Assembly: GCA_020431405.1 (NCBI GenBank)
Contig: JAGQIK010000101.1
Coordinates: 1-64,000, forward strand
Reading direction: 5' to 3'
Source: Myxococcales bacterium
GTDB taxonomy: Bacteria; Myxococcota_A; Polyangia; GCA-2747355
Length of the DNA stretch: 64,000 bases
In this document: one piece after another, positions 1-64,000 of the stretch
How the letters are laid out: each line of letters starts with the position of its first letter
Numbering within the stretch: the stretch's first letter is position 1
The notes under the pieces: generated by a model
Told to the model about the DNA's origin: nothing
Databases searched by the model: none
Seen by the model: only the letters and a program-made list of their open reading frames with translations
Translations under genes and position numbers: made by a program

Positions 1-1
1 C

Positions 2-2236
2 CGCGTGGAGGTGGCTGCGCCGCCCGCGCCCGTGGCTGCCGAGCCTGCACCCGCAGCGCCCAGCGCCGCGGAGCCGCAGATGGTGCGAGACGATATGGCC
101 CCCTCGGGCGACGGCGGGGAAGTCGAGGTCAACGCCGACGGCGAGCCTGCGATCAAGTACGCGCCTGGCTTCGAGCCCGGCGGCAAGTACGCGCTGCGTC
201 CGCCCGGCCGCTACGGCAAGCCGCAGGCCGGCCCCATGCGCGGACAGACGGGCGAGGCGCTCTCGGCCGCCGAAGCCGCCGCGATGCTCGCGCCGGCCAA
301 GCCCAAGGTCGTGATCACCGATCTCGACGCGCGCCGCCGCAAGCCGCGGCGAGAAGTCTCGCGCGCCGACCTCTTCAACCGTCGTGGCAACTTCCGCAAC
401 CAGCGCACGCGCCGCGGCAAGAAGCAGACGACCGGCAAGAAGGGCAAGAAGACCGAGATCACGACGCCCGCCGAGCACAAGCGCGTCATCCGCGTCGAGA
501 CGGCCATCTCCGTCGGCGAGGTCGCTCGCCAGATGGGCGTCAAGGCCAACGAAGTGCTCAAGCACCTCTGGGGCATGGGCATGACCGGCATCATGATCAA
601 CCAGGCGATCGACGTCGAGACCGCCAGCCTGCTCGCCAGCGAGTTCGGCTACGAGGTCGAGGACGTTGCCTTCAAGGAGGAGCAGGTCATCCCCGAGGTG
701 ACCGACGCCGAGGAGGATCTGGAGCCGCGCGCGCCGGTAATCACGGTCATGGGTCACGTCGACCACGGCAAGACGTCGCTGCTCGACGCGATCCGCAAGA
801 CCGACGTGGTCAAGGGCGAGGCCGGCGGCATCACGCAGCACATCGGCGCCTATCGCGTGGGCACCGAGTACGGCGATCTGGTGTTCCTCGACACGCCGGG
901 CCACGAGGCCTTCACCGAGATGCGCGCACGCGGCGCGCAGTGCACCGACATCGTCGTGCTGGTGGTGGCGGCCGACGACGGCGTGATGCCGCAGACGGCC
1001 GAGGCCATCGATCACGCCAAGGATGCCGAGGTGCCGATCATCGTCGCCGTCAACAAGTGCGACCTGGTCAACGCCAACCCCGACCGCGTCAAGAGCGAGC
1101 TCGCCGAGCGCGATCTCGTGCCCGAGGAGTGGGGTGGCCAGACGCAGTTCGTGATGGTCTCGGCGATCACCGGCGACGGCATCGACGATCTGCTCGAGTC
1201 GCTGTCGGTGCAGGCCGAGCTGCTCGAGCTGGCCGCCAACCCCGAGAAGCCGGCCGTCGGCACGATCATCGAGGCCAAGCTGGACAAGGCGCGCGGCGCC
1301 ATGTGCACCGTGCTCGTGCAGGAAGGCACCCTGCACGTGGGCGACACCGTGGTCACCGGCCAGTTCATGGGCAAGGTGCGCGCGATGCTCGACCACCGCG
1401 GCGAAAGCGTCGACGAAGCCGGCCCCTCGACACCGGTCGAGATCCTCGGTCTCGGCGGCGTGCCGGACGCCGGCGACATGCTCAACGTGGTCACCGACGA
1501 GAAGGGCGCGCGCAACCTCACCGAGCACCGCCAGCAGGCCGCGCGCAAGCGCGAGCTCGCCGGCCAGAGCGCTGCGACGACCTACGAGGAGATCCTCGGC
1601 CAGATCGCCAGCGGTCAGGCACACGAGCTCAAGGTGCTGGTCAAGGCCGACGTGCAGGGCTCGGCGGGCGCCGTCAAGGACTCGCTGATCAAGCTCGGTA
1701 CGCCGAAGGTCTCGGTGAACGTGATCAGCGCCGGCGTCGGCGGCATCAGCGAGGCCGACGTCAACCTCGCCAAGGCCGCCGGAGCCGTGGTGCTCGGCTT
1801 CAACGTGCGCTCGGCCGGCAAGGCGAGCCAGCTCGCCGAGCGCGAGGGCGTTCGCGTCATCACCTACGACGTCATCTACGAGATGCTCGACGACGTCACC
1901 GAGATGATGAAGGGCCTGCTGCCCAAGGAGCGTCGCGAGAAGCTCACCGGTCGCGCCGAAGTGCGCCAGACCTTCCACATCCCCAAGATCGGCGTCGTCG
2001 CCGGTTGCGCGGTGGTGGATGGCAAGGTCACGCGCGGGTCCCAGCTGCGCCTCATCCGCGCCGACGTCAAGCTCTTCGACGGCCGCATCGGCACGCTCAA
2101 GCGCTTCAAAGACGACGTGCGGTCGGTGGAGAAGGGCTACGAGTGCGGTCTGTCCATCGAGGGCAAGAACGACATCGAGGTCGGCGACATCATCGAGGCC
2201 TACGATGTCGAGGAGGTCACCGCCTCCCTCACCTAG
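2..2236 (+). CDS. infB: Translation initiation factor IF-2 (5' end outside window)
   Basis: GTPase that places initiator fMet-tRNA on the 30S subunit and promotes 50S joining. The frame is open at the left window edge, so the true start is missing; 744 residues are visible. They comprise an Ala/Pro-rich and basic linker, an IF2 N-terminal helical subdomain (about visible residues 165-225), the G domain with GHVDHGKTS near residue 251, DTPGHEAF and NKCD, then beta-barrel domains II-IV ending in a typical IF-2 C-domain ([15 protein letters not shown]). E. coli IF-2 is 890 aa, so perhaps 100-250 N-terminal residues are absent. It is followed after 31 bp by ylxP, the usual order. The GTG at position 5 is internal, not a start. 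Confidence 0.97.
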
Positions 2237-2267
2237 AAGGGTAGGGGTGTTGCCTGTCGGGTAGAAC

Positions 2268-2636
2268 GTGGTCGTCGCTGTCTGTCGCCTCAGTCTGCAC
2301 TTTCCACAGTCACGCTCGCTGAAGAGCAAGCGGCAAGGACTGAGGCGCATCCTCGACCGCGCGCGAGCCAAGTTCAACGTCGCCATCGCCGAGGTCGGCG
2401 AGCAGGACACCTGGCAGCGCGCGCGGGTCGGCTTCGCCGTGGTCTCGTCGAGCGGCGATCACGCCCAGTCGATGGTCGACACCATCTGCAACTTCGTCGC
2501 CGAGCTCTACGTGGCGCAAGTGCTCGACCGCGAGGTCGACATCCTGCAGTACGGCGACGAGCGCATCGACGATCAGGGCGTGTGGACCGACGAAGACGAG
2601 GCGCGCTTCGGCGGCGACGGTGGGGGCGCGGCATGA
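2268..2636 (+). CDS. ylxP: YlxP-like DUF503 family protein
   Basis: A 122-aa protein of the DUF503/YlxP family, characteristically encoded between infB and rbfA, exactly as here. The N-terminal beta strand with C-R-L-S-L-H, the SLKSKRQGLRRI helix and the Q-D-x-W-Q-R-A motif match the family. Its function is not settled; the location suggests a role in ribosome assembly or translation. It starts at GTG and its TGA overlaps the next ATG (ATGA), so it is translationally coupled to the rbfA-nrnA gene. The acidic, Gly-rich tail is variable. Confidence 0.85.
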   Translation: MVVAVCRLSLHFPQSRSLKSKRQGLRRILDRARAKFNVAIAEVGEQDTWQRARVGFAVVSSSGDHAQSMVDTICNFVAELYVAQVLDREVDILQYGDERIDDQGVWTDEDEARFGGDGGGAA

Positions 2637-3991
2637 CCCAGGACCGCATGGCGCGCATCAACAAGCGCCTGCAGACCACGCTGGCGCGCATGATGCCACG
2701 CGTGGTCAAGGACCCGTGGGTCGCCGGGGGGCTCGTGGCCGTCTCCGAGGTGCGCGCCACGCCGGACCTCGCCACCGCCAAGGTCTTTGTCGCGGTGGGC
2801 GGCGACGACGACGCGCGCGCGCAGGCGATGGCCGGCCTCGATCGCGCGCGCAAGCACCTTCGCGGCGAGCTCGGCAAACGACTGCGCCTGCGACGCATAC
2901 CGGAGCTTCACTTCGTGCTCGACACCACCGGCGATCAGGCAGCACACATCGAAAAGATCCTCGGCGAGCTCGACGCAGAGCGCGCCGCAAACGACGCAGC
3001 CCCCCAGGCGGCGATGGTGCACATCTCGCTCGAGCGCGTGGCGCAGCTGCTCGATGAAGCCGAGCGCGTGCTGATCGCCAGCCATCGCAACCCCGACGGC
3101 GACGCCATCGGCAGCACGCTCGGCATCTATCAAGCGCTGCGCGGGCTCGGCAAGACCGTCACGCCCTACAACCCCGACCCGGTGCCCGAGGCGTTTCGTT
3201 TCCTGCCCGGCGCACACGATGTGGTGCAGGACATCGGCGAGACGCCGTTCGATCTGACGCTGGTGCTCGACTGCTCCGACGACCGCATCTTCGCCGACGG
3301 CGCGCCGCCGATCGACCGCGCGCTGCTCGGCACCGTCGTGGTGGTCGATCATCACAAGACGCTCGGCGACATCGGCGACTACGTCTACTGCGACGCGAGC
3401 GCCGCGGCGGTGGGGCTTCTGATGCACCGGCTGCTGCGCGAGCTCAAGGTCGAGCTGACCTACGACATCGCCGAGCCGCTCTACACGTCGCTGATGTCGG
3501 ATACGGGCTCGTTTCGCTACCAGAACACCAACCCCGAGGCGATGCGCGTCGGCGCCGACCTGCTCGAGCACGGCGTCGATCCGTGGCGCATCGCGTCCAA
3601 CCTCTACGAGTCGCGCCCGCCCTCGCAGCTCAAGCTGCTGGCGCGCGTGCTCGGCACGCTGAGCGTCTCCGACGACGGCAAGGCGGCCGCGCTGACCGTC
3701 ACCGAGGAGATGCTCGATGAGACCGGCTGCACCGACGACATGGTCGACGGCTTCGTCAACTTCGCGCGCGGCGTATCGGGCGTCGAGGTGGCGATGCTGC
3801 TGCGTCCGCGCGGCGGCGCGGTGCGCCTGAGCATGCGCTCGCGCGGAAACATCGACGTCTCCGCGGTGGCCGAGCGCTTCGGCGGCGGCGGCCACAAGAA
3901 CGCCGCCGGCGCCACGGTACCCGACACCAGCGTCGAGAGGCTGCGATCGCAGCTGTTCGCCGCGGTGACGGCGCTGATCGCCGCTGCATGA
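2633..3991 (+). CDS. RbfA-NrnA fusion: ribosome-binding factor A plus DHH/DHHA1 nanoRNase/pAp phosphatase
   Basis: One uninterrupted 452-aa frame joins two proteins normally encoded by adjacent genes. Residues about 1-112 are RbfA, the cold-shock 30S maturation factor, ending in the usual I-P-E-L-H-F-V-x-D-T and a final helix. After a short Ala-rich linker, residues about 128-452 form a full-length NrnA-like DHH phosphoesterase, which degrades nanoRNA and pAp. It has SHRNPDGDAIGS, VVVDHHKT, DTGSFRY and the DHHA1 loop FGGGGHKNAAG. An in-frame ATG at 3014, at the natural NrnA start, has only a weak ribosome site, so separate NrnA could also be made internally. It starts by ATGA overlap with ylxP and ends by ATGA overlap with truB. 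Confidence 0.9.
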   Translation: MTQDRMARINKRLQTTLARMMPRVVKDPWVAGGLVAVSEVRATPDLATAKVFVAVGGDDDARAQAMAGLDRARKHLRGELGKRLRLRRIPELHFVLDTTGDQAAHIEKILGELDAERAANDAAPQAAMVHISLERVAQLLDEAERVLIASHRNPDGDAIGSTLGIYQALRGLGKTVTPYNPDPVPEAFRFLPGAHDVVQDIGETPFDLTLVLDCSDDRIFADGAPPIDRALLGTVVVVDHHKTLGDIGDYVYCDASAAAVGLLMHRLLRELKVELTYDIAEPLYTSLMSDTGSFRYQNTNPEAMRVGADLLEHGVDPWRIASNLYESRPPSQLKLLARVLGTLSVSDDGKAAALTVTEEMLDETGCTDDMVDGFVNFARGVSGVEVAMLLRPRGGAVRLSMRSRGNIDVSAVAERFGGGGHKNAAGATVPDTSVERLRSQLFAAVTALIAAA

Positions 3992-4935
3992 GTCGCAGGC
4001 GGCGCTCGCGGCGGCGCGGCGGCTTTCGCGAGATCGACGGCATCGTCGTCGTCGACAAGCCCGCCGGCCCGACGTCCTTCGGCGTGGTCAAGGCGCTGCG
4101 CGAGGCGCTGCGCGTGGGCAAGGCTGGCCACACCGGCACCCTCGATCCCTTCGCCACCGGCGTGCTGCCGATCTGCGTCGGTCAGGCCACCAAGGTGGCG
4201 CAGTTGCTGCTCGCCGACGACAAACGCTACGCCGCCACCGCGCAGCTCGGCGTGAGCACTGACAGCTACGACATCACCGGCGCCGTTACGGCTGAAGCGG
4301 ACGCCAGCGCGATCACGCGCGAGCAGGTCGAGGCCGCGCTCGAGGCCTTCCGCGGCGAGATCCTGCAGAGCCCGCCGGCCTACTCCGCGCTGCGCAAGGA
4401 CGGCAAGCGCGCCCACGCGCTGGCGCGCGCCGGCGAAGCGGTGGAGCTCGAGCCGCGCCGCGTGACGATCACGCGGCTGGAGATCACCGGCTTCGAGCCC
4501 GGCGCACGCGCCGAGCTGCGCTTCGAGGTCGACTGCAGCAAGGGGACGTACATCCGCTCGCTGGCCCACGACCTCGGCGTGGCCCTCGGCTGCGGCGCTG
4601 CGCTGAGCGCCCTGCGGCGCGTCGCCGCCGGCACCTTCGGCATCGAGCAGTCCGTGGCGCTGAGCGAGATCCAGGCCAACCCCGAGGTCGTGCCGCTGAT
4701 CACCATCGACGAGGCGCTGGCGCATCTTCCCAGCGTCGACATCGAGCCGCAGCAAGCCGAGCGCCTGGCGCAGGGCCAGCCGCTGGCGGTCGGCGACGCG
4801 TCGCTGCCCGCCGGCGTGCCGCTTCGCGTGCACAGCCACGGCGAGCTCGTCGCCCTCGGCGAGCGCAAAGGCGACCGCATCTGGCCCAAACGTATGCTGT
4901 GGTCGCCACCCACGCCCGCCGCCGACCTGCGCTAG
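3988..4935 (+). CDS. truB: tRNA pseudouridine-55 synthase TruB
   Basis: Makes pseudouridine 55 in the T loop of tRNAs. The 315-aa protein has the family N-terminus VVDKPAGPTSFGVV and the catalytic block GHTGTLDPFATGVLPICVG with the nucleophilic Asp. It also has the Y-A-A-T-A-Q-L-G strand and the K-G-T-Y-I-R-S-L motif, followed by a C-terminal PUA-like segment. The ATG overlaps the rbfA-nrnA stop by 4 nt. Gene order infB-ylxP-rbfA-nrnA-truB is the classic cluster. The N-terminus is unusually Arg-rich. Confidence 0.96.
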   Translation: MSRRRRSRRRGGFREIDGIVVVDKPAGPTSFGVVKALREALRVGKAGHTGTLDPFATGVLPICVGQATKVAQLLLADDKRYAATAQLGVSTDSYDITGAVTAEADASAITREQVEAALEAFRGEILQSPPAYSALRKDGKRAHALARAGEAVELEPRRVTITRLEITGFEPGARAELRFEVDCSKGTYIRSLAHDLGVALGCGAALSALRRVAAGTFGIEQSVALSEIQANPEVVPLITIDEALAHLPSVDIEPQQAERLAQGQPLAVGDASLPAGVPLRVHSHGELVALGERKGDRIWPKRMLWSPPTPAADLR

Positions 4936-4948
4936 CATCGCCGCTGCC

Positions 4949-5509
4949 ATGAGCGATCCCACCGCCTCCGAAGCCGAGATCCACGAGACCTTCGCGGCGG
5001 CCCAGCACGCCGCCGCCGAGCAGGACTGGGCTGCGCTCTTCGCGCTCGTCGACGCCGCCGATCTGCGCGCCATCGCCGCCAACAGCGTCAAGGCGCTGCT
5101 CTCGGCGCGGCCCGAGCCGCTGCGCGCCCTGTGCGACGAGCACGGCTACGGCGGCGAGCGGGTCGACGAGCTCGCCGCCGCCTGTGACCGTATGGTCGCC
5201 TCGGCGATGAAGCTCACCAAGGCCGGCGCCGCGGGCGACCCGGGAGCACACCGCCAGCTGGTCAAGGACTTCGAGGCCACCATCAAGGACGGCCTCGCGC
5301 GCGTCGCCGACCTCGCCGCGTTCACGGCGGCGCTCGAGCGCGAGATGCGCACGCTGCTCGGCGGCGGCTCGATCTCCTCGCGCCTGCTCGACGGCGCGAC
5401 CCTCGAGGCCGTCACCGTCGAGGCCAGCAAGGCGCGCGGGCGCGCGAGCGACGGCCGCGAGCTGCGTTTCGTGCGCCGGCGCGGGCGCTGGCTGCTGCGG
5501 CTGCGCTGA
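4949..5509 (+). CDS. Hypothetical helical protein between truB and rpsO
   Basis: A 186-aa protein I do not recognise. It has no signal peptide or membrane segment. It is mostly predicted helix, Ala-rich, with an N-terminal stretch resembling the start of NTF2/SnoaL-type folds (helices containing F-A-A-A-Q and W-A-A-L-F-A-L-V-D). It ends in a beta-like basic tail (L-R-F-V-R-R-R-G-R-W-L-L-R-L). Such a tail fits a small accumulation-associated or NTF2-like domain, but this is inference. It starts at ATG 13 bp after truB, so it is probably the last gene of that operon; a promoter candidate for rpsO follows. Confidence 0.6.
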   Translation: MSDPTASEAEIHETFAAAQHAAAEQDWAALFALVDAADLRAIAANSVKALLSARPEPLRALCDEHGYGGERVDELAAACDRMVASAMKLTKAGAAGDPGAHRQLVKDFEATIKDGLARVADLAAFTAALEREMRTLLGGGSISSRLLDGATLEAVTVEASKARGRASDGRELRFVRRRGRWLLRLR

Positions 5510-5533
5510 CGCGCTCCCGGCGGCTCATGGGCG

Positions 5534-5562
5534 TTGACAACCAGCCGAAGATAGGCCAAAAG
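5534..5562 (+). promoter_or_regulatory. Candidate rpsO promoter
   Basis: A perfect -35 TTGACA at 5534-5539 lies about 110 bp before rpsO. At 17 bp spacing the -10 position reads CAAAAG, which is poor. Only the -35 and its spacing relative to other promoters in the window support it. Confidence 0.35.
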
Positions 5563-5650
5563 TCGCCCTTTCTACCCATCTGCGGAGGGCGGTGACTGGT
5601 GCGTCGCTGCAGCTCTGCGGGCCGGGCGAATCTCAGCAGGAGTAATACAG

Positions 5651-5920
5651 ATGACCGTCGCACCAGCACGCAAACAGGAAGTTATCGCCAAGTTTCGCGC
5701 ACACGAGCGCGACACCGGCTCGCCCGAGGTTCAGATCGCGCTTCTGACCCAGCGCATCACGCACCTCACCGAGCACTTCAAGATCCACAAGAAGGACCAT
5801 CACTCGCGCCGCGGCTTGCTCAAGCTCGTCGGTCAGCGACGCCGCCTGCTCGACTACCTCAAGTCGAAGGACGTCGAGCGCTACCGTTCGCTGATCAAGG
5901 AGCTCGGCATCCGTAAGTAG
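5651..5920 (+). CDS. rpsO: 30S ribosomal protein S15
   Basis: Primary 16S rRNA-binding protein of the 30S platform. It is 89 aa, the family length. It contains the conserved central region [16 protein letters not shown], then [19 protein letters not shown] and Y-L-K. The ATG is preceded by AGGAG at 5638-5642 with good spacing. It is followed by pnp, the order seen in most bacteria, with a 198-bp gap carrying a long hairpin. Confidence 0.98.
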
Positions 5921-5988
5921 TGCGAGTCAACGCGGCGGCCGCGCGCGATGCGAGGCCGCCGCAGCGTTTTCATCCGTCGGGTTGCGGA

Positions 5989-6049
5989 GGGTTTAGTTGT
6001 TGAGCAGAGCGCCGCAGGTCCTGCGACGTTGAGCTCAAGGACTAAACCC
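5989..6049 (+). promoter_or_regulatory. Long hairpin in the rpsO-pnp intergenic leader
   Basis: Outer arms GGGTTTAGT (5989-5997) and ACTAAACCC (6041-6049) pair perfectly over 9 bp. After a 2x2 internal loop, TTGAGC (6000-6005) pairs with GCTCAA (6033-6038). The centre folds CGCAG/CTGCG (6013-6017/6021-6025). The structure ends 70 nt before the pnp ATG. In E. coli an RNase III-cut stem-loop at the same place mediates PNPase autoregulation; equivalent function here is inferred from position and structure only. Confidence 0.6.
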
Positions 6050-6118
6050 CAAGGGTCTCAGTGCTCCGACGGACAAGCTACGCGCGGCTCGAATACGCCG
6101 CGCGAACCGGAGCAATCC

Positions 6119-8221
<2,103 letters not shown>

Positions 8222-8232
8222 GAGCGCACACG

Positions 8233-8706
8233 GTGAGCGAGAATTCCCTCCGCGTGAAGCGGCTGCGCCCCGAGGCGCAGCTGCCGCGCTACATGACAGA
8301 CGCTGCGGCGGGGATGGACCTCGCCGCGGCGCTCGACACGCCGATCACGCTCGAGCCGGGCGAGCGCGCGCTGGTGCCCACCGGTATCGCCATCGCGCTG
8401 CCGGCTGGCACCGAAGCGCAGGTGCGCCCGCGCTCCGGGCTTGCCGTACGCTCGGGCGTGACCGTCGTCAACGCGCCAGGGACCATCGACGCGGACTACC
8501 GCGGCGAGGTCAAGGTGGCGCTGATCAACCTCGGCCGCGAGCCGTTTGTCGTCGAGCCGGGTACGCGCGTGGCGCAGCTGGTGGTCGCCCCAGTCACGCG
8601 TGTGGTGCCGGCGTTTGTCGACGAGCTCGACGACACGGTGCGAGGCGCTGGTGGCTTCGGACACACCGGTACGCGAAGCGGGGCCGGCGACCGGAGCGGC
8701 GAGTAG
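8233..8706 (+). CDS. dut: Deoxyuridine triphosphatase (dUTPase)
   Basis: Hydrolyses dUTP to dUMP and pyrophosphate, keeping uracil out of DNA and feeding dTMP synthesis. The 157-aa trimeric-type dUTPase has the five family motifs in order: [28 protein letters not shown], and the C-terminal [10 protein letters not shown]. The GTG start lies 11 bp after pnp, so it is likely co-transcribed with it. Confidence 0.95.
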
Positions 8707-8710
8707 GGCG

Positions 8711-11700
8711 ATGCTCTGTTTTCGCTGCGGCAGCCCGGTGGGCGACGACGCGACGCAGTGTGATAACTGCGGGCAAGATCTGACCGTCGACCAGTCGACC
8801 GTGCGGCCGCTGCCGAAGGTGCCATCGTCGCCAGGCGAGGACACGTCGGCGGCGCGCGCGCAGCGCATGCAGAGCGGCGTGGCGGCGGCGGCCGAGTTCG
8901 CCGCGCTGCAGAAGAAGCTTCGCCGCCAGACCAACCCCGGCTTCGGCATCGCCGACAACCGTCCAAGCGCCTACAACGTCGGCGAGGTCGTCTGCGAGCG
9001 CTACGAGATCACCGACGTGATCGGCGGCGGCGGCCTCGGCATGGTCTACAAGGCGCTCGACCAGGAGGTCGAGGTAGACGTCGCGCTGAAGGTCATCGAC
9101 GGCGACTATCTGCCCGACGCGGCGGCGCGCGAACGTTTCCTCGGCGAGATGCAGCGGCTGCGCGAGCTGGTGCACGGCAACGTCGTGCGCTACTTCGATG
9201 TCGACGAGGACGACGGGCGCTGCTTCTACGTGACGCAGTTTCTCGAGGGCCTCTCGCTGCGCAAGATCATGGACCTGCGGCGCGAGAAGTCGCAGCGCTT
9301 CTCGGTCGACGAGGTCGAGCCGATCATCACGCAGCTGTGTCAGGCGCTCGAGGAGAGCGCGCCGATCGTGCACGGCGGCCTCAAGCCGCAGAACATCATC
9401 ATCCTGCCCGACGTGCTCAAGCTGACCGACTTCGGCTTGCCGCAGGCGCTGCCGCGTAGCGCGTATATGGCGGCCCAGCGCCAGCATGAAGGCAGCGTCA
9501 GCTATCTCGCGCCGGAGCTGGCGGGCGGCGACGATCCCACGCCGATGTCGGACGTGTACTCGCTCGGCGCGCTGATCTACGAGCTGCTCAGCGGCGACCG
9601 CTACGTCGGCGGCGCCCCGGCGCTCTCGGTCGATGATCCCTCGATCCCCCCGGCTATCGACGCGCTGCTCGCGCAAGCGCTCGCCGACGATCCCGACGCG
9701 CGGCAAGGCAGCGCGGGAGAGCTGGCGCGCCACTGGCTGGTCGCTACCGGCAAGGCGCCCAAGCGCGAGACGCTCGAGATGGCGGCGCAGACGCGCGTCG
9801 AGAAGGTCAAGGGCATCGAGAAGCTCGCCGACGCCCCGCCCGAGACGGCGGAAGACGCTGGCGAGGCGGCTGACATCGAGGCCGGCGGCGAGACGACGCG
9901 CCGCTCGGTGGCGCCCACGCGGGCGAGCGCGGACATGCCCGCTGACCGGCCCACGCTTCGCTACACCTCCGCGCTCGAGGAGATGATATCGGCCGAGTCC
10001 GAGTCGGAGATCGAAGACCTCGACGCGCGACGCGCACCAACCGCCGAGCTGCCGGCTGCGCGCGACGACGATCTCTCACACCTCGATCCGAGCACCACGC
10101 TGCCGCTCAGCGCGCGCCAGGTGCGGCGTGCTTTGACGGCGGAGGCCGAAACCGCGGCGCACCTGACGTCGGACTTCGAGCCAGCTGCAGTCCGTAATTC
10201 TGCTGCCAGTCGTGATTCGGCGACCACTCGCGTGGTGGGCGACGAGCGCACGCGCAGAGCGCCGGCAAAGGCTACCGACACGTCGCCCGACGCGACACCC
10301 GAAGGCGAAAAGCAGGGCACGCAGCAGCTGAGCATGGATGACCTCGAGGTCATCGCGGATGTCTCGGACGACGACGACGGCGCCGACGAGCTGTCGCTGT
10401 CGCCGCCGCGTCAGGGCGACGACGAGCGCGACGAGGCGGAGATCGAAGGCGCGGCGGTCACGCAGGCGCGGCTGGTGGACAAGCTCGCCGCGTCGGCGCG
10501 CATCGACGGCGCCGACAGCACCATCCCGCGCGTGATGCCCGGCTCGCTGCTCGACGACGAGCACCCGAGCGGCGAGACGCCGACGCTGTCCGACACCAAC
10601 GCGCTGACGGGCGAGCACGACGCGCCGCCGATGGATGGCGATCCCGATCAGACGCTGGCGGGCGGTCTCGCCGGCAAGGCCGCCGCGTTCGACCCGCCGC
10701 CCAAGAAGGAACACTCGCAGGCAACGCACCAGCTCAGTCTCGACGACCTCGAGGAGGTCGGTGACGAGCCGCAAGAGGAAGAGGCGCTCTTTACGGCGCA
10801 GCGCAAGGTCAAGAGCGCCAGCCTCGACGACATCCCCGAGCACGACGGCGAGGTCACCGTCCCGCGCGTCTCGATGTCCAAAGAGGAGCTGCTCGCCGAC
10901 GATCATGACGAGCCGCTGTTCCCCGCGTCGCGCCCGACGCCGGCGCGCGACGCGCCATCGGAGAAGACGCAGCAGATCGACGCCGACATGATCGTCGACG
11001 GCGAGCAGGACGACATCGAGCACGTGCTCGTGCTGCCCTCGTCGAACCTCGATCACCTCGCGGTGAGCGGCGAGACCGTCAGCCGCGTGGCGGACAAGGC
11101 GCAGCCTTCGAGCTCGACAGAGAGCGGCAGCGGCCGGTTGCCCTCGGTGGATCGCGAGGCGCGCGCGCAGAAGGCGCTGCGGGCCTTTTCCACCGGGACG
11201 CTCGACGGACACCACCAGCCCGACGAAGACGACATCGAGATCGAGCCCGAAGACGACGATCCCGATCTCGCGCCGCCGATCTCGGCAGTCTCCACCGGAC
11301 CGACGCGCCCGGTAGATATGCGGCGCCCAGCGCCGCCGCCTCCGCGACGTGCGGCCGCGGCGCCCGAGCCGTATCCGCTGGCCGCGGAGCGGTCGTCCGA
11401 GGAGATTCTCGGTGACGACGGGCTGCCGAGCGGCTCGGCCGGCGTGATCGAGAAGAGTCATCCGCGCGCGCGCGATCCACGCGCACCGCGCGCAGCCGTG
11501 GTGGCGTCGCAGCAGCGACCGATCACGCACAACGAGCTGCCGGTGGCGCCGGAGGTGCTGCACCGCGACGCCGTGCCGCGGCCGATGTCGGACGTGACCC
11601 ACGTCGCGCGGCGGCCGCCGCCACGCCGCAGCTGGCTGCCGATCCTGATGCTGGTAGTCGCCCTGGTGGGCGGCGGCACCGTGGGCGCGATCATCTACCA

Positions 11701-12637
11701 CCAGACCCAACGTTCTGTGCGTGCCAAGAAGGACCTCGAGATCAAGCGGCTGCGCGTGGCAGCGGCCGCGGCGGCCAAGGCCAAGGCGGCGGCGGCCGCG
11801 GCGAGCAAGGGCGCGGCGGCCGTGCCGCTCAAGGACGATGGCGCGGGCTCGGCGACGGGCAGCGGCAGCGGCAGCGGCTCGACGTTGGCGGCGGGCACCG
11901 GTGAGGGCACGGGCTCGGGCACGGGCGATGACACGGGCACGGGAAGCGGCGAAGGCTCGGGGACGGGCTCGGCGGTCGCCGCCGCGACGGTCGGTTCGGG
12001 CGCGGGCTCGTCGGCGCGGGCGCCTTGGCCGGCGCCGGGGTCTGGTTCGTCGCGGTCTAAGTCCAAGTCTCGGTCTAAGACCAAGACCAAGACCAAGACC
12101 AAGACCGTGGCGCGGACCAAGACCAAGGCTCGAACCAAGGTTGCCAAGGGCGGTGGGGCGCCGGATGGGCCGAAGAAAGGCGGCGGGCGCAAGTGCTACC
12201 CCGGGATGGCCTACATCAAGCGCAAGGCCGGCGACGGCTACTGCATCGATCGCTACGAGGCGCCGGGTCGTGGCCGGCGACCCAAGCGCACCTCGCTCGC
12301 TGGCGCCAAGGCGGGCTGCCGCGCGCGCGGCCTGCGCTTGTGCACGGTGGCCGAGTGGATGCGCGCCTGCGCGGGCTTCTTCCCTTACGGCCGCACCTTC
12401 GATCCCAAGCGCTGCAACACGGGCAGCGGCAAGGTGGTCGCCAGCGGGAGCAAGCGCGGCTGTCGCTCGCGTTGGGGCGTATACGACCTCAGCGGCAACG
12501 TCTCGGAGTGGACCGCTGGCGGCTCGGCGATGGGCGGCGACGCCAGCTCGACGCTCGGCTACGCCAGCTGCACCGCGCGCTCGCGCGGCGGCTCGATGAC
12601 GGGCTATCGCTGCTGCTCCGATCCCGACTGGGAGTAG
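8711..12637 (+). CDS. Zinc ribbon / kinase-like / transmembrane / FGE-sulfatase protein; HRD Asp missing
   Basis: A 1308-aa multidomain protein. Residues 3-23 form a zinc ribbon (CxxC ... CxxC). Residues about 95-347 form a Ser/Thr kinase fold with a Gly loop (GGGGLGMVY), VALK Lys127, H-G-G-L-K-P-Q-N at 221-228, DFG Asp240 and an APE-like APEL. The catalytic loop Asp is Gly223, so phosphotransfer is doubtful. A long acidic linker repeats short Q-L-S-x-D-D-L-E motifs. One membrane segment spans about 974-996. Then come an Ala/Lys helix, a Gly/Ser/Thr spacer, Lys-Ser/Lys-Thr dipeptide repeats, and a C-terminal FGE-sulfatase (SUMF1-like) domain from about 1160 with [11 protein letters not shown] cytoplasmic pseudokinase linked to a periplasmic FGE-like domain is inferred. 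It starts at ATG, 4 bp after dut. Confidence 0.88.
12057..12150 (+). repeat. Lys-Ser/Lys-Thr coding repeats
   Basis: Inside the kinase/FGE gene, imperfect 6-bp units (mostly AAGACC) encode alternating Lys with Ser or Thr just before the FGE domain. This gives a strongly basic extracytoplasmic spacer. Confidence 0.8.
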
Positions 12638-12644
12638 GAAGACA

Positions 12645-13948
12645 ATGATCGAACGCTACAGCCGCCCCGACATGCGGCGTATCTGGAGTGATCAGACGCG
12701 CTACGAGACGTGGCTCGAGGTCGAGCTCGCCGTCTGCCGCGCCATGGAAGCACGCGAGATGGTGCCCGCCGGCACCGCCGACCGCGTGCGCATCAAGGTC
12801 GTGATCGAGCCGGCGCGCATCCTCGAGATCGAGTCGCGCGTGCGTCACGACGTGATCGCCTTCCTCTCGCACATCGAGGAGCAAGCGGGCGAGCCGGCGC
12901 GCTGGCTGCACCTCGGCATGACGTCGTCGGACGTGCTCGACACGTCCTTCGCGCTGCAGCTGCGCCAGGCAGGCGGCATCCTGCTCGGCCGCATCGACGA
13001 GCTGTGCACGGCGCTCGAACGGCGCGCGCGCGAGCTTGCCGATGTCGCGATGGTCGGGCGAAGCCACGGCATGCACGCCGAGCCGACCAGCGTGGGGCTC
13101 GTCTTCGCCGGTTACTTCGCCGAGATGAAGCGCAACCGTCGCCGCCTCGAGCGCGCGCTGTCCAACATCGCGCGCGGCAAGATCGCCGGCGCCGTCGGCG
13201 TCTACGGCAACATCACGCCCGAGATCGAAGCCGAGGCGCTCGGCGCGCTCGGCCTCGTGCCGGAGACGGTCGCCACGCAGATCGTCCCGCGCGATCGCCA
13301 CGCCGAGCTGTTCAACGCCCTGGCGCTGCTCGGCGCCAGCATCGAGCGCATCGCCGTACAGGTGCGCCACTGGCAGCGCAGCGAGGTGGCAGAGGCGCGC
13401 GAGCCGTTCGGCGAAGGCCAGAAGGGATCGAGCGCCATGCCGCACAAGCGCAACCCGATCCTCACCGAGAACCTGTGCGGCCTGGCGCGCTTGCTGCGCT
13501 CCTACGCCGGCGCTGCGCTGGAGAACGTCGCGCTGTGGCACGAGCGCGACATTAGCCACTCCTCGGTGGAGCGCGTGATCGCACCCGACGCCACGATGCT
13601 CACCGACTTCATGCTCCATCGCATGGTACGTGTCGTCGACGGTCTGGTCGTCGAGCGCGAGGCGCTGGCGCGCAACCTCGAGCTGTCGGGTGGCCTGGTC
13701 TTCTCCGAGGCCGTGCTGCTTTCGCTGGTGCGCGCGGGCCTCGGCCGCCAGGAAGCCTACGGCCACGTGCAGCGCTGCGCCATGCGCGCGCACGCCGGCG
13801 AGGGGCAGTTCAAGGAGCTGCTCGCCGAGGACAACGCCATCGCCAGCACCATCGGGCGCGACGGCGTCGAGCGCTGCTTCGACCTCGGGCACCACCTCAG
13901 ATACGTCGAGACCATCTTTCAGCGCGTATTCGAAGAGGAGAAGAACCC

Positions 13949-13952
<4 letters not shown>
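12645..13952 (+). CDS. purB: Adenylosuccinate lyase
   Basis: Acts twice in purine synthesis, splitting fumarate from SAICAR and from adenylosuccinate. The 435-aa protein has the fumarase/aspartase superfamily signature [11 protein letters not shown], a T-S-S-D-V-L-D-T motif and the catalytic-region [11 protein letters not shown]. It begins M-I-E-R-Y, typical of PurB. It starts 7 bp after the kinase/FGE gene and overlaps purC by ATGA. With purC and purF it forms a compact purine operon. Confidence 0.97.
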
Positions 13953-14911
<959 letters not shown>

Positions 14912-14958
14912 CTATCGCCGTTGCGCGCCGCTCCGGGAGCTGGTAGAGGACACTCGGA

Positions 14959-16440
14959 ATGTGCGGAATCTTCGGCATCTACGGTCACCCCGAGGCCTCT
15001 AATCTGACGTACCTGGGGCTGCACGCGCTGCAGCACCGCGGCCAGGAGAGCGCCGGCATCAGCGCCAGCGATGGCGAGGTGGTGCGCACCTATCGCGGCA
15101 TGGGGCTGGTCGTCGACGTCTTCGACGAGGAGCGGCTCTCGGCCGACCTCGCCGGCCACGCCGCCATCGGGCACGTGCGCTACTCCACCGCCGGCGACTC
15201 CGAGATCGCCAACGCGCAGCCCATCGCCGTGCGCAGCGCCCGCGGCCAGCTCGCCCTCTCGCACAACGGCAACCTGGTCAACGAGATCAGCCTGCGCCGC
15301 GAGCTCGAAGGGCAGGGCTCGATCTTCTCGACCAACGCCGACAGCGAGGTGCTGATGCACCTCATCGCGCGCTCGGACCACGACGACATCGTCGACCGCA
15401 TCTCGCAGGCGCTCACGCGCGTGCGCGGCGCGTTCTCGCTGCTCTTCATGACGCGCAGCCGCCTCGTCGCCGCGCGTGACTCGCTCGGCTTCCGGCCGCT
15501 GGTGCTCGGCCGCGTGCCGCGCTCGTCGTCGGCGCCGAGCGCGAGCGCGTACGTGCTCGCCTCCGAGACGTCGGCCTTTAACCTCATCGGCGCCGAGATG
15601 GTGCGCATGGTCGAGCCGGGCGAGATCCTCACGGTCAGCGCCGACGGCCTGCGCTCGCGCCGTATCGGCGAGCTCACCGATCGCGACGTGACGTCGACGC
15701 CCTCGACGCCGCCCGAGCCCGAGCACGGCGGCGACGAAGAGACGCGCTTCTGCTGCTTCGAGCACATTTACTTCGCGCGGCCCGACTCGCAGCTCGGCGA
15801 CCGCACTGTCTACTTCTCGCGCAAAGCGCTCGGCCGCTGCCTGGCGCGCGAGCAGCCGGCCAGCGCTGACGTGGTCATCGCCGTACCGGACTCGGGCACC
15901 GCCGCCGCCCTCGGCTACGCCGAGCAGCTCGGGCTGCCCTACGAGCTCGGGCTCATCCGCAGCCACTACGTCGGGCGCACGTTCATCGAGCCGAGCGACT
16001 CGGTGCGCCACTTCGGTGTGCGCCTCAAGCTGGCGCCGGTTCGCGAGGTCATCAGCGGCCGCCGCGTGGTGGTCGTCGACGACTCGCTGGTGCGAGGCAC
16101 CACGTCGCAGAAGATCGTCGCCATGCTGCGCCAGGCCGGCGCCGCCGAGGTGCACCTGCGCATCAGCGCGCCGCCGACGCGCAACCCGTGCCCCTACGGC
16201 ATCGACACGCCGACCAAAAAAGAGCTCATCGCCAACGACAAGTCCGTGCAGGACATCGAGCGTTTCGTCGGAGCCGACTCGCTCGGCTACATCAGCCTCG
16301 AGGGCATGCTCGAAGCGCTCGGAGGCGCGGACGGACGGCGTTACTGCGACGCCTGCTTCTCCGGCAAGTACCCGGTGGCGTTCGAGGCCCCCGAAAAACG
16401 CGGCCCGCTGCCGCAGAGCGCGCGCGGCCCCGGCCGTTAA
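14959..16440 (+). CDS. purF: Amidophosphoribosyltransferase (4Fe-4S type)
   Basis: First committed step of purine synthesis: PRPP plus glutamine gives phosphoribosylamine. The 493-aa protein starts Met-Cys-Gly-Ile-Phe, so Cys2 becomes the N-terminal nucleophile with no propeptide. The Ntn-hydrolase domain has [11 protein letters not shown]. The phosphoribosyltransferase domain has the PRPP loop [12 protein letters not shown]. Cysteines in [13 protein letters not shown] and Y-C-D-A-C-F match the iron-sulfur ligands of the B. subtilis-type enzyme; presence of the cluster is inferred from these. Confidence 0.97.
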
Positions 16441-16458
16441 GCCGCGGTGCCGCGTGGG

Positions 16459-16487
16459 TTGACGGGCCGTAAAGCCCTGTCAATAGT
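16459..16487 (+). promoter_or_regulatory. Candidate prfB promoter
   Basis: TTGACG (16459-16464), a 17-bp spacer and AATAGT (16482-16487) lie in the purF-prfB gap. The predicted start near 16494 leaves a ~23-nt leader with GAGGA before the prfB ATG. Confidence 0.5.
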
Positions 16488-16516
16488 GGCCGCTCAGGAC
16501 ACCGAGGAACATCGCC

Positions 16517-17645
16517 ATGTCGATCCAGGAAGCCGTCATCAAGCTCGAAGACCTCAGAGGGCGTCTAGAGGCGCTCCGAGGTCATCTTTGACCTGCCCAC
16601 GCTGACAGAGCGCCTGCGCGAGCTCGAGCAGCGCGCCGCCAACCCCGCCTTCTGGAACGACAACGAAGCGGCTCAGACCGTGCTGCGCGAGCAGTCTCGC
16701 GTTCGCGGCATGATCGAGCGCTTCGAGGGCGCCGAGTCGGCGCTCGAAGACGCGCAGGCGATGGTCGAGCTGGCGCAGGAGGCCGAGGACGAGGAGAGCG
16801 GCGTCGAGGCCGAGTCGCTGGTGCAGAAGCTCGCCGCCAAGGTCGAGCAGATCGAGTTCGCCCGCATGCTCTCGGGGCCCAACGACCGCTTCGGCGCGCT
16901 GCTTTCGGTCAATCCCGGCGCCGGCGGCACCGAGAGCCAGGATTGGGCCGAGATGCTGCTGCGCATGTACATGCGCTGGGGCGAGCGCCACGACTACAAG
17001 GTCGAGCTGATCGAGCGGCAGGCCGGCGAAGAGGCGGGCATCAAGTCGGCGACCATCTCGGTCAGCGGCGAGTTCGCCTTCGGCTATCTGCGCGCCGAGG
17101 TCGGCGTGCACCGGTTGGTGCGCATCTCTCCTTTCGACGCGCAGTCGCGCCGGCACACGTCGTTCGCCTCGGTGGCGGTCTACCCGGACATCGAGGACGA
17201 GGTCACCGTCGACATCAACGACGACGATCTCAAGATCGACTTCTATCGCGCCGGCGGCGCCGGCGGACAGCACGTCAACAAGACCGAGTCTGCTGTCCGC
17301 ATCACGCACCTGCCCACCGGCATCGTCGTGCAGTGTCAGAACGAACGCTCGCAGCACAAAAACAAGTCGCAGGCGATGCGCGTGCTGCGCGCTCGGCTCT
17401 ACGAGCACGAGCTGGCCAAACGTGAAGAAGAGATGTCCGAGATCAACGCGGCGAAGAAGAAGATCGAGTGGGGCAGCCAGATCCGCTCGTACGTGCTCGC
17501 GCCGTACCGCATGGTCACCGATATCCGCACCGAGCTGAAGGTCGGCAATGTCGACGCGGTGCTCGACGGTGACCTCGACCAGTTTATCCAGGCCTACCTG
17601 CTCGCCGAAGGTGGCGGTGCGGAGGCCGAGGGATCGCCCGCATGA
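16517..17645 (+). CDS. prfB: Peptide chain release factor 2, made by programmed +1 frameshift
   Basis: Recognises UGA and UAA stop codons. The gene is in two frames. ATG 16517 opens a 24-codon frame ending L-R-G-H-L followed by UGA at 16589-16591. Reading resumes in the +1 frame at 16590 (Asp-Leu-Pro) and runs to 17645, giving 375 aa. The slip site CTT TGA C with an upstream SD-like GAGG matches the well-known RF2 autoregulatory frameshift. Type-2 features are the SPF anticodon-like tripeptide in R-I-S-P-F-D-A and the GGQ motif in [11 protein letters not shown]. It overlaps lysS by 4 nt. Confidence 0.97.
16578..16592 (+). promoter_or_regulatory. RF2 programmed frameshift signal
   Basis: GAGG (16578-16581), a 4-nt gap, then CTT (16586-16588), in-frame TGA (16589-16591) and C. 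This reproduces the SD-like stimulator, slippery Leu codon and poor-context UGA of bacterial prfB. Confidence 0.92.
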
Positions 17646-19237
17646 CCGACAAGCCGCAGCGACAGCAGCCCGACAACGCCGAGCAGCAGGCTCCGCAAGA
17701 CGTCTCCAAGCTGATGCAGCAGCGCCAGCAGAAGGCTGACGCGCTGCGCGAGATGGGCGTCAACCCCTACGCCACCGGCTTTTCGCCGACGCACAGCACC
17801 GCCGAGGTGCTGGCCAAGTTCGCCGACGCCGAGCCGCCCGCCGAGCCGAGCAAGGATCCGCAGCCGCTGTCGGAGGAGCGCTTCCGCCTCGCCGGCCGCA
17901 TGGTCGAGCACCGCAGCTTCGGCAAGGCCGCCTTCGTCAAGCTGGCCAACGACGGCGTGCGCATGCAGGTCTACATCAAGCGCGACGTCGTCGGCGTCGA
18001 CGCCTACAAGGCGTTCAAGAAGACCGAGGCCTGGGACTTCATCGGCGTCGAAGGCTACGTCTTCTTCACCAAGACGGGCGAGCTGACGCTGCTCGCCGAG
18101 TCGGTGCGCGTGCTGACCAAGGCCGTGCGCCCGCCGCCCGAGAAGTGGAGCGGGCTCAAGGACCAAGAGACGCGCTATCGCCAGCGCTACGTCGACCTCG
18201 TCGCCAACCCCGAGGTGGCCGAGGTGTTTCGCACGCGCACGCGTGTGATCAAAGGCATGCGCCGCTACTTCGACGAGCACGGCTTCCTCGAGGTGGAGAC
18301 GCCGCTTTTGCACCCGACGCTCGGCGGCGCCGCGGCGCGCCCGTTCAAGACGCACCACAACGCGCTCGACATGGAGCTTTACCTGCGCATCGCGCCCGAG
18401 CTCTACCTCAAGCGCCTGCTGGTGGGCGGATTCGATCGCGTCTACGAGATCGGGCGCAACTTCCGCAACGAGGGGCTGTCGCGCAAGCACAACCCCGAGT
18501 TCACGATGATCGAGTTCTATTGGGCCTACGCGACGTACCACGACCTGATGGACCTCACCGAAGAGCTCGTCACGGGCCTGGTCAAGGAGCTCCACGGCGA
18601 GCCCAAGCTGACCTATCAGGGCCAGGGCATCGACTTCACGCGCCCGTGGCGGCGCATGAGCGTGCTCGAGCTGGTGGTCGCGGCGGGCAAGCGCTTCGAT
18701 CCGCTGCTCGACGAGGACACCGCGCGCGACGAGGCCAAGCTCGTGGCGTGGCTCGCCGCCACCAAGCTCAGCACGCGCGACGACCAGCTCGGCGAGAAGC
18801 TGCGCTTCGCCGACAGCCACGGCAAGCGCCTCGGCGTGCTCTTCGACGAGCTCGGCGAGGAGCAGCTGCCGATGGACCGCCCGGTGTTTGTCATCGACTA
18901 CCCGGCGGCCATGTCGCCGCTGTCGCGGCGCAAGGACGACGATCCAGACTTCGTCGATCGTTTCGAGCTGTTCATCTGTCAGCGCGAGCTTTGCAACGCG
19001 TTCTCCGAGCTCAACGACCCCGTCGATCAGCGCGCGCGCTTTCAGGCGCAGGTCGACGACAAGGCGCGCGGTGACGACGAGGCGATGGAGTACGACGAGG
19101 ACTACTGTCGCGCGCTCGAGTTCGGCATGCCGCCGGCGGCGGGCTGGGGCATGGGCGTCGACCGGTTGGTGATGTTTCTCTGCGACCAGGCGAGCATCCG
19201 CGACGTGCTGCTCTTCCCACACATGCGGCCGGAGTAG
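17642..19237 (+). CDS. lysS: Lysyl-tRNA synthetase, class II
   Basis: Charges tRNA-Lys. The 531-aa protein has an N-terminal helical extension (Q-R-Q-Q-K-A-D-A-L-R-E-M-G), an OB-fold anticodon-binding domain, and a class II catalytic core. The core has motif 2 F-R-N-E-G-L-S-R-K-H-N-P-E-F and motif 3 G-W-G-M-G-V-D-R-L-V-M. The order prfB-lysS, with ATGA overlap, is common in bacteria. It is followed 2 bp later by the LolC/E-like gene, so the operon continues into lipoprotein export. Confidence 0.96.
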   Translation: MTDKPQRQQPDNAEQQAPQDVSKLMQQRQQKADALREMGVNPYATGFSPTHSTAEVLAKFADAEPPAEPSKDPQPLSEERFRLAGRMVEHRSFGKAAFVKLANDGVRMQVYIKRDVVGVDAYKAFKKTEAWDFIGVEGYVFFTKTGELTLLAESVRVLTKAVRPPPEKWSGLKDQETRYRQRYVDLVANPEVAEVFRTRTRVIKGMRRYFDEHGFLEVETPLLHPTLGGAAARPFKTHHNALDMELYLRIAPELYLKRLLVGGFDRVYEIGRNFRNEGLSRKHNPEFTMIEFYWAYATYHDLMDLTEELVTGLVKELHGEPKLTYQGQGIDFTRPWRRMSVLELVVAAGKRFDPLLDEDTARDEAKLVAWLAATKLSTRDDQLGEKLRFADSHGKRLGVLFDELGEEQLPMDRPVFVIDYPAAMSPLSRRKDDDPDFVDRFELFICQRELCNAFSELNDPVDQRARFQAQVDDKARGDDEAMEYDEDYCRALEFGMPPAAGWGMGVDRLVMFLCDQASIRDVLLFPHMRPE

Positions 19238-19239
19238 CG

Positions 19240-21201
19240 TTGGCGCTCGAGCCCAAACCCGACGGCGAGACCCGAGCGAGCGCCGAGCTGCCGCTGGCGC
19301 CGAGCCTCGCCGGCGGCCGCGTGACGTGGCCGCTGTCGCTCGCCGGGGCCGGCGCGGTGATCGCGATCGCGATGTGGCTCGCCGACGCCGACATCTTCCG
19401 GCGCTACCCCTACGTCAAGGTCATGGGCCTGCTCACCGGCGGTGCGCTGTTCGCCGCCGGCTTGACCAGCTTCCTGTTCATGCGCGCCACGCGCCGCGCC
19501 TTCGAGTGGCTGGTGGCCTGGCGCTACCTCAAGAACCGCAAGCGCTCGTGGGTGGCCCTCGTCGTCGGCGTCAGCGCGCTTCTGATCGGCGGCGGGCTGC
19601 TGGTGGCGGCCAAGCTCACCGCCCACGATCCGCTCGCGTTGAGCTCCACCAAGCCCTCGGCACTCTCGCTCGGCCTGTCACGCGCGGCGCTCGGCGCTTT
19701 TGTCTTCGGCTCCTGGGCCACCTTCTTCGGCCTGCTGATGCTGAGCTTCTCGGCCTTCACGTCGATCTCGATCCTTGGCGTGTTTCTCGGCACGCAGGTG
19801 CTGGTGGTGGTGCTGAGCGTGATGGGCGGCTTCGAGCACGACCTGCGACGCAAGATCCTCGGCACCCGCGCGCACGTGGTCGTGACCACCGAGCGCCGGC
19901 CGTTCGGCGACTACCGCAAGATCGTGCGCGCGATCCAGTCGGTGCCCGACGTGGTGGCCGTCTCGCCGTACATCGAAGGCGAGGTGATGATCACCAGCCA
20001 GAGCAACCTCTCCGGCGTGCTGTTGCGCGGCATCGACGTCAAGCGCATCGCCAAGGTCACCGACCTGCCGCGCTACATGAAGGCTGAGGGCGGCGCCGGC
20101 TCGATCAACAACCTGCTGCACCCCGACAAGCTCGCCAAGCTGCCCAGCGTGCCGCTGTTTCGCTCGAAGCAGTCGGGCAGCGGAACGGGCTCCGGCACGA
20201 GCAGCGGCCCCGGCAGCGGCACGAGCACGGGCACGGGCACGGGCACGGCGGCCGCGTCGCAGCCCGCGAGCAGGCCCGCGTCGCAACCGGCGAGCAAGCC
20301 TGCGGTGCCGGATGGCAGCGACTATCGCGGCACGGGGCCCAAGATCAAGGCCCGGCCCGTCTACCCCGGCGTGATCGTCGGCGCCGAGCTGGCGCGCAAC
20401 CTGAGGCTCTACGTCGGCGACGACGTCAACGTGATCTCGCCGCTCGGTGGCATGAGCCCGATGGGCCCGATACCCAAGTCGCGGCCGTTCCGCGTGGCAG
20501 GCATCTTCTACTCGGGCATGTACGAGTACGACACCAAGTTCGCCTACGTCACCATCCCCACCGCGCAGCGCTTTCTCGGGCGCGACGACGTGATCACCGG
20601 CGTCGAGATCAAAGGCGCCGACGTCAGCGAGGCGACAGCGCTCGCCGATCGCATCCGCAAGAAGCTCGACGCGATCTGCAGCACGCGCGTCAAGCTGGCC
20701 AGCGGCAAGACGATCACCAACAGCTGCTACGTCGTCAAAGACTGGCAGCAGCTCAACCGCAACCTCTTCTCGGCGCTCAAGCTCGAGAAGGTCGTGATGT
20801 TCTTCGTACTGACCTTCATCGTGGTCGTCGCCGCGCTGGCGATCGTGATCACGCTGACGATGATCGTGCTCGAGAAGACGCGCGAGATCGCCGCGCTCAA
20901 GGCGCTCGGCGCGAGCCAGTGGTCGCTGCTCAAGGTCTTCATCTTCGCCGGCGTGTACGTCGGCGTGATCGGCATGCTCGTCGGCGTGCTGCAGGGCGTC
21001 GTCGTCTGCAGCGGCCTGGCCTACGTCGGCTTGCCGCTCGACCCCGAGGTCTATTACATCGACCGCTTACCCGTGCGCATCAACGCCATCGAGATCGCGC
21101 TGGTGGGCCTCTCGGCCGTGATGCTGAGCTTCCTCGCCACCATCCCGCCGGCCATCACCGCCGCGCGGCTCAAGCCCGTCGAGGGCCTCAAGGTCGACTA
21201 G
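19240..21201 (+). CDS. LolC/LolE-family lipoprotein-releasing permease with extra N-terminal membrane segments
   Basis: Inner-membrane subunit that extracts lipoproteins for transport to the outer membrane, working with the LolD ATPase next door. The 653-aa protein is about 240 residues longer than E. coli LolC. It carries additional N-terminal membrane segments before the canonical S-I-S-I-L-G-V-F-L-G-T-Q ... L-S-V-M-G-G-F-E-x-D-L-R-x-K-I-L-G motif. A periplasmic MacB-like domain follows and holds a low-complexity Gly/Ser/Thr then Pro/Ala/Ser insert (about residues 310-357). Three C-terminal membrane helices end in a FtsX-like region. The start is TTG at 19240, 2 bp after lysS. Confidence 0.88.
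   Translation: MALEPKPDGETRASAELPLAPSLAGGRVTWPLSLAGAGAVIAIAMWLADADIFRRYPYVKVMGLLTGGALFAAGLTSFLFMRATRRAFEWLVAWRYLKNRKRSWVALVVGVSALLIGGGLLVAAKLTAHDPLALSSTKPSALSLGLSRAALGAFVFGSWATFFGLLMLSFSAFTSISILGVFLGTQVLVVVLSVMGGFEHDLRRKILGTRAHVVVTTERRPFGDYRKIVRAIQSVPDVVAVSPYIEGEVMITSQSNLSGVLLRGIDVKRIAKVTDLPRYMKAEGGAGSINNLLHPDKLAKLPSVPLFRSKQSGSGTGSGTSSGPGSGTSTGTGTGTAAASQPASRPASQPASKPAVPDGSDYRGTGPKIKARPVYPGVIVGAELARNLRLYVGDDVNVISPLGGMSPMGPIPKSRPFRVAGIFYSGMYEYDTKFAYVTIPTAQRFLGRDDVITGVEIKGADVSEATALADRIRKKLDAICSTRVKLASGKTITNSCYVVKDWQQLNRNLFSALKLEKVVMFFVLTFIVVVAALAIVITLTMIVLEKTREIAALKALGASQWSLLKVFIFAGVYVGVIGMLVGVLQGVVVCSGLAYVGLPLDPEVYYIDRLPVRINAIEIALVGLSAVMLSFLATIPPAITAARLKPVEGLKVD
20170..20310 (+). repeat. Low-complexity insert in the LolC/E-like gene
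   Basis: Codons for G-S-G-T-G-S-type and then A-S-Q-P-A-S-R-P repeats form an insert within the periplasmic domain. Its composition resembles the spacer of the kinase/FGE protein near 11.87-11.97 kb. Confidence 0.75.
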
Positions 21202-21274
21202 CCGTCCGAGCGCGGAGCAGGGCAACGCTCCGCGACCTCGCGAGGTCTGAAGATCACCAACAATCTCGCACGCG

Positions 21275-21303
21275 TTGACACCTCGTGAGCGCTCCGCTAG
21301 TCT
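21275..21303 (+). promoter_or_regulatory. Candidate lolD promoter
   Basis: Perfect TTGACA (21275-21280), a 17-bp spacer and TAGTCT (21298-21303). The predicted start near 21310 leaves only about 9 nt before the GTG at 21319, with no clear ribosome site. Confidence 0.65.
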
Positions 21304-21318
21304 GCGCGCCAGATCGCG

Positions 21319-22187
21319 GTGGTCGTTGATTTTCTTGTGAAAAATATCTCTGCCACACCTTCTCAGACCGCACCGCTGCTTCAGGTCCAAGGCGTCCGCA
21401 AGCACTTCATGCATGGCGGCCGTCGGCTCGAGGTTCTGCGCGGCATCGACCTGACCATCGCGCAGGGCGAGATGCTCTCGATCGTCGGTCGCTCGGGAGC
21501 CGGCAAGTCGACGTTGCTGCACATCCTCGGCACCATCGATCTGCCCTCGGCGGGGCGCATCATCTTCGGCGGGCGCGACCTGTCGACCATGAGCCCGAGC
21601 CAGCTCGCCGCCTTCCGCAACAAGTCGGTGGGCTTCATCTTCCAGTTTCACCACCTGCTGCCCGAGTTCAGCGCCCTCGAGAACGTGATGATGCCGGCGC
21701 TGATCCATCGCCAGTCGCCGCGCAAGGCCGCCGAGAAGGCGCGCGAGCTGCTCGAGGTGGTAGGCCTGCAGTCGCGCCTCGACCACCGGCCGGGCGAGCT
21801 TTCCGGCGGCGAGCAGCAGCGCGTGGCGCTGGCTCGCGCGCTAGTGCTCAACCCCAAGCTGCTGCTCGCCGACGAGCCCACCGGCAACCTCGACAGCGAG
21901 ACCTCGCGCGGCATCCACGACCTGTTCTTCCGGCTCAACCGCGAGCTCGGCACCACGATGCTGATCGTCACGCACAACCCCGAGCTGGCGCGCAGCCTGC
22001 CGCGCGCGCTGCGCATGGCCGACGGTCTGCTCGTCGGCGACGAGACCGCCGGGGCCGAGCAGAACGACGCCGCCGACGCGCCCGCCGACGCGCCCGCCGA
22101 CGCGCCCGCCGACGAAGCTGCCAAGGACGACGAGACCGACAAGGCCGAGCAGCCAAGCGCGCCCGCAGAAGCCGAGGTCCCCGCGCC

Positions 22188-22191
<4 letters not shown>
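21319..22191 (+). CDS. lolD: LolD-type ABC transporter ATPase
   Basis: ATPase that powers lipoprotein release by the LolC/E-type permease encoded just upstream. Motifs are Walker [11 protein letters not shown]-loop [12 protein letters not shown], signature [12 protein letters not shown], and Walker [13 protein letters not shown]. The C-terminal ~45 residues are an acidic, Ala/Pro-rich extension with A-D-A-P repeats, not part of the ATPase fold. The start is uncertain: GTG 21319 or GTG 21337. It overlaps bamA by GTGA. Confidence 0.93.
22072..22107 (+). repeat. 12-bp tandem repeat in the lolD tail
   Basis: Three perfect copies of GCCGACGCGCCC encode Ala-Asp-Ala-Pro three times. Confidence 0.9.
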
Positions 22192-24521
<2,330 letters not shown>

Positions 24522-24609
24522 GCACTGGCGTGTGATCGCTCACATGTGGTAGACGCCGGTGAATTCGCCTAGGGCGCCCTGCGTCTGGCGATCTGTCAGG
24601 AGCGATGAC

Positions 24610-25122
24610 ATGAAGCGATCTGTCCTTACCGCCGCCGTCCTTGCCTGCAGCCTCGCGCTGTCGGGCGTCGCCCATGCCAAGAAGCTGAAGATCGGCGTGG
24701 TCAACATGCGCCGCGCTATCTCCGAGACCGAGGAAGGCAAGGCCGCCGAAAAGAAGCTGCGCCGCCTCAAAAAGCGCCTCGAGGCGACCCTCAATCGCAA
24801 GCTCAAAGAGTTCTACGCCGAAGAGCAGAAGCTGCGTAAGGCCTGGTCGATCCTCAAGGACGCCGAGAAGCGCAAGCGCGCCCGCGCCTCGCAGGCGAAG
24901 TTCCAAGGCCTGCAAAAGGAGTACATGCAGGCCGAGCGGCAGCTGATGCGCCGCAAGACGCGCGTGATGATGTCGATCACGAAGAAGCTGACCAAGGTCA
25001 TCCAGCGCATCGCCAAGGCGAGCGACTACGACTACATTTTTACCAACGCCGCCGTGCTGTGGGCGCCGCGCCACGTCGACGTCACCAACGAAGTCATCCG
25101 CGCCTACAACAAGAGCAAGTAG
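24610..25122 (+). CDS. skp: Skp/OmpH periplasmic chaperone
   Basis: Holds unfolded outer-membrane proteins in the periplasm and delivers them to BamA. The 170-aa precursor has a signal peptide with an A-H-A cleavage site before K-K-L-K-I-G-V-V-N. The long, highly charged helical hairpin (E-T-E-E-G-K-A-A-E-K-K) is typical of OmpH. The start at 24610 is supported by AGGAG at 24598-24602 and by the signal peptide; an earlier in-frame ATG at 24559 would spoil the signal. The order bamA-skp-lpxD is classical. Confidence 0.93.
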   Translation: MKRSVLTAAVLACSLALSGVAHAKKLKIGVVNMRRAISETEEGKAAEKKLRRLKKRLEATLNRKLKEFYAEEQKLRKAWSILKDAEKRKRARASQAKFQGLQKEYMQAERQLMRRKTRVMMSITKKLTKVIQRIAKASDYDYIFTNAAVLWAPRHVDVTNEVIRAYNKSK

Positions 25123-25128
25123 CGCGAG

Positions 25129-26118
25129 GTGACGCGCACGCTGCGCGAGCTGGCGCAGCTGACCGGCGGCACGATCGTCGGTGACGGCGACACGCCCGTG
25201 AGCGGCGTCGCCGAGCTCTCCCTCGCAGGCCGCGGCCACATCGCGCCGCTTCTCGACAGGTCACGATTCGCCGAAGCGCGCGCCTCGCAGGCGTCGGCGT
25301 TTCTCGTCGCGCGCGCCCTCGACGCCGACGACGACGAGGCGCGGCCACAGCTCGTCTGCGAGCACAGCGCGCGCGCCCTCGCGCAGCTGATCGCGTGCTT
25401 CGGCGCGGCGCGCGAGGGCAGGGCAGGCGTCGACGCGCGCGCGCTGGTCGAGCCCGGCGCGCACATCGACGCCGACGCGTGGGTTGGACCGCTCGCCTAC
25501 GTCGGGGCGAACGCCGTGGTCGCGGCGCGCGCGCGCATCGAGCCCTTCGCCTACGTTGGCGAGGGCGCGCACGTTGGCGCGGGCACCGTGGTAGCACCGC
25601 ACGCGGTGGTGCTCGCCGGCGCCTACGTCGGCGACGACGTGCACCTCGGACCCGGTGCCGTCATCGGTCACGATGGCTTCGGCTACTACCGCGACGAGGA
25701 TGGCGCTGGCTGGCGCCTCGTTCCAAGTGCCGGCAGCGTGCGCATCGAGGACGGCGTCGACATCGGCGCCAACAGCTGCGTCGATCGCGGCACGCTGGGC
25801 GACACGCGGGTCGGCGCCGGCAGCAAGATCGACAACCTGGTCCAGGTCGCGCACAACGTCACGCTGGGCGCGCGCGCGATGATCGCCGGACAGGCAGGCG
25901 TCGCCGGCAGCGCCCGACTCGGCGCAGACGTGATGCTCGCGGGCCAGGCCGGGGTGTCCGACCATCGCCGGCTGGGCGACGGCGTACGCGTCGGCGCGGG
26001 CTCCAAGGTGCTGCGCGACGTGCCCGCCGGCGAGACGGTCAGCGGCTACCCAGCGATGCCCCACGCGAGCTGGCTGCGCGTCAGCGCCTGGCTGGGACGG
26101 CTGTTCAAGCGCCGCTGA
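25129..26118 (+). CDS. lpxD: UDP-3-O-acylglucosamine N-acyltransferase LpxD
   Basis: Third step of lipid A synthesis, adding the N-linked hydroxyacyl chain. The 329-aa protein has an N-terminal uridine-binding domain ([13 protein letters not shown]). A left-handed beta helix of hexapeptide repeats follows, including the acyltransferase segment V-I-G-H-D-G-F-G-Y and the putative catalytic His in L-V-Q-V-A-H-N-V. The GTG start lies 6 bp after skp. The genome encodes fabZ and lpxA directly downstream, so LPS is expected. Confidence 0.95.
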
Positions 26119-26135
26119 GCGCCGGGCGCTGGCGG

Positions 26136-26164
26136 TTGACTTGGCGGCGCGGTCCGACCTAGAA
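26136..26164 (+). promoter_or_regulatory. Candidate fabZ-lpxA promoter
   Basis: TTGACT (26136-26141) and CTAGAA (26159-26164) are 17 bp apart; at 18 bp the -10 reads TAGAAG. The start near 26171 gives a 24-nt leader with AGAGGA before the fabZ ATG. Confidence 0.55.
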
Positions 26165-26194
26165 GCATGGTTTGGCTCGCACAGAGGAACGACC

Positions 26195-26641
26195 ATGCCG
26201 CTGACAGTTCACCAGATCATGGACATCCTGCCGCACCGCTACCCGTTTCTGATGATCGACCGGGTCAGCGAGCTCGACGAAGAGCACATCGTCGCGCACA
26301 AGAATGTCAGCTTCAACGAGCCGCAGTTCAACGGGCACTTCCCCGGCGACCCGGTGATGCCGGGCGTTCTGATGGTCGAAGCGATGGCGCAGGCTGGCGG
26401 CCTGCTGGCGCACCACTGCGGCGCCTTCAACCCGGGCAAGCAGAACCTGTTCTTCATGACGGTCGACAAGGTCAAGTTCCGCAAGCCGGTGCGTCCCGGC
26501 GACACGCTCGACATCGACGTCAAGCCGCTGCGCAAGGGCGGCAAGATCTGGAAGCTGCGCGGCGAAGCGACCGTGCGCGGCGAGACCGTGGTCGAGGGCG
26601 AGTTCATGGCGACGATGGTGGATCGCGAGAATGCCGAGTAG
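26195..26641 (+). CDS. fabZ: 3-hydroxyacyl-ACP dehydratase FabZ
   Basis: Dehydrates beta-hydroxyacyl-ACP in fatty-acid elongation and competes with LpxA for the same acyl-ACP pool. The 148-aa hotdog-fold protein has [13 protein letters not shown], containing the catalytic His, and [12 protein letters not shown] with the second active-site region. ATG 26195 is chosen because AGAGGA lies 6 nt upstream and homology starts there. It overlaps lpxA by 11 nt in another frame. Confidence 0.95.
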
Positions 26642-27485
26642 CGGCGCCGGCTCGGCGGCACAGCGCGGCGGCGGCATCGACGCGCGCGCGGCCGTCGCCA
26701 GCGATCGCATCGGCGAAGGGGTCAGCGTCGGGCCCTTCGCCGTCATCGGGCCGCACGTCGAGCTCGAGCGCGACTGTCGCGTCGCCGCCCACGCCGTGAT
26801 CGAGGGGCGAACGCGGGTGGGCGCGCGTACCACGATCGGACCGCACGCCGTCGTGGGCGCGCCGCCGCAGGTGCGCGGTCTGCGCGCCGAGGACGCTGGG
26901 GAGCTCGTCATCGGCGCCGACAATCAGCTGCGCGAGCTGACGACCGTTCACGCCGGCAGCGCCGGATCGCGCACCGAGCTGGGAGACGCCAACATGCTGA
27001 TGGCCTACGCGCACGTGGCGCACGACTGCATCATCGGCAACGGCGTCGAGCTGGCCAACTGCGTCCAGCTGGCGGGCCACGTGCGCATCGGCGATCACGC
27101 GGTGCTTGGCGGGCTCGCGGCGGTGCATCAATTCACGCGCGTCGGCGAGCACGCGTTCGTCGCGGGCGCCGCCATGGCGGCGCAGGACGTGCCGCCGTTT
27201 TGTCAGGTCGCTGGCGATCGCGCGCGGCTCTACGGGCTCAACGTGGTCGGTCTGCGGCGCCATGGCTTCAGCGCCGACGAGCGGCGCGCGCTCTCGCAAG
27301 CGCTGCGCTTGCTCTACGGCGCCGACCTCCTCAGCCGCGGCATCGAAGCGGCAGCCGCCGACGCGAGCATCTCGCAGTACGCGTCGGTGCAGCGGCTGCT
27401 CGACTTCGCGCGCTCGAGCAAGCGCGGGCTGTGTCGCGCCGTGATCGCCAAGGCCGCGCGACGCGGCGCGGGCTCGGCCACGTGA
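26631..27485 (+). CDS. lpxA: UDP-N-acetylglucosamine O-acyltransferase LpxA
   Basis: First step of lipid A synthesis, acylating UDP-GlcNAc. The 284-aa protein has an N-terminal hexapeptide beta helix ([11 protein letters not shown]). It carries the catalytic-His segment [10 protein letters not shown] and the [13 protein letters not shown] block, then a C-terminal helical domain ([14 protein letters not shown]). The start lies inside fabZ and the stop overlaps the next GTG. The usual downstream lpxI/lpxB genes are absent here. Confidence 0.96.
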
Positions 27486-29335
27486 GGCTCCGTCGCGGCG
27501 TCATGGCCGCGTGTCTGGTGCTGGCGATCCCGGCGCTGGCGACGCTCGCAGGCTCGGGCTGCCGCTGCGGCGCGCGTCGCCGCGCACCGCGCGCCGGCAG
27601 CGGTCCGGCCGTGGTGATCGTCGACCCCGATGACGTGGCGCGCAAACCCACCGTCGACGAAGTCGAGCCCAACGACGAGGTCGGCAAGGCGCAGGCGCTT
27701 CCCAACGACCACGAGGTCGGCGGCGCGCTAGCGAGCGCCAGCGACGTCGACGTCTACAAGGTCACGATCAAGAAGGCGGGCATCCTACGCGCCACGGTCA
27801 GCGGCGTCAGCGGCGTGGACCTGGTGCTCGAGGCACTCTCGGCCGAGGGCAAACGCCTGGCGCGTGTCGACAACAGCGGCGAAGGCGGCGGCGAGATTCT
27901 CGTCAACTTCGCCGTGGCGCCTGGCGAGCACTTCTTTCGTGTGCGGTGGGCCAGCAGCAAGAAGTACGACAAGAAGAAGAAGAAGAAGCGGCGGCGGCGG
28001 CGCAAGGAAAAGGACAACGAGCCCGAGTCGAAGGACAAGGGCACGTTCGGCGTGTGGCCCAAGGGCGCCAAGTATCGCATCGGCTACGACGTGCGTGCGC
28101 GCGAGGAGGGCGAAGAGCTCGAGCCCAACTGGAAGAAGTCGCTCGCGTCGACGCTCGAGCTCGGCGGCGAAGCGGTCGGTTATCTCGGCTGGCACACCGA
28201 CACCGACTGGTATCGCGTCGATATCTCCGCGCGCGAGGCGGGGACGCTGATCCGCGCCGAGCTCGACGGCGTCGATGACGTCAGCGCGCAGCTATCGATC
28301 TACGACGCCGCCGGCAAGCTCGTGCAGCGGCGCTGGGGCTATCGCGGCGCACCGATCGCGCTGGTCAACATCAAGCTACCCGACGACGCCAAGGCGCTCT
28401 ACGCCGTCGTGCGCTGCTACAGGCAGGCAAACGTCGAGTCGCGCTACTCGTTGCGCGTCTCGGCCGTGCAGCCGCTGGGCCTGACCGAGATCGAGCCCAA
28501 CGACAGCGTGGGCAAGGCGACGTCGCTCTCGCCGGGCAAGGCGGTGGCCGGCATCCTCGCCGACCTGCAGGACCGCGACCTCTACTCGCTCGCCGAGACC
28601 GGCGCCGTACAGGTGGTGGTCGCGCCGCCGCTGCAGGTCGATGTGGCGCTGGCGCTCGTCGACTCCGCCGGCAAGGTGCAGTGGGAGGTCAACTCGGCGG
28701 GGGCTGGCCAGCCCGAGGTGCTGCCCGTGGCCTTCGCCGCCGCGCCCGGTCGCTACATTCGCGTGCGGGCCGTCAAGGGCAGCGAAGGTGACGCGACTTC
28801 GCCGTACCGTCTGGTGGTGCGCGCGCGCGGCGCGGGGCCGTGGGAACGCGAGCCCAATGCGACCAAGGACGAGCCGACGCCCTGGAGCGGCTCGACGCCG
28901 ATGCGCGGCTTCATCCATCCCAAGGGCGATGTCGACGTCTACGCGATGACCGCGGGCGCCGAGACGCTGTCGTTTTCGCTGGAGCCCGACAAGACCAGCG
29001 GCGCCGAGTCGCCGGCGCTGACCCTCGAGCTGCTCGACAGCGGCGGCATCGTGCTCTCCAAGGCCGCCGCCTCGAGCGCCGGCGCCACGGTGCAGCTCGC
29101 GCACGCCGTGACCAAAGGCGAGCGCTACTTCGTGCGCGTCGCCGGCAAAGACGGCTCGAGTAGCGCCACGCGCGAGTACCGACTCTCGCTCGGCGCCGGC
29201 AGCACGCCGGCGGCGCCGCCCGCACCCACGCCCACGCCCACACCACGCACCCCAGCGCCCGCCTCGGGCAGCGGCAGCAGCGTGGATCTGCGCGGCAAGG
29301 TCGCACCCGCGGGAGCGGCCAAAACGAAGAAGTAG
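27482..29335 (+). CDS. Secreted protein with four PPC-like (pre-peptidase C-terminal) domains
   Basis: A 617-aa exported protein with an N-terminal hydrophobic signal ending in a Cys-containing G-S-G-C-R-C-G, which could be a weak lipobox. It holds four beta-sandwich repeats, each opening with E-P-N (about residues 60, 214, 337 and 457) and containing D-V-D-V-Y, D-T-D-W-Y or D-R-D-L-Y followed by Y-x-V-R-V strands. This pattern is the PPC domain found on secreted proteases, but no protease domain is present. Domain 1 carries a striking Lys/Arg-rich insert (about residues 160-190). A Pro/Thr-rich tail follows. GTG overlaps the lpxA stop; an ATG lies 7 codons later. A role in envelope or surface binding is inferred. 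Confidence 0.8.
   Translation: MRLRRGVMAACLVLAIPALATLAGSGCRCGARRRAPRAGSGPAVVIVDPDDVARKPTVDEVEPNDEVGKAQALPNDHEVGGALASASDVDVYKVTIKKAGILRATVSGVSGVDLVLEALSAEGKRLARVDNSGEGGGEILVNFAVAPGEHFFRVRWASSKKYDKKKKKKRRRRRKEKDNEPESKDKGTFGVWPKGAKYRIGYDVRAREEGEELEPNWKKSLASTLELGGEAVGYLGWHTDTDWYRVDISAREAGTLIRAELDGVDDVSAQLSIYDAAGKLVQRRWGYRGAPIALVNIKLPDDAKALYAVVRCYRQANVESRYSLRVSAVQPLGLTEIEPNDSVGKATSLSPGKAVAGILADLQDRDLYSLAETGAVQVVVAPPLQVDVALALVDSAGKVQWEVNSAGAGQPEVLPVAFAAAPGRYIRVRAVKGSEGDATSPYRLVVRARGAGPWEREPNATKDEPTPWSGSTPMRGFIHPKGDVDVYAMTAGAETLSFSLEPDKTSGAESPALTLELLDSGGIVLSKAAASSAGATVQLAHAVTKGERYFVRVAGKDGSSSATREYRLSLGAGSTPAAPPAPTPTPTPRTPAPASGSGSSVDLRGKVAPAGAAKTKK
27958..28050 (+). repeat. Poly-Lys/Arg coding insert
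   Basis: Runs of AAG and CGG codons encode about a dozen consecutive basic residues, then acidic ones, inside the first PPC-like domain. Confidence 0.8.
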
Positions 29336-29380
29336 TGGTAACGTCCCACGCCTGGACGCCTGGAAGCAGGGAAGACCTCG

Positions 29381-30049
29381 ATGATCGTTCGAATGACGCT
29401 GCTCGCGCTGGTCGTGCTCGCCACCGCTGCTTGCCCGCCGCGCACCACGTCGACGCTCGCACCCAACGCTGTGCTCGAGCGCTACGCCAAGGCCGTCAAG
29501 GCGGGCGACTTCGACGCCGCCTACGAGCTGATGTCGCTCACCTTCCGCAAGCGCTACAACCGGAAGGACTTTGCCAAGATGCTGCGCGAGAACCCGCGCG
29601 AGGTGAAGCTCAGCGTAGAGCAGCTTCATGGCAAGACCAGCGAGGTCAAGATCAAGGCGCAGCTCGACTACGGCGACGGCGACAAGCTCGAGATGGTGGT
29701 CGAGAAGGGCAACTGGAAGATCGCGACCAATCCGATCGACTTCTACAGCCAGCGCACGCCCGCCCAGGCGTTGCGCTCGTTCGTGCGCGCTATCGAGCGC
29801 CGTCGCTATGACATCGTGCTGCGCTTCGTTCCGGAGAAGTGGCAGGAGACGATGACCATCGAGAAGCTGCGCAAGCAGTGGGAGGGCGACAAGCGCGAGG
29901 AGGTGGTGCGGCTGCTCAAGAACCTCAAGGCCAACCTCAACGCCCCGATCCGCGTCTCTGGAAACTCCGCGCGCATGCCATACGGCGACAAGCACGAGGT
30001 GCGCTTCGTGCGCGAGTCGGGCGTCTGGAAGATCGAGGATCCAGACTAG
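29381..30049 (+). CDS. Putative lipoprotein with two NTF2-like segments
   Basis: A 222-aa precursor. The signal peptide ends L-A-T-A-A-C, a good lipobox, so lipidation at Cys19 is expected. Two similar halves are visible, each starting with a helix (V-L-E-R-Y-A-K-A-V-K-A-G-D-F-D-A-A-Y and A-L-R-S-F-V-R-A-I-E-R-R-R-Y-D) and ending with beta strands and a W-K-I. This is the pattern of DUF4878/NTF2-like domains. No catalytic residues are recognised. It starts at ATG with GGGAAG upstream, 45 bp after the PPC gene. It is the last gene before a gene-poor region. Confidence 0.75.
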   Translation: MIVRMTLLALVVLATAACPPRTTSTLAPNAVLERYAKAVKAGDFDAAYELMSLTFRKRYNRKDFAKMLRENPREVKLSVEQLHGKTSEVKIKAQLDYGDGDKLEMVVEKGNWKIATNPIDFYSQRTPAQALRSFVRAIERRRYDIVLRFVPEKWQETMTIEKLRKQWEGDKREEVVRLLKNLKANLNAPIRVSGNSARMPYGDKHEVRFVRESGVWKIEDPD

Positions 30050-30539
30050 CCACACAGCACACGGTGCCCCGAAGCCCCCGCTGAACAGGCCATCAGACCC
30101 CAGCGATGGGGCGATCCATCGTGGCCTCGCTAAGCTGCCACGACGCTTGTGTTTGTGCGAATCCTCGCCGCGAGCTGCCGCGAATCGTCACACCCTCGCA
30201 AAGATTTCAGAGACCTGTGCCGTCCCCGATACGTATGTACGAGCACTGGTTTTCGTCGATGTGAGTGGTAGAATGAAAACAGCTCTGGCGTGAATGACGC
30301 GATTCGAGAGAGCGCGGGGTGGGGCCAGAGAGGCGCGGCGGAGACGCCCGCCTGGGATCGTGGAAGACAAAGCGTTCGCACAACGTGTTGAGATCGTACC
30401 CCTAGGAGCCCCATCTGCATCCACCTGGCAAGCCTCATAGTAGGTTCGAAAAAGGGGGTCAGCTGTATCTGGTGTGTGGATTGCAGAGCGGTTGTTACAG
30501 TCCGAGGATGGGCGATCGAAAGAGTACAAAGGGTTTCGG
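30050..30539. other. Gene-poor stretch, lower GC
   Basis: About 490 bp with no supported gene. It is visibly less GC-rich than its neighbours, includes the near-palindrome CGATACGTATGTACGAG around 30228, and ends in a REP-like GGGGGTCAGCTG segment. I see no tRNA fold; the GGTTCGAA at 30443 lacks partner stems. Confidence 0.6.
30448..30479. mobile_element. Possible REP/Y1-transposase-type end fragment
   Basis: On the minus strand this reads CAGCTGACCCCCTTTTTC preceded by an AT-richer segment. From memory it resembles the CTGACCCC-type ends that flank REP-associated (IS200-like) transposases in many proteobacteria. No transposase is present, so at most this is a remnant. Confidence 0.3.
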
Positions 30540-30716
30540 ATGCTAGATCCGTGGATCATCGAAGAAATCCTTCGGCGCGAGCAGAAGCGGCGGCAGCGTG
30601 CTGACCGCCCAGTGCTCGAGATTCCCCCTTCACCCCGCGAGCCCGAAATGGGAGAGCGTGAAGAGAGGGAGGAGGAGCCAGAGCGCGGAGTCGTGATTCT
30701 CGACTACGGGCTTTGA
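30540..30716 (+). CDS. Small charged protein beginning M-L-D-P-W-I-I-E-E-I
   Basis: A 58-aa protein with three parts: a hydrophobic-acidic head M-L-D-P-W-I-I-E-E-I, an Arg/Glu/Pro-rich middle with the block R-P-V-L-E-I-P, and a hydrophobic end R-G-V-V-I-L-D-Y-G-L. I recall similar small proteins with the same head and tail in myxobacterial genomes, function unknown; this is memory, not a search. AAAGGG lies 6 nt before the ATG. The stop overlaps a small hairpin and a strong intrinsic terminator follows 116 bp downstream. An earlier ATG at 30474 is less likely. Confidence 0.65.
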   Translation: MLDPWIIEEILRREQKRRQRADRPVLEIPPSPREPEMGEREEREEEPERGVVILDYGL

Positions 30717-30831
30717 GCCCCGCGGCGCGCTCCGCGAACAGGACGCGCCGCACGCCGACCGGTAGCCATCGGCTCCCGCCAAGGGGCGAGAGACGAGCGG
30801 ACCGACTCGGCCACCTCTGAAGAGCTCCCAG

Positions 30832-30860
30832 AGCCCTGCCATCGGCAGGGCTTTTTCTTT
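30832..30860 (+). terminator. Intrinsic terminator
   Basis: AGCCCTGCC (30832-30840), loop ATC, GGCAGGGCT (30844-30852), then TTTTC TTT. A perfect 9-bp GC-rich stem and T tract make this the clearest Rho-independent terminator in the window. It probably ends the small-protein transcript. Confidence 0.9.
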
Positions 30861-30900
30861 ATGGCGGGCTCTTGCGTCGCGGCTCGCGCGCAACGCCAGA

Positions 30901-30929
30901 TTGATATGTCCGCCGAGGCGGTCAAATTT
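30901..30929 (+). promoter_or_regulatory. Candidate promoter of the AgmX/PglI-type gene
   Basis: TTGATA (30901-30906), 17 bp, AAATTT (30924-30929). It falls just after the terminator and 37 bp before the ATG. Confidence 0.5.
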
Positions 30930-30965
30930 GCCCAGTGATCTCGGCCGTGATAGCGGTGAGAGACG

Positions 30966-32237
30966 ATGGGGCTCCGCTACGAGATCTGGCGCGCAGACGA
31001 GCTGCTCGTCGCCGAGGTGCTCGCCGGCGCCGAGCCGCTGACCGTCGGACCGCGCCGCGCGCAGGTCCCCACCGATGAGCTGGCCGAGACGGTGTCGCTG
31101 CTATCGGCGACCGCCGCCGGCTACCGGCTGGAGCTCGTCGAGCCGCTGTGCGGCGAAATCGTCACCAGCGGGCGCCGGCTGCGCGTTCGTGACGGGTTGC
31201 TCTTCGACCCGCGCCCCGAGCCGCTGCTGCTGCGCGAGGGTGACTCGGGCCAGCTTTCGCTCGACGACGATGGGCTCGAGCTGCGGTTCTTCATCACGGC
31301 GCAGCGGGCGCGGCTGAGGCGCTTTGGCGCGGTCGACTGGAGCTTGCTGACGACCGTGGCGGCGGTGGCGGTGGCCGTCATCACCGGCGCGGCGCTGGTC
31401 AGCGATGTGCGCGCCCCCGCGCCCGCGCGCGCGCGTCTGGCGGGCGTCAAGCTCGTGCGGGTCGCGCCGCCGATCTTCAAGCGCTCGCGCCCAAAGCCTC
31501 CCCGTCGTCGTCGCCACGCCGCGCGCGACGCCAAAGCACGCACACGCGCGCGGCATGGCGCCACCAAGCGCCGTCGCAACAAACGTTCAACGCGTAGGCG
31601 TGCGCGCCTAGCACGCGCGGCGCGCGGACCCGCCGCCGCAGCAGCACGGCGAAGAACACGGCGTACGCCGCCGCGCCGGATCGCCGACGTCACCGCCGCG
31701 CTCACGGCCGCCGCCCGACATTCTGGCAAGCACGAGCGCGCGTCGCTGACGCGCAGCCACAGCGCGGCCGTCGCGCTGGTGGCCAGCGCGGCGGCGCCGC
31801 TGCGTGTCTCGCAGCCTACGCACGTCAGCGCAGTGATGCCGCGGCTGCCCAGTGAAACCCATCTCGCGCTGGCCCTCTCGGCTGCCGCCAAGCCAAGACG
31901 ACACTCGAAGGCGCTGAGCCTCGCCCCAGCGGCGACCGGCGCGCGTCCTGCCCGCGAGGCCATCGAACGCGCCGTACGCCGCGGCAGCGGGCGCATCCGT
32001 CACTGCTTCGAGCGCGAGCTGCTCGTCAGCGGCGACAGCATTCAGGGGCGCCTGCTGGTGCGTTGGCGCATCGACGCCAGCGGTCGCGCGCAGTCGCTCT
32101 CCGTGGTTCGTGACAGCGTGCGTCGCCCGCGAATCCGCGCCTGCATCCTGCGGGTGGTGCGCGGCCTGCGCTTTCCCGCCTGCGGCGGGGCAGGGTGTCG
32201 CGTGACGTTTCCCTTCGAGCTCTACGTACGCAGCTGA
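30966..32237 (+). CDS. AgmX/PglI C-terminal domain protein
   Basis: A 423-aa predicted inner-membrane protein. The N-terminal ~115 residues look like a small beta domain. One membrane segment lies at about 124-146. A very basic Arg/Ala-rich periplasmic stretch follows. The C-terminal ~95 residues (from about 329) are a TonB-C-like AgmX/PglI domain with I-R-H-C-F-E-R-E-L, G-R-L-L-V-R-W-R-I-D, C-I-L-R-V-V-R-G-L-R-F-P and a final V-T-F-P-F. In Myxococcus the domain occurs in gliding-associated and other envelope proteins; the role here is unknown. It ends 38 bp from the convergent FHA/sigma-54 gene. Confidence 0.8.
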   Translation: MGLRYEIWRADELLVAEVLAGAEPLTVGPRRAQVPTDELAETVSLLSATAAGYRLELVEPLCGEIVTSGRRLRVRDGLLFDPRPEPLLLREGDSGQLSLDDDGLELRFFITAQRARLRRFGAVDWSLLTTVAAVAVAVITGAALVSDVRAPAPARARLAGVKLVRVAPPIFKRSRPKPPRRRRHAARDAKARTRARHGATKRRRNKRSTRRRARLARAARGPAAAAARRRTRRTPPRRIADVTAALTAAARHSGKHERASLTRSHSAAVALVASAAAPLRVSQPTHVSAVMPRLPSETHLALALSAAAKPRRHSKALSLAPAATGARPAREAIERAVRRGSGRIRHCFERELLVSGDSIQGRLLVRWRIDASGRAQSLSVVRDSVRRPRIRACILRVVRGLRFPACGGAGCRVTFPFELYVRS

Positions 32238-32275
32238 TCGTGCCGACGCGCGCGCGCGCCGATCTACGCCTCGCG

Positions 32276-33631
<1,356 letters not shown>

Positions 33632-33739
33632 GATTGCGCCTACGTTTCACCTGCCGCGGCCCGCTGGCCCAACGGCCCCACAGATCCTGGCCGGTGAAGG
33701 AGGGCTGCCAGCCCGGCGAGCTGCCCCCATGATTTCGCC

Positions 33740-33768
33740 AGGCTAGCAACCACCTCGGGCAAGGTCAA
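33740..33768 (-). promoter_or_regulatory. Candidate promoter of the FHA/sigma-54 activator gene
   Basis: Read on the minus strand: TTGACC (33768-33763), 17 bp, TAGCCT (33745-33740). The transcript would have a ~100-nt leader. Confidence 0.6.
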
Positions 33769-33890
33769 GACAACCGTGGGGTATAGACCCGGGGCGAGTG
33801 CCCCCGAATTCGCCGCGGGAGGCCTCTCCTCGGCCAGCGCGCTGGCGTGGGCGACGGCTCCAGCGCCGACAAGTCTGCGTATAGTGAGAT

Positions 33891-34592
33891 ATGCCCACAC
33901 GCCACGCCGTGCTCGCGGCGGCCCTGGTCGCCTGCCTCGCGCCGCCATCGCCCGCCCTCGCCGCGCCTGCGCCGACGATCATCGACCGACCGATCCGCTT
34001 CGACCAAGAGCGCATCGACCTCACCAAGCGCTACATCCGCCGCCACTACGGGCTCAAGGTCAAGGACATCAAGATCGTTCCGCGCGCCGTGGTGGTGCAC
34101 TGGACCGCCTCGGGCACCACGCGCGCCGGCTGGGTCACGTTCAACCGCGTGCGCATGCGCGCGGCGCGCAAGCACCTGCTGCGCGGCGGGCTCGTCAACG
34201 TCTCTGCGCACTTTCTGGTGGCGCGCGACGGGCGCATCTACCGGCTGATGCCCGAGACGTGGATGGCTCGTCACTGCATCGGCCTCAACTACGACGCCAT
34301 CGGCATCGAGAACGTCGGCGGGGGCAAGAAATGGCCGCTCACGCCGGCGCAGCTGCGCGCCAACATCGCCCTCGTGCGCTACCTGGTCGCCAAGCACAAG
34401 GGCATCCGCTATCTGCTGGGGCACATGGAGTGGAAGCGTTTCGAGAAGGCGCCCTTTTTTCGCGAGCTCGATCCGACCTACCGCAACGCCAAGCCCGACC
34501 CCGGCCGCCGCTTCATGCGCGGGCTGCGGCGCGCTCTGTCCGACCTCAAGCTCCTGGGTCGCTACACGACGCCGCGCAAGGGCGGTCGCTAG
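33891..34592 (+). CDS. Exported N-acetylmuramoyl-L-alanine amidase-like protein
   Basis: A 233-aa protein of the amidase_2/PGRP fold, predicted to cut the bond between MurNAc and the stem peptide in the periplasm. The signal peptide ends near A-L-A-A-P-A. Zinc-site regions visible are V-V-V-H-W-T-A-S-G (first His) and the late D-P-T-Y-R-N-A-K-P-D-P-G (third ligand region). G-H-M-E-W lies near the C-terminus. The family V-S-A-H-F-L-V-A-R-D-G and N-Y-D-A-I-G-I-E-N-V-G strands are intact. TATAGT at 33880-33885 sits just 5 bp before the ATG, hinting at a leaderless mRNA, but there is no good -35. It is divergent from the FHA gene. Confidence 0.88.
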   Translation: MPTRHAVLAAALVACLAPPSPALAAPAPTIIDRPIRFDQERIDLTKRYIRRHYGLKVKDIKIVPRAVVVHWTASGTTRAGWVTFNRVRMRAARKHLLRGGLVNVSAHFLVARDGRIYRLMPETWMARHCIGLNYDAIGIENVGGGKKWPLTPAQLRANIALVRYLVAKHKGIRYLLGHMEWKRFEKAPFFRELDPTYRNAKPDPGRRFMRGLRRALSDLKLLGRYTTPRKGGR

Positions 34593-34903
34593 GCCCGAGC
34601 GGGGCATCCATGCGGCGTGGAGTGCTGGCTGCGAGGACGCTAAGCCACGCTAATCATTGTGAGCACTGGCGATCCACGGTGGGGGGAAATCCCGTTGCAG
34701 CCTGTCCACGTGTGGGGGCCTCCAGCCCTAAAGAGGGGGAAAGGTCGCCAACGCGCGGCTGCCTTTCTGTTGGCGGTGCCGCGAAATCATGAAGGTTGCT
34801 CCGCAGGTGGGGGATCTGCCTTCATCGACCGAGCGTGGCATTCAACTTGCGATAGGGATGGTCGAGCCGACTTCCAAGCCCGCGCACGCCGCAAGGAGAT
34901 GAC
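34593..34903. other. Intergenic region upstream of the Cys-rich lipoprotein gene
   Basis: A 311-bp gap with no gene. Besides the sigma-54-type promoter at 34836 and the ribosome site AAGGAG at 34893-34898, I see no repeat or structure I can name. No riboswitch class was recognised. Confidence 0.6.
34836..34850 (+). promoter_or_regulatory. Candidate sigma-54 (-24/-12) promoter
   Basis: TGGCAT, 5 bp, TTGC matches the TGGCAC-N5-TTGC consensus at 9 of 10 defined positions, with invariant GG and GC correctly spaced. The start near 34862 leaves a ~42-nt leader before the ATG at 34904, with AAGGAG upstream of that ATG. A sigma-54 activator gene lies nearby. Confidence 0.7.
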
Positions 34904-36283
34904 ATGCTACGTGGTCTGACTTTGGTTACCAGCCTCGCCGCTATGACGATTGCCATCGTCATCGGTTGCTCGGGGGATGTCGCCCCATTCAACCCCCCGC
35001 CCGGCAGCGGAACCGTTGACCCAAATCAGCCCTGTACGGATCTCGCGACGTGCTGCAAGCCCGAGGAACGCGTCTGCGTGGGCGACCCCGACCGTGGCGT
35101 CGTCTGCAGCTGCAAGAACCTCTGGGACTGCAACGCCAACAAGACCAAGTGTCAGCAGCCCCTGACGCCTCCGCCCGGCGGCGGCGGCTGGAACTGCAGC
35201 TCGTGGAACGAGTTCGACGGCGTGACCTGCGAGAAGCCCGGCACCAAGAGCGACGTGCCCGATGGCGGCTCGCTGTGGCGCTGCCAGTACGTCGAAGAGC
35301 TCAAGAAGATCGTCTGCAAAGAGCAAACACCGTCGGCTCCAACGCCCCCCGGCTCGGGCAACTGGAATTGTAAGCCCTCGGTCACCGAAGGCGTGCAGAA
35401 GCTCGTTTGCGAGCGTCCCGAGACCAACCCGCCGAAGCCGCCCACCGGCGGTGGCGAGTGGGACTGCAACGCGCAGCTAACCGACTGCAAAAAGAAGGAC
35501 GGCGACAAGGGCATCCCCGAGGGCGGCAGCAACTGGAAGTGCCACGAGGAGACGATCAACGGCAAGGTCTACATCACGTGCGTCGGCGACTCCAACGGCA
35601 ACCCCGGCGGCGGCGGCGGCTGGAACTGCAAGCAGCTGCCCAACGAGCAGACGAAGTGGATCTGCCAGCGTCCCAAGGACAACAAGGACACGCCTCCCGG
35701 CGGTGGCAACTGGTCCTGTGTGTCGGGCAGCGAGTTCGGCGGCACCGTGTGCAAGAAGGTCGACCAGCCCCCGACGCCGCCCACGCCGTTCCCGAAGCCC
35801 GGCGAAGTCTGCGTGCCCGGTCAGATGCGTTGGTGTGACGGCCTCAAGTTCTGCGGCTGGGGCACCATCACCTGTAAGCCGGACGGCACGTGGCCGACGC
35901 GCACCGTTGGCGGCAAGGTCCTGCTGGACTGCGTCGAGCGCGCCGATGGCAAGCGTCCCGACACGGCCTGCGCCTGCTACCACTTCTACTTCAACCCGAA
36001 GTGCTGCGAGCGCCCCGACTGCATGATCCCCGACGGCAAGGACGGCCAGATCTGCGCGCCGAGCAAGGGCGGCACCTGTGACTACTGCAACCCGCAGAAG
36101 CCCGAGTGCAAGGGCGGCGGCATCTGCGCCGTGTCCAACTCGATGGAGACGTTCTGCACGCAGCCGTGCGCGGCCAACAAGTCCTGCCCGACCGGCATGA
36201 TCTGCATGCCCGTCAAGAACCAGGGCACCACGTCCAACCAGTGCATCCCGTCGGACTTCAGCTGCTACAACGGCAACCCCTAG
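34904..36283 (+). CDS. Cys-rich lipoprotein with seven Trp-Cys repeats
   Basis: A 459-aa precursor with signal peptide and lipobox V-I-G-C (Cys22). Residues about 89-286 contain seven degenerate ~24-33-aa repeats of the form P-x-G-G/S-x-x-W-x-C-x(6-14)-C: G-G-W-N-C, S-L-W-R-C, G-N-W-N-C, G-E-W-D-C, S-N-W-K-C, G-G-W-N-C and G-N-W-S-C. The last is followed by a different Cys-rich region (G-E-V-C-V-P-G-Q-M-R-W-C-D-G and several C-x(2-6)-C pairs). Two Cys per repeat suggests one disulphide each. I do not recognise the repeat. Cysteines, the lipobox and the signal argue for a stable surface lipoprotein. Confidence 0.8.
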   Translation: MLRGLTLVTSLAAMTIAIVIGCSGDVAPFNPPPGSGTVDPNQPCTDLATCCKPEERVCVGDPDRGVVCSCKNLWDCNANKTKCQQPLTPPPGGGGWNCSSWNEFDGVTCEKPGTKSDVPDGGSLWRCQYVEELKKIVCKEQTPSAPTPPGSGNWNCKPSVTEGVQKLVCERPETNPPKPPTGGGEWDCNAQLTDCKKKDGDKGIPEGGSNWKCHEETINGKVYITCVGDSNGNPGGGGGWNCKQLPNEQTKWICQRPKDNKDTPPGGGNWSCVSGSEFGGTVCKKVDQPPTPPTPFPKPGEVCVPGQMRWCDGLKFCGWGTITCKPDGTWPTRTVGGKVLLDCVERADGKRPDTACACYHFYFNPKCCERPDCMIPDGKDGQICAPSKGGTCDYCNPQKPECKGGGICAVSNSMETFCTQPCAANKSCPTGMICMPVKNQGTTSNQCIPSDFSCYNGNP

Positions 36284-36300
36284 TGCGCTGAGCGAAGGAC

Positions 36301-36329
36301 TGGCGTCGACGCTGTGCGCGTCGGCGCCA
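36301..36329 (+). terminator. Terminator-like hairpin after the Cys-rich lipoprotein gene
   Basis: TGGCGTCGACGC (36301-36312) pairs with GCGTCGGCGCCA (36318-36329) over 12 bp, one of them a G-T wobble, with a 5-nt loop. No T tract follows, so termination is only suggested. Confidence 0.45.
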
Positions 36330-36400
36330 CGCTCCGCCCGCGAGCTCATCGACAGCTATCACGCGCGGCACACGTCGCGCCCTGACCGCTCGGAGGTATC

Positions 36401-37516
36401 ATGCGCGCCCGGGTCGCAGGCGTGGTTTGCCTTGCGCTTATCTCGATGACCGCCGCTGATGCGTCGGCCTACTGCCTTCACAAGTACACCGGCTTCAAGT
36501 CGTTCGCGCGCTGGACGACGATCCCGGTCACCTACCGCGTCTCGTCGAGCCTCACGGACACGGCGCTGCTCGCCGCCATCGACGCCGCCTTCAAGACCTG
36601 GGAGAACGTTCCCTGCTCGCGGCTGGCGTTCACCAAAGGCGCGAGCTTCGACGTCAACACGACGCAGTTCACGTCGCCGCCAGGCAACGAGATCTACGTC
36701 TTCTGGTACCCGCAGGCGCTGTCCTCGAAGTTTCCGACGCAGCCGCAGTTCGCCGCGTACTCGTTTACCGGACACAACAACAACGGCGGCCTGTCCTTCG
36801 GCTCGATCGCGCTCAACGGCTTCCAGTACAACTGGAACGCCACTGGTGGCAGCGCGCAGTCGCCGGGCATCCTCGACATGCAGAACGAGGTCATCTACCT
36901 CGTGGGCACGGTCATCGGCCTCACCGACTCGAAGAACTCCGCGGCGGCGATGAACCCCAACATCAAGTTCGGCGACACGTCGCGCCACACGCTGCACCAA
37001 GACGACATCGACGCGGTCACCTGGCTCTACGCCAAGGACACCACGTGCATGGCGCCGGCGCCCGGCACGGACGGCTGCTCGAGCGGCAGCCCCGTCACGC
37101 CCCCTGTGGGCGACGCCGGCATCAACCCCAACCCCAACCAGGACGCCGGCACGATCCCGCCGCCGACGGAGCAGGGCGTGCAGATCGGCGACGGTGGCAC
37201 CACCAACCCTGGCAGCGACGGCGGCACCACCAACCCCGGCAGCGACGGTGGGACGACCAATCCTGGCAGCGACGGCGGCGCCAGCGGCGGCGACGGCAGC
37301 AGCGGCAAGAGCTGCACGTCGAGCGCTCAATGCGGCGACAACGCCATCTGCGACGTCAACGGCCAGTGCGTGTCGGTGCCCGGCAACAACCCCGGCGGCG
37401 GCGACGACGGCGGCTGCGGCTGCAAGACAGCAGGGCTGCCGGTCGGCGCGGCGCCTCTCGGGCTTCTGCTGCTCGGTCTGCTGCTGTGTGGCCGTTTTCT
37501 ACGCCGGCGGCCGTAG
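36401..37516 (+). CDS. Matrixin-like exported protein lacking the zinc site, MYXO-CTERM-like tail
   Basis: A 371-aa precursor. The signal peptide is followed by a domain with the layout of matrixin metalloproteases: P-V-T-Y-R-V, A-A-I-D-A-A-F-K-T-W, a D-M-Q-N helix, A-A-M-N-P, and finally H-Q-D-D-I-D-A-V-T-W-L-Y. Where the HExxHxxGxxH zinc motif should be it reads Y-L-V-G-T-V-I-G-L-T-D (residues 166-176). All three ligands and the catalytic Glu are replaced while the structural Gly173 is kept. A Gly/Asp/Thr linker with three T-N-P-G-S-D-G-G-T repeats and a Cys-rich patch follows. The tail C-G-C, hydrophobic segment, R-R-R-P is MYXO-CTERM-like. A catalytically dead binding protein is inferred. 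Confidence 0.75.
   Translation: MRARVAGVVCLALISMTAADASAYCLHKYTGFKSFARWTTIPVTYRVSSSLTDTALLAAIDAAFKTWENVPCSRLAFTKGASFDVNTTQFTSPPGNEIYVFWYPQALSSKFPTQPQFAAYSFTGHNNNGGLSFGSIALNGFQYNWNATGGSAQSPGILDMQNEVIYLVGTVIGLTDSKNSAAAMNPNIKFGDTSRHTLHQDDIDAVTWLYAKDTTCMAPAPGTDGCSSGSPVTPPVGDAGINPNPNQDAGTIPPPTEQGVQIGDGGTTNPGSDGGTTNPGSDGGTTNPGSDGGASGGDGSSGKSCTSSAQCGDNAICDVNGQCVSVPGNNPGGGDDGGCGCKTAGLPVGAAPLGLLLLGLLLCGRFLRRRP
37202..37282 (+). repeat. 27-bp tandem repeat (three copies)
   Basis: Three near-identical 27-bp units encode T-N-P-G-S-D-G-G-T/A in the stalk of the first matrixin-like protein. Third-position changes dominate, so selection on the peptide is likely. Confidence 0.9.
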
Positions 37517-37559
37517 CGTGGTATTTTCTGAGCTCGAGCCCAGATAGGAGACTAGTCAA

Positions 37560-38576
37560 ATGAGGCTTCATAAACGTGCAGGCCTGGCGCTTCTGGCGAT
37601 GACGCTGATGTACAGCAGCCCAGCGCTGGCGCAGCTTTGTTATCAGGACTCAGACGAGAACAACCCCGGCAACGGTGTGCCGGTGGCGTGGGAGAACACC
37701 GCCACCACGGAGATCGGCTACAAGGTCTACGTGCCGACCTCGCCCAACTTGCCGGCCAAGGCGATGGTCATCGCCGCCATCGACGCCGCGTTCAAGGCCT
37801 ACACCGACATCCCGTGCTCGACGATCAAGTTCAAGAACGCCGGCGAGCTGACCACGCTGGTGACCGAGAACTCGGGCTTCATCACGGTCTACTTCGGCAA
37901 GGACAGCAGCGAGTGGATCTACGGCAACTCGGCCTACAACTACCAGCTGCGCTTCAAGTCGCTGGCCAAAGGCGACATCGACTGGGGCACCATCGGCATG
38001 AACGCCGCCACGCAGCAGTGGGCTATCGGCGCCGAAGCCAACAAGATCGACGTCCAGACGGCCGTCATGCAGATGATCCCAGGCGTCATCGGCTACTACG
38101 TCGGCACTGACCCCGTCGGTGGCTCCGTCGACATCAAGTACAACACGGTCAACCACACCGTCAGCGCTGACCAGACCACGGGCGCGCAGTACACCTATCA
38201 CGACAGCGCCAACAGCAGCTGCACGCAGCCGGCCAAGCCCAACCACTGCCCGACGGCGGCCAACCCTGGCGACGCCGGCCCTGGCAGCGATGCTGACGGC
38301 ACGGTCAATCCCGGCACGGATGGCACGGTCAACCCCGGCACCGACGGCACGGTCAACCCCGGCACCGACGGCACGGTCAACCCTGGCACCGACGGCACGG
38401 TCAACCCCGGCACCGACGGCGGCACGAGCGGCGGCGACGGCGGCGGCGGAAGCGGCGACGACGACGGCTGCTGCCGCGTCAGCCACGCGCGCTCGGCGAA
38501 CATTCCGTTCTTCACGCTGCTCGGCCTGGCGCTCTTCATCGGCCTGACGCGTCGCCGCTGGCGCAAGCGCAAGTAG
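37560..38576 (+). CDS. Second matrixin-like exported protein lacking the zinc site
   Basis: A 338-aa paralogue of the preceding gene. It shares the signal peptide, A-A-I-D-A-A-F-K-A-Y, I-P-C-S and the helix before the active site. The zinc-motif position reads Q-M-I-P-G-V-I-G-Y-Y-V (residues 171-181), again without any His or Glu. The stalk has five G-T-V-N-P-G-T-D repeats. The C-terminus G-C-C, hydrophobic stretch, then R-R-R-W-R-K-R-K resembles a MYXO-CTERM surface-anchoring signal. AGGAG precedes the ATG by 9 nt. It lies 43 bp after its paralogue, which implies tandem duplication. Confidence 0.75.
   Translation: MRLHKRAGLALLAMTLMYSSPALAQLCYQDSDENNPGNGVPVAWENTATTEIGYKVYVPTSPNLPAKAMVIAAIDAAFKAYTDIPCSTIKFKNAGELTTLVTENSGFITVYFGKDSSEWIYGNSAYNYQLRFKSLAKGDIDWGTIGMNAATQQWAIGAEANKIDVQTAVMQMIPGVIGYYVGTDPVGGSVDIKYNTVNHTVSADQTTGAQYTYHDSANSSCTQPAKPNHCPTAANPGDAGPGSDADGTVNPGTDGTVNPGTDGTVNPGTDGTVNPGTDGTVNPGTDGGTSGGDGGGGSGDDDGCCRVSHARSANIPFFTLLGLALFIGLTRRRWRKRK
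38298..38417 (+). repeat. 24-bp tandem repeat (five copies)
   Basis: Five 24-bp units encode G-T-V-N-P-G-T-D in the stalk of the second matrixin-like protein. The near-perfect identity at DNA level suggests recent expansion. Confidence 0.92.
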
Positions 38577-38613
38577 CGCGCGAGCCGCGAGCCGCACCCT
38601 CCACCGCACCAGG

Positions 38614-38670
38614 CGGCGAGCAACGCGACGCTACGCGAACGGATCTCGCAGAGAGATCCGTTGCTCGCCG
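38614..38670. terminator. Competing hairpins between convergent genes
   Basis: CGGCGAGCAACG (38614-38625) pairs with CGTTGCTCGCCG (38659-38670), 12 bp perfect. Inside, AACGGATCTC (38638-38647) pairs with GAGATCCGTT (38653-38662), 10 bp perfect. The two stems share 38659-38662, so they partly exclude each other. The site overlaps the last codons of the minus-strand gene. It is probably a bidirectional terminator without a T tract. Confidence 0.5.
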
Positions 38671-40202
38671 CGCCCCTTGACCAACTCGAGCCGAATCACG
38701 CCTTCGTCGTCGTCCGCGTAGAGGTCTACGCGCTCGATGGCGATCCAGCTCAGCCGCGGGCCGTGGTCGGCGGCGATGTCTGCCATGGCGCGCACGAAGC
38801 CGCGCGCTACGGCCACCGCGGCGCGCGGCAGCGCGAGCGCACGCACGAGCTCGGCGGCGGCCGCGGCCTCGCCGTCGCGATCGGGCAGGGCGATTGGTGC
38901 CGCCCAGATCGGTCGCTCGCTCGCGCCCGGTGCCGCGTGGGCGCGAAGCTGAAGCAGCGCGTCCTCGTCGTCGAACAGCATCGTGCAGCTGAAGCCGCGC
39001 GCGCGCAGCTGCTGGCGCGAGACCAGCACCCCGGCGATGCCGTGCTCGCTGCGCGAGACCACGTCGCGGTAGACCTGGCGCGCCGCCGAGGCGGTCATGG
39101 CGGTCAGCTCGCCCGCGCGTTCCTCATCGGGAAGGTCAGCGCCCACCGGTCGCAGCAGCACGGGCAGCCCCAGCTCGGCCGCCGCGGCGCCGGCGGCGCT
39201 CGCCGACCGCACGAGGCGCTCCTCGGGCGCTGCGACGCCGTAGCAGCGCACGAGCTCTTTGAGCTGCATCTCCGAGAGCTGCGCGCGCCATCCGTCGAGC
39301 AGGCGTGTGGACCGCGCGGTGGCGCTCGCATCGCTGACGCGCCGTCGCGCGCGTCGCTGCGCGCGCGGCGAGATCGACGCGGCGACGGCGGCTGCACGCA
39401 GCGGCTCCGGGGGGACGGCGCCGAGATTGACGTGCGTCGGGCCGTCTGCGAGCCCGAGCTCGGGGGCGACCAACACGAGCAGCGCTTCACGTCCGGCCGA
39501 CGCCAGCTCGCTGACCATCAGCGCGGCGGCCGCTGGATCGGCGAGCTCGCTGCGCGGCTCCACGCGCACGCCGCCCACGCGCGTGCCGCCCTTGCCGACG
39601 AGCTCGAGCCCGCCGGCGACCGCGGCGTCGCGCATCAGACGCGCCACGTCGCGGCTCACGCAGAGCGCGTCGACGTCGCGCGATCCGCGCGGCAGCAGGC
39701 CGCCGAGCGCGAGCGCGCGCGCGTCGACAGACACCGCGGGTACGTCGCAGGCGACGATGCCGTGCGCGCGCGCCACCCCGAGTGTGGAGAGCTCCTCGAC
39801 GGCGGCACGCGCGTCGATGATGCGCCGCGCGTTGCCCACACAAAGCAGCGTCGCGCCAGGTGTCGAGCGCGCCATGGTGCGCAACGTCGAGAGCTTGGGT
39901 GAGGCGTGCAGCGCGACGATCAGGTTGGCGGCGGCCGGCGAGTCGTGCAGCGCTAGCAGCGCGGCTTCGATGCTCGATGGCGTCACGATGGCGACGGCAT
40001 CGATCTCCAGCTCGGCCGCGCGCGCGGCGCTGACCACGCGGCGCGCCAGCGAGTACCCGTCGCCGAGCACCACCGTGTTCGTCGCCACGGCCGCGGGGCG
40101 CGTCGCCCGTTGGGGCGGCTTTTCCGGCCGCGGAGATTCGAGCTCGCAGTCGATGCCCGCGCCCGCGAGGCGCTCGCGCAGCGCCCGGAGCGCAGCCGTC
40201 AC
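38631..40202 (-). CDS. ATP-grasp / NDP-forming acyl-CoA-synthetase-like protein, degenerate
   Basis: A 523-aa protein whose first half resembles the CoA-ligase domains of ADP-forming acyl-CoA synthetases (Y-S-L-A-R-R-V-V-S-A-A-R-A, then D-S-P-A-A-A-N-L-I-V-A-L). Its second half, from about 340, resembles their ATP-grasp domain (L-S-E-M-Q-L-K-E-L-V-R-C-Y-G-V). Where those enzymes keep a metal-binding D-I-N-P-L near the end, this has I-E-R-V-D-L, and no obvious phospho-His segment is seen, so synthetase activity is doubtful. The GTG start overlaps the EtfB-like stop (GTGA), so it is translated with the Etf-like pair. Confidence 0.65.
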   Translation of the reverse strand: MTAALRALRERLAGAGIDCELESPRPEKPPQRATRPAAVATNTVVLGDGYSLARRVVSAARAAELEIDAVAIVTPSSIEAALLALHDSPAAANLIVALHASPKLSTLRTMARSTPGATLLCVGNARRIIDARAAVEELSTLGVARAHGIVACDVPAVSVDARALALGGLLPRGSRDVDALCVSRDVARLMRDAAVAGGLELVGKGGTRVGGVRVEPRSELADPAAAALMVSELASAGREALLVLVAPELGLADGPTHVNLGAVPPEPLRAAAVAASISPRAQRRARRRVSDASATARSTRLLDGWRAQLSEMQLKELVRCYGVAAPEERLVRSASAAGAAAAELGLPVLLRPVGADLPDEERAGELTAMTASAARQVYRDVVSRSEHGIAGVLVSRQQLRARGFSCTMLFDDEDALLQLRAHAAPGASERPIWAAPIALPDRDGEAAAAAELVRALALPRAAVAVARGFVRAMADIAADHGPRLSWIAIERVDLYADDDEGVIRLELVKGRGEQRISLRDPFA

Positions 40203-41374
40203 GAGGCCGGGCCGAGCACGCCGAGGGCGCGGAGCTTGCCGATCAGCGCCGGCACGTCGGCGACGATCTCGGCGCGGCGCTCGATGCGCGACAGCGACGG
40301 GCGCACGTCGGCGATCGCCGAAGCGAGCGTCTTGGGCGCGCGCAGCGTCGTCGACGTCGCGCTGCCATCCGCGTCGGCGTCGCTGAGGTCGAGAAGCTCG
40401 ACGCTGGGCTCCGCCTGCGCCACAGCGGCCGCCGCTTCGGTCGTCAGCGCCTCGTAGGGCCTGCATCCGAGCGCGGTCAGCACCAGGGGCGAGGGCAACG
40501 TCACGCGCAGCAGCCGCGCGCCGTGCTGCACGGATACGGCCAGAGGCGGCCCAGCCGTGGTGTGCTGGCGCAGCGACGCCGTGTCGGGCGGTAGCGTGGG
40601 CATGTTCATCGACGCAACCGTCTTGCCCGAAGCGAGCGCCTGCTCGCCCGTGTCGACGTGGGCGAGCCCGCCCGCGCCGTCGTCGGCCACCGTGTCGGTA
40701 GGCGACAAAGCGTCGCCGTCTCCGCCGCCGTCATCCTCGTCGTCGTCGTCGTCGTGACCGCCGACGGCGCGGTGCTCGCCCGATCGGGAGGCGCGCAGCG
40801 CGATGTTGTCGGCCACGGTGGGCTCTTCGTCGCCGAAGCCGCCGTCGTCGTCACTGCTGTCGATGGTGTCCTGGCGTGCTTCGAAGGCGCGGCCGTGCTC
40901 GAGCGCTGCGTTCTCGTCGTCGGTCTGCACCGTCTCGAGCGGCAGGTCGGCGGCAGGCGCGTGCTCCACGTCGATCACGCAGCGAAGGTGCGGCACGCCG
41001 AGGCGATGGGCGACCACCGGCCCCGTCATGCCGCTCGACCAGTTCGCGGAGCGGTCTCCCGCGAGCACGACGTCGAAGCCTATCTCCTCGAGCGCCTGCG
41101 CCAGCAGCGCGCTGACCGAGTCGAGGTTGTCCCAGTCGACGGCCGTCTCGGTGACGCGCACGCAGCGCGACGCGCCGAGCGCGCGTGCGTGCGCGAAGAC
41201 GCGCTCGTCCTCGCGAGGGCCGGCGGTGAGGGCCGTCACCGAGCCTTCGTCGCCTGCGAGCTTGCTCGCCAGCGCCAGCGCGGCGCGCTCGCAGGGGGGC
41301 AGCCCGTCGAGCTTTCGCGGCTCGTCATCGGCGGGGGCGCCACGCGGCGCCTGGATCAGCACGACGACTCGCAT
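40199..41374 (-). CDS. EtfB-like protein with acidic insert
   Basis: A 391-aa protein with the N-terminal ETF-beta fold: R-V-V-V-L-I-Q-A-P, a helix C-E-R-A-A-L-A-L-A, T-A-L-T-A-G-P, A-R-A-L-G-A-S-R, then F-D-V-V-L-A-G-D-R and M-T-G-P-V-V-A-H-R-L-G-V-P. About 110 residues of Asp/Gly-rich low complexity are inserted mid-protein. The usual late R-Y-P-S/K-A-K-K segment is replaced by C-R-P-Y-E-A-L. Normal ETF passes electrons from dehydrogenases to the quinone pool; whether this one binds AMP or FAD is uncertain. It lies between the EtfA-like and ATP-grasp genes. Confidence 0.7.
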   Translation of the reverse strand: MRVVVLIQAPRGAPADDEPRKLDGLPPCERAALALASKLAGDEGSVTALTAGPREDERVFAHARALGASRCVRVTETAVDWDNLDSVSALLAQALEEIGFDVVLAGDRSANWSSGMTGPVVAHRLGVPHLRCVIDVEHAPAADLPLETVQTDDENAALEHGRAFEARQDTIDSSDDDGGFGDEEPTVADNIALRASRSGEHRAVGGHDDDDDEDDGGGDGDALSPTDTVADDGAGGLAHVDTGEQALASGKTVASMNMPTLPPDTASLRQHTTAGPPLAVSVQHGARLLRVTLPSPLVLTALGCRPYEALTTEAAAAVAQAEPSVELLDLSDADADGSATSTTLRAPKTLASAIADVRPSLSRIERRAEIVADVPALIGKLRALGVLGPAS

Positions 41375-42598
41375 CTAGTCCCCCTCGGCCGCCGCGCTCG
41401 ATGGCGCGTCGGGCGCCGCGGTGGCGAGCAGCTCGTCGATGACCGCGCGCGGGTCGGAGACGATGCCGACGTGCGCGACCTCGAAGATCGGAGCGTCCTC
41501 GTCGCTGTTGACGGCGACGATGCGCGTGTGCGGCGCCAGCGCTGCCAGATGCTCCTCGGACCCCGCGATGCCGAAGGCGAGATACACGTCCGCATCGACG
41601 CACAGGCCGCCGAAGCCGACGCACCGCTCGCGTGGGGCGTGACCCGCGGCGCAGGCCTCCTCGCTGGCCACGACCGGCGCGCCGAGCGCGGCGCCGAGCT
41701 GCTCGAGGCGCGCGAAGGCGTCGGCGTCGAGCCCCGTTCCGCCGCCGAGCACGGTCTTGGCGAGCACCAGCGAGCCGAGCTCGGGCGCCTCGACCTCGCT
41801 CACCGACAGCGGCACGGCGCTCTCGCTGGGCGCCTGCACCACCACTACCTCCGCCTCGTCGGCGCCGAGCGTTTGGACCTCGCCGCTTCCGTGCAGCGTG
41901 AGCACCAGCGGCTGCGGACGCGCGAGCAGCTCGCTGAGAAGAAAGCGGCGCCGAAAGACGTCGTGCTCGATGACGAAGTCGCGCGGTGCGTCGATAGTGG
42001 CCGTGGTGCTGCGGCGCAGCGGCTGCGTCGTCGTGTCTGAGGGCGGTGCATCGGCGCCGTTGCCCGACGCGCCGGCGCCGGGCGCGCGGTGCAGGCTCGT
42101 CTCGGCGTCGTCATCACCCGCGTCGGCCGCTGGTGCTGGCGGCGGCGGCGCGCTCGCCTGCGACGCGTCACACAGCTCGGTCTCGCCGTAGCGCGCGCGC
42201 AGCTTGAACGCGACGCGCGGGCCGAGCTCGCGGCCGGCGGGTTGCGGGAACAACACCAGCTGCGGCGGGAAGCGATCGCACGCGGCGAAGGTCGCCTCGG
42301 CGTGCGTGGCGTAGAGCGCCGGCGGCGCCAGCGACGGGCTGGTCGTCAGCACGACCTTGTCCGCGCCATGCCGCGAGAGCACCGCGATGATGTCGTCCTC
42401 GCCGTAGCAGGGCGGGGCCACGCAGGGCAGCATCGCGTAGAGCGTGGCGCCGAGCTGCGAGGCGACACGCCGCCCAACCCACAACGCGTGCAACGAAGCT
42501 TCGCTGGCGCGCGCGCGCACGATGCGCTCCTCGCCATCGCCTCCGTCCGGCGCCGTGTCGGCTTGCTCCAGCTCGATGAAGACGAGGATGTTTGCCAC
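41375..42598 (-). CDS. EtfA-like protein with degenerate FAD site
   Basis: A 407-aa protein. The C-terminal ~120 residues align by eye with the FAD-binding domain of ETF-alpha: L-G-G-G-T-G-L, A-L-G-A-P-V-V-A-S, D-V-Y-L-A-F-G-I-A-G, I-V-A-V-N-S-D-E-D-A-P-I-F-E-V-A-H-V-G-I-V. Signature FAD contacts are altered: the S-R motif reads S-E, G-Q-T-G reads G-F-G-G, and S-G-A-I-Q-H reads A-G-S-E-E-H. The N-terminal domain keeps the ETF-like start I-L-V-F-I-E-L, and a Pro/Ala/Asp-rich insert lies at about 145-195. The start is GTG. Its promoter lies within a 14-bp repeat array. Confidence 0.68.
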   Translation of the reverse strand: MANILVFIELEQADTAPDGGDGEERIVRARASEASLHALWVGRRVASQLGATLYAMLPCVAPPCYGEDDIIAVLSRHGADKVVLTTSPSLAPPALYATHAEATFAACDRFPPQLVLFPQPAGRELGPRVAFKLRARYGETELCDASQASAPPPPAPAADAGDDDAETSLHRAPGAGASGNGADAPPSDTTTQPLRRSTTATIDAPRDFVIEHDVFRRRFLLSELLARPQPLVLTLHGSGEVQTLGADEAEVVVVQAPSESAVPLSVSEVEAPELGSLVLAKTVLGGGTGLDADAFARLEQLGAALGAPVVASEEACAAGHAPRERCVGFGGLCVDADVYLAFGIAGSEEHLAALAPHTRIVAVNSDEDAPIFEVAHVGIVSDPRAVIDELLATAAPDAPSSAAAEGD

Positions 42599-42640
42599 GG
42601 GCTCTAGCCAGCGAAATCAGCAACGATCACGCGAGAGGAG

Positions 42641-42669
42641 AGGGTACTCGTGCCCGTCGGCCTGGTCAA
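42641..42669 (-). promoter_or_regulatory. Candidate promoter of the Etf-like operon
   Basis: On the minus strand: TTGACC (42669-42664), 17 bp, TACCCT (42646-42641). The -35 is the first unit of the repeat array at 42664-42745. The leader is about 36 nt. Confidence 0.6.
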
Positions 42670-42745
42670 TCGGCCTCGGTCGATCGGCCTTGGTCAATCT
42701 GCCTCGGTCGATCGGCCGCCGGTCGATCGGTCGCCGGTCAGTCGG
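42664..42745. repeat. 14-15-bp tandem repeat array
   Basis: Five full units and one partial unit of GGTCRATCGGCCTC (14, 14, 14, 15, 15 and 10 bp). The sites alternate GGTCAATC and GGTCGATC; the latter contains the palindrome CGATCG. The array overlaps the last codons of the DUF507 gene and supplies the -35 of the Etf-like operon. Confidence 0.9.
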
Positions 42746-43256
42746 ATGCGAGGCCGCGCCTGCGCTTGATCTGCTCCATGACCTTGGCGTACTCGACGTC
42801 CCACGAGCTCGTGCCCTCCTGCAGGTTGCGGATCTTGGCGCGAACTTCCTCGTCGAGCTCCTCGTCGACCATCATGTGGCGGCGCAGGATCTCGGTCATC
42901 GACTTCCGCAGCTCGACATCGGTGGCGAAGATCTCCTCGATGAACTTCGACTGCATGAAGGTCTCGGAGATCTGACCGCACATCCAGATGATGCCTTCCT
43001 CGCCGAGGCCGTGCTTGCGCTGGTCGGCGAGCATGCGCTTGACCTTGCCGAACTGCCCGTGCGAGAGGCCGCGTTTCTCGATGACGTCCTTGGCCGCCTC
43101 GGTCAGCTCGCGGTCGCGCCGGATGTACTCCTTGAGCACGCTCTGAATGTCGAGCTCGGCCTCTTCGACGTCGGTGACCTCGATCTGTCCGGCGCTGGTC
43201 AGCTGGCGGATGATGTCCCGCGCGATGATGGGGACTTTGGCGCTGTACAGCTTCAT
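42738..43256 (-). CDS. DUF507 family protein
   Basis: A 172-aa helical protein of the DUF507 family, made of two related halves. It starts M-K-L-Y-S-A-K-V-P-I-I-A-R-D-I-I-R-Q-L, with V-E-E-A-E-L-D-I in the first half; the second half has similar acidic-helix and L-R-R-H-M-M-V-D-E-E-L-D-E-E-V-R segments. DUF507 proteins are conserved in Myxococcota and relatives; the function is unknown. The C-terminal codons lie in the 14-bp repeat array. It is divergent from the winged-helix kinase-like gene. Confidence 0.88.
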   Translation of the reverse strand: MKLYSAKVPIIARDIIRQLTSAGQIEVTDVEEAELDIQSVLKEYIRRDRELTEAAKDVIEKRGLSHGQFGKVKRMLADQRKHGLGEEGIIWMCGQISETFMQSKFIEEIFATDVELRKSMTEILRRHMMVDEELDEEVRAKIRNLQEGTSSWDVEYAKVMEQIKRRRGLASD

Positions 43257-43291
43257 GTCCGTCGGTGGCCTCGTGGTGGTTCGGCGGCGGC

Positions 43292-43320
43292 AATATGCCG
43301 CAGCGCTGCTCGAGGGTCAA
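43292..43320 (-). promoter_or_regulatory. Candidate DUF507 promoter
   Basis: On the minus strand: TTGACC (43320-43315), 17 bp, CATATT (43297-43292). The leader is about 29 nt. Confidence 0.6.
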
Positions 43321-43400
43321 CGGCCGACAACTTCGCCACCATGGCTGCGAACTCGCGGGCCCGAAGGGCGAGAGCGAGCGTAGCGAGCGACAACCTTAGT

Positions 43401-43430
43401 TTGCTCGTGACTCTCCTTTGGCGGTAGTCT
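43401..43430 (+). promoter_or_regulatory. Candidate promoter of the winged-helix kinase-like gene
   Basis: TTGCTC (43401-43406), 18 bp, TAGTCT (43425-43430). The predicted start near 43437 is only about 3 nt before the ATG at 43440, so the mRNA would be leaderless. Confidence 0.5.
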
Positions 43431-43439
43431 CGGCAGGCT

Positions 43440-45029
43440 ATGGAAGGCAAAGGGAAACTGACTAAGGAAGTCGTCGCCCAGGAGGCGCGCTTCATCCTCG
43501 ACAGCATCCTCAACTCCGGCGCGTACCCGCAGGAGGTGCAGTACGAGGATCTGCGGCGTCAGTGCGAGAAGTCGGTCTCGCTGCGGTTGCTCGACTACGT
43601 CAACTTCCTCGAGCGCTTCGGATACCTGACCTACGATCGCGCCACGCACCTGATCAGCACCACCAGCGACGGCGAGCGCGTGGTCAGCGGCGAGAAGATG
43701 GCCGAGCTGGTGATCGATGTCGTGCACCACTTTCGGCCGATCCTGGCGCGCACGCGCAGCGGCAAGGAAGACAGCAACGCGCGCGCGCGGCGTCGCGGAT
43801 CGGGCAGCCAGAACGCACCCGGCGGCGGCGGCACGAGCGGCGGCGGCGGCGGCGGCGGCGGCGCGGCGCGCATCGACGAGCGCTACGAGAAGCTCTCCAC
43901 GCTCGGCTCGGGCGGCATCGGCACGGTGTACCTGGCGCGACAGGTCCCGCTCGGACGCGACGTGGCGCTCAAGGAGATCCGCGAGCTGTTCGGCTTCTTC
44001 ACCGAGCCGCAGCGCCAAGAGATCGTGCGCCGCTTCGACGAGGAGTCGCGCAAGGCGGCGCAGCTTTCGCATCCCAACATCGCGATGATCCTCGACGGCA
44101 ACACTTCGCGCGACTACCCGTACCTCGTCAGCGAGTACGTCAGCAGCGGCAGCCTGCGCCGCGTGCTCAAGCGCGCCGAGAAGATTCCGCCCGAGCTGTC
44201 GGTGAAGGTCTTCCTACAGATCCTGCACGGCCTCGGTCACGCCCACCAGCGCGGCGTGATCCACCGCGGCCTCAAGCCCGAGAACATCCTCTTCGATCGC
44301 TCGGGCAACGTGCGCATCACCGACTTCGGCATGGCGCGCGTGGTCGAGCGCGACCAAGCGGTGATCCAGCACGTCTATGTCGGCATGGGCTCGGTGGCCT
44401 ATATGGCGCCGGAGCTGTTCACCTCGCCCAAGTCGCTCGACAAGCGCTCCGACCTCTACGCTGTCGGCATCATCTTCTACGAGATGCTCGCTCGTAAGCT
44501 GCCGGGCCGCCGCTCGGCGATGCCCACCGAGCTTCACGAAGGCTTGCCGAAGGTCATCGACGATCTGTTCGACAAGCTGACCCAGGACGATCCCGAGGAC
44601 CGCTATTCGACCGTCGACGAGGTCCTCGAGGACTTCTACAAGTCCACCGAGTCCAAGGACTACCTCGAGCCGCGCGGCGCGGTGCTGTTTCTCGACAACC
44701 CGCTCGACGAGCTCGAGATGAAGGACGAGGAGCCCGAGGACACGCCCGAGGGCGGCGGCTTCGACGGCGGCGGCGACGACGACCAGCCAGTCGACGGGGC
44801 CGAGGACGTCTCGCTCGAGGCGGTGCACGCCAGCGCCAGCAGCCACGCCGAGGCGCTCGCCGCCGAGCCGGGTCTCGAGGTGGTGGAGTCGTCGGGGGGC
44901 ACGCCGATGGAAGGCGACGACGACGACTTTGCTGACGAGGGGACGGGCAGCAAGCGCGGCGGCGGACGGCGCGCGCGCTCGCACCGGCCGTACTCGTTTC
45001 AGCAGCGCATCAAAGAACGAGAGAAGTAG
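43440..45029 (+). CDS. Winged-helix plus kinase-like protein; HRD Asp missing
   Basis: A 529-aa soluble protein. Residues about 5-105 look like a winged-helix domain: helices, then L-L-D-Y-V-N-F-L-E-R-F-G-Y-L-T-Y-D and a wing with S-D-G-E-R-V. A poly-Gly linker precedes a kinase fold (about 148-405) with Gly loop L-G-S-G-G-I-G-T-V-Y, Lys178, H-R-G-L-K-P-E-N at 275-282, DFG Asp295 and Y-M-A-P-E-L. The catalytic Asp is Gly277. The C-terminal ~120 residues are acidic and low complexity. DNA-binding coupled to a pseudokinase is a reasonable inference; an active but unusual kinase is not excluded. Confidence 0.85.
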   Translation: MEGKGKLTKEVVAQEARFILDSILNSGAYPQEVQYEDLRRQCEKSVSLRLLDYVNFLERFGYLTYDRATHLISTTSDGERVVSGEKMAELVIDVVHHFRPILARTRSGKEDSNARARRRGSGSQNAPGGGGTSGGGGGGGGAARIDERYEKLSTLGSGGIGTVYLARQVPLGRDVALKEIRELFGFFTEPQRQEIVRRFDEESRKAAQLSHPNIAMILDGNTSRDYPYLVSEYVSSGSLRRVLKRAEKIPPELSVKVFLQILHGLGHAHQRGVIHRGLKPENILFDRSGNVRITDFGMARVVERDQAVIQHVYVGMGSVAYMAPELFTSPKSLDKRSDLYAVGIIFYEMLARKLPGRRSAMPTELHEGLPKVIDDLFDKLTQDDPEDRYSTVDEVLEDFYKSTESKDYLEPRGAVLFLDNPLDELEMKDEEPEDTPEGGGFDGGGDDDQPVDGAEDVSLEAVHASASSHAEALAAEPGLEVVESSGGTPMEGDDDDFADEGTGSKRGGGRRARSHRPYSFQQRIKEREK

Positions 45030-45324
45030 ACCGCAGTCGCGCGTGCGCGCGCCTGCCGTCTCCAGTTTCGCTTAGGGGTGCTGTCCCAGTCCCCCTCGCC
45101 GCTGCTTAGCAGCGGCTCACCCCCGATGTCCCGCTTCACGCGTTTTTTGCGCCCGCGCCTATGTGGTGCGAAGCGCGAAGCGCGAGCCGCCGGTTCGACC
45201 CGAAGCCTGAAGCCCGGAGCCCCTCCACGAGCCCGATCGAGGCCCGAGGCCCGAGGCCCGAGGCCCGAGGCCCGAGGCCCGACGCCCGACGCCCGACGCC
45301 CGACGCCCGACGCCCGAGGCCCTG
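45030..45324. other. Convergent intergenic region with repeats
   Basis: A 295-bp gap between the kinase-like gene and the AsmA-like gene. It contains the hairpin CCGCTGC/GCAGCGG at 45099-45115 (loop TTA) and degenerate 7-bp units GAAGCCT GAAGCCC near 45203, then the perfect heptamer array. No gene is seen. Confidence 0.7.
45239..45322. repeat. Heptamer array GAGGCCC/GACGCCC (12 units)
   Basis: Six GAGGCCC, five GACGCCC and one GAGGCCC in perfect 7-bp register. The array ends 2 bp before the stop codon of the AsmA-like gene. Confidence 0.95.
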
Positions 45325-46275
45325 CTAGCGAAGCGTCCAGCGCGCGAGCGTCCCGCGCAGCCGGTGCCGCTTGCCCAGCCGCACGTCGAGCCGCAGCTTG
45401 GGCGCTTTGGGCGCGCTGCCCTTGGCCGGCGTGACCTTGCCGCTGCCGCCCACGCGGTGCAGCCGCCCGCGCAGCCGCACGCCGCCGCGCAGCGTGCCAC
45501 CTAGCGTCACCGAGCCGGCCCAGCGCGGCGAGCCTTTGCCTTGCGGCTGCACGCGCGCGTTGCCGCGCAGGTTGATGCGGCCGATGACGAGCCCGCGCAG
45601 CGGCACGCGGCCGCTCAGCGAGACCTTGCCGCCGAGGATCTTGGCCTCGAGCAGCTCGACGGTCAGCCCATGGGCGTCGAGGCGCGCGACGATCTCGATG
45701 TCGCTCGCCTCGATGGCGCCGAGCTGCGCGCGCCGCGCCTTGATGCGCAGCTGACCCGAAGCCTTCGGCAGCTGTCCGACCCGCGCCGAGCTGACCTTGA
45801 GGCCGCTGCCGCGCACCGATAGCCCTTCGACGCTGAGCGCGCGTCGCGCACCGTCCACCACCACCACGCGCGCCTTGTCGAGCCGCAGGTCGTTTAGCGA
45901 GAGCGCCTCGGTGGCGGGCAGGCGGCGCCGTATGCGTCGCGTGAGCCAGGCCAGCGGCACGCGCGCGCGCGCGTTGCTCGCCTCGAGGCTGCTCAGATGG
46001 CGCCGGTTGCGGATCGAGGCGAGCCGGATCTCGGCGCTGCCCAACGAAAGAAACGGCGCCCCCGCCGGCCCGATGCGCAGGTTGCCCACTACGAACGTGC
46101 CCTGAAAGAGCCGGTAGACCAGCTCGCCGATCTTGACCGGCACGCCGAGCCGCGACGCGAGCCGCTTGGCCACCGCGCCCGCGAGGTCGGCCGGCTTGGC
46201 GGCAGGAGCCGCCGCCGCCGGCACGGCGACCGCGGAGCAGAAGAGCAGGGCGGCGAGGAAGCTGCGCATCAACAC
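45325..46275 (-). CDS. AsmA-like exported protein at the end of the Gld-type operon
   Basis: A 316-aa precursor with an N-terminal signal (F-L-A-A-L-L-F-C-S-A-V-A-V-P-A-A-A-A). It is a run of amphipathic beta strands with Gly turns (L-S-L-G-S-A-E-I-R-L, V-E-G-L-S-V-R-G-S-G-L, G-K-V-S-L-S-G-R-V-P-L-R-G, L-R-G-N-A-R-V). This pattern is typical of AsmA/TamB-like proteins that bridge membranes or bind lipids. It is basic and only ~300 aa, so a short relative. The GTG at 46275 has GAGG 6 nt upstream; ATG 46269 is possible. It is preceded by a heptamer array separating it from the DUF4340 gene. Confidence 0.7.
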   Translation of the reverse strand: MLMRSFLAALLFCSAVAVPAAAAPAAKPADLAGAVAKRLASRLGVPVKIGELVYRLFQGTFVVGNLRIGPAGAPFLSLGSAEIRLASIRNRRHLSSLEASNARARVPLAWLTRRIRRRLPATEALSLNDLRLDKARVVVVDGARRALSVEGLSVRGSGLKVSSARVGQLPKASGQLRIKARRAQLGAIEASDIEIVARLDAHGLTVELLEAKILGGKVSLSGRVPLRGLVIGRINLRGNARVQPQGKGSPRWAGSVTLGGTLRGGVRLRGRLHRVGGSGKVTPAKGSAPKAPKLRLDVRLGKRHRLRGTLARWTLR

Positions 46276-46298
46276 ACTCTACCTCAGCCAGCGCCCCC

Positions 46299-46354
46299 GA
46301 GGCCCAGTGGCCCGAGGCCCGAGGCCCCAGGCCCGAGGCCCGAGGCCCGAGGCC
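46299..46354. repeat. Second GAGGCCC heptamer array
   Basis: Eight units of GAGGCCC or one-base variants, with one unit lengthened to 8 bp. The array ends 3 bp before the stop codon of the DUF4340 gene. Confidence 0.9.
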
Positions 46355-46357
46355 GAG

Positions 46358-47701
46358 CTACTTGAAGTTCTTCGGCTCGAGCGTGATCTGTCCCAGCTTG
46401 TACTTGCGCAGCGCGTAGAGGTCCTTCTCGCCCGTCTTCTGCGCGCCGTAGAAGCCGTCCTTCTCGGTCTCGCCGATCTTCAGCTCGTACTTGGTCTTGT
46501 CCTTGAGCGTGACCGTGATGATCCACGACGGCTGCTTGTCGAGGCCATAGGCGGCGGCGTCGTAGTGCGCCCAGCGATCCGCCCGCAGCCGCGACAACAC
46601 CGACAGCGTGGTCTTGACCTTCTTGTCGCTCTTGATCTTCTTGCCGTCGCCGACCCAGGTCTTGCCCTTGCGCGTCAGCGTGACCTGATCGCGCTTTTTG
46701 ATGTTGAGCTTCGAGAACGTCATCGAGACGACGTCGTCCGGCTTGAAGCTCATGATCTTCATCGAGCGGAAGTCCACCGGACGTTTCATCAGCTGGTCGA
46801 CGGTGTAGCGCTTGATGACGAAGACCTGATCGCTGTCGCCGCGTTTGACGTAGAAGTCGTCCTTCTTGTTCTTGCCGATGTGCAGCGTGTAGCTCTTGCC
46901 GTCAGCGAGCTTGAACGACACGCTGCCCTGCGGCTTGTCGAGCCCGGCGTCGGCCGGCTTGACGTCGTCGGCGAAGCTGTAGGCCGTCAGCGAGTAGAGC
47001 GACGAGACCATGCCCGAGATCTGCGACTTCTCGATGTCTTTGATTGGTCGCGGCGACTTCTCGATGGTCCACGGCGCTTTCTTGTCCTTGCGCGCCAACG
47101 AGACCGTGCCTGCCGCCGTCGTCACGTCGATGTGGCGAAAGTCGTGGCGGTTGAATTTGAAGATCGTGCGGTCGCGCCAGTCCTTGGCGTCCTTCTTGAA
47201 CGCGTGCGCGATCGGCCCCGCCGCTTGCCAGACGCCGTTCTTGCCGTTGGGGCGCACCATCGTGTAGCCGGAGACGATCTTGCCGATCCACAGATCGGCC
47301 ACCGTCTTGCCCGCCTTGTTGGCCACCGTCACGTGCACGCCCGACTTCTCGTCGACTTGGTGCTGTGCGTGGTTCTTCTGCTGCTCGGTCACCAGGTCGC
47401 CGAACGAGAGCTTGGTCAGCTTGTCGACGAGCTGCTCGGCCGCGAACTTGTCGGCCTTGTACTTGACCGGCTGCTCCAGCGACCAGGTCGCCTTCTTGCC
47501 GTCGCCGCTCTTGACCAGCACGATGGTCTTCTTGTCCTTGCGGGCGAGCGTGACCTTGTAGATGTCGTCCTGCTTGAGCTCGGGCACCGGGCGCGGACGT
47601 TCGCCAACGCGCTGGCCCTTGGGCGGCTTCTTGAGCACGTACCAGGCGAGGCCGCCCAGCACGATGAAGACGGCGAGGGCCATCAGGGTCTTCTTGTTCA
47701 C
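46358..47701 (-). CDS. DUF4340 protein of the Gld-type ABC operon
   Basis: A 447-aa protein anchored by one N-terminal membrane segment (L-M-A-L-A-V-F-I-V-L-G-G-L-A-W-Y-V). The remainder is a periplasmic series of beta repeats typical of DUF4340 (D-D-I-Y-K-V-T-L-A-R-K-D, V-A-D-L-W-I-G, K-Y-E-L-K-I-G). It is unusually Lys-rich. DUF4340 genes almost always follow GldG-type genes and are thought to act with that transporter. It overlaps the GldG-like gene by 4 nt. Confidence 0.85.
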   Translation of the reverse strand: MNKKTLMALAVFIVLGGLAWYVLKKPPKGQRVGERPRPVPELKQDDIYKVTLARKDKKTIVLVKSGDGKKATWSLEQPVKYKADKFAAEQLVDKLTKLSFGDLVTEQQKNHAQHQVDEKSGVHVTVANKAGKTVADLWIGKIVSGYTMVRPNGKNGVWQAAGPIAHAFKKDAKDWRDRTIFKFNRHDFRHIDVTTAAGTVSLARKDKKAPWTIEKSPRPIKDIEKSQISGMVSSLYSLTAYSFADDVKPADAGLDKPQGSVSFKLADGKSYTLHIGKNKKDDFYVKRGDSDQVFVIKRYTVDQLMKRPVDFRSMKIMSFKPDDVVSMTFSKLNIKKRDQVTLTRKGKTWVGDGKKIKSDKKVKTTLSVLSRLRADRWAHYDAAAYGLDKQPSWIITVTLKDKTKYELKIGETEKDGFYGAQKTGEKDLYALRKYKLGQITLEPKNFK

Positions 47702-49341
47702 CGCGACACCTCCTCGGCGTCACGCACGCGGCGCGCGCGGCGCAGGCGCCAACGCACGACCCCGATGCCGATGAACAACAGCGGCAGGCCGGCGATGTTG
47801 AAGACCTTGGCCCACAGCGCGTCGCTGTCCTCGATCTCCTTCATCGGCCGCCGCGTCTGCGACTTGGTGCGGATGCCGATCAGCGTCTCGTCCTGCGCCA
47901 GATAGTCGACGGCGTTGAGCAGCAGGCTCAGGTTGGCGCCTTGCGACAGGCCGAGGAACTGGTCCTTGACGATGTCGCTGTCGCCGAAGACGACGAGGCG
48001 CGCCGAGGGCGGGCTCTTCTTCTTGCCCGCCGGCGCCTGCACCTTCTCCTTCTTCGGCTTGGCCGGCCCCACCGGCGGCTTGGGCTTGCCGTCGTAGAAC
48101 GACTTGAAGGTGCCGGAGACGGTGACGCCCAGCGGATGCGGGCCGACGTCCTTGCTCGGCTTGGGCTGGCGCAGCGCATCGAACAGGAAGAACCCGGTGT
48201 GACGCCAGCTCGCTTGCGAGCTCTTGGCCAGCACCACGCCCTTGAGGCCGCCCTTGTTGGACTTCGCGTCCCCGGTCAGCTGCACCGACGAGGGAAAGAT
48301 CGAGACGTAGGCCTTGAGCTTGCGCGTGATCGGGTTTTCCTTGTCGAGGTCCGTCACCACCGGGAAGCCGGGGTAGTCGGTGACCACGGCCTGCCCGTTG
48401 CCGACGGGCAGCTGCACGCGCTGGCTCTGCCGGTCGAAGATGATGTCTTCGCCGAGCTTGACGCCCCAGTACTCGAGCATGTCGTCGAGGTCGGTGTTGT
48501 TGGCGCGCGCGATACGAGGTGGCGCGCGGCCGCCGAACTGCCCGCGCGGCGTCTGCAGCACCATCCCGTCGACGAGAAACAGCAGCGCCTTGCCGCGCAT
48601 CAGATACGCGTCGAGCTCGAACTTGGCGCGCGGCGCGAAGCGCTTGGTCGGGCCGGCGACGACGAGGATGTCGACGTCCTTGGGGATGTCCTTCTTGCCG
48701 TCCTTGAGGTTGACCGAGACGACGTCGTAGTCCTTGAGCTGGGCTTTGGCGATGCGCAGCCCGCGAAACAGCGACGGCTCACCGTGTCCCGTCGTGAAGC
48801 CGACCTTGCGCTTCTTGGTGGTCAGGCGCCGAATCGCCGAGCTTATCTGGTACTCGAGGTCGCCCATGCGCGCGACGAAGGGGATCGCCTCGACCTTGCC
48901 ACCGTACTGGAAGGCCACGCCGAGGTAGGCCTGCGCCACCGACGACTTGGTCTGCCCGTAGACGGCGAGGCTGCGCGGGCTGACCTTGAGGCGCCGCGCC
49001 TCCTCGGCGACCTTCTTGTCACCGGATGGATCGAGCGCCTCCCACACCAGCTTGCCGTTGGAGTGCGCCGCGTACTCGTCGAGCATGTCGCGCAGGTAGC
49101 GCTCGAGCGCCTTGAGCTGCGGGTGCTCGGGCATGTCGCCGCTGATGAAGGCCTTGACCGTCAGCCGGTCGGGCAGCTTGCCGACCAGGTTCTTGCTGGC
49201 CTGGCTGAGGCTGTAGACCTTGTCCTCGGTCATGTCGATGCGGCCGAAGACGTTGGACGAGATGATGTTGACGAACACCACCGCGCCAATGGCCAGCACG
49301 GTGTAGAGGATCGCGTTGCCGCCGCGTTTGAGATCAGCCAT
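47698..49341 (-). CDS. GldG-like ABC transporter accessory protein
   Basis: A 547-aa protein with N- and C-terminal membrane helices and a large periplasmic GldG domain. Motifs include F-G-R-I-D-M-T-E-D-K-V-Y-S-L-S, V-K-A-F-I-S-G-D, Y-A-A-H-S-N-G-K, V-G-F-T-T-G-H-G-E-P and D-I-L-V-V-A-G-P-T-K. In Bacteroidetes GldG works with GldA and GldF in gliding; in myxobacteria such operons are common but their substrates are unknown. Start ATG with AGGGAGG upstream. Confidence 0.88.
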   Translation of the reverse strand: MADLKRGGNAILYTVLAIGAVVFVNIISSNVFGRIDMTEDKVYSLSQASKNLVGKLPDRLTVKAFISGDMPEHPQLKALERYLRDMLDEYAAHSNGKLVWEALDPSGDKKVAEEARRLKVSPRSLAVYGQTKSSVAQAYLGVAFQYGGKVEAIPFVARMGDLEYQISSAIRRLTTKKRKVGFTTGHGEPSLFRGLRIAKAQLKDYDVVSVNLKDGKKDIPKDVDILVVAGPTKRFAPRAKFELDAYLMRGKALLFLVDGMVLQTPRGQFGGRAPPRIARANNTDLDDMLEYWGVKLGEDIIFDRQSQRVQLPVGNGQAVVTDYPGFPVVTDLDKENPITRKLKAYVSIFPSSVQLTGDAKSNKGGLKGVVLAKSSQASWRHTGFFLFDALRQPKPSKDVGPHPLGVTVSGTFKSFYDGKPKPPVGPAKPKKEKVQAPAGKKKSPPSARLVVFGDSDIVKDQFLGLSQGANLSLLLNAVDYLAQDETLIGIRTKSQTRRPMKEIEDSDALWAKVFNIAGLPLLFIGIGVVRWRLRRARRVRDAEEVSR

Positions 49342-49355
49342 CGTCGGTGCCTCCC

Positions 49356-50072
49356 TTAGCGCCAGCGCCGGCTGTCGAGCGACTGCTTGGCCAGAAACAA
49401 GCAGCCGCCGATGATCGACAGGTAGTAGACGATGTCGCGGCTATCGAGCACGCCGCGCGCGATGTTGGCGAAGTGCGTGTCGAGGCTGATGTAGCGCAGC
49501 ATCGGCGCCAGCGAGGCCGGCATCAGCGGCAGCAGCTTGCCCACCAGATAGAGGCCGAAGCTGCCGATGAAGGCGATGATGAAGGCCACGATCTGGTTTT
49601 TGGTCCAGCTCGAGGCCATCAAGCCAATGCCGATGTACGCGCCGCCCATCATCAGCAGGCCAACGTAGCCGGCGATGGTGGCGCCCCAGTCGAGCGGGCC
49701 GAGGCGCGAGATCGTGATCGGATAGGCCAGCGTCAGCAGCACGCCGACGCCCATCACCGACATGGCGGCGAGGAACTTGCCGATCACCACGTCCCAGTCG
49801 TCGAGCGGCAGCGTGAAGAGCATCGCCACGGTGCCCGAGCGCTTCTCCTCGGCGAGCAGGCGCATGGAGATCGCCGGCGCGAAGAAGATGAACAGCAGCG
49901 GCTGCACGGCGAAGAAGTCGCGCAGGGTGGCTTCCTTGATCAGAAACACCTGCAGGAAGTACAGCGCGCCGCTGGCGACGAGGTACGCGCTGATGACGAT
50001 GTAGGCCACCGGCGAGTTGAAGTAGGTGCCGAGCTCGCGCCGGGCAATAGTCAGCGTCTTGCCAACGCTCAT
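49356..50072 (-). CDS. GldF-like ABC transporter permease
   Basis: A 238-aa ABC-2-type permease with about six membrane helices and the characteristic R-R-E-L-G-T-Y-F-N-S-P-V-A-Y-I near the N-terminus and E-E-K-R-S-G-T-V-A-M-L in the coupling region. It pairs with the ATPase encoded immediately upstream (ATGA overlap). Compared with GldF it is normal length. Operon order ATPase-permease-GldG-DUF4340-AsmA is continuous on the minus strand. Confidence 0.92.
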   Translation of the reverse strand: MSVGKTLTIARRELGTYFNSPVAYIVISAYLVASGALYFLQVFLIKEATLRDFFAVQPLLFIFFAPAISMRLLAEEKRSGTVAMLFTLPLDDWDVVIGKFLAAMSVMGVGVLLTLAYPITISRLGPLDWGATIAGYVGLLMMGGAYIGIGLMASSWTKNQIVAFIIAFIGSFGLYLVGKLLPLMPASLAPMLRYISLDTHFANIARGVLDSRDIVYYLSIIGGCLFLAKQSLDSRRWR

Positions 50073-51313
50073 TTGGACTTCTCCTTCTTCTCTTCCTCGA
50101 CAGCCTCGTCTTCTTCGGCGTCCGCCTTGTCCGCGTCCGGCTTGTCCGCGTCCGCCTTGTCCGCGTCCGCCTTGTCCGCGTCCACCTTCACGTCCGCCTC
50201 GGCGTCTGCGTCGCGCTCGTCCTTCTCGTCGGCCTTGCTCTCGCTGGCCGAGACCGCGCCGCTGTCCTTTTCGCCGTCCTCGTCCTCGGCCTTGGGCTTG
50301 GTCGACTCGAGCTTGGTCGGCGCCGACGAGGCCTTCTTGCCGGTCAGGCGACGGAACACGTCCTCGAGCGTGGCGTGGTGCCGCTGCATGCCGAGCAACA
50401 GCCAGCCGTTGTCACGGGCGCAGCGCGCGATCTCGCGCCGCAGGTCGGCGTCGCCGTCGGCCGAGATCAACAGGCCGATGGCGTCGTCCTCGCCGCCCGA
50501 CTCCTTGACCGACTTGACGCCCTTGATCGACTCGAGCTTCACCGAGAGCGCGCGCACCAGCGAGCCGTTGCCGCCGCGGTACGGCGAGCCCTCGTTCTTG
50601 TCGGGGTCGATCAGCACGCGGTAGCTGTTCTTGCTCTGGCCGGCGGCCAGCTGGTCGGGCGAGCCGTCGGCGACCAACTTGCCGTCGGCGATGATGATCA
50701 CGCGACCGCAGGTGGCCTGCACCTCGGGCAAGATGTGCGTCGAGAGGATGACGGTCTTCTCTTTGCCGATCTCTTTGATCAGCTCGCGCACTTCGACGAT
50801 CTGGTTCGGGTCGAGGCCGCTCGTCGGCTCGTCGAGGATCAGGATCGGTGGGTCGTGCAGCATCGCCTGTGCGAGCCCGACGCGCTGGCGATAGCCCTTG
50901 GACATGTCGCCGATGGGCTTGGCGAGGACGTCCAACAGCCCGCAGACCTCCGCCAGCTCGCGAATGCGCTTCTTGCGCTGGTTGTGCGGGATCTCGCGCA
51001 CCGAGCAGATGAACTGCAGGAACTCGAGCGAGGTCATGTCGGTGTAGATGGGCGTGTTCTCCGGCAGGTAGCCGATGGCGCGCCGCACCTCGAGCGAGTG
51101 GTCGAGCACGTTCTTGCCGTTGACCGTGGCGGTGCCGGCCGTCGGCGCCATGAAGCAGGTCAGGATCTTCATGGTCGTCGTCTTGCCAGCGCCGTTGGGC
51201 CCGAGGAAGCCGAGCACCTCGCCGGCGGGGACCTCGAAGGAGATCCCGCGCAAGGCTTTGACGAGGCCGTAGTCCTTGGCGAGGTCTTTCACCTCGATCA
51301 TCGTCTGCGGCAT
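50069..51313 (-). CDS. GldA-like ABC transporter ATPase with acidic repeat tail
   Basis: A 414-aa ATPase: Walker A G-P-N-G-A-G-K-T-T, Q-loop L-P-E-N-T-P-I-Y, signature M-S-K-G-Y-R-Q-R-V (the Gld-type form of LSGGQ), and Walker B I-L-I-L-D-E-P-T. After a ~100-aa GldA C-terminal domain comes ~90 residues of Lys/Asp/Glu/Ala low complexity with four D-A-D-K-A-type pentads. AGGAGTC precedes the ATG. It drives the permease complex encoded downstream. Confidence 0.93.
   Translation of the reverse strand: MPQTMIEVKDLAKDYGLVKALRGISFEVPAGEVLGFLGPNGAGKTTTMKILTCFMAPTAGTATVNGKNVLDHSLEVRRAIGYLPENTPIYTDMTSLEFLQFICSVREIPHNQRKKRIRELAEVCGLLDVLAKPIGDMSKGYRQRVGLAQAMLHDPPILILDEPTSGLDPNQIVEVRELIKEIGKEKTVILSTHILPEVQATCGRVIIIADGKLVADGSPDQLAAGQSKNSYRVLIDPDKNEGSPYRGGNGSLVRALSVKLESIKGVKSVKESGGEDDAIGLLISADGDADLRREIARCARDNGWLLLGMQRHHATLEDVFRRLTGKKASSAPTKLESTKPKAEDEDGEKDSGAVSASESKADEKDERDADAEADVKVDADKADADKADADKPDADKADAEEDEAVEEEKKEKSK
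50121..50180 (-). repeat. 15-bp tandem repeat in the GldA-like tail
   Basis: Four near-identical 15-bp units (plus strand TCCGCCTTGTCCGCG) encode repeating Lys-Ala-Asp-Ala-Asp. Confidence 0.9.
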
Positions 51314-51420
51314 TCGTATTGACTCCTGTCACGTTGACGAGCGGCGCGGGACGCCGCTGGCGTGATCGCAGGGTAGAGAGCGTTGCGAGGCGAAACCGTC
51401 GCGATGTGGCAAAAATTCCA

Positions 51421-51472
51421 GGGCCCGTCCGGCCCCGCGAGATAGCTTCCCGGGCCCGTCGGCCCCGCGAGA
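51421..51472. repeat. Direct repeat upstream of the Gld-type operon
   Basis: GGGCCCGTCCGGCCCCGCG at 51421 and GGGCCCGTCGGCCCCGCG at 51452, each continuing AGA, are spaced 31 bp apart. They lie in the 205-bp gap between gldA-like and DUF6178-like genes. The spacing of about three helical turns suits an operator pair; this is inference. Confidence 0.6.
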
Positions 51473-51518
51473 CAACGTCCTCGCGGCGCAGGGCATACCA
51501 CCCTGCCCGGGGGGCGCG

Positions 51519-53240
51519 TCAAGAGTCGGAAATTACGTAGAGCCCGCCGACGAAGCGCGGGTCTATGTCCTGCGGCGAGAGCGAGCCGAGCTCGGCCTCG
51601 AGCTGCGCCTGCCAACGCTCGAGCACGGTCGCGAGCGCCGGATGATCCTCGAGACCGCTGCCGGCGAGCCGCTCGGCGGCGATCTCGCGCAAGGTTCGGC
51701 GCAGCGTGGGCGAAATCTCGCCGGCGTGCATGTGGTCTCGCACCAGGCGCTCGAGCGCCTGCTGATCGAGCGGCCCGACGCGGTCGTCGAGCACGCGGTT
51801 GATCGCCTTGGTGCAGAAGATGGCGCCCAGCGTGAGGGTCTCGGGCGGGTCGTTGGGGATCGCGTCGGCGGGCACCAGCCGCGCGACGAGCGCCGTCTCG
51901 TCGATCCAGCGCTGGGCCAGCGCCAGGTCCTCGCGCGTGCCGAAGGGGCGCAGCGCGTTGCGCGCCTCGTCGAACAGCTGCGGCCGAGCGGCGAGCAGCG
52001 GCGGCAGCCGGTCGGCCAGCGGCGCGCCGAGATAGTCCACGCGGCCGGGGCGCGCGCCGAGGCGCTGGCTGCGCGTGATCGCCAGCAGCCGCTGGCGCAG
52101 CTCGAGCGTCAGGCTGTGGCCGACGCGCGCGATGCGCGAGAGGGCCACGCGCGCAAGCGCGGCGCGCGCGCGTGTGACGTCTCCATCCGAAAGGTGCTCG
52201 AGGCCGAGGTTGAGGCGCCAGTGCAGCGCTTCGAGGCACTCGCGCGCCAGCTCGAGGTCGCCCGGCGGCACGCGGTCGGCCGAGAGCGTGCGGTTGGCGA
52301 CGGCCATCGCCGATCGCGCCAGCCGCTCGGCGGTCTCGGCGTCGAGCCCCGCGACGGCGCGCGACCACAGCGAGTCGCTCGCGCCCGGGATCGCGCTGAC
52401 GAGGCTTGTCTCGCCGACGGGCTCGGGATCGCTGGCCATCGGGCGATCTTCGCTGCCTTCGTCGGGCGTCACCGATGCCGGATCGAGGTACGCGTAGATG
52501 CCGAGCGCCTCGAGCGGATCGGCGAAGCCGAGGTCGGCGAGGCGGCCGTTGCGCCAGCGGTAGGCGTACTCCTCCAGCTGCGAGGGCAGCTCCCAGGCGG
52601 TGGCCTGGAGCAGCTTGCGCGCCGCGTCGGGGTCGTCGCGATACATGCGCTCGAGCACCGCGATGAGCTGCTGGGCACGCCCGCTGTCGCCCTCCGCCGC
52701 GCCGTCGCTCGCGGCGTCGTCGCCGTCGTGCTCGTCCTCGTCGTCAGGGTGCGCGCCGGTGACGACGTCGAGCACGAACCAGCCATCGGGGGTTGGCCAT
52801 AGCACGCCGCGCGGCTCGTCGGGCACCTCGTCTTCGCGCACGAGGTAGATGTCGCACTGCGTGCGCAGCAGCCAGCCCACGAGCTCGACGTCGAGCGCTT
52901 GCAGCGGCTGTGCGTCGCCGTCGCTGGCCTCGCGCTCGACGCGGGCCAGCGAGGCGGCCCAGTCGAGCAGCTCCTCGCTGTCGAGGCGGTCGCCGATCCA
53001 GACCTGCATGTCGACGACCTCGCGCAGCTGCTCGCCGCTGGCCAGCGCCAGCAGCTCGTGCGCGTCGTAGAGCCCCAGCTCGGCGACACGCCGATTGAGC
53101 TCGACGCTGCTGAGCGCCCGCACCTTGGCGCGCGCGTCGGACTGCTCGAGCAACGCCCACAGCGCACGCTGCGGCGAGAGGGCCACGGTGCGCTGTCCGA
53201 GCGGCTCGCGGCTCGGGCTCGAGGTAGAGGTGTCGCTCAT
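51519..53240 (-). CDS. Hypothetical protein resembling DUF6178
   Basis: A 573-aa soluble protein of mostly helices, Leu/Ala/Asp-rich, with an acidic linker in the middle. Features such as L-W-A-L-L-E-Q-S-D-A-R-A-K-V-R, W-I-G-D-R-L-D-S-E-E-L-L-D and F-C-T-K-A-I-N-R-V-L remind me of the DUF6178 family of deltaproteobacteria, but I cannot confirm it. No catalytic motif is seen. Its promoter candidate ends 9 bp before the ATG, suggesting a nearly leaderless mRNA. Divergent from the MshEN gene. Confidence 0.65.
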   Translation of the reverse strand: MSDTSTSSPSREPLGQRTVALSPQRALWALLEQSDARAKVRALSSVELNRRVAELGLYDAHELLALASGEQLREVVDMQVWIGDRLDSEELLDWAASLARVEREASDGDAQPLQALDVELVGWLLRTQCDIYLVREDEVPDEPRGVLWPTPDGWFVLDVVTGAHPDDEDEHDGDDAASDGAAEGDSGRAQQLIAVLERMYRDDPDAARKLLQATAWELPSQLEEYAYRWRNGRLADLGFADPLEALGIYAYLDPASVTPDEGSEDRPMASDPEPVGETSLVSAIPGASDSLWSRAVAGLDAETAERLARSAMAVANRTLSADRVPPGDLELARECLEALHWRLNLGLEHLSDGDVTRARAALARVALSRIARVGHSLTLELRQRLLAITRSQRLGARPGRVDYLGAPLADRLPPLLAARPQLFDEARNALRPFGTREDLALAQRWIDETALVARLVPADAIPNDPPETLTLGAIFCTKAINRVLDDRVGPLDQQALERLVRDHMHAGEISPTLRRTLREIAAERLAGSGLEDHPALATVLERWQAQLEAELGSLSPQDIDPRFVGGLYVISDS

Positions 53241-53248
53241 GGGGCGTT

Positions 53249-53277
53249 CGTTTAAGCCCCGGCGCTTCGGTCGTCAA
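53249..53277 (-). promoter_or_regulatory. Candidate DUF6178-like promoter
   Basis: On the minus strand: TTGACG (53277-53272), 17 bp, TAAACG (53254-53249). The predicted start near 53242 is about 2 nt before the ATG at 53240. Confidence 0.55.
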
Positions 53278-53297
53278 TGCGAAGGCCACACCTTTGT

Positions 53298-53326
53298 TTG
53301 ACAATTTCACCACTCGCGCAAAGATC
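53298..53326 (+). promoter_or_regulatory. Candidate promoter of the MshEN gene
   Basis: Perfect TTGACA (53298-53303), 17 bp, AAGATC (53321-53326). An exceptionally good ribosome site AGGAGGTG (53337-53344) follows before the ATG at 53348. Confidence 0.65.
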
Positions 53327-53347
53327 TGCCCGACTCAGGAGGTGTGA

Positions 53348-54211
53348 ATGGCGCGCAAGCGCTTGGGAGAGCTGCTGGTAGAAGCGGGCGTCATCGACGA
53401 CCTGCAGCTGTCGTCGGCCCTCGGCGAGCAGAGAAAGTACGGCCGCCCGCTCGGGCGCGTGCTCGTCGAGATGGGCGCCGTCAGCGAGGACGCCATGGTC
53501 GGCATTCTGAGCCAACAGCTCAACATCCCGGCCGTGCAGCTCAACGGGCGCCAGCTCGCCCCGGCGGCGCTCCAGCAGCTCGACCTGGCCTTTTGCCAGC
53601 GGCATCTCTGCGTGCCCTTCGGCTACCAGGACCGCGGGCGCTTTCTCGACGTCGCCATGGCCGATCCCACCAATCTCGAGACCTTCGATCAGATCCGCAT
53701 CAAGACCCGCTGCAACGTGCGCCCCTATCTCGCCGGGCCAGTGGCCATCGACGCCGCGATCCGCGTCGGCTACACGGGCGTGTCGATGGAAGAGGCCAAC
53801 ATCGCCGCGCGCCGCGCCACGCCCACGCGCGCCGACGCCGGCGTCGCCGAGACCTACGGCGCGGCGCCCTGGCCGGTCAACGCGAGCATGGTCGAGCTGG
53901 CGGGCGACACGGGCGGCGCGCGGCAAGTCGACCTCGAGCGCGTCGGCCCCGTTCGCGGAGGCGCCGGCGCGCTGCCGGGCTACGGCGCCAATCGGCGCGC
54001 GCGCTCGGTCCCGACCGGCGATCTGCCGGCGGTGCCGCAGCCGGTAGCGTCACCGAGCAGCGGCCAGCTCGAGGCGCTTCGCACCGAGGTGGCGCAGCTC
54101 AAGGCGCTGCTCGAGCGTGACGAGAAGGTGCTGCGTCGGCTGATGGGCCTGCTCATCGACAAGGGCCTGTGCACGCGCGACGAGCTCGTCGCGCGGCTCA
54201 ATGAAGACTAG
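53348..54211 (+). CDS. MshEN-domain protein with C-terminal coiled coil
   Basis: A 287-aa protein. Residues about 3-150 are a MshEN domain (type II/IV secretion ATPase N-terminal domain; some bind c-di-GMP) with L-G-E-L-L-V-E-A-G-V-I and L-S-Q-Q-L-N-I-P, followed by C-V-P-F-G-Y and A-M-A-D-P-T-N. No ATPase domain follows. After a low-complexity linker the last 65 residues form a coiled coil and a helix like those in the MshEN start (L-L-I-D-K-G-L-C-T-R-D-E-L). A regulator or adaptor is plausible. It overlaps tilS by 11 nt. Confidence 0.8.
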   Translation: MARKRLGELLVEAGVIDDLQLSSALGEQRKYGRPLGRVLVEMGAVSEDAMVGILSQQLNIPAVQLNGRQLAPAALQQLDLAFCQRHLCVPFGYQDRGRFLDVAMADPTNLETFDQIRIKTRCNVRPYLAGPVAIDAAIRVGYTGVSMEEANIAARRATPTRADAGVAETYGAAPWPVNASMVELAGDTGGARQVDLERVGPVRGGAGALPGYGANRRARSVPTGDLPAVPQPVASPSSGQLEALRTEVAQLKALLERDEKVLRRLMGLLIDKGLCTRDELVARLNED

Positions 54212-55688
54212 CCAGACTGACCCGCGCCAGCTGCTGCGCGAGGCGCTCGAGCGGTCGTCGCTGGTGGTCGCTTTCTCGGGCGGACCCGACTCTAGCCTGC
54301 TGCTCGCGCTGGCGCGCGAGGTGGTGGGCGAGCTGGCGCTGCCGCGCGTGCCGGAGGTGGTGGCCGCGCACGTCGACCACGGCCTGCGCCCCGAGTCGGC
54401 CGACGAGGCCGAGCGCGCGCGAGCGCTCGCCGAGAGGCTGGGCGCGCGCTTCGTCGGGCGCCGGCTCGAGCCGAGCGCGTCGTCGGGCAACGTGCAGGCA
54501 TGGGCTCGAGAGGCGCGCGTGGCGGCGCTGGCCGACATCGCCGCAGAGGTCGGCGCGCGGACGGTGGCGCTCGGCCACACCGCCGACGATCAGGCTGAGA
54601 CGGTGCTGATGCGGCTCGTGCGCGGCAGCGGCAGCGCCGGCCTGAGCGCGATGGCGGCGCGTGACGAGCACGATGGCCTGGTTTGGTCGAGGCCGCTGCT
54701 CGAGATGCGTCGCGACGCGATCGAGGCCGAGCTGGCGCGGCGCGGCATCGAGCCGGTGCAGGATCCGACCAACGCGGGCGACGACTATCTGCGCAACCGC
54801 CTGCGACGGCACGTGATGCCGCTGCTCGCGGCGGAGAATCCACGGATCGTCGAGGCGCTCTGCCGCGTGGCGCAAAACGCCGCCGAGGAGCACGATGCGC
54901 TGCGCTGGGTCGCCGCGCGCGAGCTCGAGCGCCTGCGGGGCGTGGGCGGCGAGCGCGGCGAGGGCGGCGAGGGCGACGTAGGCAGCGGGGGTGGGGGCAT
55001 CGAGCTGGCCGGCTTCGCGGCGCTGCCGGCGGGCCTTCGCCACCACGTGGCGCGGGCGGCCTTCGCCGAAATCCGCGGCAGCACGCGCCGGCTCGATCGC
55101 CGCCACCTCGAGGACCTCGACGCGCTGCTCGCCCGCAGCGACGGCGAGGCGCGCGCGCTGTCTTGGCCTGGCACGCTCGTCGCGGTCGAGGGCGGGCTGC
55201 TGCGCTTCGAGCCGCCGAGCGACGCGCCCCCCTTTGTCGCGGGTGACGTGGTCGGCGAGCGGCACGTCGCGCGCGCTGCGCTCGAAGGCGACGGCCTCGA
55301 GCTCGAGACAGCGGGGGGCATGCTGCGCCTGCGCCTCGCGGGGCAGCAAGCCGGCGTCGAGCAGAGCCCAGCTCAGCAGTCGGCTGAGCAATCACCTGAG
55401 CAATTGCATGCTATCCTTCTGGAAGCAGTGGAGTTCCCGCTGCGACTGCGGGGCGCCCGGCCCGGCGACCGCATTGAAATAGCGCGAAATCAGCGTAGAA
55501 AGGTTGCGCGCGTGCTCGTCGATACCAAGATAGCTCGACGTGCTCGCGCCGAGGTCGTGCTTCTGGTATGTGGGGCCGAGCGCGACGAACGGATCCTTGC
55601 CATCATCGGAGTGAGGCAGGCCTACAACACGCGCCCGACGGAAGGCCAGCCGGCGCTACTCATCGAGCGGCGGCGAGTGTTAGGCTAA
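54201..55688 (+). CDS. tilS: tRNA(Ile)-lysidine synthase TilS
   Basis: Converts C34 of the CAU-anticodon tRNA-Ile to lysidine so it reads AUA. The 495-aa protein has the PP-loop V-A-F-S-G-G-P-D-S-S, then A-A-H-V-D-H-G-L-R-P, and A-L-G-H-T-A-D-D-Q-A-E-T-V-L-M-R with G-S-G. A short Gln/Glu/Ser low-complexity insert lies before the C-terminal substrate-binding domain (R-P-G-D-R-I ... R-R-K-V-A-R-V-L-V-D). The tilS-ftsH-folP-glmM order is classical. Confidence 0.95.
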   Translation: MKTSQTDPRQLLREALERSSLVVAFSGGPDSSLLLALAREVVGELALPRVPEVVAAHVDHGLRPESADEAERARALAERLGARFVGRRLEPSASSGNVQAWAREARVAALADIAAEVGARTVALGHTADDQAETVLMRLVRGSGSAGLSAMAARDEHDGLVWSRPLLEMRRDAIEAELARRGIEPVQDPTNAGDDYLRNRLRRHVMPLLAAENPRIVEALCRVAQNAAEEHDALRWVAARELERLRGVGGERGEGGEGDVGSGGGGIELAGFAALPAGLRHHVARAAFAEIRGSTRRLDRRHLEDLDALLARSDGEARALSWPGTLVAVEGGLLRFEPPSDAPPFVAGDVVGERHVARAALEGDGLELETAGGMLRLRLAGQQAGVEQSPAQQSAEQSPEQLHAILLEAVEFPLRLRGARPGDRIEIARNQRRKVARVLVDTKIARRARAEVVLLVCGAERDERILAIIGVRQAYNTRPTEGQPALLIERRRVLG

Positions 55689-55694
55689 GGGAAG

Positions 55695-57653
<1,959 letters not shown>

Positions 57654-57654
57654 G

Positions 57655-57675
57655 GGCTTCAGGCTTCAGGCTTCA
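57655..57675 (+). repeat. Three GGCTTCA heptamers after ftsH
   Basis: Three perfect 7-bp units immediately follow the ftsH stop. The reverse complement is TGAAGCC, so the units belong to the same GARGCC-type heptamer family as the arrays near 45.2 and 46.3 kb. Confidence 0.85.
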
Positions 57676-57712
57676 GGTTTGTAGGCTCGCTCGCTGCGCG
57701 AGCTTCGCCGCT

Positions 57713-58564
57713 ATGCCGATCCACCCGCCCGTTGAAGTCGCTGGTCACGTTTGGGATTGGTCGGAGACGATCGTCTTCGGCGTGCTCAACGTGACGCCCG
57801 ACTCGTTCTCGGACGGCGGGCAGTTCGATGATGTGGAGCGCGCGGTGGCGCGGGCGCGCGAGCTGGTGGCCGCGGGGGCGCACGCGATCGATGTCGGCGG
57901 CGAGTCGACACGGCCAGGCAGCACGCCGGTGCCGGCCGACGAAGAGCTCGCGCGTGTGCTGCCGGTGATCGAGCGGCTGGCAAGTGACGAGGGCGTCGGC
58001 GTGCCGATCTCCATCGACACCTACAAGGCCGAGGTCGCGCGCGCGGCGGTGGGCGCCGGGGCCAGCATCGTCAACGACGTGAGCGGGCTGCAGCTCGATG
58101 CGGCGATGACGGCGACGGTGGCCGAGCTTGGCGCGAGCGTGATCATCGGGCACCTGCGCGGCGAGCCGGCGACGATGATGCACGACGTGTCGTTCGACGA
58201 CGTGGTCGCCGAGGTCATCGACGAGCTCAAGGCGCGCGTGCGTCAGGCGGTCACGGCCGGTATCGCCGCCGAGCGCATCTTCGTCGACCCGTGCTTTGGG
58301 TTCGGCAAGCGCGCCGAGCACACGCTCGCGCTGCTGGCGGCCACCGAGCGGCTGCGCGAGGAGATCGGCTACCCGTTGATGCTCGGGCCGTCGCGCAAGT
58401 CGTTCATCGGCGGCGTGACCGGCGCGCCGGCGCAGCAGCGCGTGATGGGCACGGCGGCGGCCGCCGCCATCGGCATCGCGCAGGGGGCCGAGATGCTGCG
58501 CGTGCACGACGTGGCCGAGCTGATGCCTGCCATACGCGTCGCCGACGCGGTGCGCCGCGCTTGA
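57713..58564 (+). CDS. folP: Dihydropteroate synthase
   Basis: Joins p-aminobenzoate to the pterin pyrophosphate in folate synthesis; target of sulfonamides. The 283-aa protein has the pterin-binding [38 protein letters not shown], and D-P-C-F-G-F-G-K. The ATG at 57713 is chosen from homology; a poorly defined 59-bp gap with heptamers and a GCTCGC hairpin separates it from ftsH. Confidence 0.96.
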
Positions 58565-58590
58565 CAGGATCAGGCCCTTCGGCCGACTCT
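58561..58590 (+). promoter_or_regulatory. Weak candidate glmM promoter
   Basis: Perfect TTGACA (58561-58566) overlaps the folP stop. At 17 bp the -10 reads CGACTC and at 18 bp GACTCT, both poor. Confidence 0.35.
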
Positions 58591-58661
58591 CAGCCGTTGA
58601 TTTGCCGCGGGCGACCGTTTCGCGGCGAGCGACTTCGCACTGCAAAACGGGGAACGGCCTG

Positions 58662-60026
58662 ATGGCAAAGAGAGAGCTCTTCGGAACCGACGGCGTTCGC
58701 GGCGTCGCCAACGTCTACCCGATGACCGTCGAGGTCGCGCTCAAGCTCGGTCGCGCGGTGGCTCATCTCTTCCGCCAGCGAGACACGCGTCGCCGCATCG
58801 TCGTCGGCAAGGACACGCGCCTTTCCTGCTACATGTTCGAGACGGCGCTCTCGGCCGGCATCTGCTCGATGGGTGCCGAGTGTCTGCTCACCGGCCCGCT
58901 GCCCACGCCAGCCATCGCGCACCTGACGGCGAGCATGCGCGCCGACGCGGGTGTCGTGATCTCGGCCAGCCACAACCCCTACCAAGACAACGGCATCAAG
59001 GTCTTCGCCAGCGACGGCTTCAAGCTGCCCGACGAGACCGAGCTCGAGCTCGAGCGCCTGATGACGCAGGCCGGCGACGAGCTCGACGACGGGCGCGTCT
59101 CGTCCGAGCGTGTCGGCCGCGTGCTGCGCATCCAAGAAGTCATCGGCCGCTACATCGAGTTCGCCAAGAAAACCTTTCCCGACGAGCTGTCGCTCGAGGG
59201 CGTCAAGGTCGTCGTCGACTGCGCCAACGGCGCCGCCTACCGAGTCGCGCCGATCATCCTCGAAGAGCTCGGCGCCGACGTGGTGCGGCTCGGCGTCGAC
59301 CCCAACGGCCGCAACATCAACGACAACTGCGGCGCGCTGTATCCGCAGAACCTCAAGGCGCACGTGCTCGAGCACGGCGCCAACATCGGCATCGCCCTCG
59401 ACGGTGACGCCGACCGCGTGATCGTCGCCGACGAGAAGGGCGAGGTCGTCGACGGCGATTCGATCATGGCGCTGATCGCCACGCGCATGCTCAAGGCGGG
59501 CCGCCTGCAGAAGAACACGCTCGTCGCCACGGTGATGAGCAACCTCGGCCTCGAGCACTGCATCACCTCCGCGGGGGCGAAGCTCGTGCGCACGAACGTC
59601 GGCGACCGTTACGTCGTCGACGAGATGCGCCGCGGAGGCTACAACCTCGGCGGCGAGCAGTCGGGCCACTTGATCTTCCTCGACCACGTCACCACCGGCG
59701 ACGGCATCGTCGGCGCGCTGCAGGTGCTCGCGGCGATGGTGCGCGAGCAGAAGCCGCTCTCCGAGCTGGCCTCGGTGATGACACGGTTGCCGCAGGTGCT
59801 GGTCAACGTGCGCGTCGATCAGAAGAAGCCGCTCGAGCAGCTCGAGTCGGTGCAGAAGCTGATCGCCGACGCCGAGAGCAAGCTCGGCAGCGACGGCCGC
59901 GTGCTGGTGCGCTACTCGGGCACCGAGGCCAAGGCGCGCGTGATGGTCGAGGGCGTCGACGAGGCGGTGATCCAGGGGCTCGCCGAGGCGATCGCCAACG
60001 ACCTGCAGCGCGCCTGCCGCGCCTGA
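58662..60026 (+). CDS. glmM: Phosphoglucosamine mutase GlmM
   Basis: Interconverts glucosamine-6- and -1-phosphate on the path to UDP-GlcNAc, which feeds both peptidoglycan and the LpxA step encoded earlier. The 454-aa protein starts L-F-G-T-D-G-V-R-G and has the phosphoserine loop S-A-S-H-N-P-Y, metal site D-G-D-A-D-R, sugar-binding G-G-E-Q-S-G-H and phosphate-binding R-Y-S-G-T-E. The start at ATG 58662 matches family length. Confidence 0.97.
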
Positions 60027-60041
60027 GCGAGGAAGGCGCTG

Positions 60042-60446
60042 GTGGTTCGCGGCGTCGGCATCGACCTCGTCACGGTCTCGCGCATCGCGCGCACCATCGA
60101 GCGCTTCGGTGCGCGCTTCACCGAGAAGATCTTCACCCCCGGCGAGCGCGCGTACTGCGAGACGTACGACCACCCGGCGCAGCACTACGCCGCGCGCTTT
60201 GCCGCCAAAGAGGCGATCCTCAAGGCGCTCGGCGTGCCCAAGGGCCTCTCGTGGCACGAGCTCGAGGTGGTGCGCACCCACGAGCAGCGCCTGCCGCGCA
60301 TCGCGCTCAGCGGCGAGGCCGCGCGTGCTGCCGCGGCGCTGGGCGTCACCGCGCTGCATCTGAGCCTCAGCCACGAAGGCGACACGGCAGCCGCGTTCGT
60401 GGTGGCTGATGGTCCGCAGCAGCTGCCGACCGACGAGGAAGGGTAG
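60042..60446 (+). CDS. acpS: Holo-[acyl-carrier-protein] synthase
   Basis: Transfers phosphopantetheine from CoA to ACP, activating it for fatty-acid and lipid A synthesis. At 134 aa it is normal length. It has the Mg-binding G-I-D-L-V, then F-T-x-x-E-R-A-Y-C and F-A-A-K-E-A-I-L-K-A-L-G, and a final L-S-L-S-H. It starts at GTG 15 bp after glmM and is followed 7 bp later by nnr, the order typical of bacteria. Confidence 0.95.
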   Translation: MVRGVGIDLVTVSRIARTIERFGARFTEKIFTPGERAYCETYDHPAQHYAARFAAKEAILKALGVPKGLSWHELEVVRTHEQRLPRIALSGEAARAAAALGVTALHLSLSHEGDTAAAFVVADGPQQLPTDEEG

Positions 60447-60453
60447 GGGGCCG

Positions 60454-62001
60454 ATGAAGGTCTGTACGCGCGCGCAGATCCGCGAGGTCGATCGCCTCAG
60501 CATCGAGGAGTATGGCCTGCCCGGCGTGGTGTTGATGGAGGCGGCCGGACGCGGCGTGGTCGACGTGATCGCGGTCGAGCGCGCGCTTCGCGGCGCGGCG
60601 GTGCTGGTGCTCGCGGGCGGCGGCAACAACGGCGGTGACGGCTTTGTCATCGCGCGCCACCTGATCGCGCGCGGCGCCGAGGTGACGACGCTGCTGCTCG
60701 GCGATCCGAGCGCGCTCGCCGGAGACGCGCGTCTCAACTACGACGTGCTGGCGAAGATGGGTGGTGCCATGCGGCCGCTCGTCGACGACGCGGATATCGC
60801 GCGCGAGAGCGGCGCCTTCGCCGCTGCCGACGTGATCGTCGACGCGATCTTCGGTACCGGCCTCACGCGCGAGGTCGGCGGGCACTACCGGCGCGTGATC
60901 GAGCTCGCCAACCGCGCGCCGCGCGCGCTGCGCGTAGCGGTGGACATACCCTCGGGGCTCGACGCCGACAGCGGCGAGGTGCTCGGCGTGGTCTTCGCAG
61001 CCGACCACACCGTGACGTTCGCCTATCCCAAGCTCGGCATGGTCAGCCACCCTGGCTTCGAGCGCGTCGGCAAGCTGCACCTGGTGGACATCGGCGTGCC
61101 GGCCAACGTGGCGGCGCGCGCCGAGTTCTGCGCCGAGCTGCTCGAGCGCGATGACGTGCGGCGCCGGCTGATCGTGCGGCCCGCCTGGGGCCACAAAGGC
61201 ACCTACGGCCATTTGTTGCTAATCGCGGGTTCACGCGGCAAGAGCGGCGCCGCACTGCTCGCCGGCGAGGCGGCGCTGCGCGCAGGCGTGGGCCTGTGCA
61301 CCATCGCCAGCGACGCGCGGACGGTGCGCGCGCTCGAGAACAAGACACGCGAGCTGATGCTCGCCGAGCTGGTCGCCGAAGGACACGAGCTCGACGACAG
61401 CGACGTGCTGTTCGAGCGCCTGGCGCGCATCGCCGAGGGCAAGGACGCCATCGCCATCGGACCCGGGCTAGCGCGCGACGCGGGAAGCAAGCGCTTCGTC
61501 ACCCGGCTTTTGCGCGAGGCCCACGTGCCGGTTGTCATCGACGCTGACGCGCTCAACGACCTGGTCGGTCAGCTCGACGTGCTCGCCGAGGCCGCTGTGC
61601 CGGTGCTGCTCACGCCGCACCCGGGCGAGATGTCGCGCCTAGCCGGACGTCCAGTGCCCGAGGTGCAGGCCAACCGCTACGGCGTCGCGACGGGCTTCGC
61701 TGTCGAGCACGGCGTCTACCTCGCGCTCAAGGGCGCGCGCACCGTCATCGCCGAGCCGGATGGCCGCGCTGCGATCAACCCCACGGGAAACAGCGGCATG
61801 GGCAGCGGTGGCACGGGCGACGTGCTCACTGGCCTGGTGGGGTCGTTTCTAGCGCAACATCACCCGCCCGCCGACGCGCTCGTGCTCGCCGTCTACCTGC
61901 ACGGCGCAGCCGGCGACCACGCGGCCAAGCATCGCGGCCAGCGTGCGCTGATCGCCAGCGACCTCATCGACGCGGTGCCCACCGTGCTGCGCGACTGGTA
62001 G
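60454..62001 (+). CDS. nnr: Bifunctional NAD(P)H-hydrate epimerase/dehydratase
   Basis: Repairs hydrated NADH/NADPH. The 515-aa protein is the fused form: an N-terminal YjeF epimerase domain (about 1-215; G-G-G-N-N-G-G-D-G, V-D-A-I-F-G-T-G-L, D-I-P-S-G-L-D) and a C-terminal ADP-dependent dehydratase with ribokinase-like fold (about 225-515; A-I-G-P-G-L, D-A-D-A-L-N, N-P-T-G-N-S-G-M-G-S-G-G-T-G-D-V-L). The ATG at 60454 follows a GGGTAGGGGG-type ribosome site and homology begins there. Confidence 0.95.
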   Translation: MKVCTRAQIREVDRLSIEEYGLPGVVLMEAAGRGVVDVIAVERALRGAAVLVLAGGGNNGGDGFVIARHLIARGAEVTTLLLGDPSALAGDARLNYDVLAKMGGAMRPLVDDADIARESGAFAAADVIVDAIFGTGLTREVGGHYRRVIELANRAPRALRVAVDIPSGLDADSGEVLGVVFAADHTVTFAYPKLGMVSHPGFERVGKLHLVDIGVPANVAARAEFCAELLERDDVRRRLIVRPAWGHKGTYGHLLLIAGSRGKSGAALLAGEAALRAGVGLCTIASDARTVRALENKTRELMLAELVAEGHELDDSDVLFERLARIAEGKDAIAIGPGLARDAGSKRFVTRLLREAHVPVVIDADALNDLVGQLDVLAEAAVPVLLTPHPGEMSRLAGRPVPEVQANRYGVATGFAVEHGVYLALKGARTVIAEPDGRAAINPTGNSGMGSGGTGDVLTGLVGSFLAQHHPPADALVLAVYLHGAAGDHAAKHRGQRALIASDLIDAVPTVLRDW

Positions 62002-62012
62002 GCGGCGCGTTT

Positions 62013-62552
62013 ATGCCGCGACTGCGCGTCTACATCGCTTGTTCGCTGGACGGCTTTATCGCCGGGCCCGACGGCGATCTGTCGTGGCTGCCGCAGCCCT
62101 CGGGCGACGAAGCGCCAGGCCAAGAAGACGACTTCGGCTACGCCGACTTCATCTCCGGCGTCGGCGCGCTGCTGATGGGGCGCACGACCTACGACGCCGT
62201 GCGCGCGATGGGCATCCCTTGGCCCTACGAGCGCTCGGTGGTGGTCGCGACACACCGCCCGCTCGACGACGCGCCCGCCGGGGTGAGCGCTGCGGCGGGC
62301 GACATCGGCGCGCTCGTCGAGACCGCTGCGCGCCGCGCCGGCGGCAAGGACGTCTACATCGACGGTGGCGCGCTGATCCGGCAAGCCCTCGACGCGGGGC
62401 TCGTCGACGAGATGTGCGTGACCGTGATCCCGGTGATCCTCGGTGCCGGTCACCCGCTCTTCGCCGGCGTCGCGCGGCGACAGACGCTCAGCTTGGTGGC
62501 GCAGCGCGCGCTGCCTGGCGGCCTGGTGCAGCTGACCTACCGGCTGCCGTGA
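62013..62552 (+). CDS. Dihydrofolate reductase-like (RibD C-terminal domain) protein
   Basis: A 179-aa protein of the RibD C-terminal/DHFR-like reductase family. It begins V-Y-I-A-C-S-L-D-G-F-I-A-G-P-D-G, has M-G-R-T-T-Y-D and late V-Y-I-D-G-G-A-L-I-R-Q-A-L, consistent with NADPH binding. Members reduce pterin- or riboflavin-like substrates; the real substrate is unknown. It lies 11 bp after nnr. No folA-type active-site Asp is evident, so it is probably not the main DHFR. Confidence 0.85.
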   Translation: MPRLRVYIACSLDGFIAGPDGDLSWLPQPSGDEAPGQEDDFGYADFISGVGALLMGRTTYDAVRAMGIPWPYERSVVVATHRPLDDAPAGVSAAAGDIGALVETAARRAGGKDVYIDGGALIRQALDAGLVDEMCVTVIPVILGAGHPLFAGVARRQTLSLVAQRALPGGLVQLTYRLP

Positions 62553-62593
62553 GAGGCGGGCGTCCGAGCCGACGCTACTTGCTCGGCATGAGC

Positions 62594-62637
62594 GGCGCAG
62601 GGGAACCAAGGAAGCCGCAAAGCGGTTCTCCTGCGCC
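62594..62637. terminator. Strong hairpin between convergent genes
   Basis: GGCGCAGGGGAACC (62594-62607) pairs with GGTTCTCCTGCGCC (62624-62637) over 14 bp with a single G-T wobble and a 16-nt loop. It lies between the DHFR-like gene and the ECF sigma gene and would stop transcription from either side. No T tract. Confidence 0.55.
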
Positions 62638-62748
62638 TACTACTTCGATGCACGTCAAACGCGGCCGCGACGTATCATCGCAGCATCGGTAGCTAGCGCT
62701 CTGCTCGTGCTCGGACGCCCGCAGCGAGTATCGCACGGCGTGTGTTGA

Positions 62749-63306
62749 TCAGGCGGCCTTGAAGATGCCTTGCTCGCGAGCGTACTCGCCGAGCACTGCG
62801 TGCAGCTGGCGCCGGCCGCGGTGCAGCCGCGACATCACCGTGCCCACGGGGCAGCCCACCCGCTGCGCGATCTCGCGATAGCTCAGCCCCTCGAGATCGG
62901 CGAGCACCACCACACGACGAAACCCTTCGGGCAGCTCGTCGAGGGCAGCGACGACTTCGTCGCTGAGCGCGCGCTCGACGATCACGCCTTCGGGATCGCT
63001 GGCGGCGCGGCGGCGCGCCGGCGAGACGATCGGCTCGCCGGTGCCGAGCCAGCGGCGCTCTTTGGTCGAGCGACGGCACTGACTGATGAAGCTGTTGGTG
63101 AGGATGCGAAATAGCCAGGCACGGCAGTTGGTGCCTTGCTCGAAGCGTTCCCACGCCGCGTAGGCGCGCATCAGCGTCTCTTGAACGAGGTCCTCGGCGT
63201 CGCGCTCGTCGCGCGAATAGCGCAGCGCCGTGGCGAACAGCTCGGGCCGATGGGTCAGCGCTTCTTGTTCGAATTGCGTGCGCTTGAGCTCGTGGTGGGC
63301 GTTCAT
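62749..63306 (-). CDS. ECF-type RNA polymerase sigma factor
   Basis: A 185-aa sigma factor with region 2 (L-F-A-T-A-L-R-Y-S-R-D-E-R-D-A-E-D-L-V-Q-E-T, then N-C-R-A-W-L-F-R-I-L-T-N) and region 4 (L-D-E-L-P-E-G-F-R-R-V-V-V-L-A-D-L-E-G-L-S-Y-R-E-I-A). The region-2 style recalls SigR-like redox ECFs, which is suggestive only. No anti-sigma gene is adjacent in the window; upstream is a 323-bp gap. ATG with no clear ribosome site. Confidence 0.92.
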   Translation of the reverse strand: MNAHHELKRTQFEQEALTHRPELFATALRYSRDERDAEDLVQETLMRAYAAWERFEQGTNCRAWLFRILTNSFISQCRRSTKERRWLGTGEPIVSPARRRAASDPEGVIVERALSDEVVAALDELPEGFRRVVVLADLEGLSYREIAQRVGCPVGTVMSRLHRGRRQLHAVLGEYAREQGIFKAA

Positions 63307-63629
63307 CTGCCCAAAAGTCCTTCAAATCACGTGCCGACCCGCAAGCGCCTGAAATGTGATGTCAGCGGGCTGTGCCAGTGCGCGCCACCACGACATTCGC
63401 GTCACCGGTTGCAAGGCCCCACAGGTCAGTGCGGGTGCGAAACGGGCACTATTTCCAGCGGTTGGCCGGTGACGAGAATCTGAACCTCGGCGGCACGGTC
63501 GCTTTGGCAACGGCGTTGTCAGCTGAGGTTGTCACCCGCACGCGAAGACTGACGACACCACACGTGTCGCATCGACGTGTCAGGTGTTGACCGCAGGTCC
63601 CCACCTCGCGCTGGAGCGAGCGAGCGCAG
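63307..63629. other. Intergenic region upstream of the ECF sigma gene
   Basis: A 323-bp gap. I see no ECF-type -35/-10 pair (GGAAC ... CGTC) and no gene. A GAGCGAGCGAGCGCAGC segment lies near 63614. Confidence 0.55.
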
Positions 63630-64000
63630 CTAGCGGTCGTCGTCGTCGTCCGCCGTGCGCTTCTCTTTGAGCGGCCGCAGCGGCAGCTCGACGAAGCAGC
63701 GCCCGGGCGAGAGGCGCTCCTCGGACGACTGCGCGCGCACGTCGCTCTTGCTGGCGCGGATCACGCCGTCGGGGGTGACGAGCACGAAGTCGGCGTTGCG
63801 CAGCGGTTTGCGCTCGCGCTGGTCGAGCAGGTAGAGCTTGATCCAGTTCTTGCTCGCGTCGCCGGCCTCTTTGCGGCCCAACATCTCAGCGCTGCTACGG
63901 ACGCGCGGATCGGGATCGGCCTCGGCCATCCACTTGCGCAGCTCCTCGGCGGTCTTGAAGCGCTGCACCCCCTTGAGCTCGAAGTCGCGCGCCCCGAGCA
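63630..64000 (-). CDS. Hypothetical protein, 5' end outside window
   Basis: The 3'-terminal 122 codons of a minus-strand gene; the frame is open at the right window edge. The visible part has a helix (L-R-K-W-M-A-E-A-D-P-D-P-R-V-R-S-S-A-E-M-L), a possible helix-strand region W-I-K-L-Y-L-L-D-Q-R-E-R-K-P-L and strands V-L-V-T-P-D-G-V-I-R. A basic then poly-Asp tail ends it. I do not recognise the family. Confidence 0.6.
   Translation of the reverse strand, partial: LGARDFELKGVQRFKTAEELRKWMAEADPDPRVRSSAEMLGRKEAGDASKNWIKLYLLDQRERKPLRNADFVLVTPDGVIRASKSDVRAQSSEERLSPGRCFVELPLRPLKEKRTADDDDDR

Follow-up and report, generated by a model that had tools for sequence, protein, structure and literature searches.

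Tandem zinc-less matrixin-like proteins beside a WxC-repeat lipoprotein gene in a Myxococcales bacterium: candidate envelope-anchored pseudoproteases

Inactivated matrixins carrying a MYXO-CTERM anchor are already recognised. Judging from its name and description, the NCBIfam model NF041938 (RSIGE_not_HEIGH) covers matrixin-like proteins that have lost the zinc motif and bear such an anchor, traits that recur in the two adjacent proteins analysed here, P1 and P2; the RSIGE motif of the model name nevertheless differs from the motifs of P1 and P2. NF041938 is the closest named precedent, but P1 and P2 lie outside it: neither protein matched it at E up to 10, and their zinc-less relatives reached 21-46 bits (cut-off 375). 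When 178 genomes were searched with this model at E up to 1e-20 no match was obtained; the controls were equally silent and absence is thus not established. The nearest named family to P1 by score is NF041905, the MXAN_2677/MXAN_2678 myxosortase-dependent metalloprotease (49.5 bits, below the cut-off of 250); it is a metalloprotease by name, whereas P1 has no zinc ligands, and P2 gave no match to it. The catalytic domains of karilysin and of the matrix metalloproteinases (MMPs), all matrixins (M10A), resemble P1 and P2 in fold by model comparison, but their zinc site is absent in both proteins and their Met-turn is absent in P2.

A working analogy is provided by the animal pseudopeptidases ADAM11, ADAM22 and ADAM23, in which a zinc-less metzincin domain takes part in a surface complex, as described in a review of pseudoenzymes among the metallopeptidases published in 2024 (PMC11266112). 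These belong to another family and no homology with P1 and P2 is claimed beyond the metzincin fold. By the terms searched, that review yielded no passage on matrixin pseudopeptidases, and none of the matches in the open-licence literature on matrixin pseudoproteases, inactivated metalloproteases and MYXO-CTERM was recognised by its title as treating the P1/P2 family. Regarding the anchor, TraA of Myxococcus xanthus is sorted to the cell surface through its MYXO-CTERM by a myxosortase (PMC11980579).

P1 and P2 are encoded in a 64,000-nucleotide stretch of a Myxococcales contig (GenBank JAGQIK010000101.1), hereafter the window. The relevant features are as follows.

32276..33631, minus strand: FHA/sigma-54 activator (PF00158 231 bits, PF00498 60.4 bits), neighbour
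33891..34592, plus strand: Amidase_2 protein (PF01510 79.8 bits), neighbour
34904..36283, plus strand: WxC-repeat lipoprotein (CysLP), proposed partner, next to zinc-less matrixins across genomes
36401..37516, plus strand: P1, zinc-less matrixin, 371 aa
36401..36469, plus strand: P1 Sec-type signal peptide, residues 1-23, judged by eye from the sequence
36509..37033, plus strand: P1 matrixin domain, residues 37-211 (PF00413, 33.3 bits)
36896..36928, plus strand: P1 segment YLVGTVIGLTD (residues 166-176) at the place of the lost zinc site, from sequence and alignments
37188..37283, plus strand: P1 stalk repeat, 27-bp unit, 3.6 copies
37406..37510, plus strand: P1 MYXO-CTERM-like tail, residues 336-370 (TIGR03901 16.4 bits, cut-off 20)
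37560..38576, plus strand: P2, divergent zinc-less matrixin, 338 aa
37560..37631, plus strand: P2 Sec-type signal peptide, residues 1-24, judged by eye from the sequence
38070..38102, plus strand: P2 segment QMIPGVIGYYV (residues 171-181) at the place of the lost zinc site, from sequence and alignments
38295..38420, plus strand: P2 stalk repeat, 24-bp unit, 5.2 copies
38463..38558, plus strand: P2 MYXO-CTERM-like tail, residues 302-333 (TIGR03901 14.5 bits, cut-off 20)
38631-42598, minus strand: ATP-grasp and electron-transfer flavoprotein (ETF) genes, downstream

The activator and amidase genes are also present at the corresponding locus of G003, a genome from another family of the same order, where the counterpart of the activator is matched at E 8.3e-249 and relatives of the downstream ETF genes lie near the cluster. 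These shared surroundings suggest an inherited neighbourhood and by themselves no functional link. A scan for sigma-70-like promoters found none. P1 starts 117 bases downstream of the lipoprotein ORF, on the same strand, and is separated from P2 by 43 bases.

Lost zinc site, fold and tails of P1 and P2

A sequence-only reading of this DNA had proposed that both genes encode matrixin-fold proteins in which every zinc ligand is lost and the structural glycine stays. Both ORFs were indeed found where that reading had placed them, and the alignments bear out the loss. The place of HExxHxxGxxH is occupied in P1 by Y166-L167-V-G-T170-V-I-G173-L-T-D176 and in P2 by Q171-M172-I-P-G175-V-I-G178-Y-Y-V181, the glycine alone being kept. 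The methionine of the Met-turn is present in P1 (M184) and in five of the six aligned P1-type sequences; it is gone from all three P2-type sequences. Hydrolysis of some substrate through another metal site, or through none, might be considered, given that P1 has an aspartate at the third ligand place and that remnants of the motif persist in relatives, namely the glutamate in G449, G235 and G258 and the first-ligand histidine in the P2 copy of G002 (a genome of the window's own family), a copy that retains no other zinc ligand. No member, however, keeps two of the three histidines, no histidine is invariant across the P1-type alignment and the glutamate has disappeared from both P1 and P2, so residual activity is regarded as very improbable.

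P1 is recognised as a matrixin by Pfam (PF00413, above the curated cut-off of 24 bits), and P2 matched no Pfam family. Domain models were computed from six-row alignments of the window proteins and related loci. Among solved structures, the P1 model (pLDDT 67.9, pTM 0.76) came closest to the bacterial MMP-like enzyme karilysin (Foldseek E 1.6e-5; VIA Z 12.8, rmsd 3.2 over 146 residues). The P2 model, of low confidence (pLDDT 62.5, pTM 0.69), also had MMPs as its top matches, more weakly (Foldseek E 0.025; VIA Z 9.3, rmsd 4.0 over 130 residues). Both models place a helix across the lost motif, corresponding to the one on which matrixins bear HExxH. Two of the six alignment rows are active matrixins which may pull the P2 model, and the sequence evidence consequently matters for the fold of this protein. 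P2 is 26% identical to P1 over the compared domain; a pairwise alignment gave 29% over 308 columns (E 8e-17) with the linker repeats counted in, and the profile-profile comparison of both proteins gave E 4.5e-28. The P2 profile retrieves HExxH-bearing matrixins from genomes other than the window's own (G042, E 6.8e-13), and its comparison with the profile of the active family gives E 4.5e-7 (probability 92.6). Against solved structures, phmmer with P2 returned weak chance-like matches alone (best E 0.022) and the P2-type profile nothing at E up to 1. When 18 zinc-less members were combined into one profile, MMP chains were matched with E down to 4.8e-15. P2 is tied to the matrixins by profile and model comparison. 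The predicted structures support retention of the metzincin/matrixin fold in P1 and, at lower confidence, in P2; a structural comparison of this kind was among the checks that the earlier reading had suggested.

The C-termini of both proteins display a Cys motif, a hydrophobic stretch and an Arg cluster, and the surface-type tails foreseen by the sequence-only reading are MYXO-CTERM-like by sequence even though TIGR03901 scores them below its cut-off. The same model exceeds that cut-off in relatives (G003 P1-type protein, 23.8 bits; G253, 23.5 bits; own-genome paralogue C536, 20.3 bits). The best match to the MrtX myxosortase (NF040593) in the window's own genome reached 164 bits at G000:C502 (cut-off 180). 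By analogy with TraA, sorting of the MYXO-CTERM by a myxosortase would apply to P1 and P2 as well. The repeat stalks that had been described are real. The P1 stalk includes a small Cys module (window positions 37304-37372) that matches EB and DUF7107 weakly and recurs in the stalks of other zinc-less members.

Extent and ancestry of the zinc-less family

Relatives were scored per genome on the 5 best candidates in the first search and on the 8-9 best in later ones, and the zinc motif was read at the retrieved loci, which represent part of the 219 and 144 genomes with a match. With ORFs whose matched matrixin stretch was shorter than 110 residues left out of the count, 126 matrixin ORFs were classified: 21 zinc-less, from 15 genomes, and 105 of the HExxH type. 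The motif is absent from all six P1-type and three P2-type sequences and from 12 further relatives. In the window's own genome, 23 matches to PF00413 were obtained at E up to 10, of which 19 (6 + 13) keep HExxH and four do not, the latter being P1 and its three closest paralogues (C129, C237 and C536). P2, invisible to Pfam, is the fifth zinc-less member; the count of active versus dead paralogues called for by the earlier reading stands at 19 with HExxH and 5 without. This confinement of the loss to P1, its closest paralogues and P2 is more than chance. Relatives were absent from viral contigs, and neither P1 nor P2 was found in G001 (67% complete).

The Pfam matrixin cut-off is exceeded by several zinc-less proteins (P1, C129, the G003 P1-type protein, G253, G186 and G449) in spite of the lost zinc site, and automatic annotation may accordingly mislabel them as metalloproteases.

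The P1-P2 tandem recurs in G003, as well as in G002 (GenBank JAFCZD010000014.1), and the motif is gone in every copy. Outside the order, each unit holds a single pseudomatrixin gene, both in six genomes of the class (G319, G478, G585, G449, G489 and G450) and in five genomes (G253, G186, G235, G285 and G258) of f54, a family assigned to a different class of the same phylum. In a tree of 18 zinc-less and 58 other sequences built with the motif columns removed, a single, weakly supported branch (72/21) separates the zinc-less rows from the others, and the 15 zinc-less rows of the class group at 99/92. A second tree, of 21 zinc-less rows with 56 of the 105 others, has an unresolved backbone and requires two changes; a topology placing all zinc-less rows in one clade was not rejected (p-AU 0.325), and the members may stem from one loss or from more. 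In this second tree the P1-type (6 rows), P2-type (3), G319-type (4) and f54 (5) groups are each supported by at least 99/99. P1, C129, C237, C536 and the P1 copies of G002 and G003 form one group in both trees (100/100 with 18 rows, 100/99 with 21). The loss of the zinc site predates the window's lineage and probably also the split between P1 and P2. Two parallel events at one locus are thus not required, and this modifies the argument of the sequence-only reading, for which the same loss in two adjacent paralogues was itself the indication of a pseudoprotease role. Nor does the missing motif reflect recent decay confined to this tandem.

The fast divergence of P2 from P1 could be taken as a sign of decaying genes. 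Since the ORFs are intact, their order is kept in G003 and G002 and core residues are conserved, decay is the least credible of the explanations considered and appears extremely unlikely. The dN/dS ratio was dropped as a test of decay: with GC3 near 0.9, dS is saturated or depressed and the ratio is not decisive (dN was well below dS in the G002 pairs only).

Two rearranged or isolated members deserve mention. The P2 copy of G002 (L010:393-1454, minus strand, the same record as L052:1337-2398, both from a single assembly) lacks the first beta-strand segment (about 38 residues) that normally follows the signal peptide; a matching segment sits after the matrixin domain in the manner of a circular permutation, and an assembly error is possible. 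A zinc-less matrixin-like protein of G508 (L203:4536-5909, minus strand) has no lipoprotein nearby, carries a weakly DUF7107-like Cys module and perhaps represents an independent loss.

The WxC-repeat lipoprotein as candidate partner

The gene upstream of P1, overlooked by the sequence-only reading, whose overall interpretation is in other respects partly supported, encodes a protein of 459 aa with a lipobox-like VIGC near the N-terminus, 44 cysteines, nine WxC motifs mostly spaced by 22-32 residues and a Cys-rich C-terminal domain. The window copy matched no Pfam or NCBIfam model, and its profile retrieved nothing among solved structures at E up to 1. This gene or a relative of it adjoins a zinc-less matrixin in all but one (G508) of the 15 genomes; of these 14, nine belong to the class, the window's own included, and five to f54. 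In G002, two zinc-less ORFs stand at a contig end behind a lipoprotein fragment. The lipoprotein relatives of f54 match at E 1e-9 to 5e-21 and, in G253, the sole f54 case tested, the WxC repeat part is fused to other domains. The lipoprotein gene comes first in the class, the pseudomatrixin gene comes first in G186, G235, G285 and G258, and both are divergent in G253.

A lipoprotein gene lies within 1.5 kb of 15 of the 21 zinc-less ORFs versus 2 of the 105 HExxH ORFs, most active loci having been retrieved with about 1.5 kb of flank, beyond which a lipoprotein would go unseen. The adjacency count is inflated by five of the 21 zinc-less ORFs, which owe their inclusion to the lipoprotein search itself and later formed part of the alignment used to search the class for zinc-less members. 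Prior to the lipoprotein search, four zinc-less proteins were known among 29 loci of other genomes (G319, G253, G186 and G235) and all adjoin a lipoprotein gene. The lipoprotein profile matches 35 of the 317 genomes of the class at E up to 1e-5. Nine hold a full-length copy (E < 1e-20) and the remaining 26 short segments, nearly all covering the last ~75 residues. The core zinc-less clade (15 matches of at least 185 bits) occurs in these same nine genomes; the next match below it, at 127 bits, is an HExxH protein.

P1 and P2 are best explained, with somewhat better than even confidence, as old envelope-anchored pseudoproteases whose matrixin domain binds protein, the WxC lipoprotein being the likeliest constant partner in a surface complex. 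Both proteins would be exported by Sec and anchored to the cell envelope by the MYXO-CTERM-type tail on its flexible stalk. The matrixin domain, deprived of its zinc site, would serve as a protein-binding domain, and the lipoprotein, as first candidate ligand on account of its constancy as a neighbour, would form the complex with it. In this order, one pseudomatrixin gene would have been duplicated into P1 and P2, maybe giving two subunits. A fold that is kept while zinc is lost, together with a preserved secretion signal, stalk and anchor, fits such a binding role and suggests that a protease fold was converted into a binding module. The old cleft may accommodate the partner, or the complex may in turn bind something outside. 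A more specific and tentative version, rather unlikely as it stands, is a two-part surface system of Myxococcota type in which the degenerate cleft acts as a permanent clamp on the WxC repeats of the cognate lipoprotein, the clamp having been doubled into P1 and P2.

Some pseudoproteases act as regulators or decoys of active enzymes. P1, P2 and their relatives could likewise regulate an active matrixin paralogue or shield substrates from it, as decoy, inhibitor or co-factor. The two HExxH ORFs found near a lipoprotein gene are divergent, direct neighbours of the lipoprotein/pseudomatrixin pair in G319 (L055:10634-11512) and G585 (L136:6502-7338), and a third lies about 2.5 kb away from the pair in G478 (L134:1538-2404). 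These three group in the trees with C422 of the window's own genome and C5 of G003, and the HExxH matrixin and pseudomatrixin of each genome are possibly an enzyme-pseudoenzyme pair. The same active subfamily is nevertheless present in genomes devoid of the pair (G344, 315 bits; G180, 306.7 bits) and weak where the pair exists (G489, 72.9 bits; G450, 124.4; G002, 99.7), and no active matrixin is adjacent in the window, which leaves a regulatory role unlikely. Slightly less likely still is that both proteins serve for generic surface display, as adhesins with an extracellular ligand, the lipoprotein being a mere operon neighbour. Stalks and anchor tails would suit this role, as would the stray pseudomatrixins without a nearby lipoprotein (C129, C237 and C536 in the window's own genome, and G508), which show that a partner gene at the same locus is dispensable; against it stands the close association with one lipoprotein family, seen in two distant groups and with either gene first.

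The family constitutes a tractable case of a bacterial metzincin whose catalysis was lost early while its gene partner stayed constant, through which the function of a dead protease becomes approachable by pull-down. It also offers a first lead on the Cys-rich repeat lipoprotein itself. Copies of the latter without an adjoining matrixin occur in the window's own genome (C380, C68, C702 and C27; L125-L128) and in G003 and G002, and the lipoprotein family extends beyond its association with pseudomatrixins.

Follow-up and report, generated by a model that had tools for sequence, protein, structure and literature searches.

A degenerate EtfA-EtfB-acyl-CoA synthetase-like gene set retained near DUF507 and CCA enzyme genes in a bacterial class

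The window, i.e., the whole analyzed stretch of 64,000 nt, contains three adjacent genes, here named A, B, and C, that are homologous to the alpha and beta subunits of ETF and to NDP-forming acyl-CoA synthetases, respectively, and that have lost catalytic elements of these enzymes. The set is retained across the class of the window genome, is under purifying selection, and is found in synteny with genes for DUF507 and the CCA enzyme. From these results we infer a lack of activity, a physical association, a ligand, and a cellular role of the products. An assembly of pseudoenzymes with a scaffolding or ligand-sensing function, in which A-B would be the scaffold or sensor and C the partner, has in our view an even chance of being the correct reading. 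The parts belong to known superfamilies, and the variant and the gene association appear to be new. The statement of an earlier note on this DNA that no system with this set has been described agrees with our search, which found none in the literature covered, with most subscription journals outside it.

Organization of the locus

The genes are encoded on the minus strand in the order DUF507 (43256-42738), a gap of 139 nt, A (42598-41375), B (41374-40199), and C (40202-38631). Gene A has a GTG start and encodes 407 aa, gene B 391 aa, and gene C 523 aa. The open reading frame that holds C (38631-40466) is over-long at its start, and the likely start codon is the GTG at 40202. The earlier note had described three overlapping genes, which is correct for B and C with an overlap of 4 nt (GTGA), whereas A and B only abut without any overlap. 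The GC content at codon position 3 is 0.91, 0.91, and 0.89 in the frames of A, B, and C, and the values of about 0.77, 0.53, and 0.91 for the codon positions 1, 2, and 3 fit real coding in these frames.

The FAD site of the EtfA-like protein

Gene A matches Pfam ETF with 31.5 bits (aa 29-135; 42194-42514, minus strand) and Pfam ETF_alpha with 54.5 bits (aa 279-353; 41540-41764, minus strand). The former, the N-terminal ETF domain, is, of all elements of the locus, the one that persists most, and the latter is a degenerate FAD-binding domain. ETF_alpha also matched 8 of the 10 family A proteins that were scanned. Ordinary EtfA proteins for comparison were obtained from a contig scan with A that was seeded on short peptides and returned ordinary EtfA only. 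In a phylogenetic tree, 14 family A proteins formed one clade versus 30 ordinary EtfA with a support of 100/100, and the stem branch of the family had a length of 1.53 changes per column. The window genome encodes one other EtfA, which is ordinary and is found together with its EtfB on another contig.

The FAD-site positions are given in human EtfA numbering. Compared with the 30 ordinary EtfA, the window protein carries the replacements R223T, R249E, Q265F, T266G, S281A, and Q285E, and it keeps H286, N300, and D302. The FAD contacts S/T248-R249, T/S266, Q285-H286, and N300 are present in 30/30 ordinary EtfA; at the positions 248-249, 265-266, 285-286, and 300, the window has S-E, F-G, E-H, and N, and the FAD contacts of A thus deviate from those of functional ETFs. 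The residues that are invariant or nearly so in the 30 ordinary proteins are replaced or deleted in the A family: R223 is replaced in every member that bears the FAD domain, and R249, Q265, T266, and Q285 are mostly replaced, while H286, N300/D, and D302 are largely retained. The best-preserved A protein (genome G102, locus L187) still contains R249, T266, H286, N300, and D302, and R249 is retained in the g20 members and in G101. The presence of R249 and T266 in G102 indicates that the FAD site was lost progressively. A profile of the canonical FAD domain found the domain only in the families f1, f2, f3, f11, f21, f22, f23, and part of f13, and gave no match in f4, f5, f7, f8, f9, f15, f16, f20, and the other part of f13. 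The roles of the FAD residues are established knowledge on ETFs, which is partly restated in PMC12630350.

The window protein has a low-complexity insert at aa 143-207 (41978-42172, minus strand; 10 D/E of 65 residues), which is present in this genome only and absent from the other aligned family members, including G001 of the same family. Acidic expansions recur at the A-B-C locus, as an A protein of another family (L123 in G056, 912-2414) has an independent acidic, low-complexity C-terminal tail of about 150 aa. Inspection by eye of three loci (L126, L131, and L194; f16, f20) revealed that read-through 5′ of A resembles, in another frame, the end of a short-chain dehydrogenase.

The EtfB-like protein

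Gene B matches Pfam ETF with 59.6 bits (PF01012; aa 26-139, 40958-41299, minus strand), and the profile of the B family matches 10 EtfB sequences of the PDB with a best E value of 4e-34. The ETF domain is thus found in both adjacent subunits, as in functional ETFs. The recognition loop of EtfB docks the partner dehydrogenases (PMC9232219). This loop, RYxxLPxIMKAKKK, was present in 11/11 ordinary EtfB and in 0/9 family B proteins; it was scored by eye, a strict regular expression having missed several ordinary EtfB. The acidic, low-complexity insert of B (aa 147-282; 40529-40936, minus strand) contains 32 D/E among 136 residues and, like that of A, is confined to this genome and absent from the other aligned family members, including G001. 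The acidic inserts that the earlier note had reported in A and B are real, but they do not belong to what is conserved, because the relatives are devoid of them.

The acyl-CoA synthetase-like protein

Gene C matches Pfam ATP-grasp_5 (PF13549) with 34 bits, the recognizable part being aa 305-403 (38994-39290, minus strand), and the same match was obtained for 6/6 C proteins scanned. Window C is so divergent that, used directly as the query against the class, it returned almost nothing, and a profile was needed. A C profile built without the window matched window C at aa 40-502 with 54 bits, in the presence of a strong composition bias. Alignment of C with true acyl-CoA synthetases by hhalign (99.9%, E 3e-31) covered the whole of C and began at residue 182 of ACD, i.e., past the CoA-binding domain. 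This domain and the phospho-histidine loop are missing from C in this alignment, and the SHTGA stretch has no counterpart. The fold was modelled with AF2 on the family representative L187 (42-sequence alignment, pLDDT 93.9) and was carried over to window C by profile and synteny. The best Foldseek matches of the representative were DddX (7cm9), PatZ (9it0), and the ADP-forming synthetase ACD (4xym), and the C family is thus predicted to retain the fold of the NDP-forming acyl-CoA synthetase superfamily, including the ATP-grasp domain.

In window C, the lysine of the ATP-grasp domain is replaced by arginine, which is also the case in G001 and G101, and the glutamate of the glycine loop and the D-x-N-P motif are gone. 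In the family, the metal-site residues are gone, the glycine-loop glutamate is lost, and D-x-N-P is lost in most members. The f8 proteins keep the ATP lysine, the K/E loop residues, and sometimes the asparagine of D-x-N-P. The C proteins outside the window lineage share TRQAVA, a conserved motif that is new. The earlier note had reported changes of expected cofactor residues in the EtfA-like, EtfB-like, and acyl-CoA synthetase-like proteins. A loss was borne out for all three, and it extends beyond that description, to the FAD domain as a whole in several families, the docking loop of B, and the CoA-binding domain and phospho-histidine loop of C.

Distribution and conserved neighbors

The class was searched with two profiles, A4 for the N-terminal domain of A and A3 for C. 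Of the 318 genomes of the class, 64 matched A4, with scores of 77-179 bits. The restriction of A to the class was judged against the rest of the same phylum, where the best score was 61 bits and stemmed from ordinary EtfA. With A3, 33 genomes of the class gave matches that were long or covered the full length, and f8 gave weaker ones. The locus is kept in about 15 families with a largely conserved gene order, the usual order being DUF507, A, B, and C, convergent with the gene for CCA tRNA nucleotidyltransferase. The earlier note had proposed to look for the trio in relatives, and BLAST and profile searches of whole genomes revealed the full set in about eight GTDB families (f1, f4, f11, f13, f16, f20, f22, and f23), with C being divergent in f4, f16, and f20. 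Other families have parts of it: A and B without C (f2, f3, f5, f21), A and B as a fusion (f7, f15, and the genome G036), A and C without a detectable B in a row with DUF507 (f8, with an A-like gene), or A alone (most of f9). C occurs without adjoining A or B in G090 and G100 (L190, G100:C161). G100 has a genome of 1.6 Mb that is rated 98% complete, and its C gene adjoins the CCA enzyme gene; chorismate synthase is encoded directly upstream of C in this genome.

The gene for DUF507, a fold without a known function (PMC10439177), is close to A or immediately 5′ of it in f1, f2, f3, f7, f8, f9, f16, f20, f21, f22, and f23, and the A-B-C locus thus gives DUF507 a genomic context in this class. 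In the window, it is directly upstream of A (42738-43256, minus strand; PF04368, 126.6 bits; synteny). The convergent downstream neighbor is often the CCA tRNA nucleotidyltransferase gene (NCBIfam PRK13299 at, above, or somewhat below the cut-off); other downstream neighbors encode an AAA/TPR protein or, in f5, RNase III. The CCA linkage was not seen in the window genome, which has CCA-like genes on other contigs. No conserved dehydrogenase or ETF-QO neighbor was seen among the loci examined.

Selection on the three genes

The rate of nonsynonymous changes, a check that the earlier note had also proposed, was quantified by the NG86 method, and dN/dS was below 1 in all pairs. For the closest pair (L118/L191), the values were 0.23 for A, 0.32 for B, and 0.31 for C, compared with 0.28 and 0.26 for two neighboring genes. 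In more distant g20 pairs, the values for the trio were about 0.5-0.76 and exceeded most neighbor values, so that the constraint on the trio is real but moderate. No internal stop codons were found in A among the matches listed, from 64 genomes. The dN/dS values below 1 disfavor a simple decay. The loss, which the earlier note had called coordinated, indeed affects all three genes, but it was not one event: an ancestral, common loss (R223 of EtfA and the docking loop of EtfB) was followed by further losses in individual lineages.

Discussion

The gene set shares with functional ETFs (PF00766, PF01012) the two adjacent genes, the ETF domains, a remnant of the FAD domain, and, in some A members, the equivalents of H286, N300, and D302. 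It differs in that most A proteins are without the FAD contacts R223, R249, Q265, T266, and Q285 and often without the whole domain, that B is devoid of the partner-docking loop, and that A forms a separate clade (100/100). With the NDP(ADP)-forming acyl-CoA synthetases ACD, DddX, and PatZ, C has in common the part of the fold that follows the CoA-binding domain, with ATP-grasp included; in contrast to them, it has no CoA-binding domain, phospho-histidine loop, or glycine-loop glutamate, most C proteins are without D-x-N-P, and TRQAVA is new outside the window lineage. The top NCBIfam matches of A and B were mycofactocin-associated EtfA and EtfB (NF038209, TIGR04503). This assignment was rejected, as A scored 96.8 versus a cut-off of 240 bits and B 45.3 versus a cut-off of 200 bits; no mycofactocin genes were seen among the neighbors examined. 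A fusion of EtfB and EtfA with 610 aa (L124:8613-10445, G005:C121) keeps ordinary FAD-domain motifs and is distinct from the degenerate family.

We hypothesize that A, B, and C stem from a cassette of ETF alpha, ETF beta, and an NDP-forming acyl-CoA synthetase (superfamily of ADP-forming acetyl-CoA synthetase, PatZ, and DddX), and that the set might have lost electron transfer and CoA ligation early in the class and been kept as non-catalytic proteins. The persisting parts would be a rigid ETF base, to which A contributes its N-terminal ETF domain and B its ETF domain, and, in C, a shortened synthetase fold. A-B might form a scaffold that docks C and has a structural or ligand-sensing role, and the ligand would probably be an adenine nucleotide or a relative of acyl-CoA. 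The recurring A-B fusions in f7, f15, and G036 suggest that the products of A and B work together. The repurposing proposed in the earlier note fits the intact frames in 64 genomes and the dN/dS of 0.23-0.32 versus 0.26-0.28 for neighbors, but since either A or C can be found by itself, the three products are unlikely to form a tight, obligate complex. Some points run counter to a pseudoenzyme assembly: the A protein of G102 could bind FAD, judging from the retained R249, T266, H286, and N300, the f8 C proteins keep several ATP-site residues, and genes beside the essential CCA enzyme gene can hold their place without a common function.

It is not probable, but of the other possibilities the one to be taken most seriously, that the N-terminal domain of A and C are independent modules with separate jobs, joined by an ancestral operon and forming no A-B-C complex. 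A is found without C in f2, f3, f5, f9, and f21, C without A or B in G090 and G100, and B is missing or escaped detection in f8 and the majority of f9, all of which would be expected for independent modules. In contrast, the overlapping or abutting genes of the complete trio, seen in about eight families, and the repeated A-B fusions speak against independent modules. We regard it as rather improbable that the set encodes a divergent, redox-active ETF, in which A-B would bind FAD in an altered mode and serve one dedicated dehydrogenase, with C as a working ATP-grasp ligase that has unusual residues. Such an activity would be compatible with the five FAD-site residues kept by G102, with R249 in the g20 members and G101, with the ETF_alpha matches in 8/10 A proteins, and with the ATP-site residues of the f8 C proteins. 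It is difficult to reconcile with the replacement of R223 in all bearers of the FAD domain, the undetectable FAD domain of several families, the missing docking loop in 9/9 B proteins, the absence of a conserved dehydrogenase or ETF-QO gene among the neighbors seen, and a C protein without the CoA-binding domain and the phospho-histidine loop. Least credible is a slowly decaying relic of an ETF/acyl-CoA synthetase operon that is carried along beside essential genes. The progressive loss of domains along lineages, the long stem of 1.53 changes per column, and the elevated dN/dS of the trio in distant g20 pairs would fit this explanation, but not the absence of internal stops among the matches listed in 64 genomes, a dN/dS that is below 1 and comparable to that of the neighbors in the closest pair, the retention of C in the reduced genome of G100, and the new TRQAVA motif.

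Annotation as an ETF subunit is everywhere taken to mean a redox carrier. If the pseudoenzyme assembly is real, a whole enzymatic cassette was turned into pseudoenzymes and kept in dozens of genomes, with surviving intermediates, at one end G102, where several FAD residues are left, and at the other the families in which the FAD domain is no longer detected; ETF labels assigned automatically in this class may then be misleading. A more specific proposal, which is tentative and about which we have considerable doubt, is a hitherto undescribed role of the ETF fold outside redox chemistry: an assembly of pseudo-EtfAB and a pseudo acyl-CoA synthetase that spans the class and is linked to the genes for DUF507 and the CCA-adding enzyme might sense the nucleotide or acyl-CoA state or scaffold a process related to RNA or translation.

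Other features of the window

A Ser/Thr protein kinase gene (Pfam Pkinase; 43440-45029, plus strand) is divergently oriented to its neighbor DUF507, and a Ser/Thr kinase gene also adjoins DUF507 in G002, G003, G012, G020, and G101. A unit of about 14 bp, TCGGCCTCGGTCGA, is repeated in tandem at 42657-42739 (5.3 copies) and takes up a large part of the spacer that separates DUF507 from A. The window further encodes two similar-looking secreted proteins (36401-37516 and 37560-38576, both on the plus strand) with repeat-rich stretches, and a 24-bp repeat with 5.2 copies is located at 38295-38420 in this pair. The C-terminus of the pair is Cys-containing, hydrophobic, and Arg-rich and resembles a MYXO-CTERM sorting signal.
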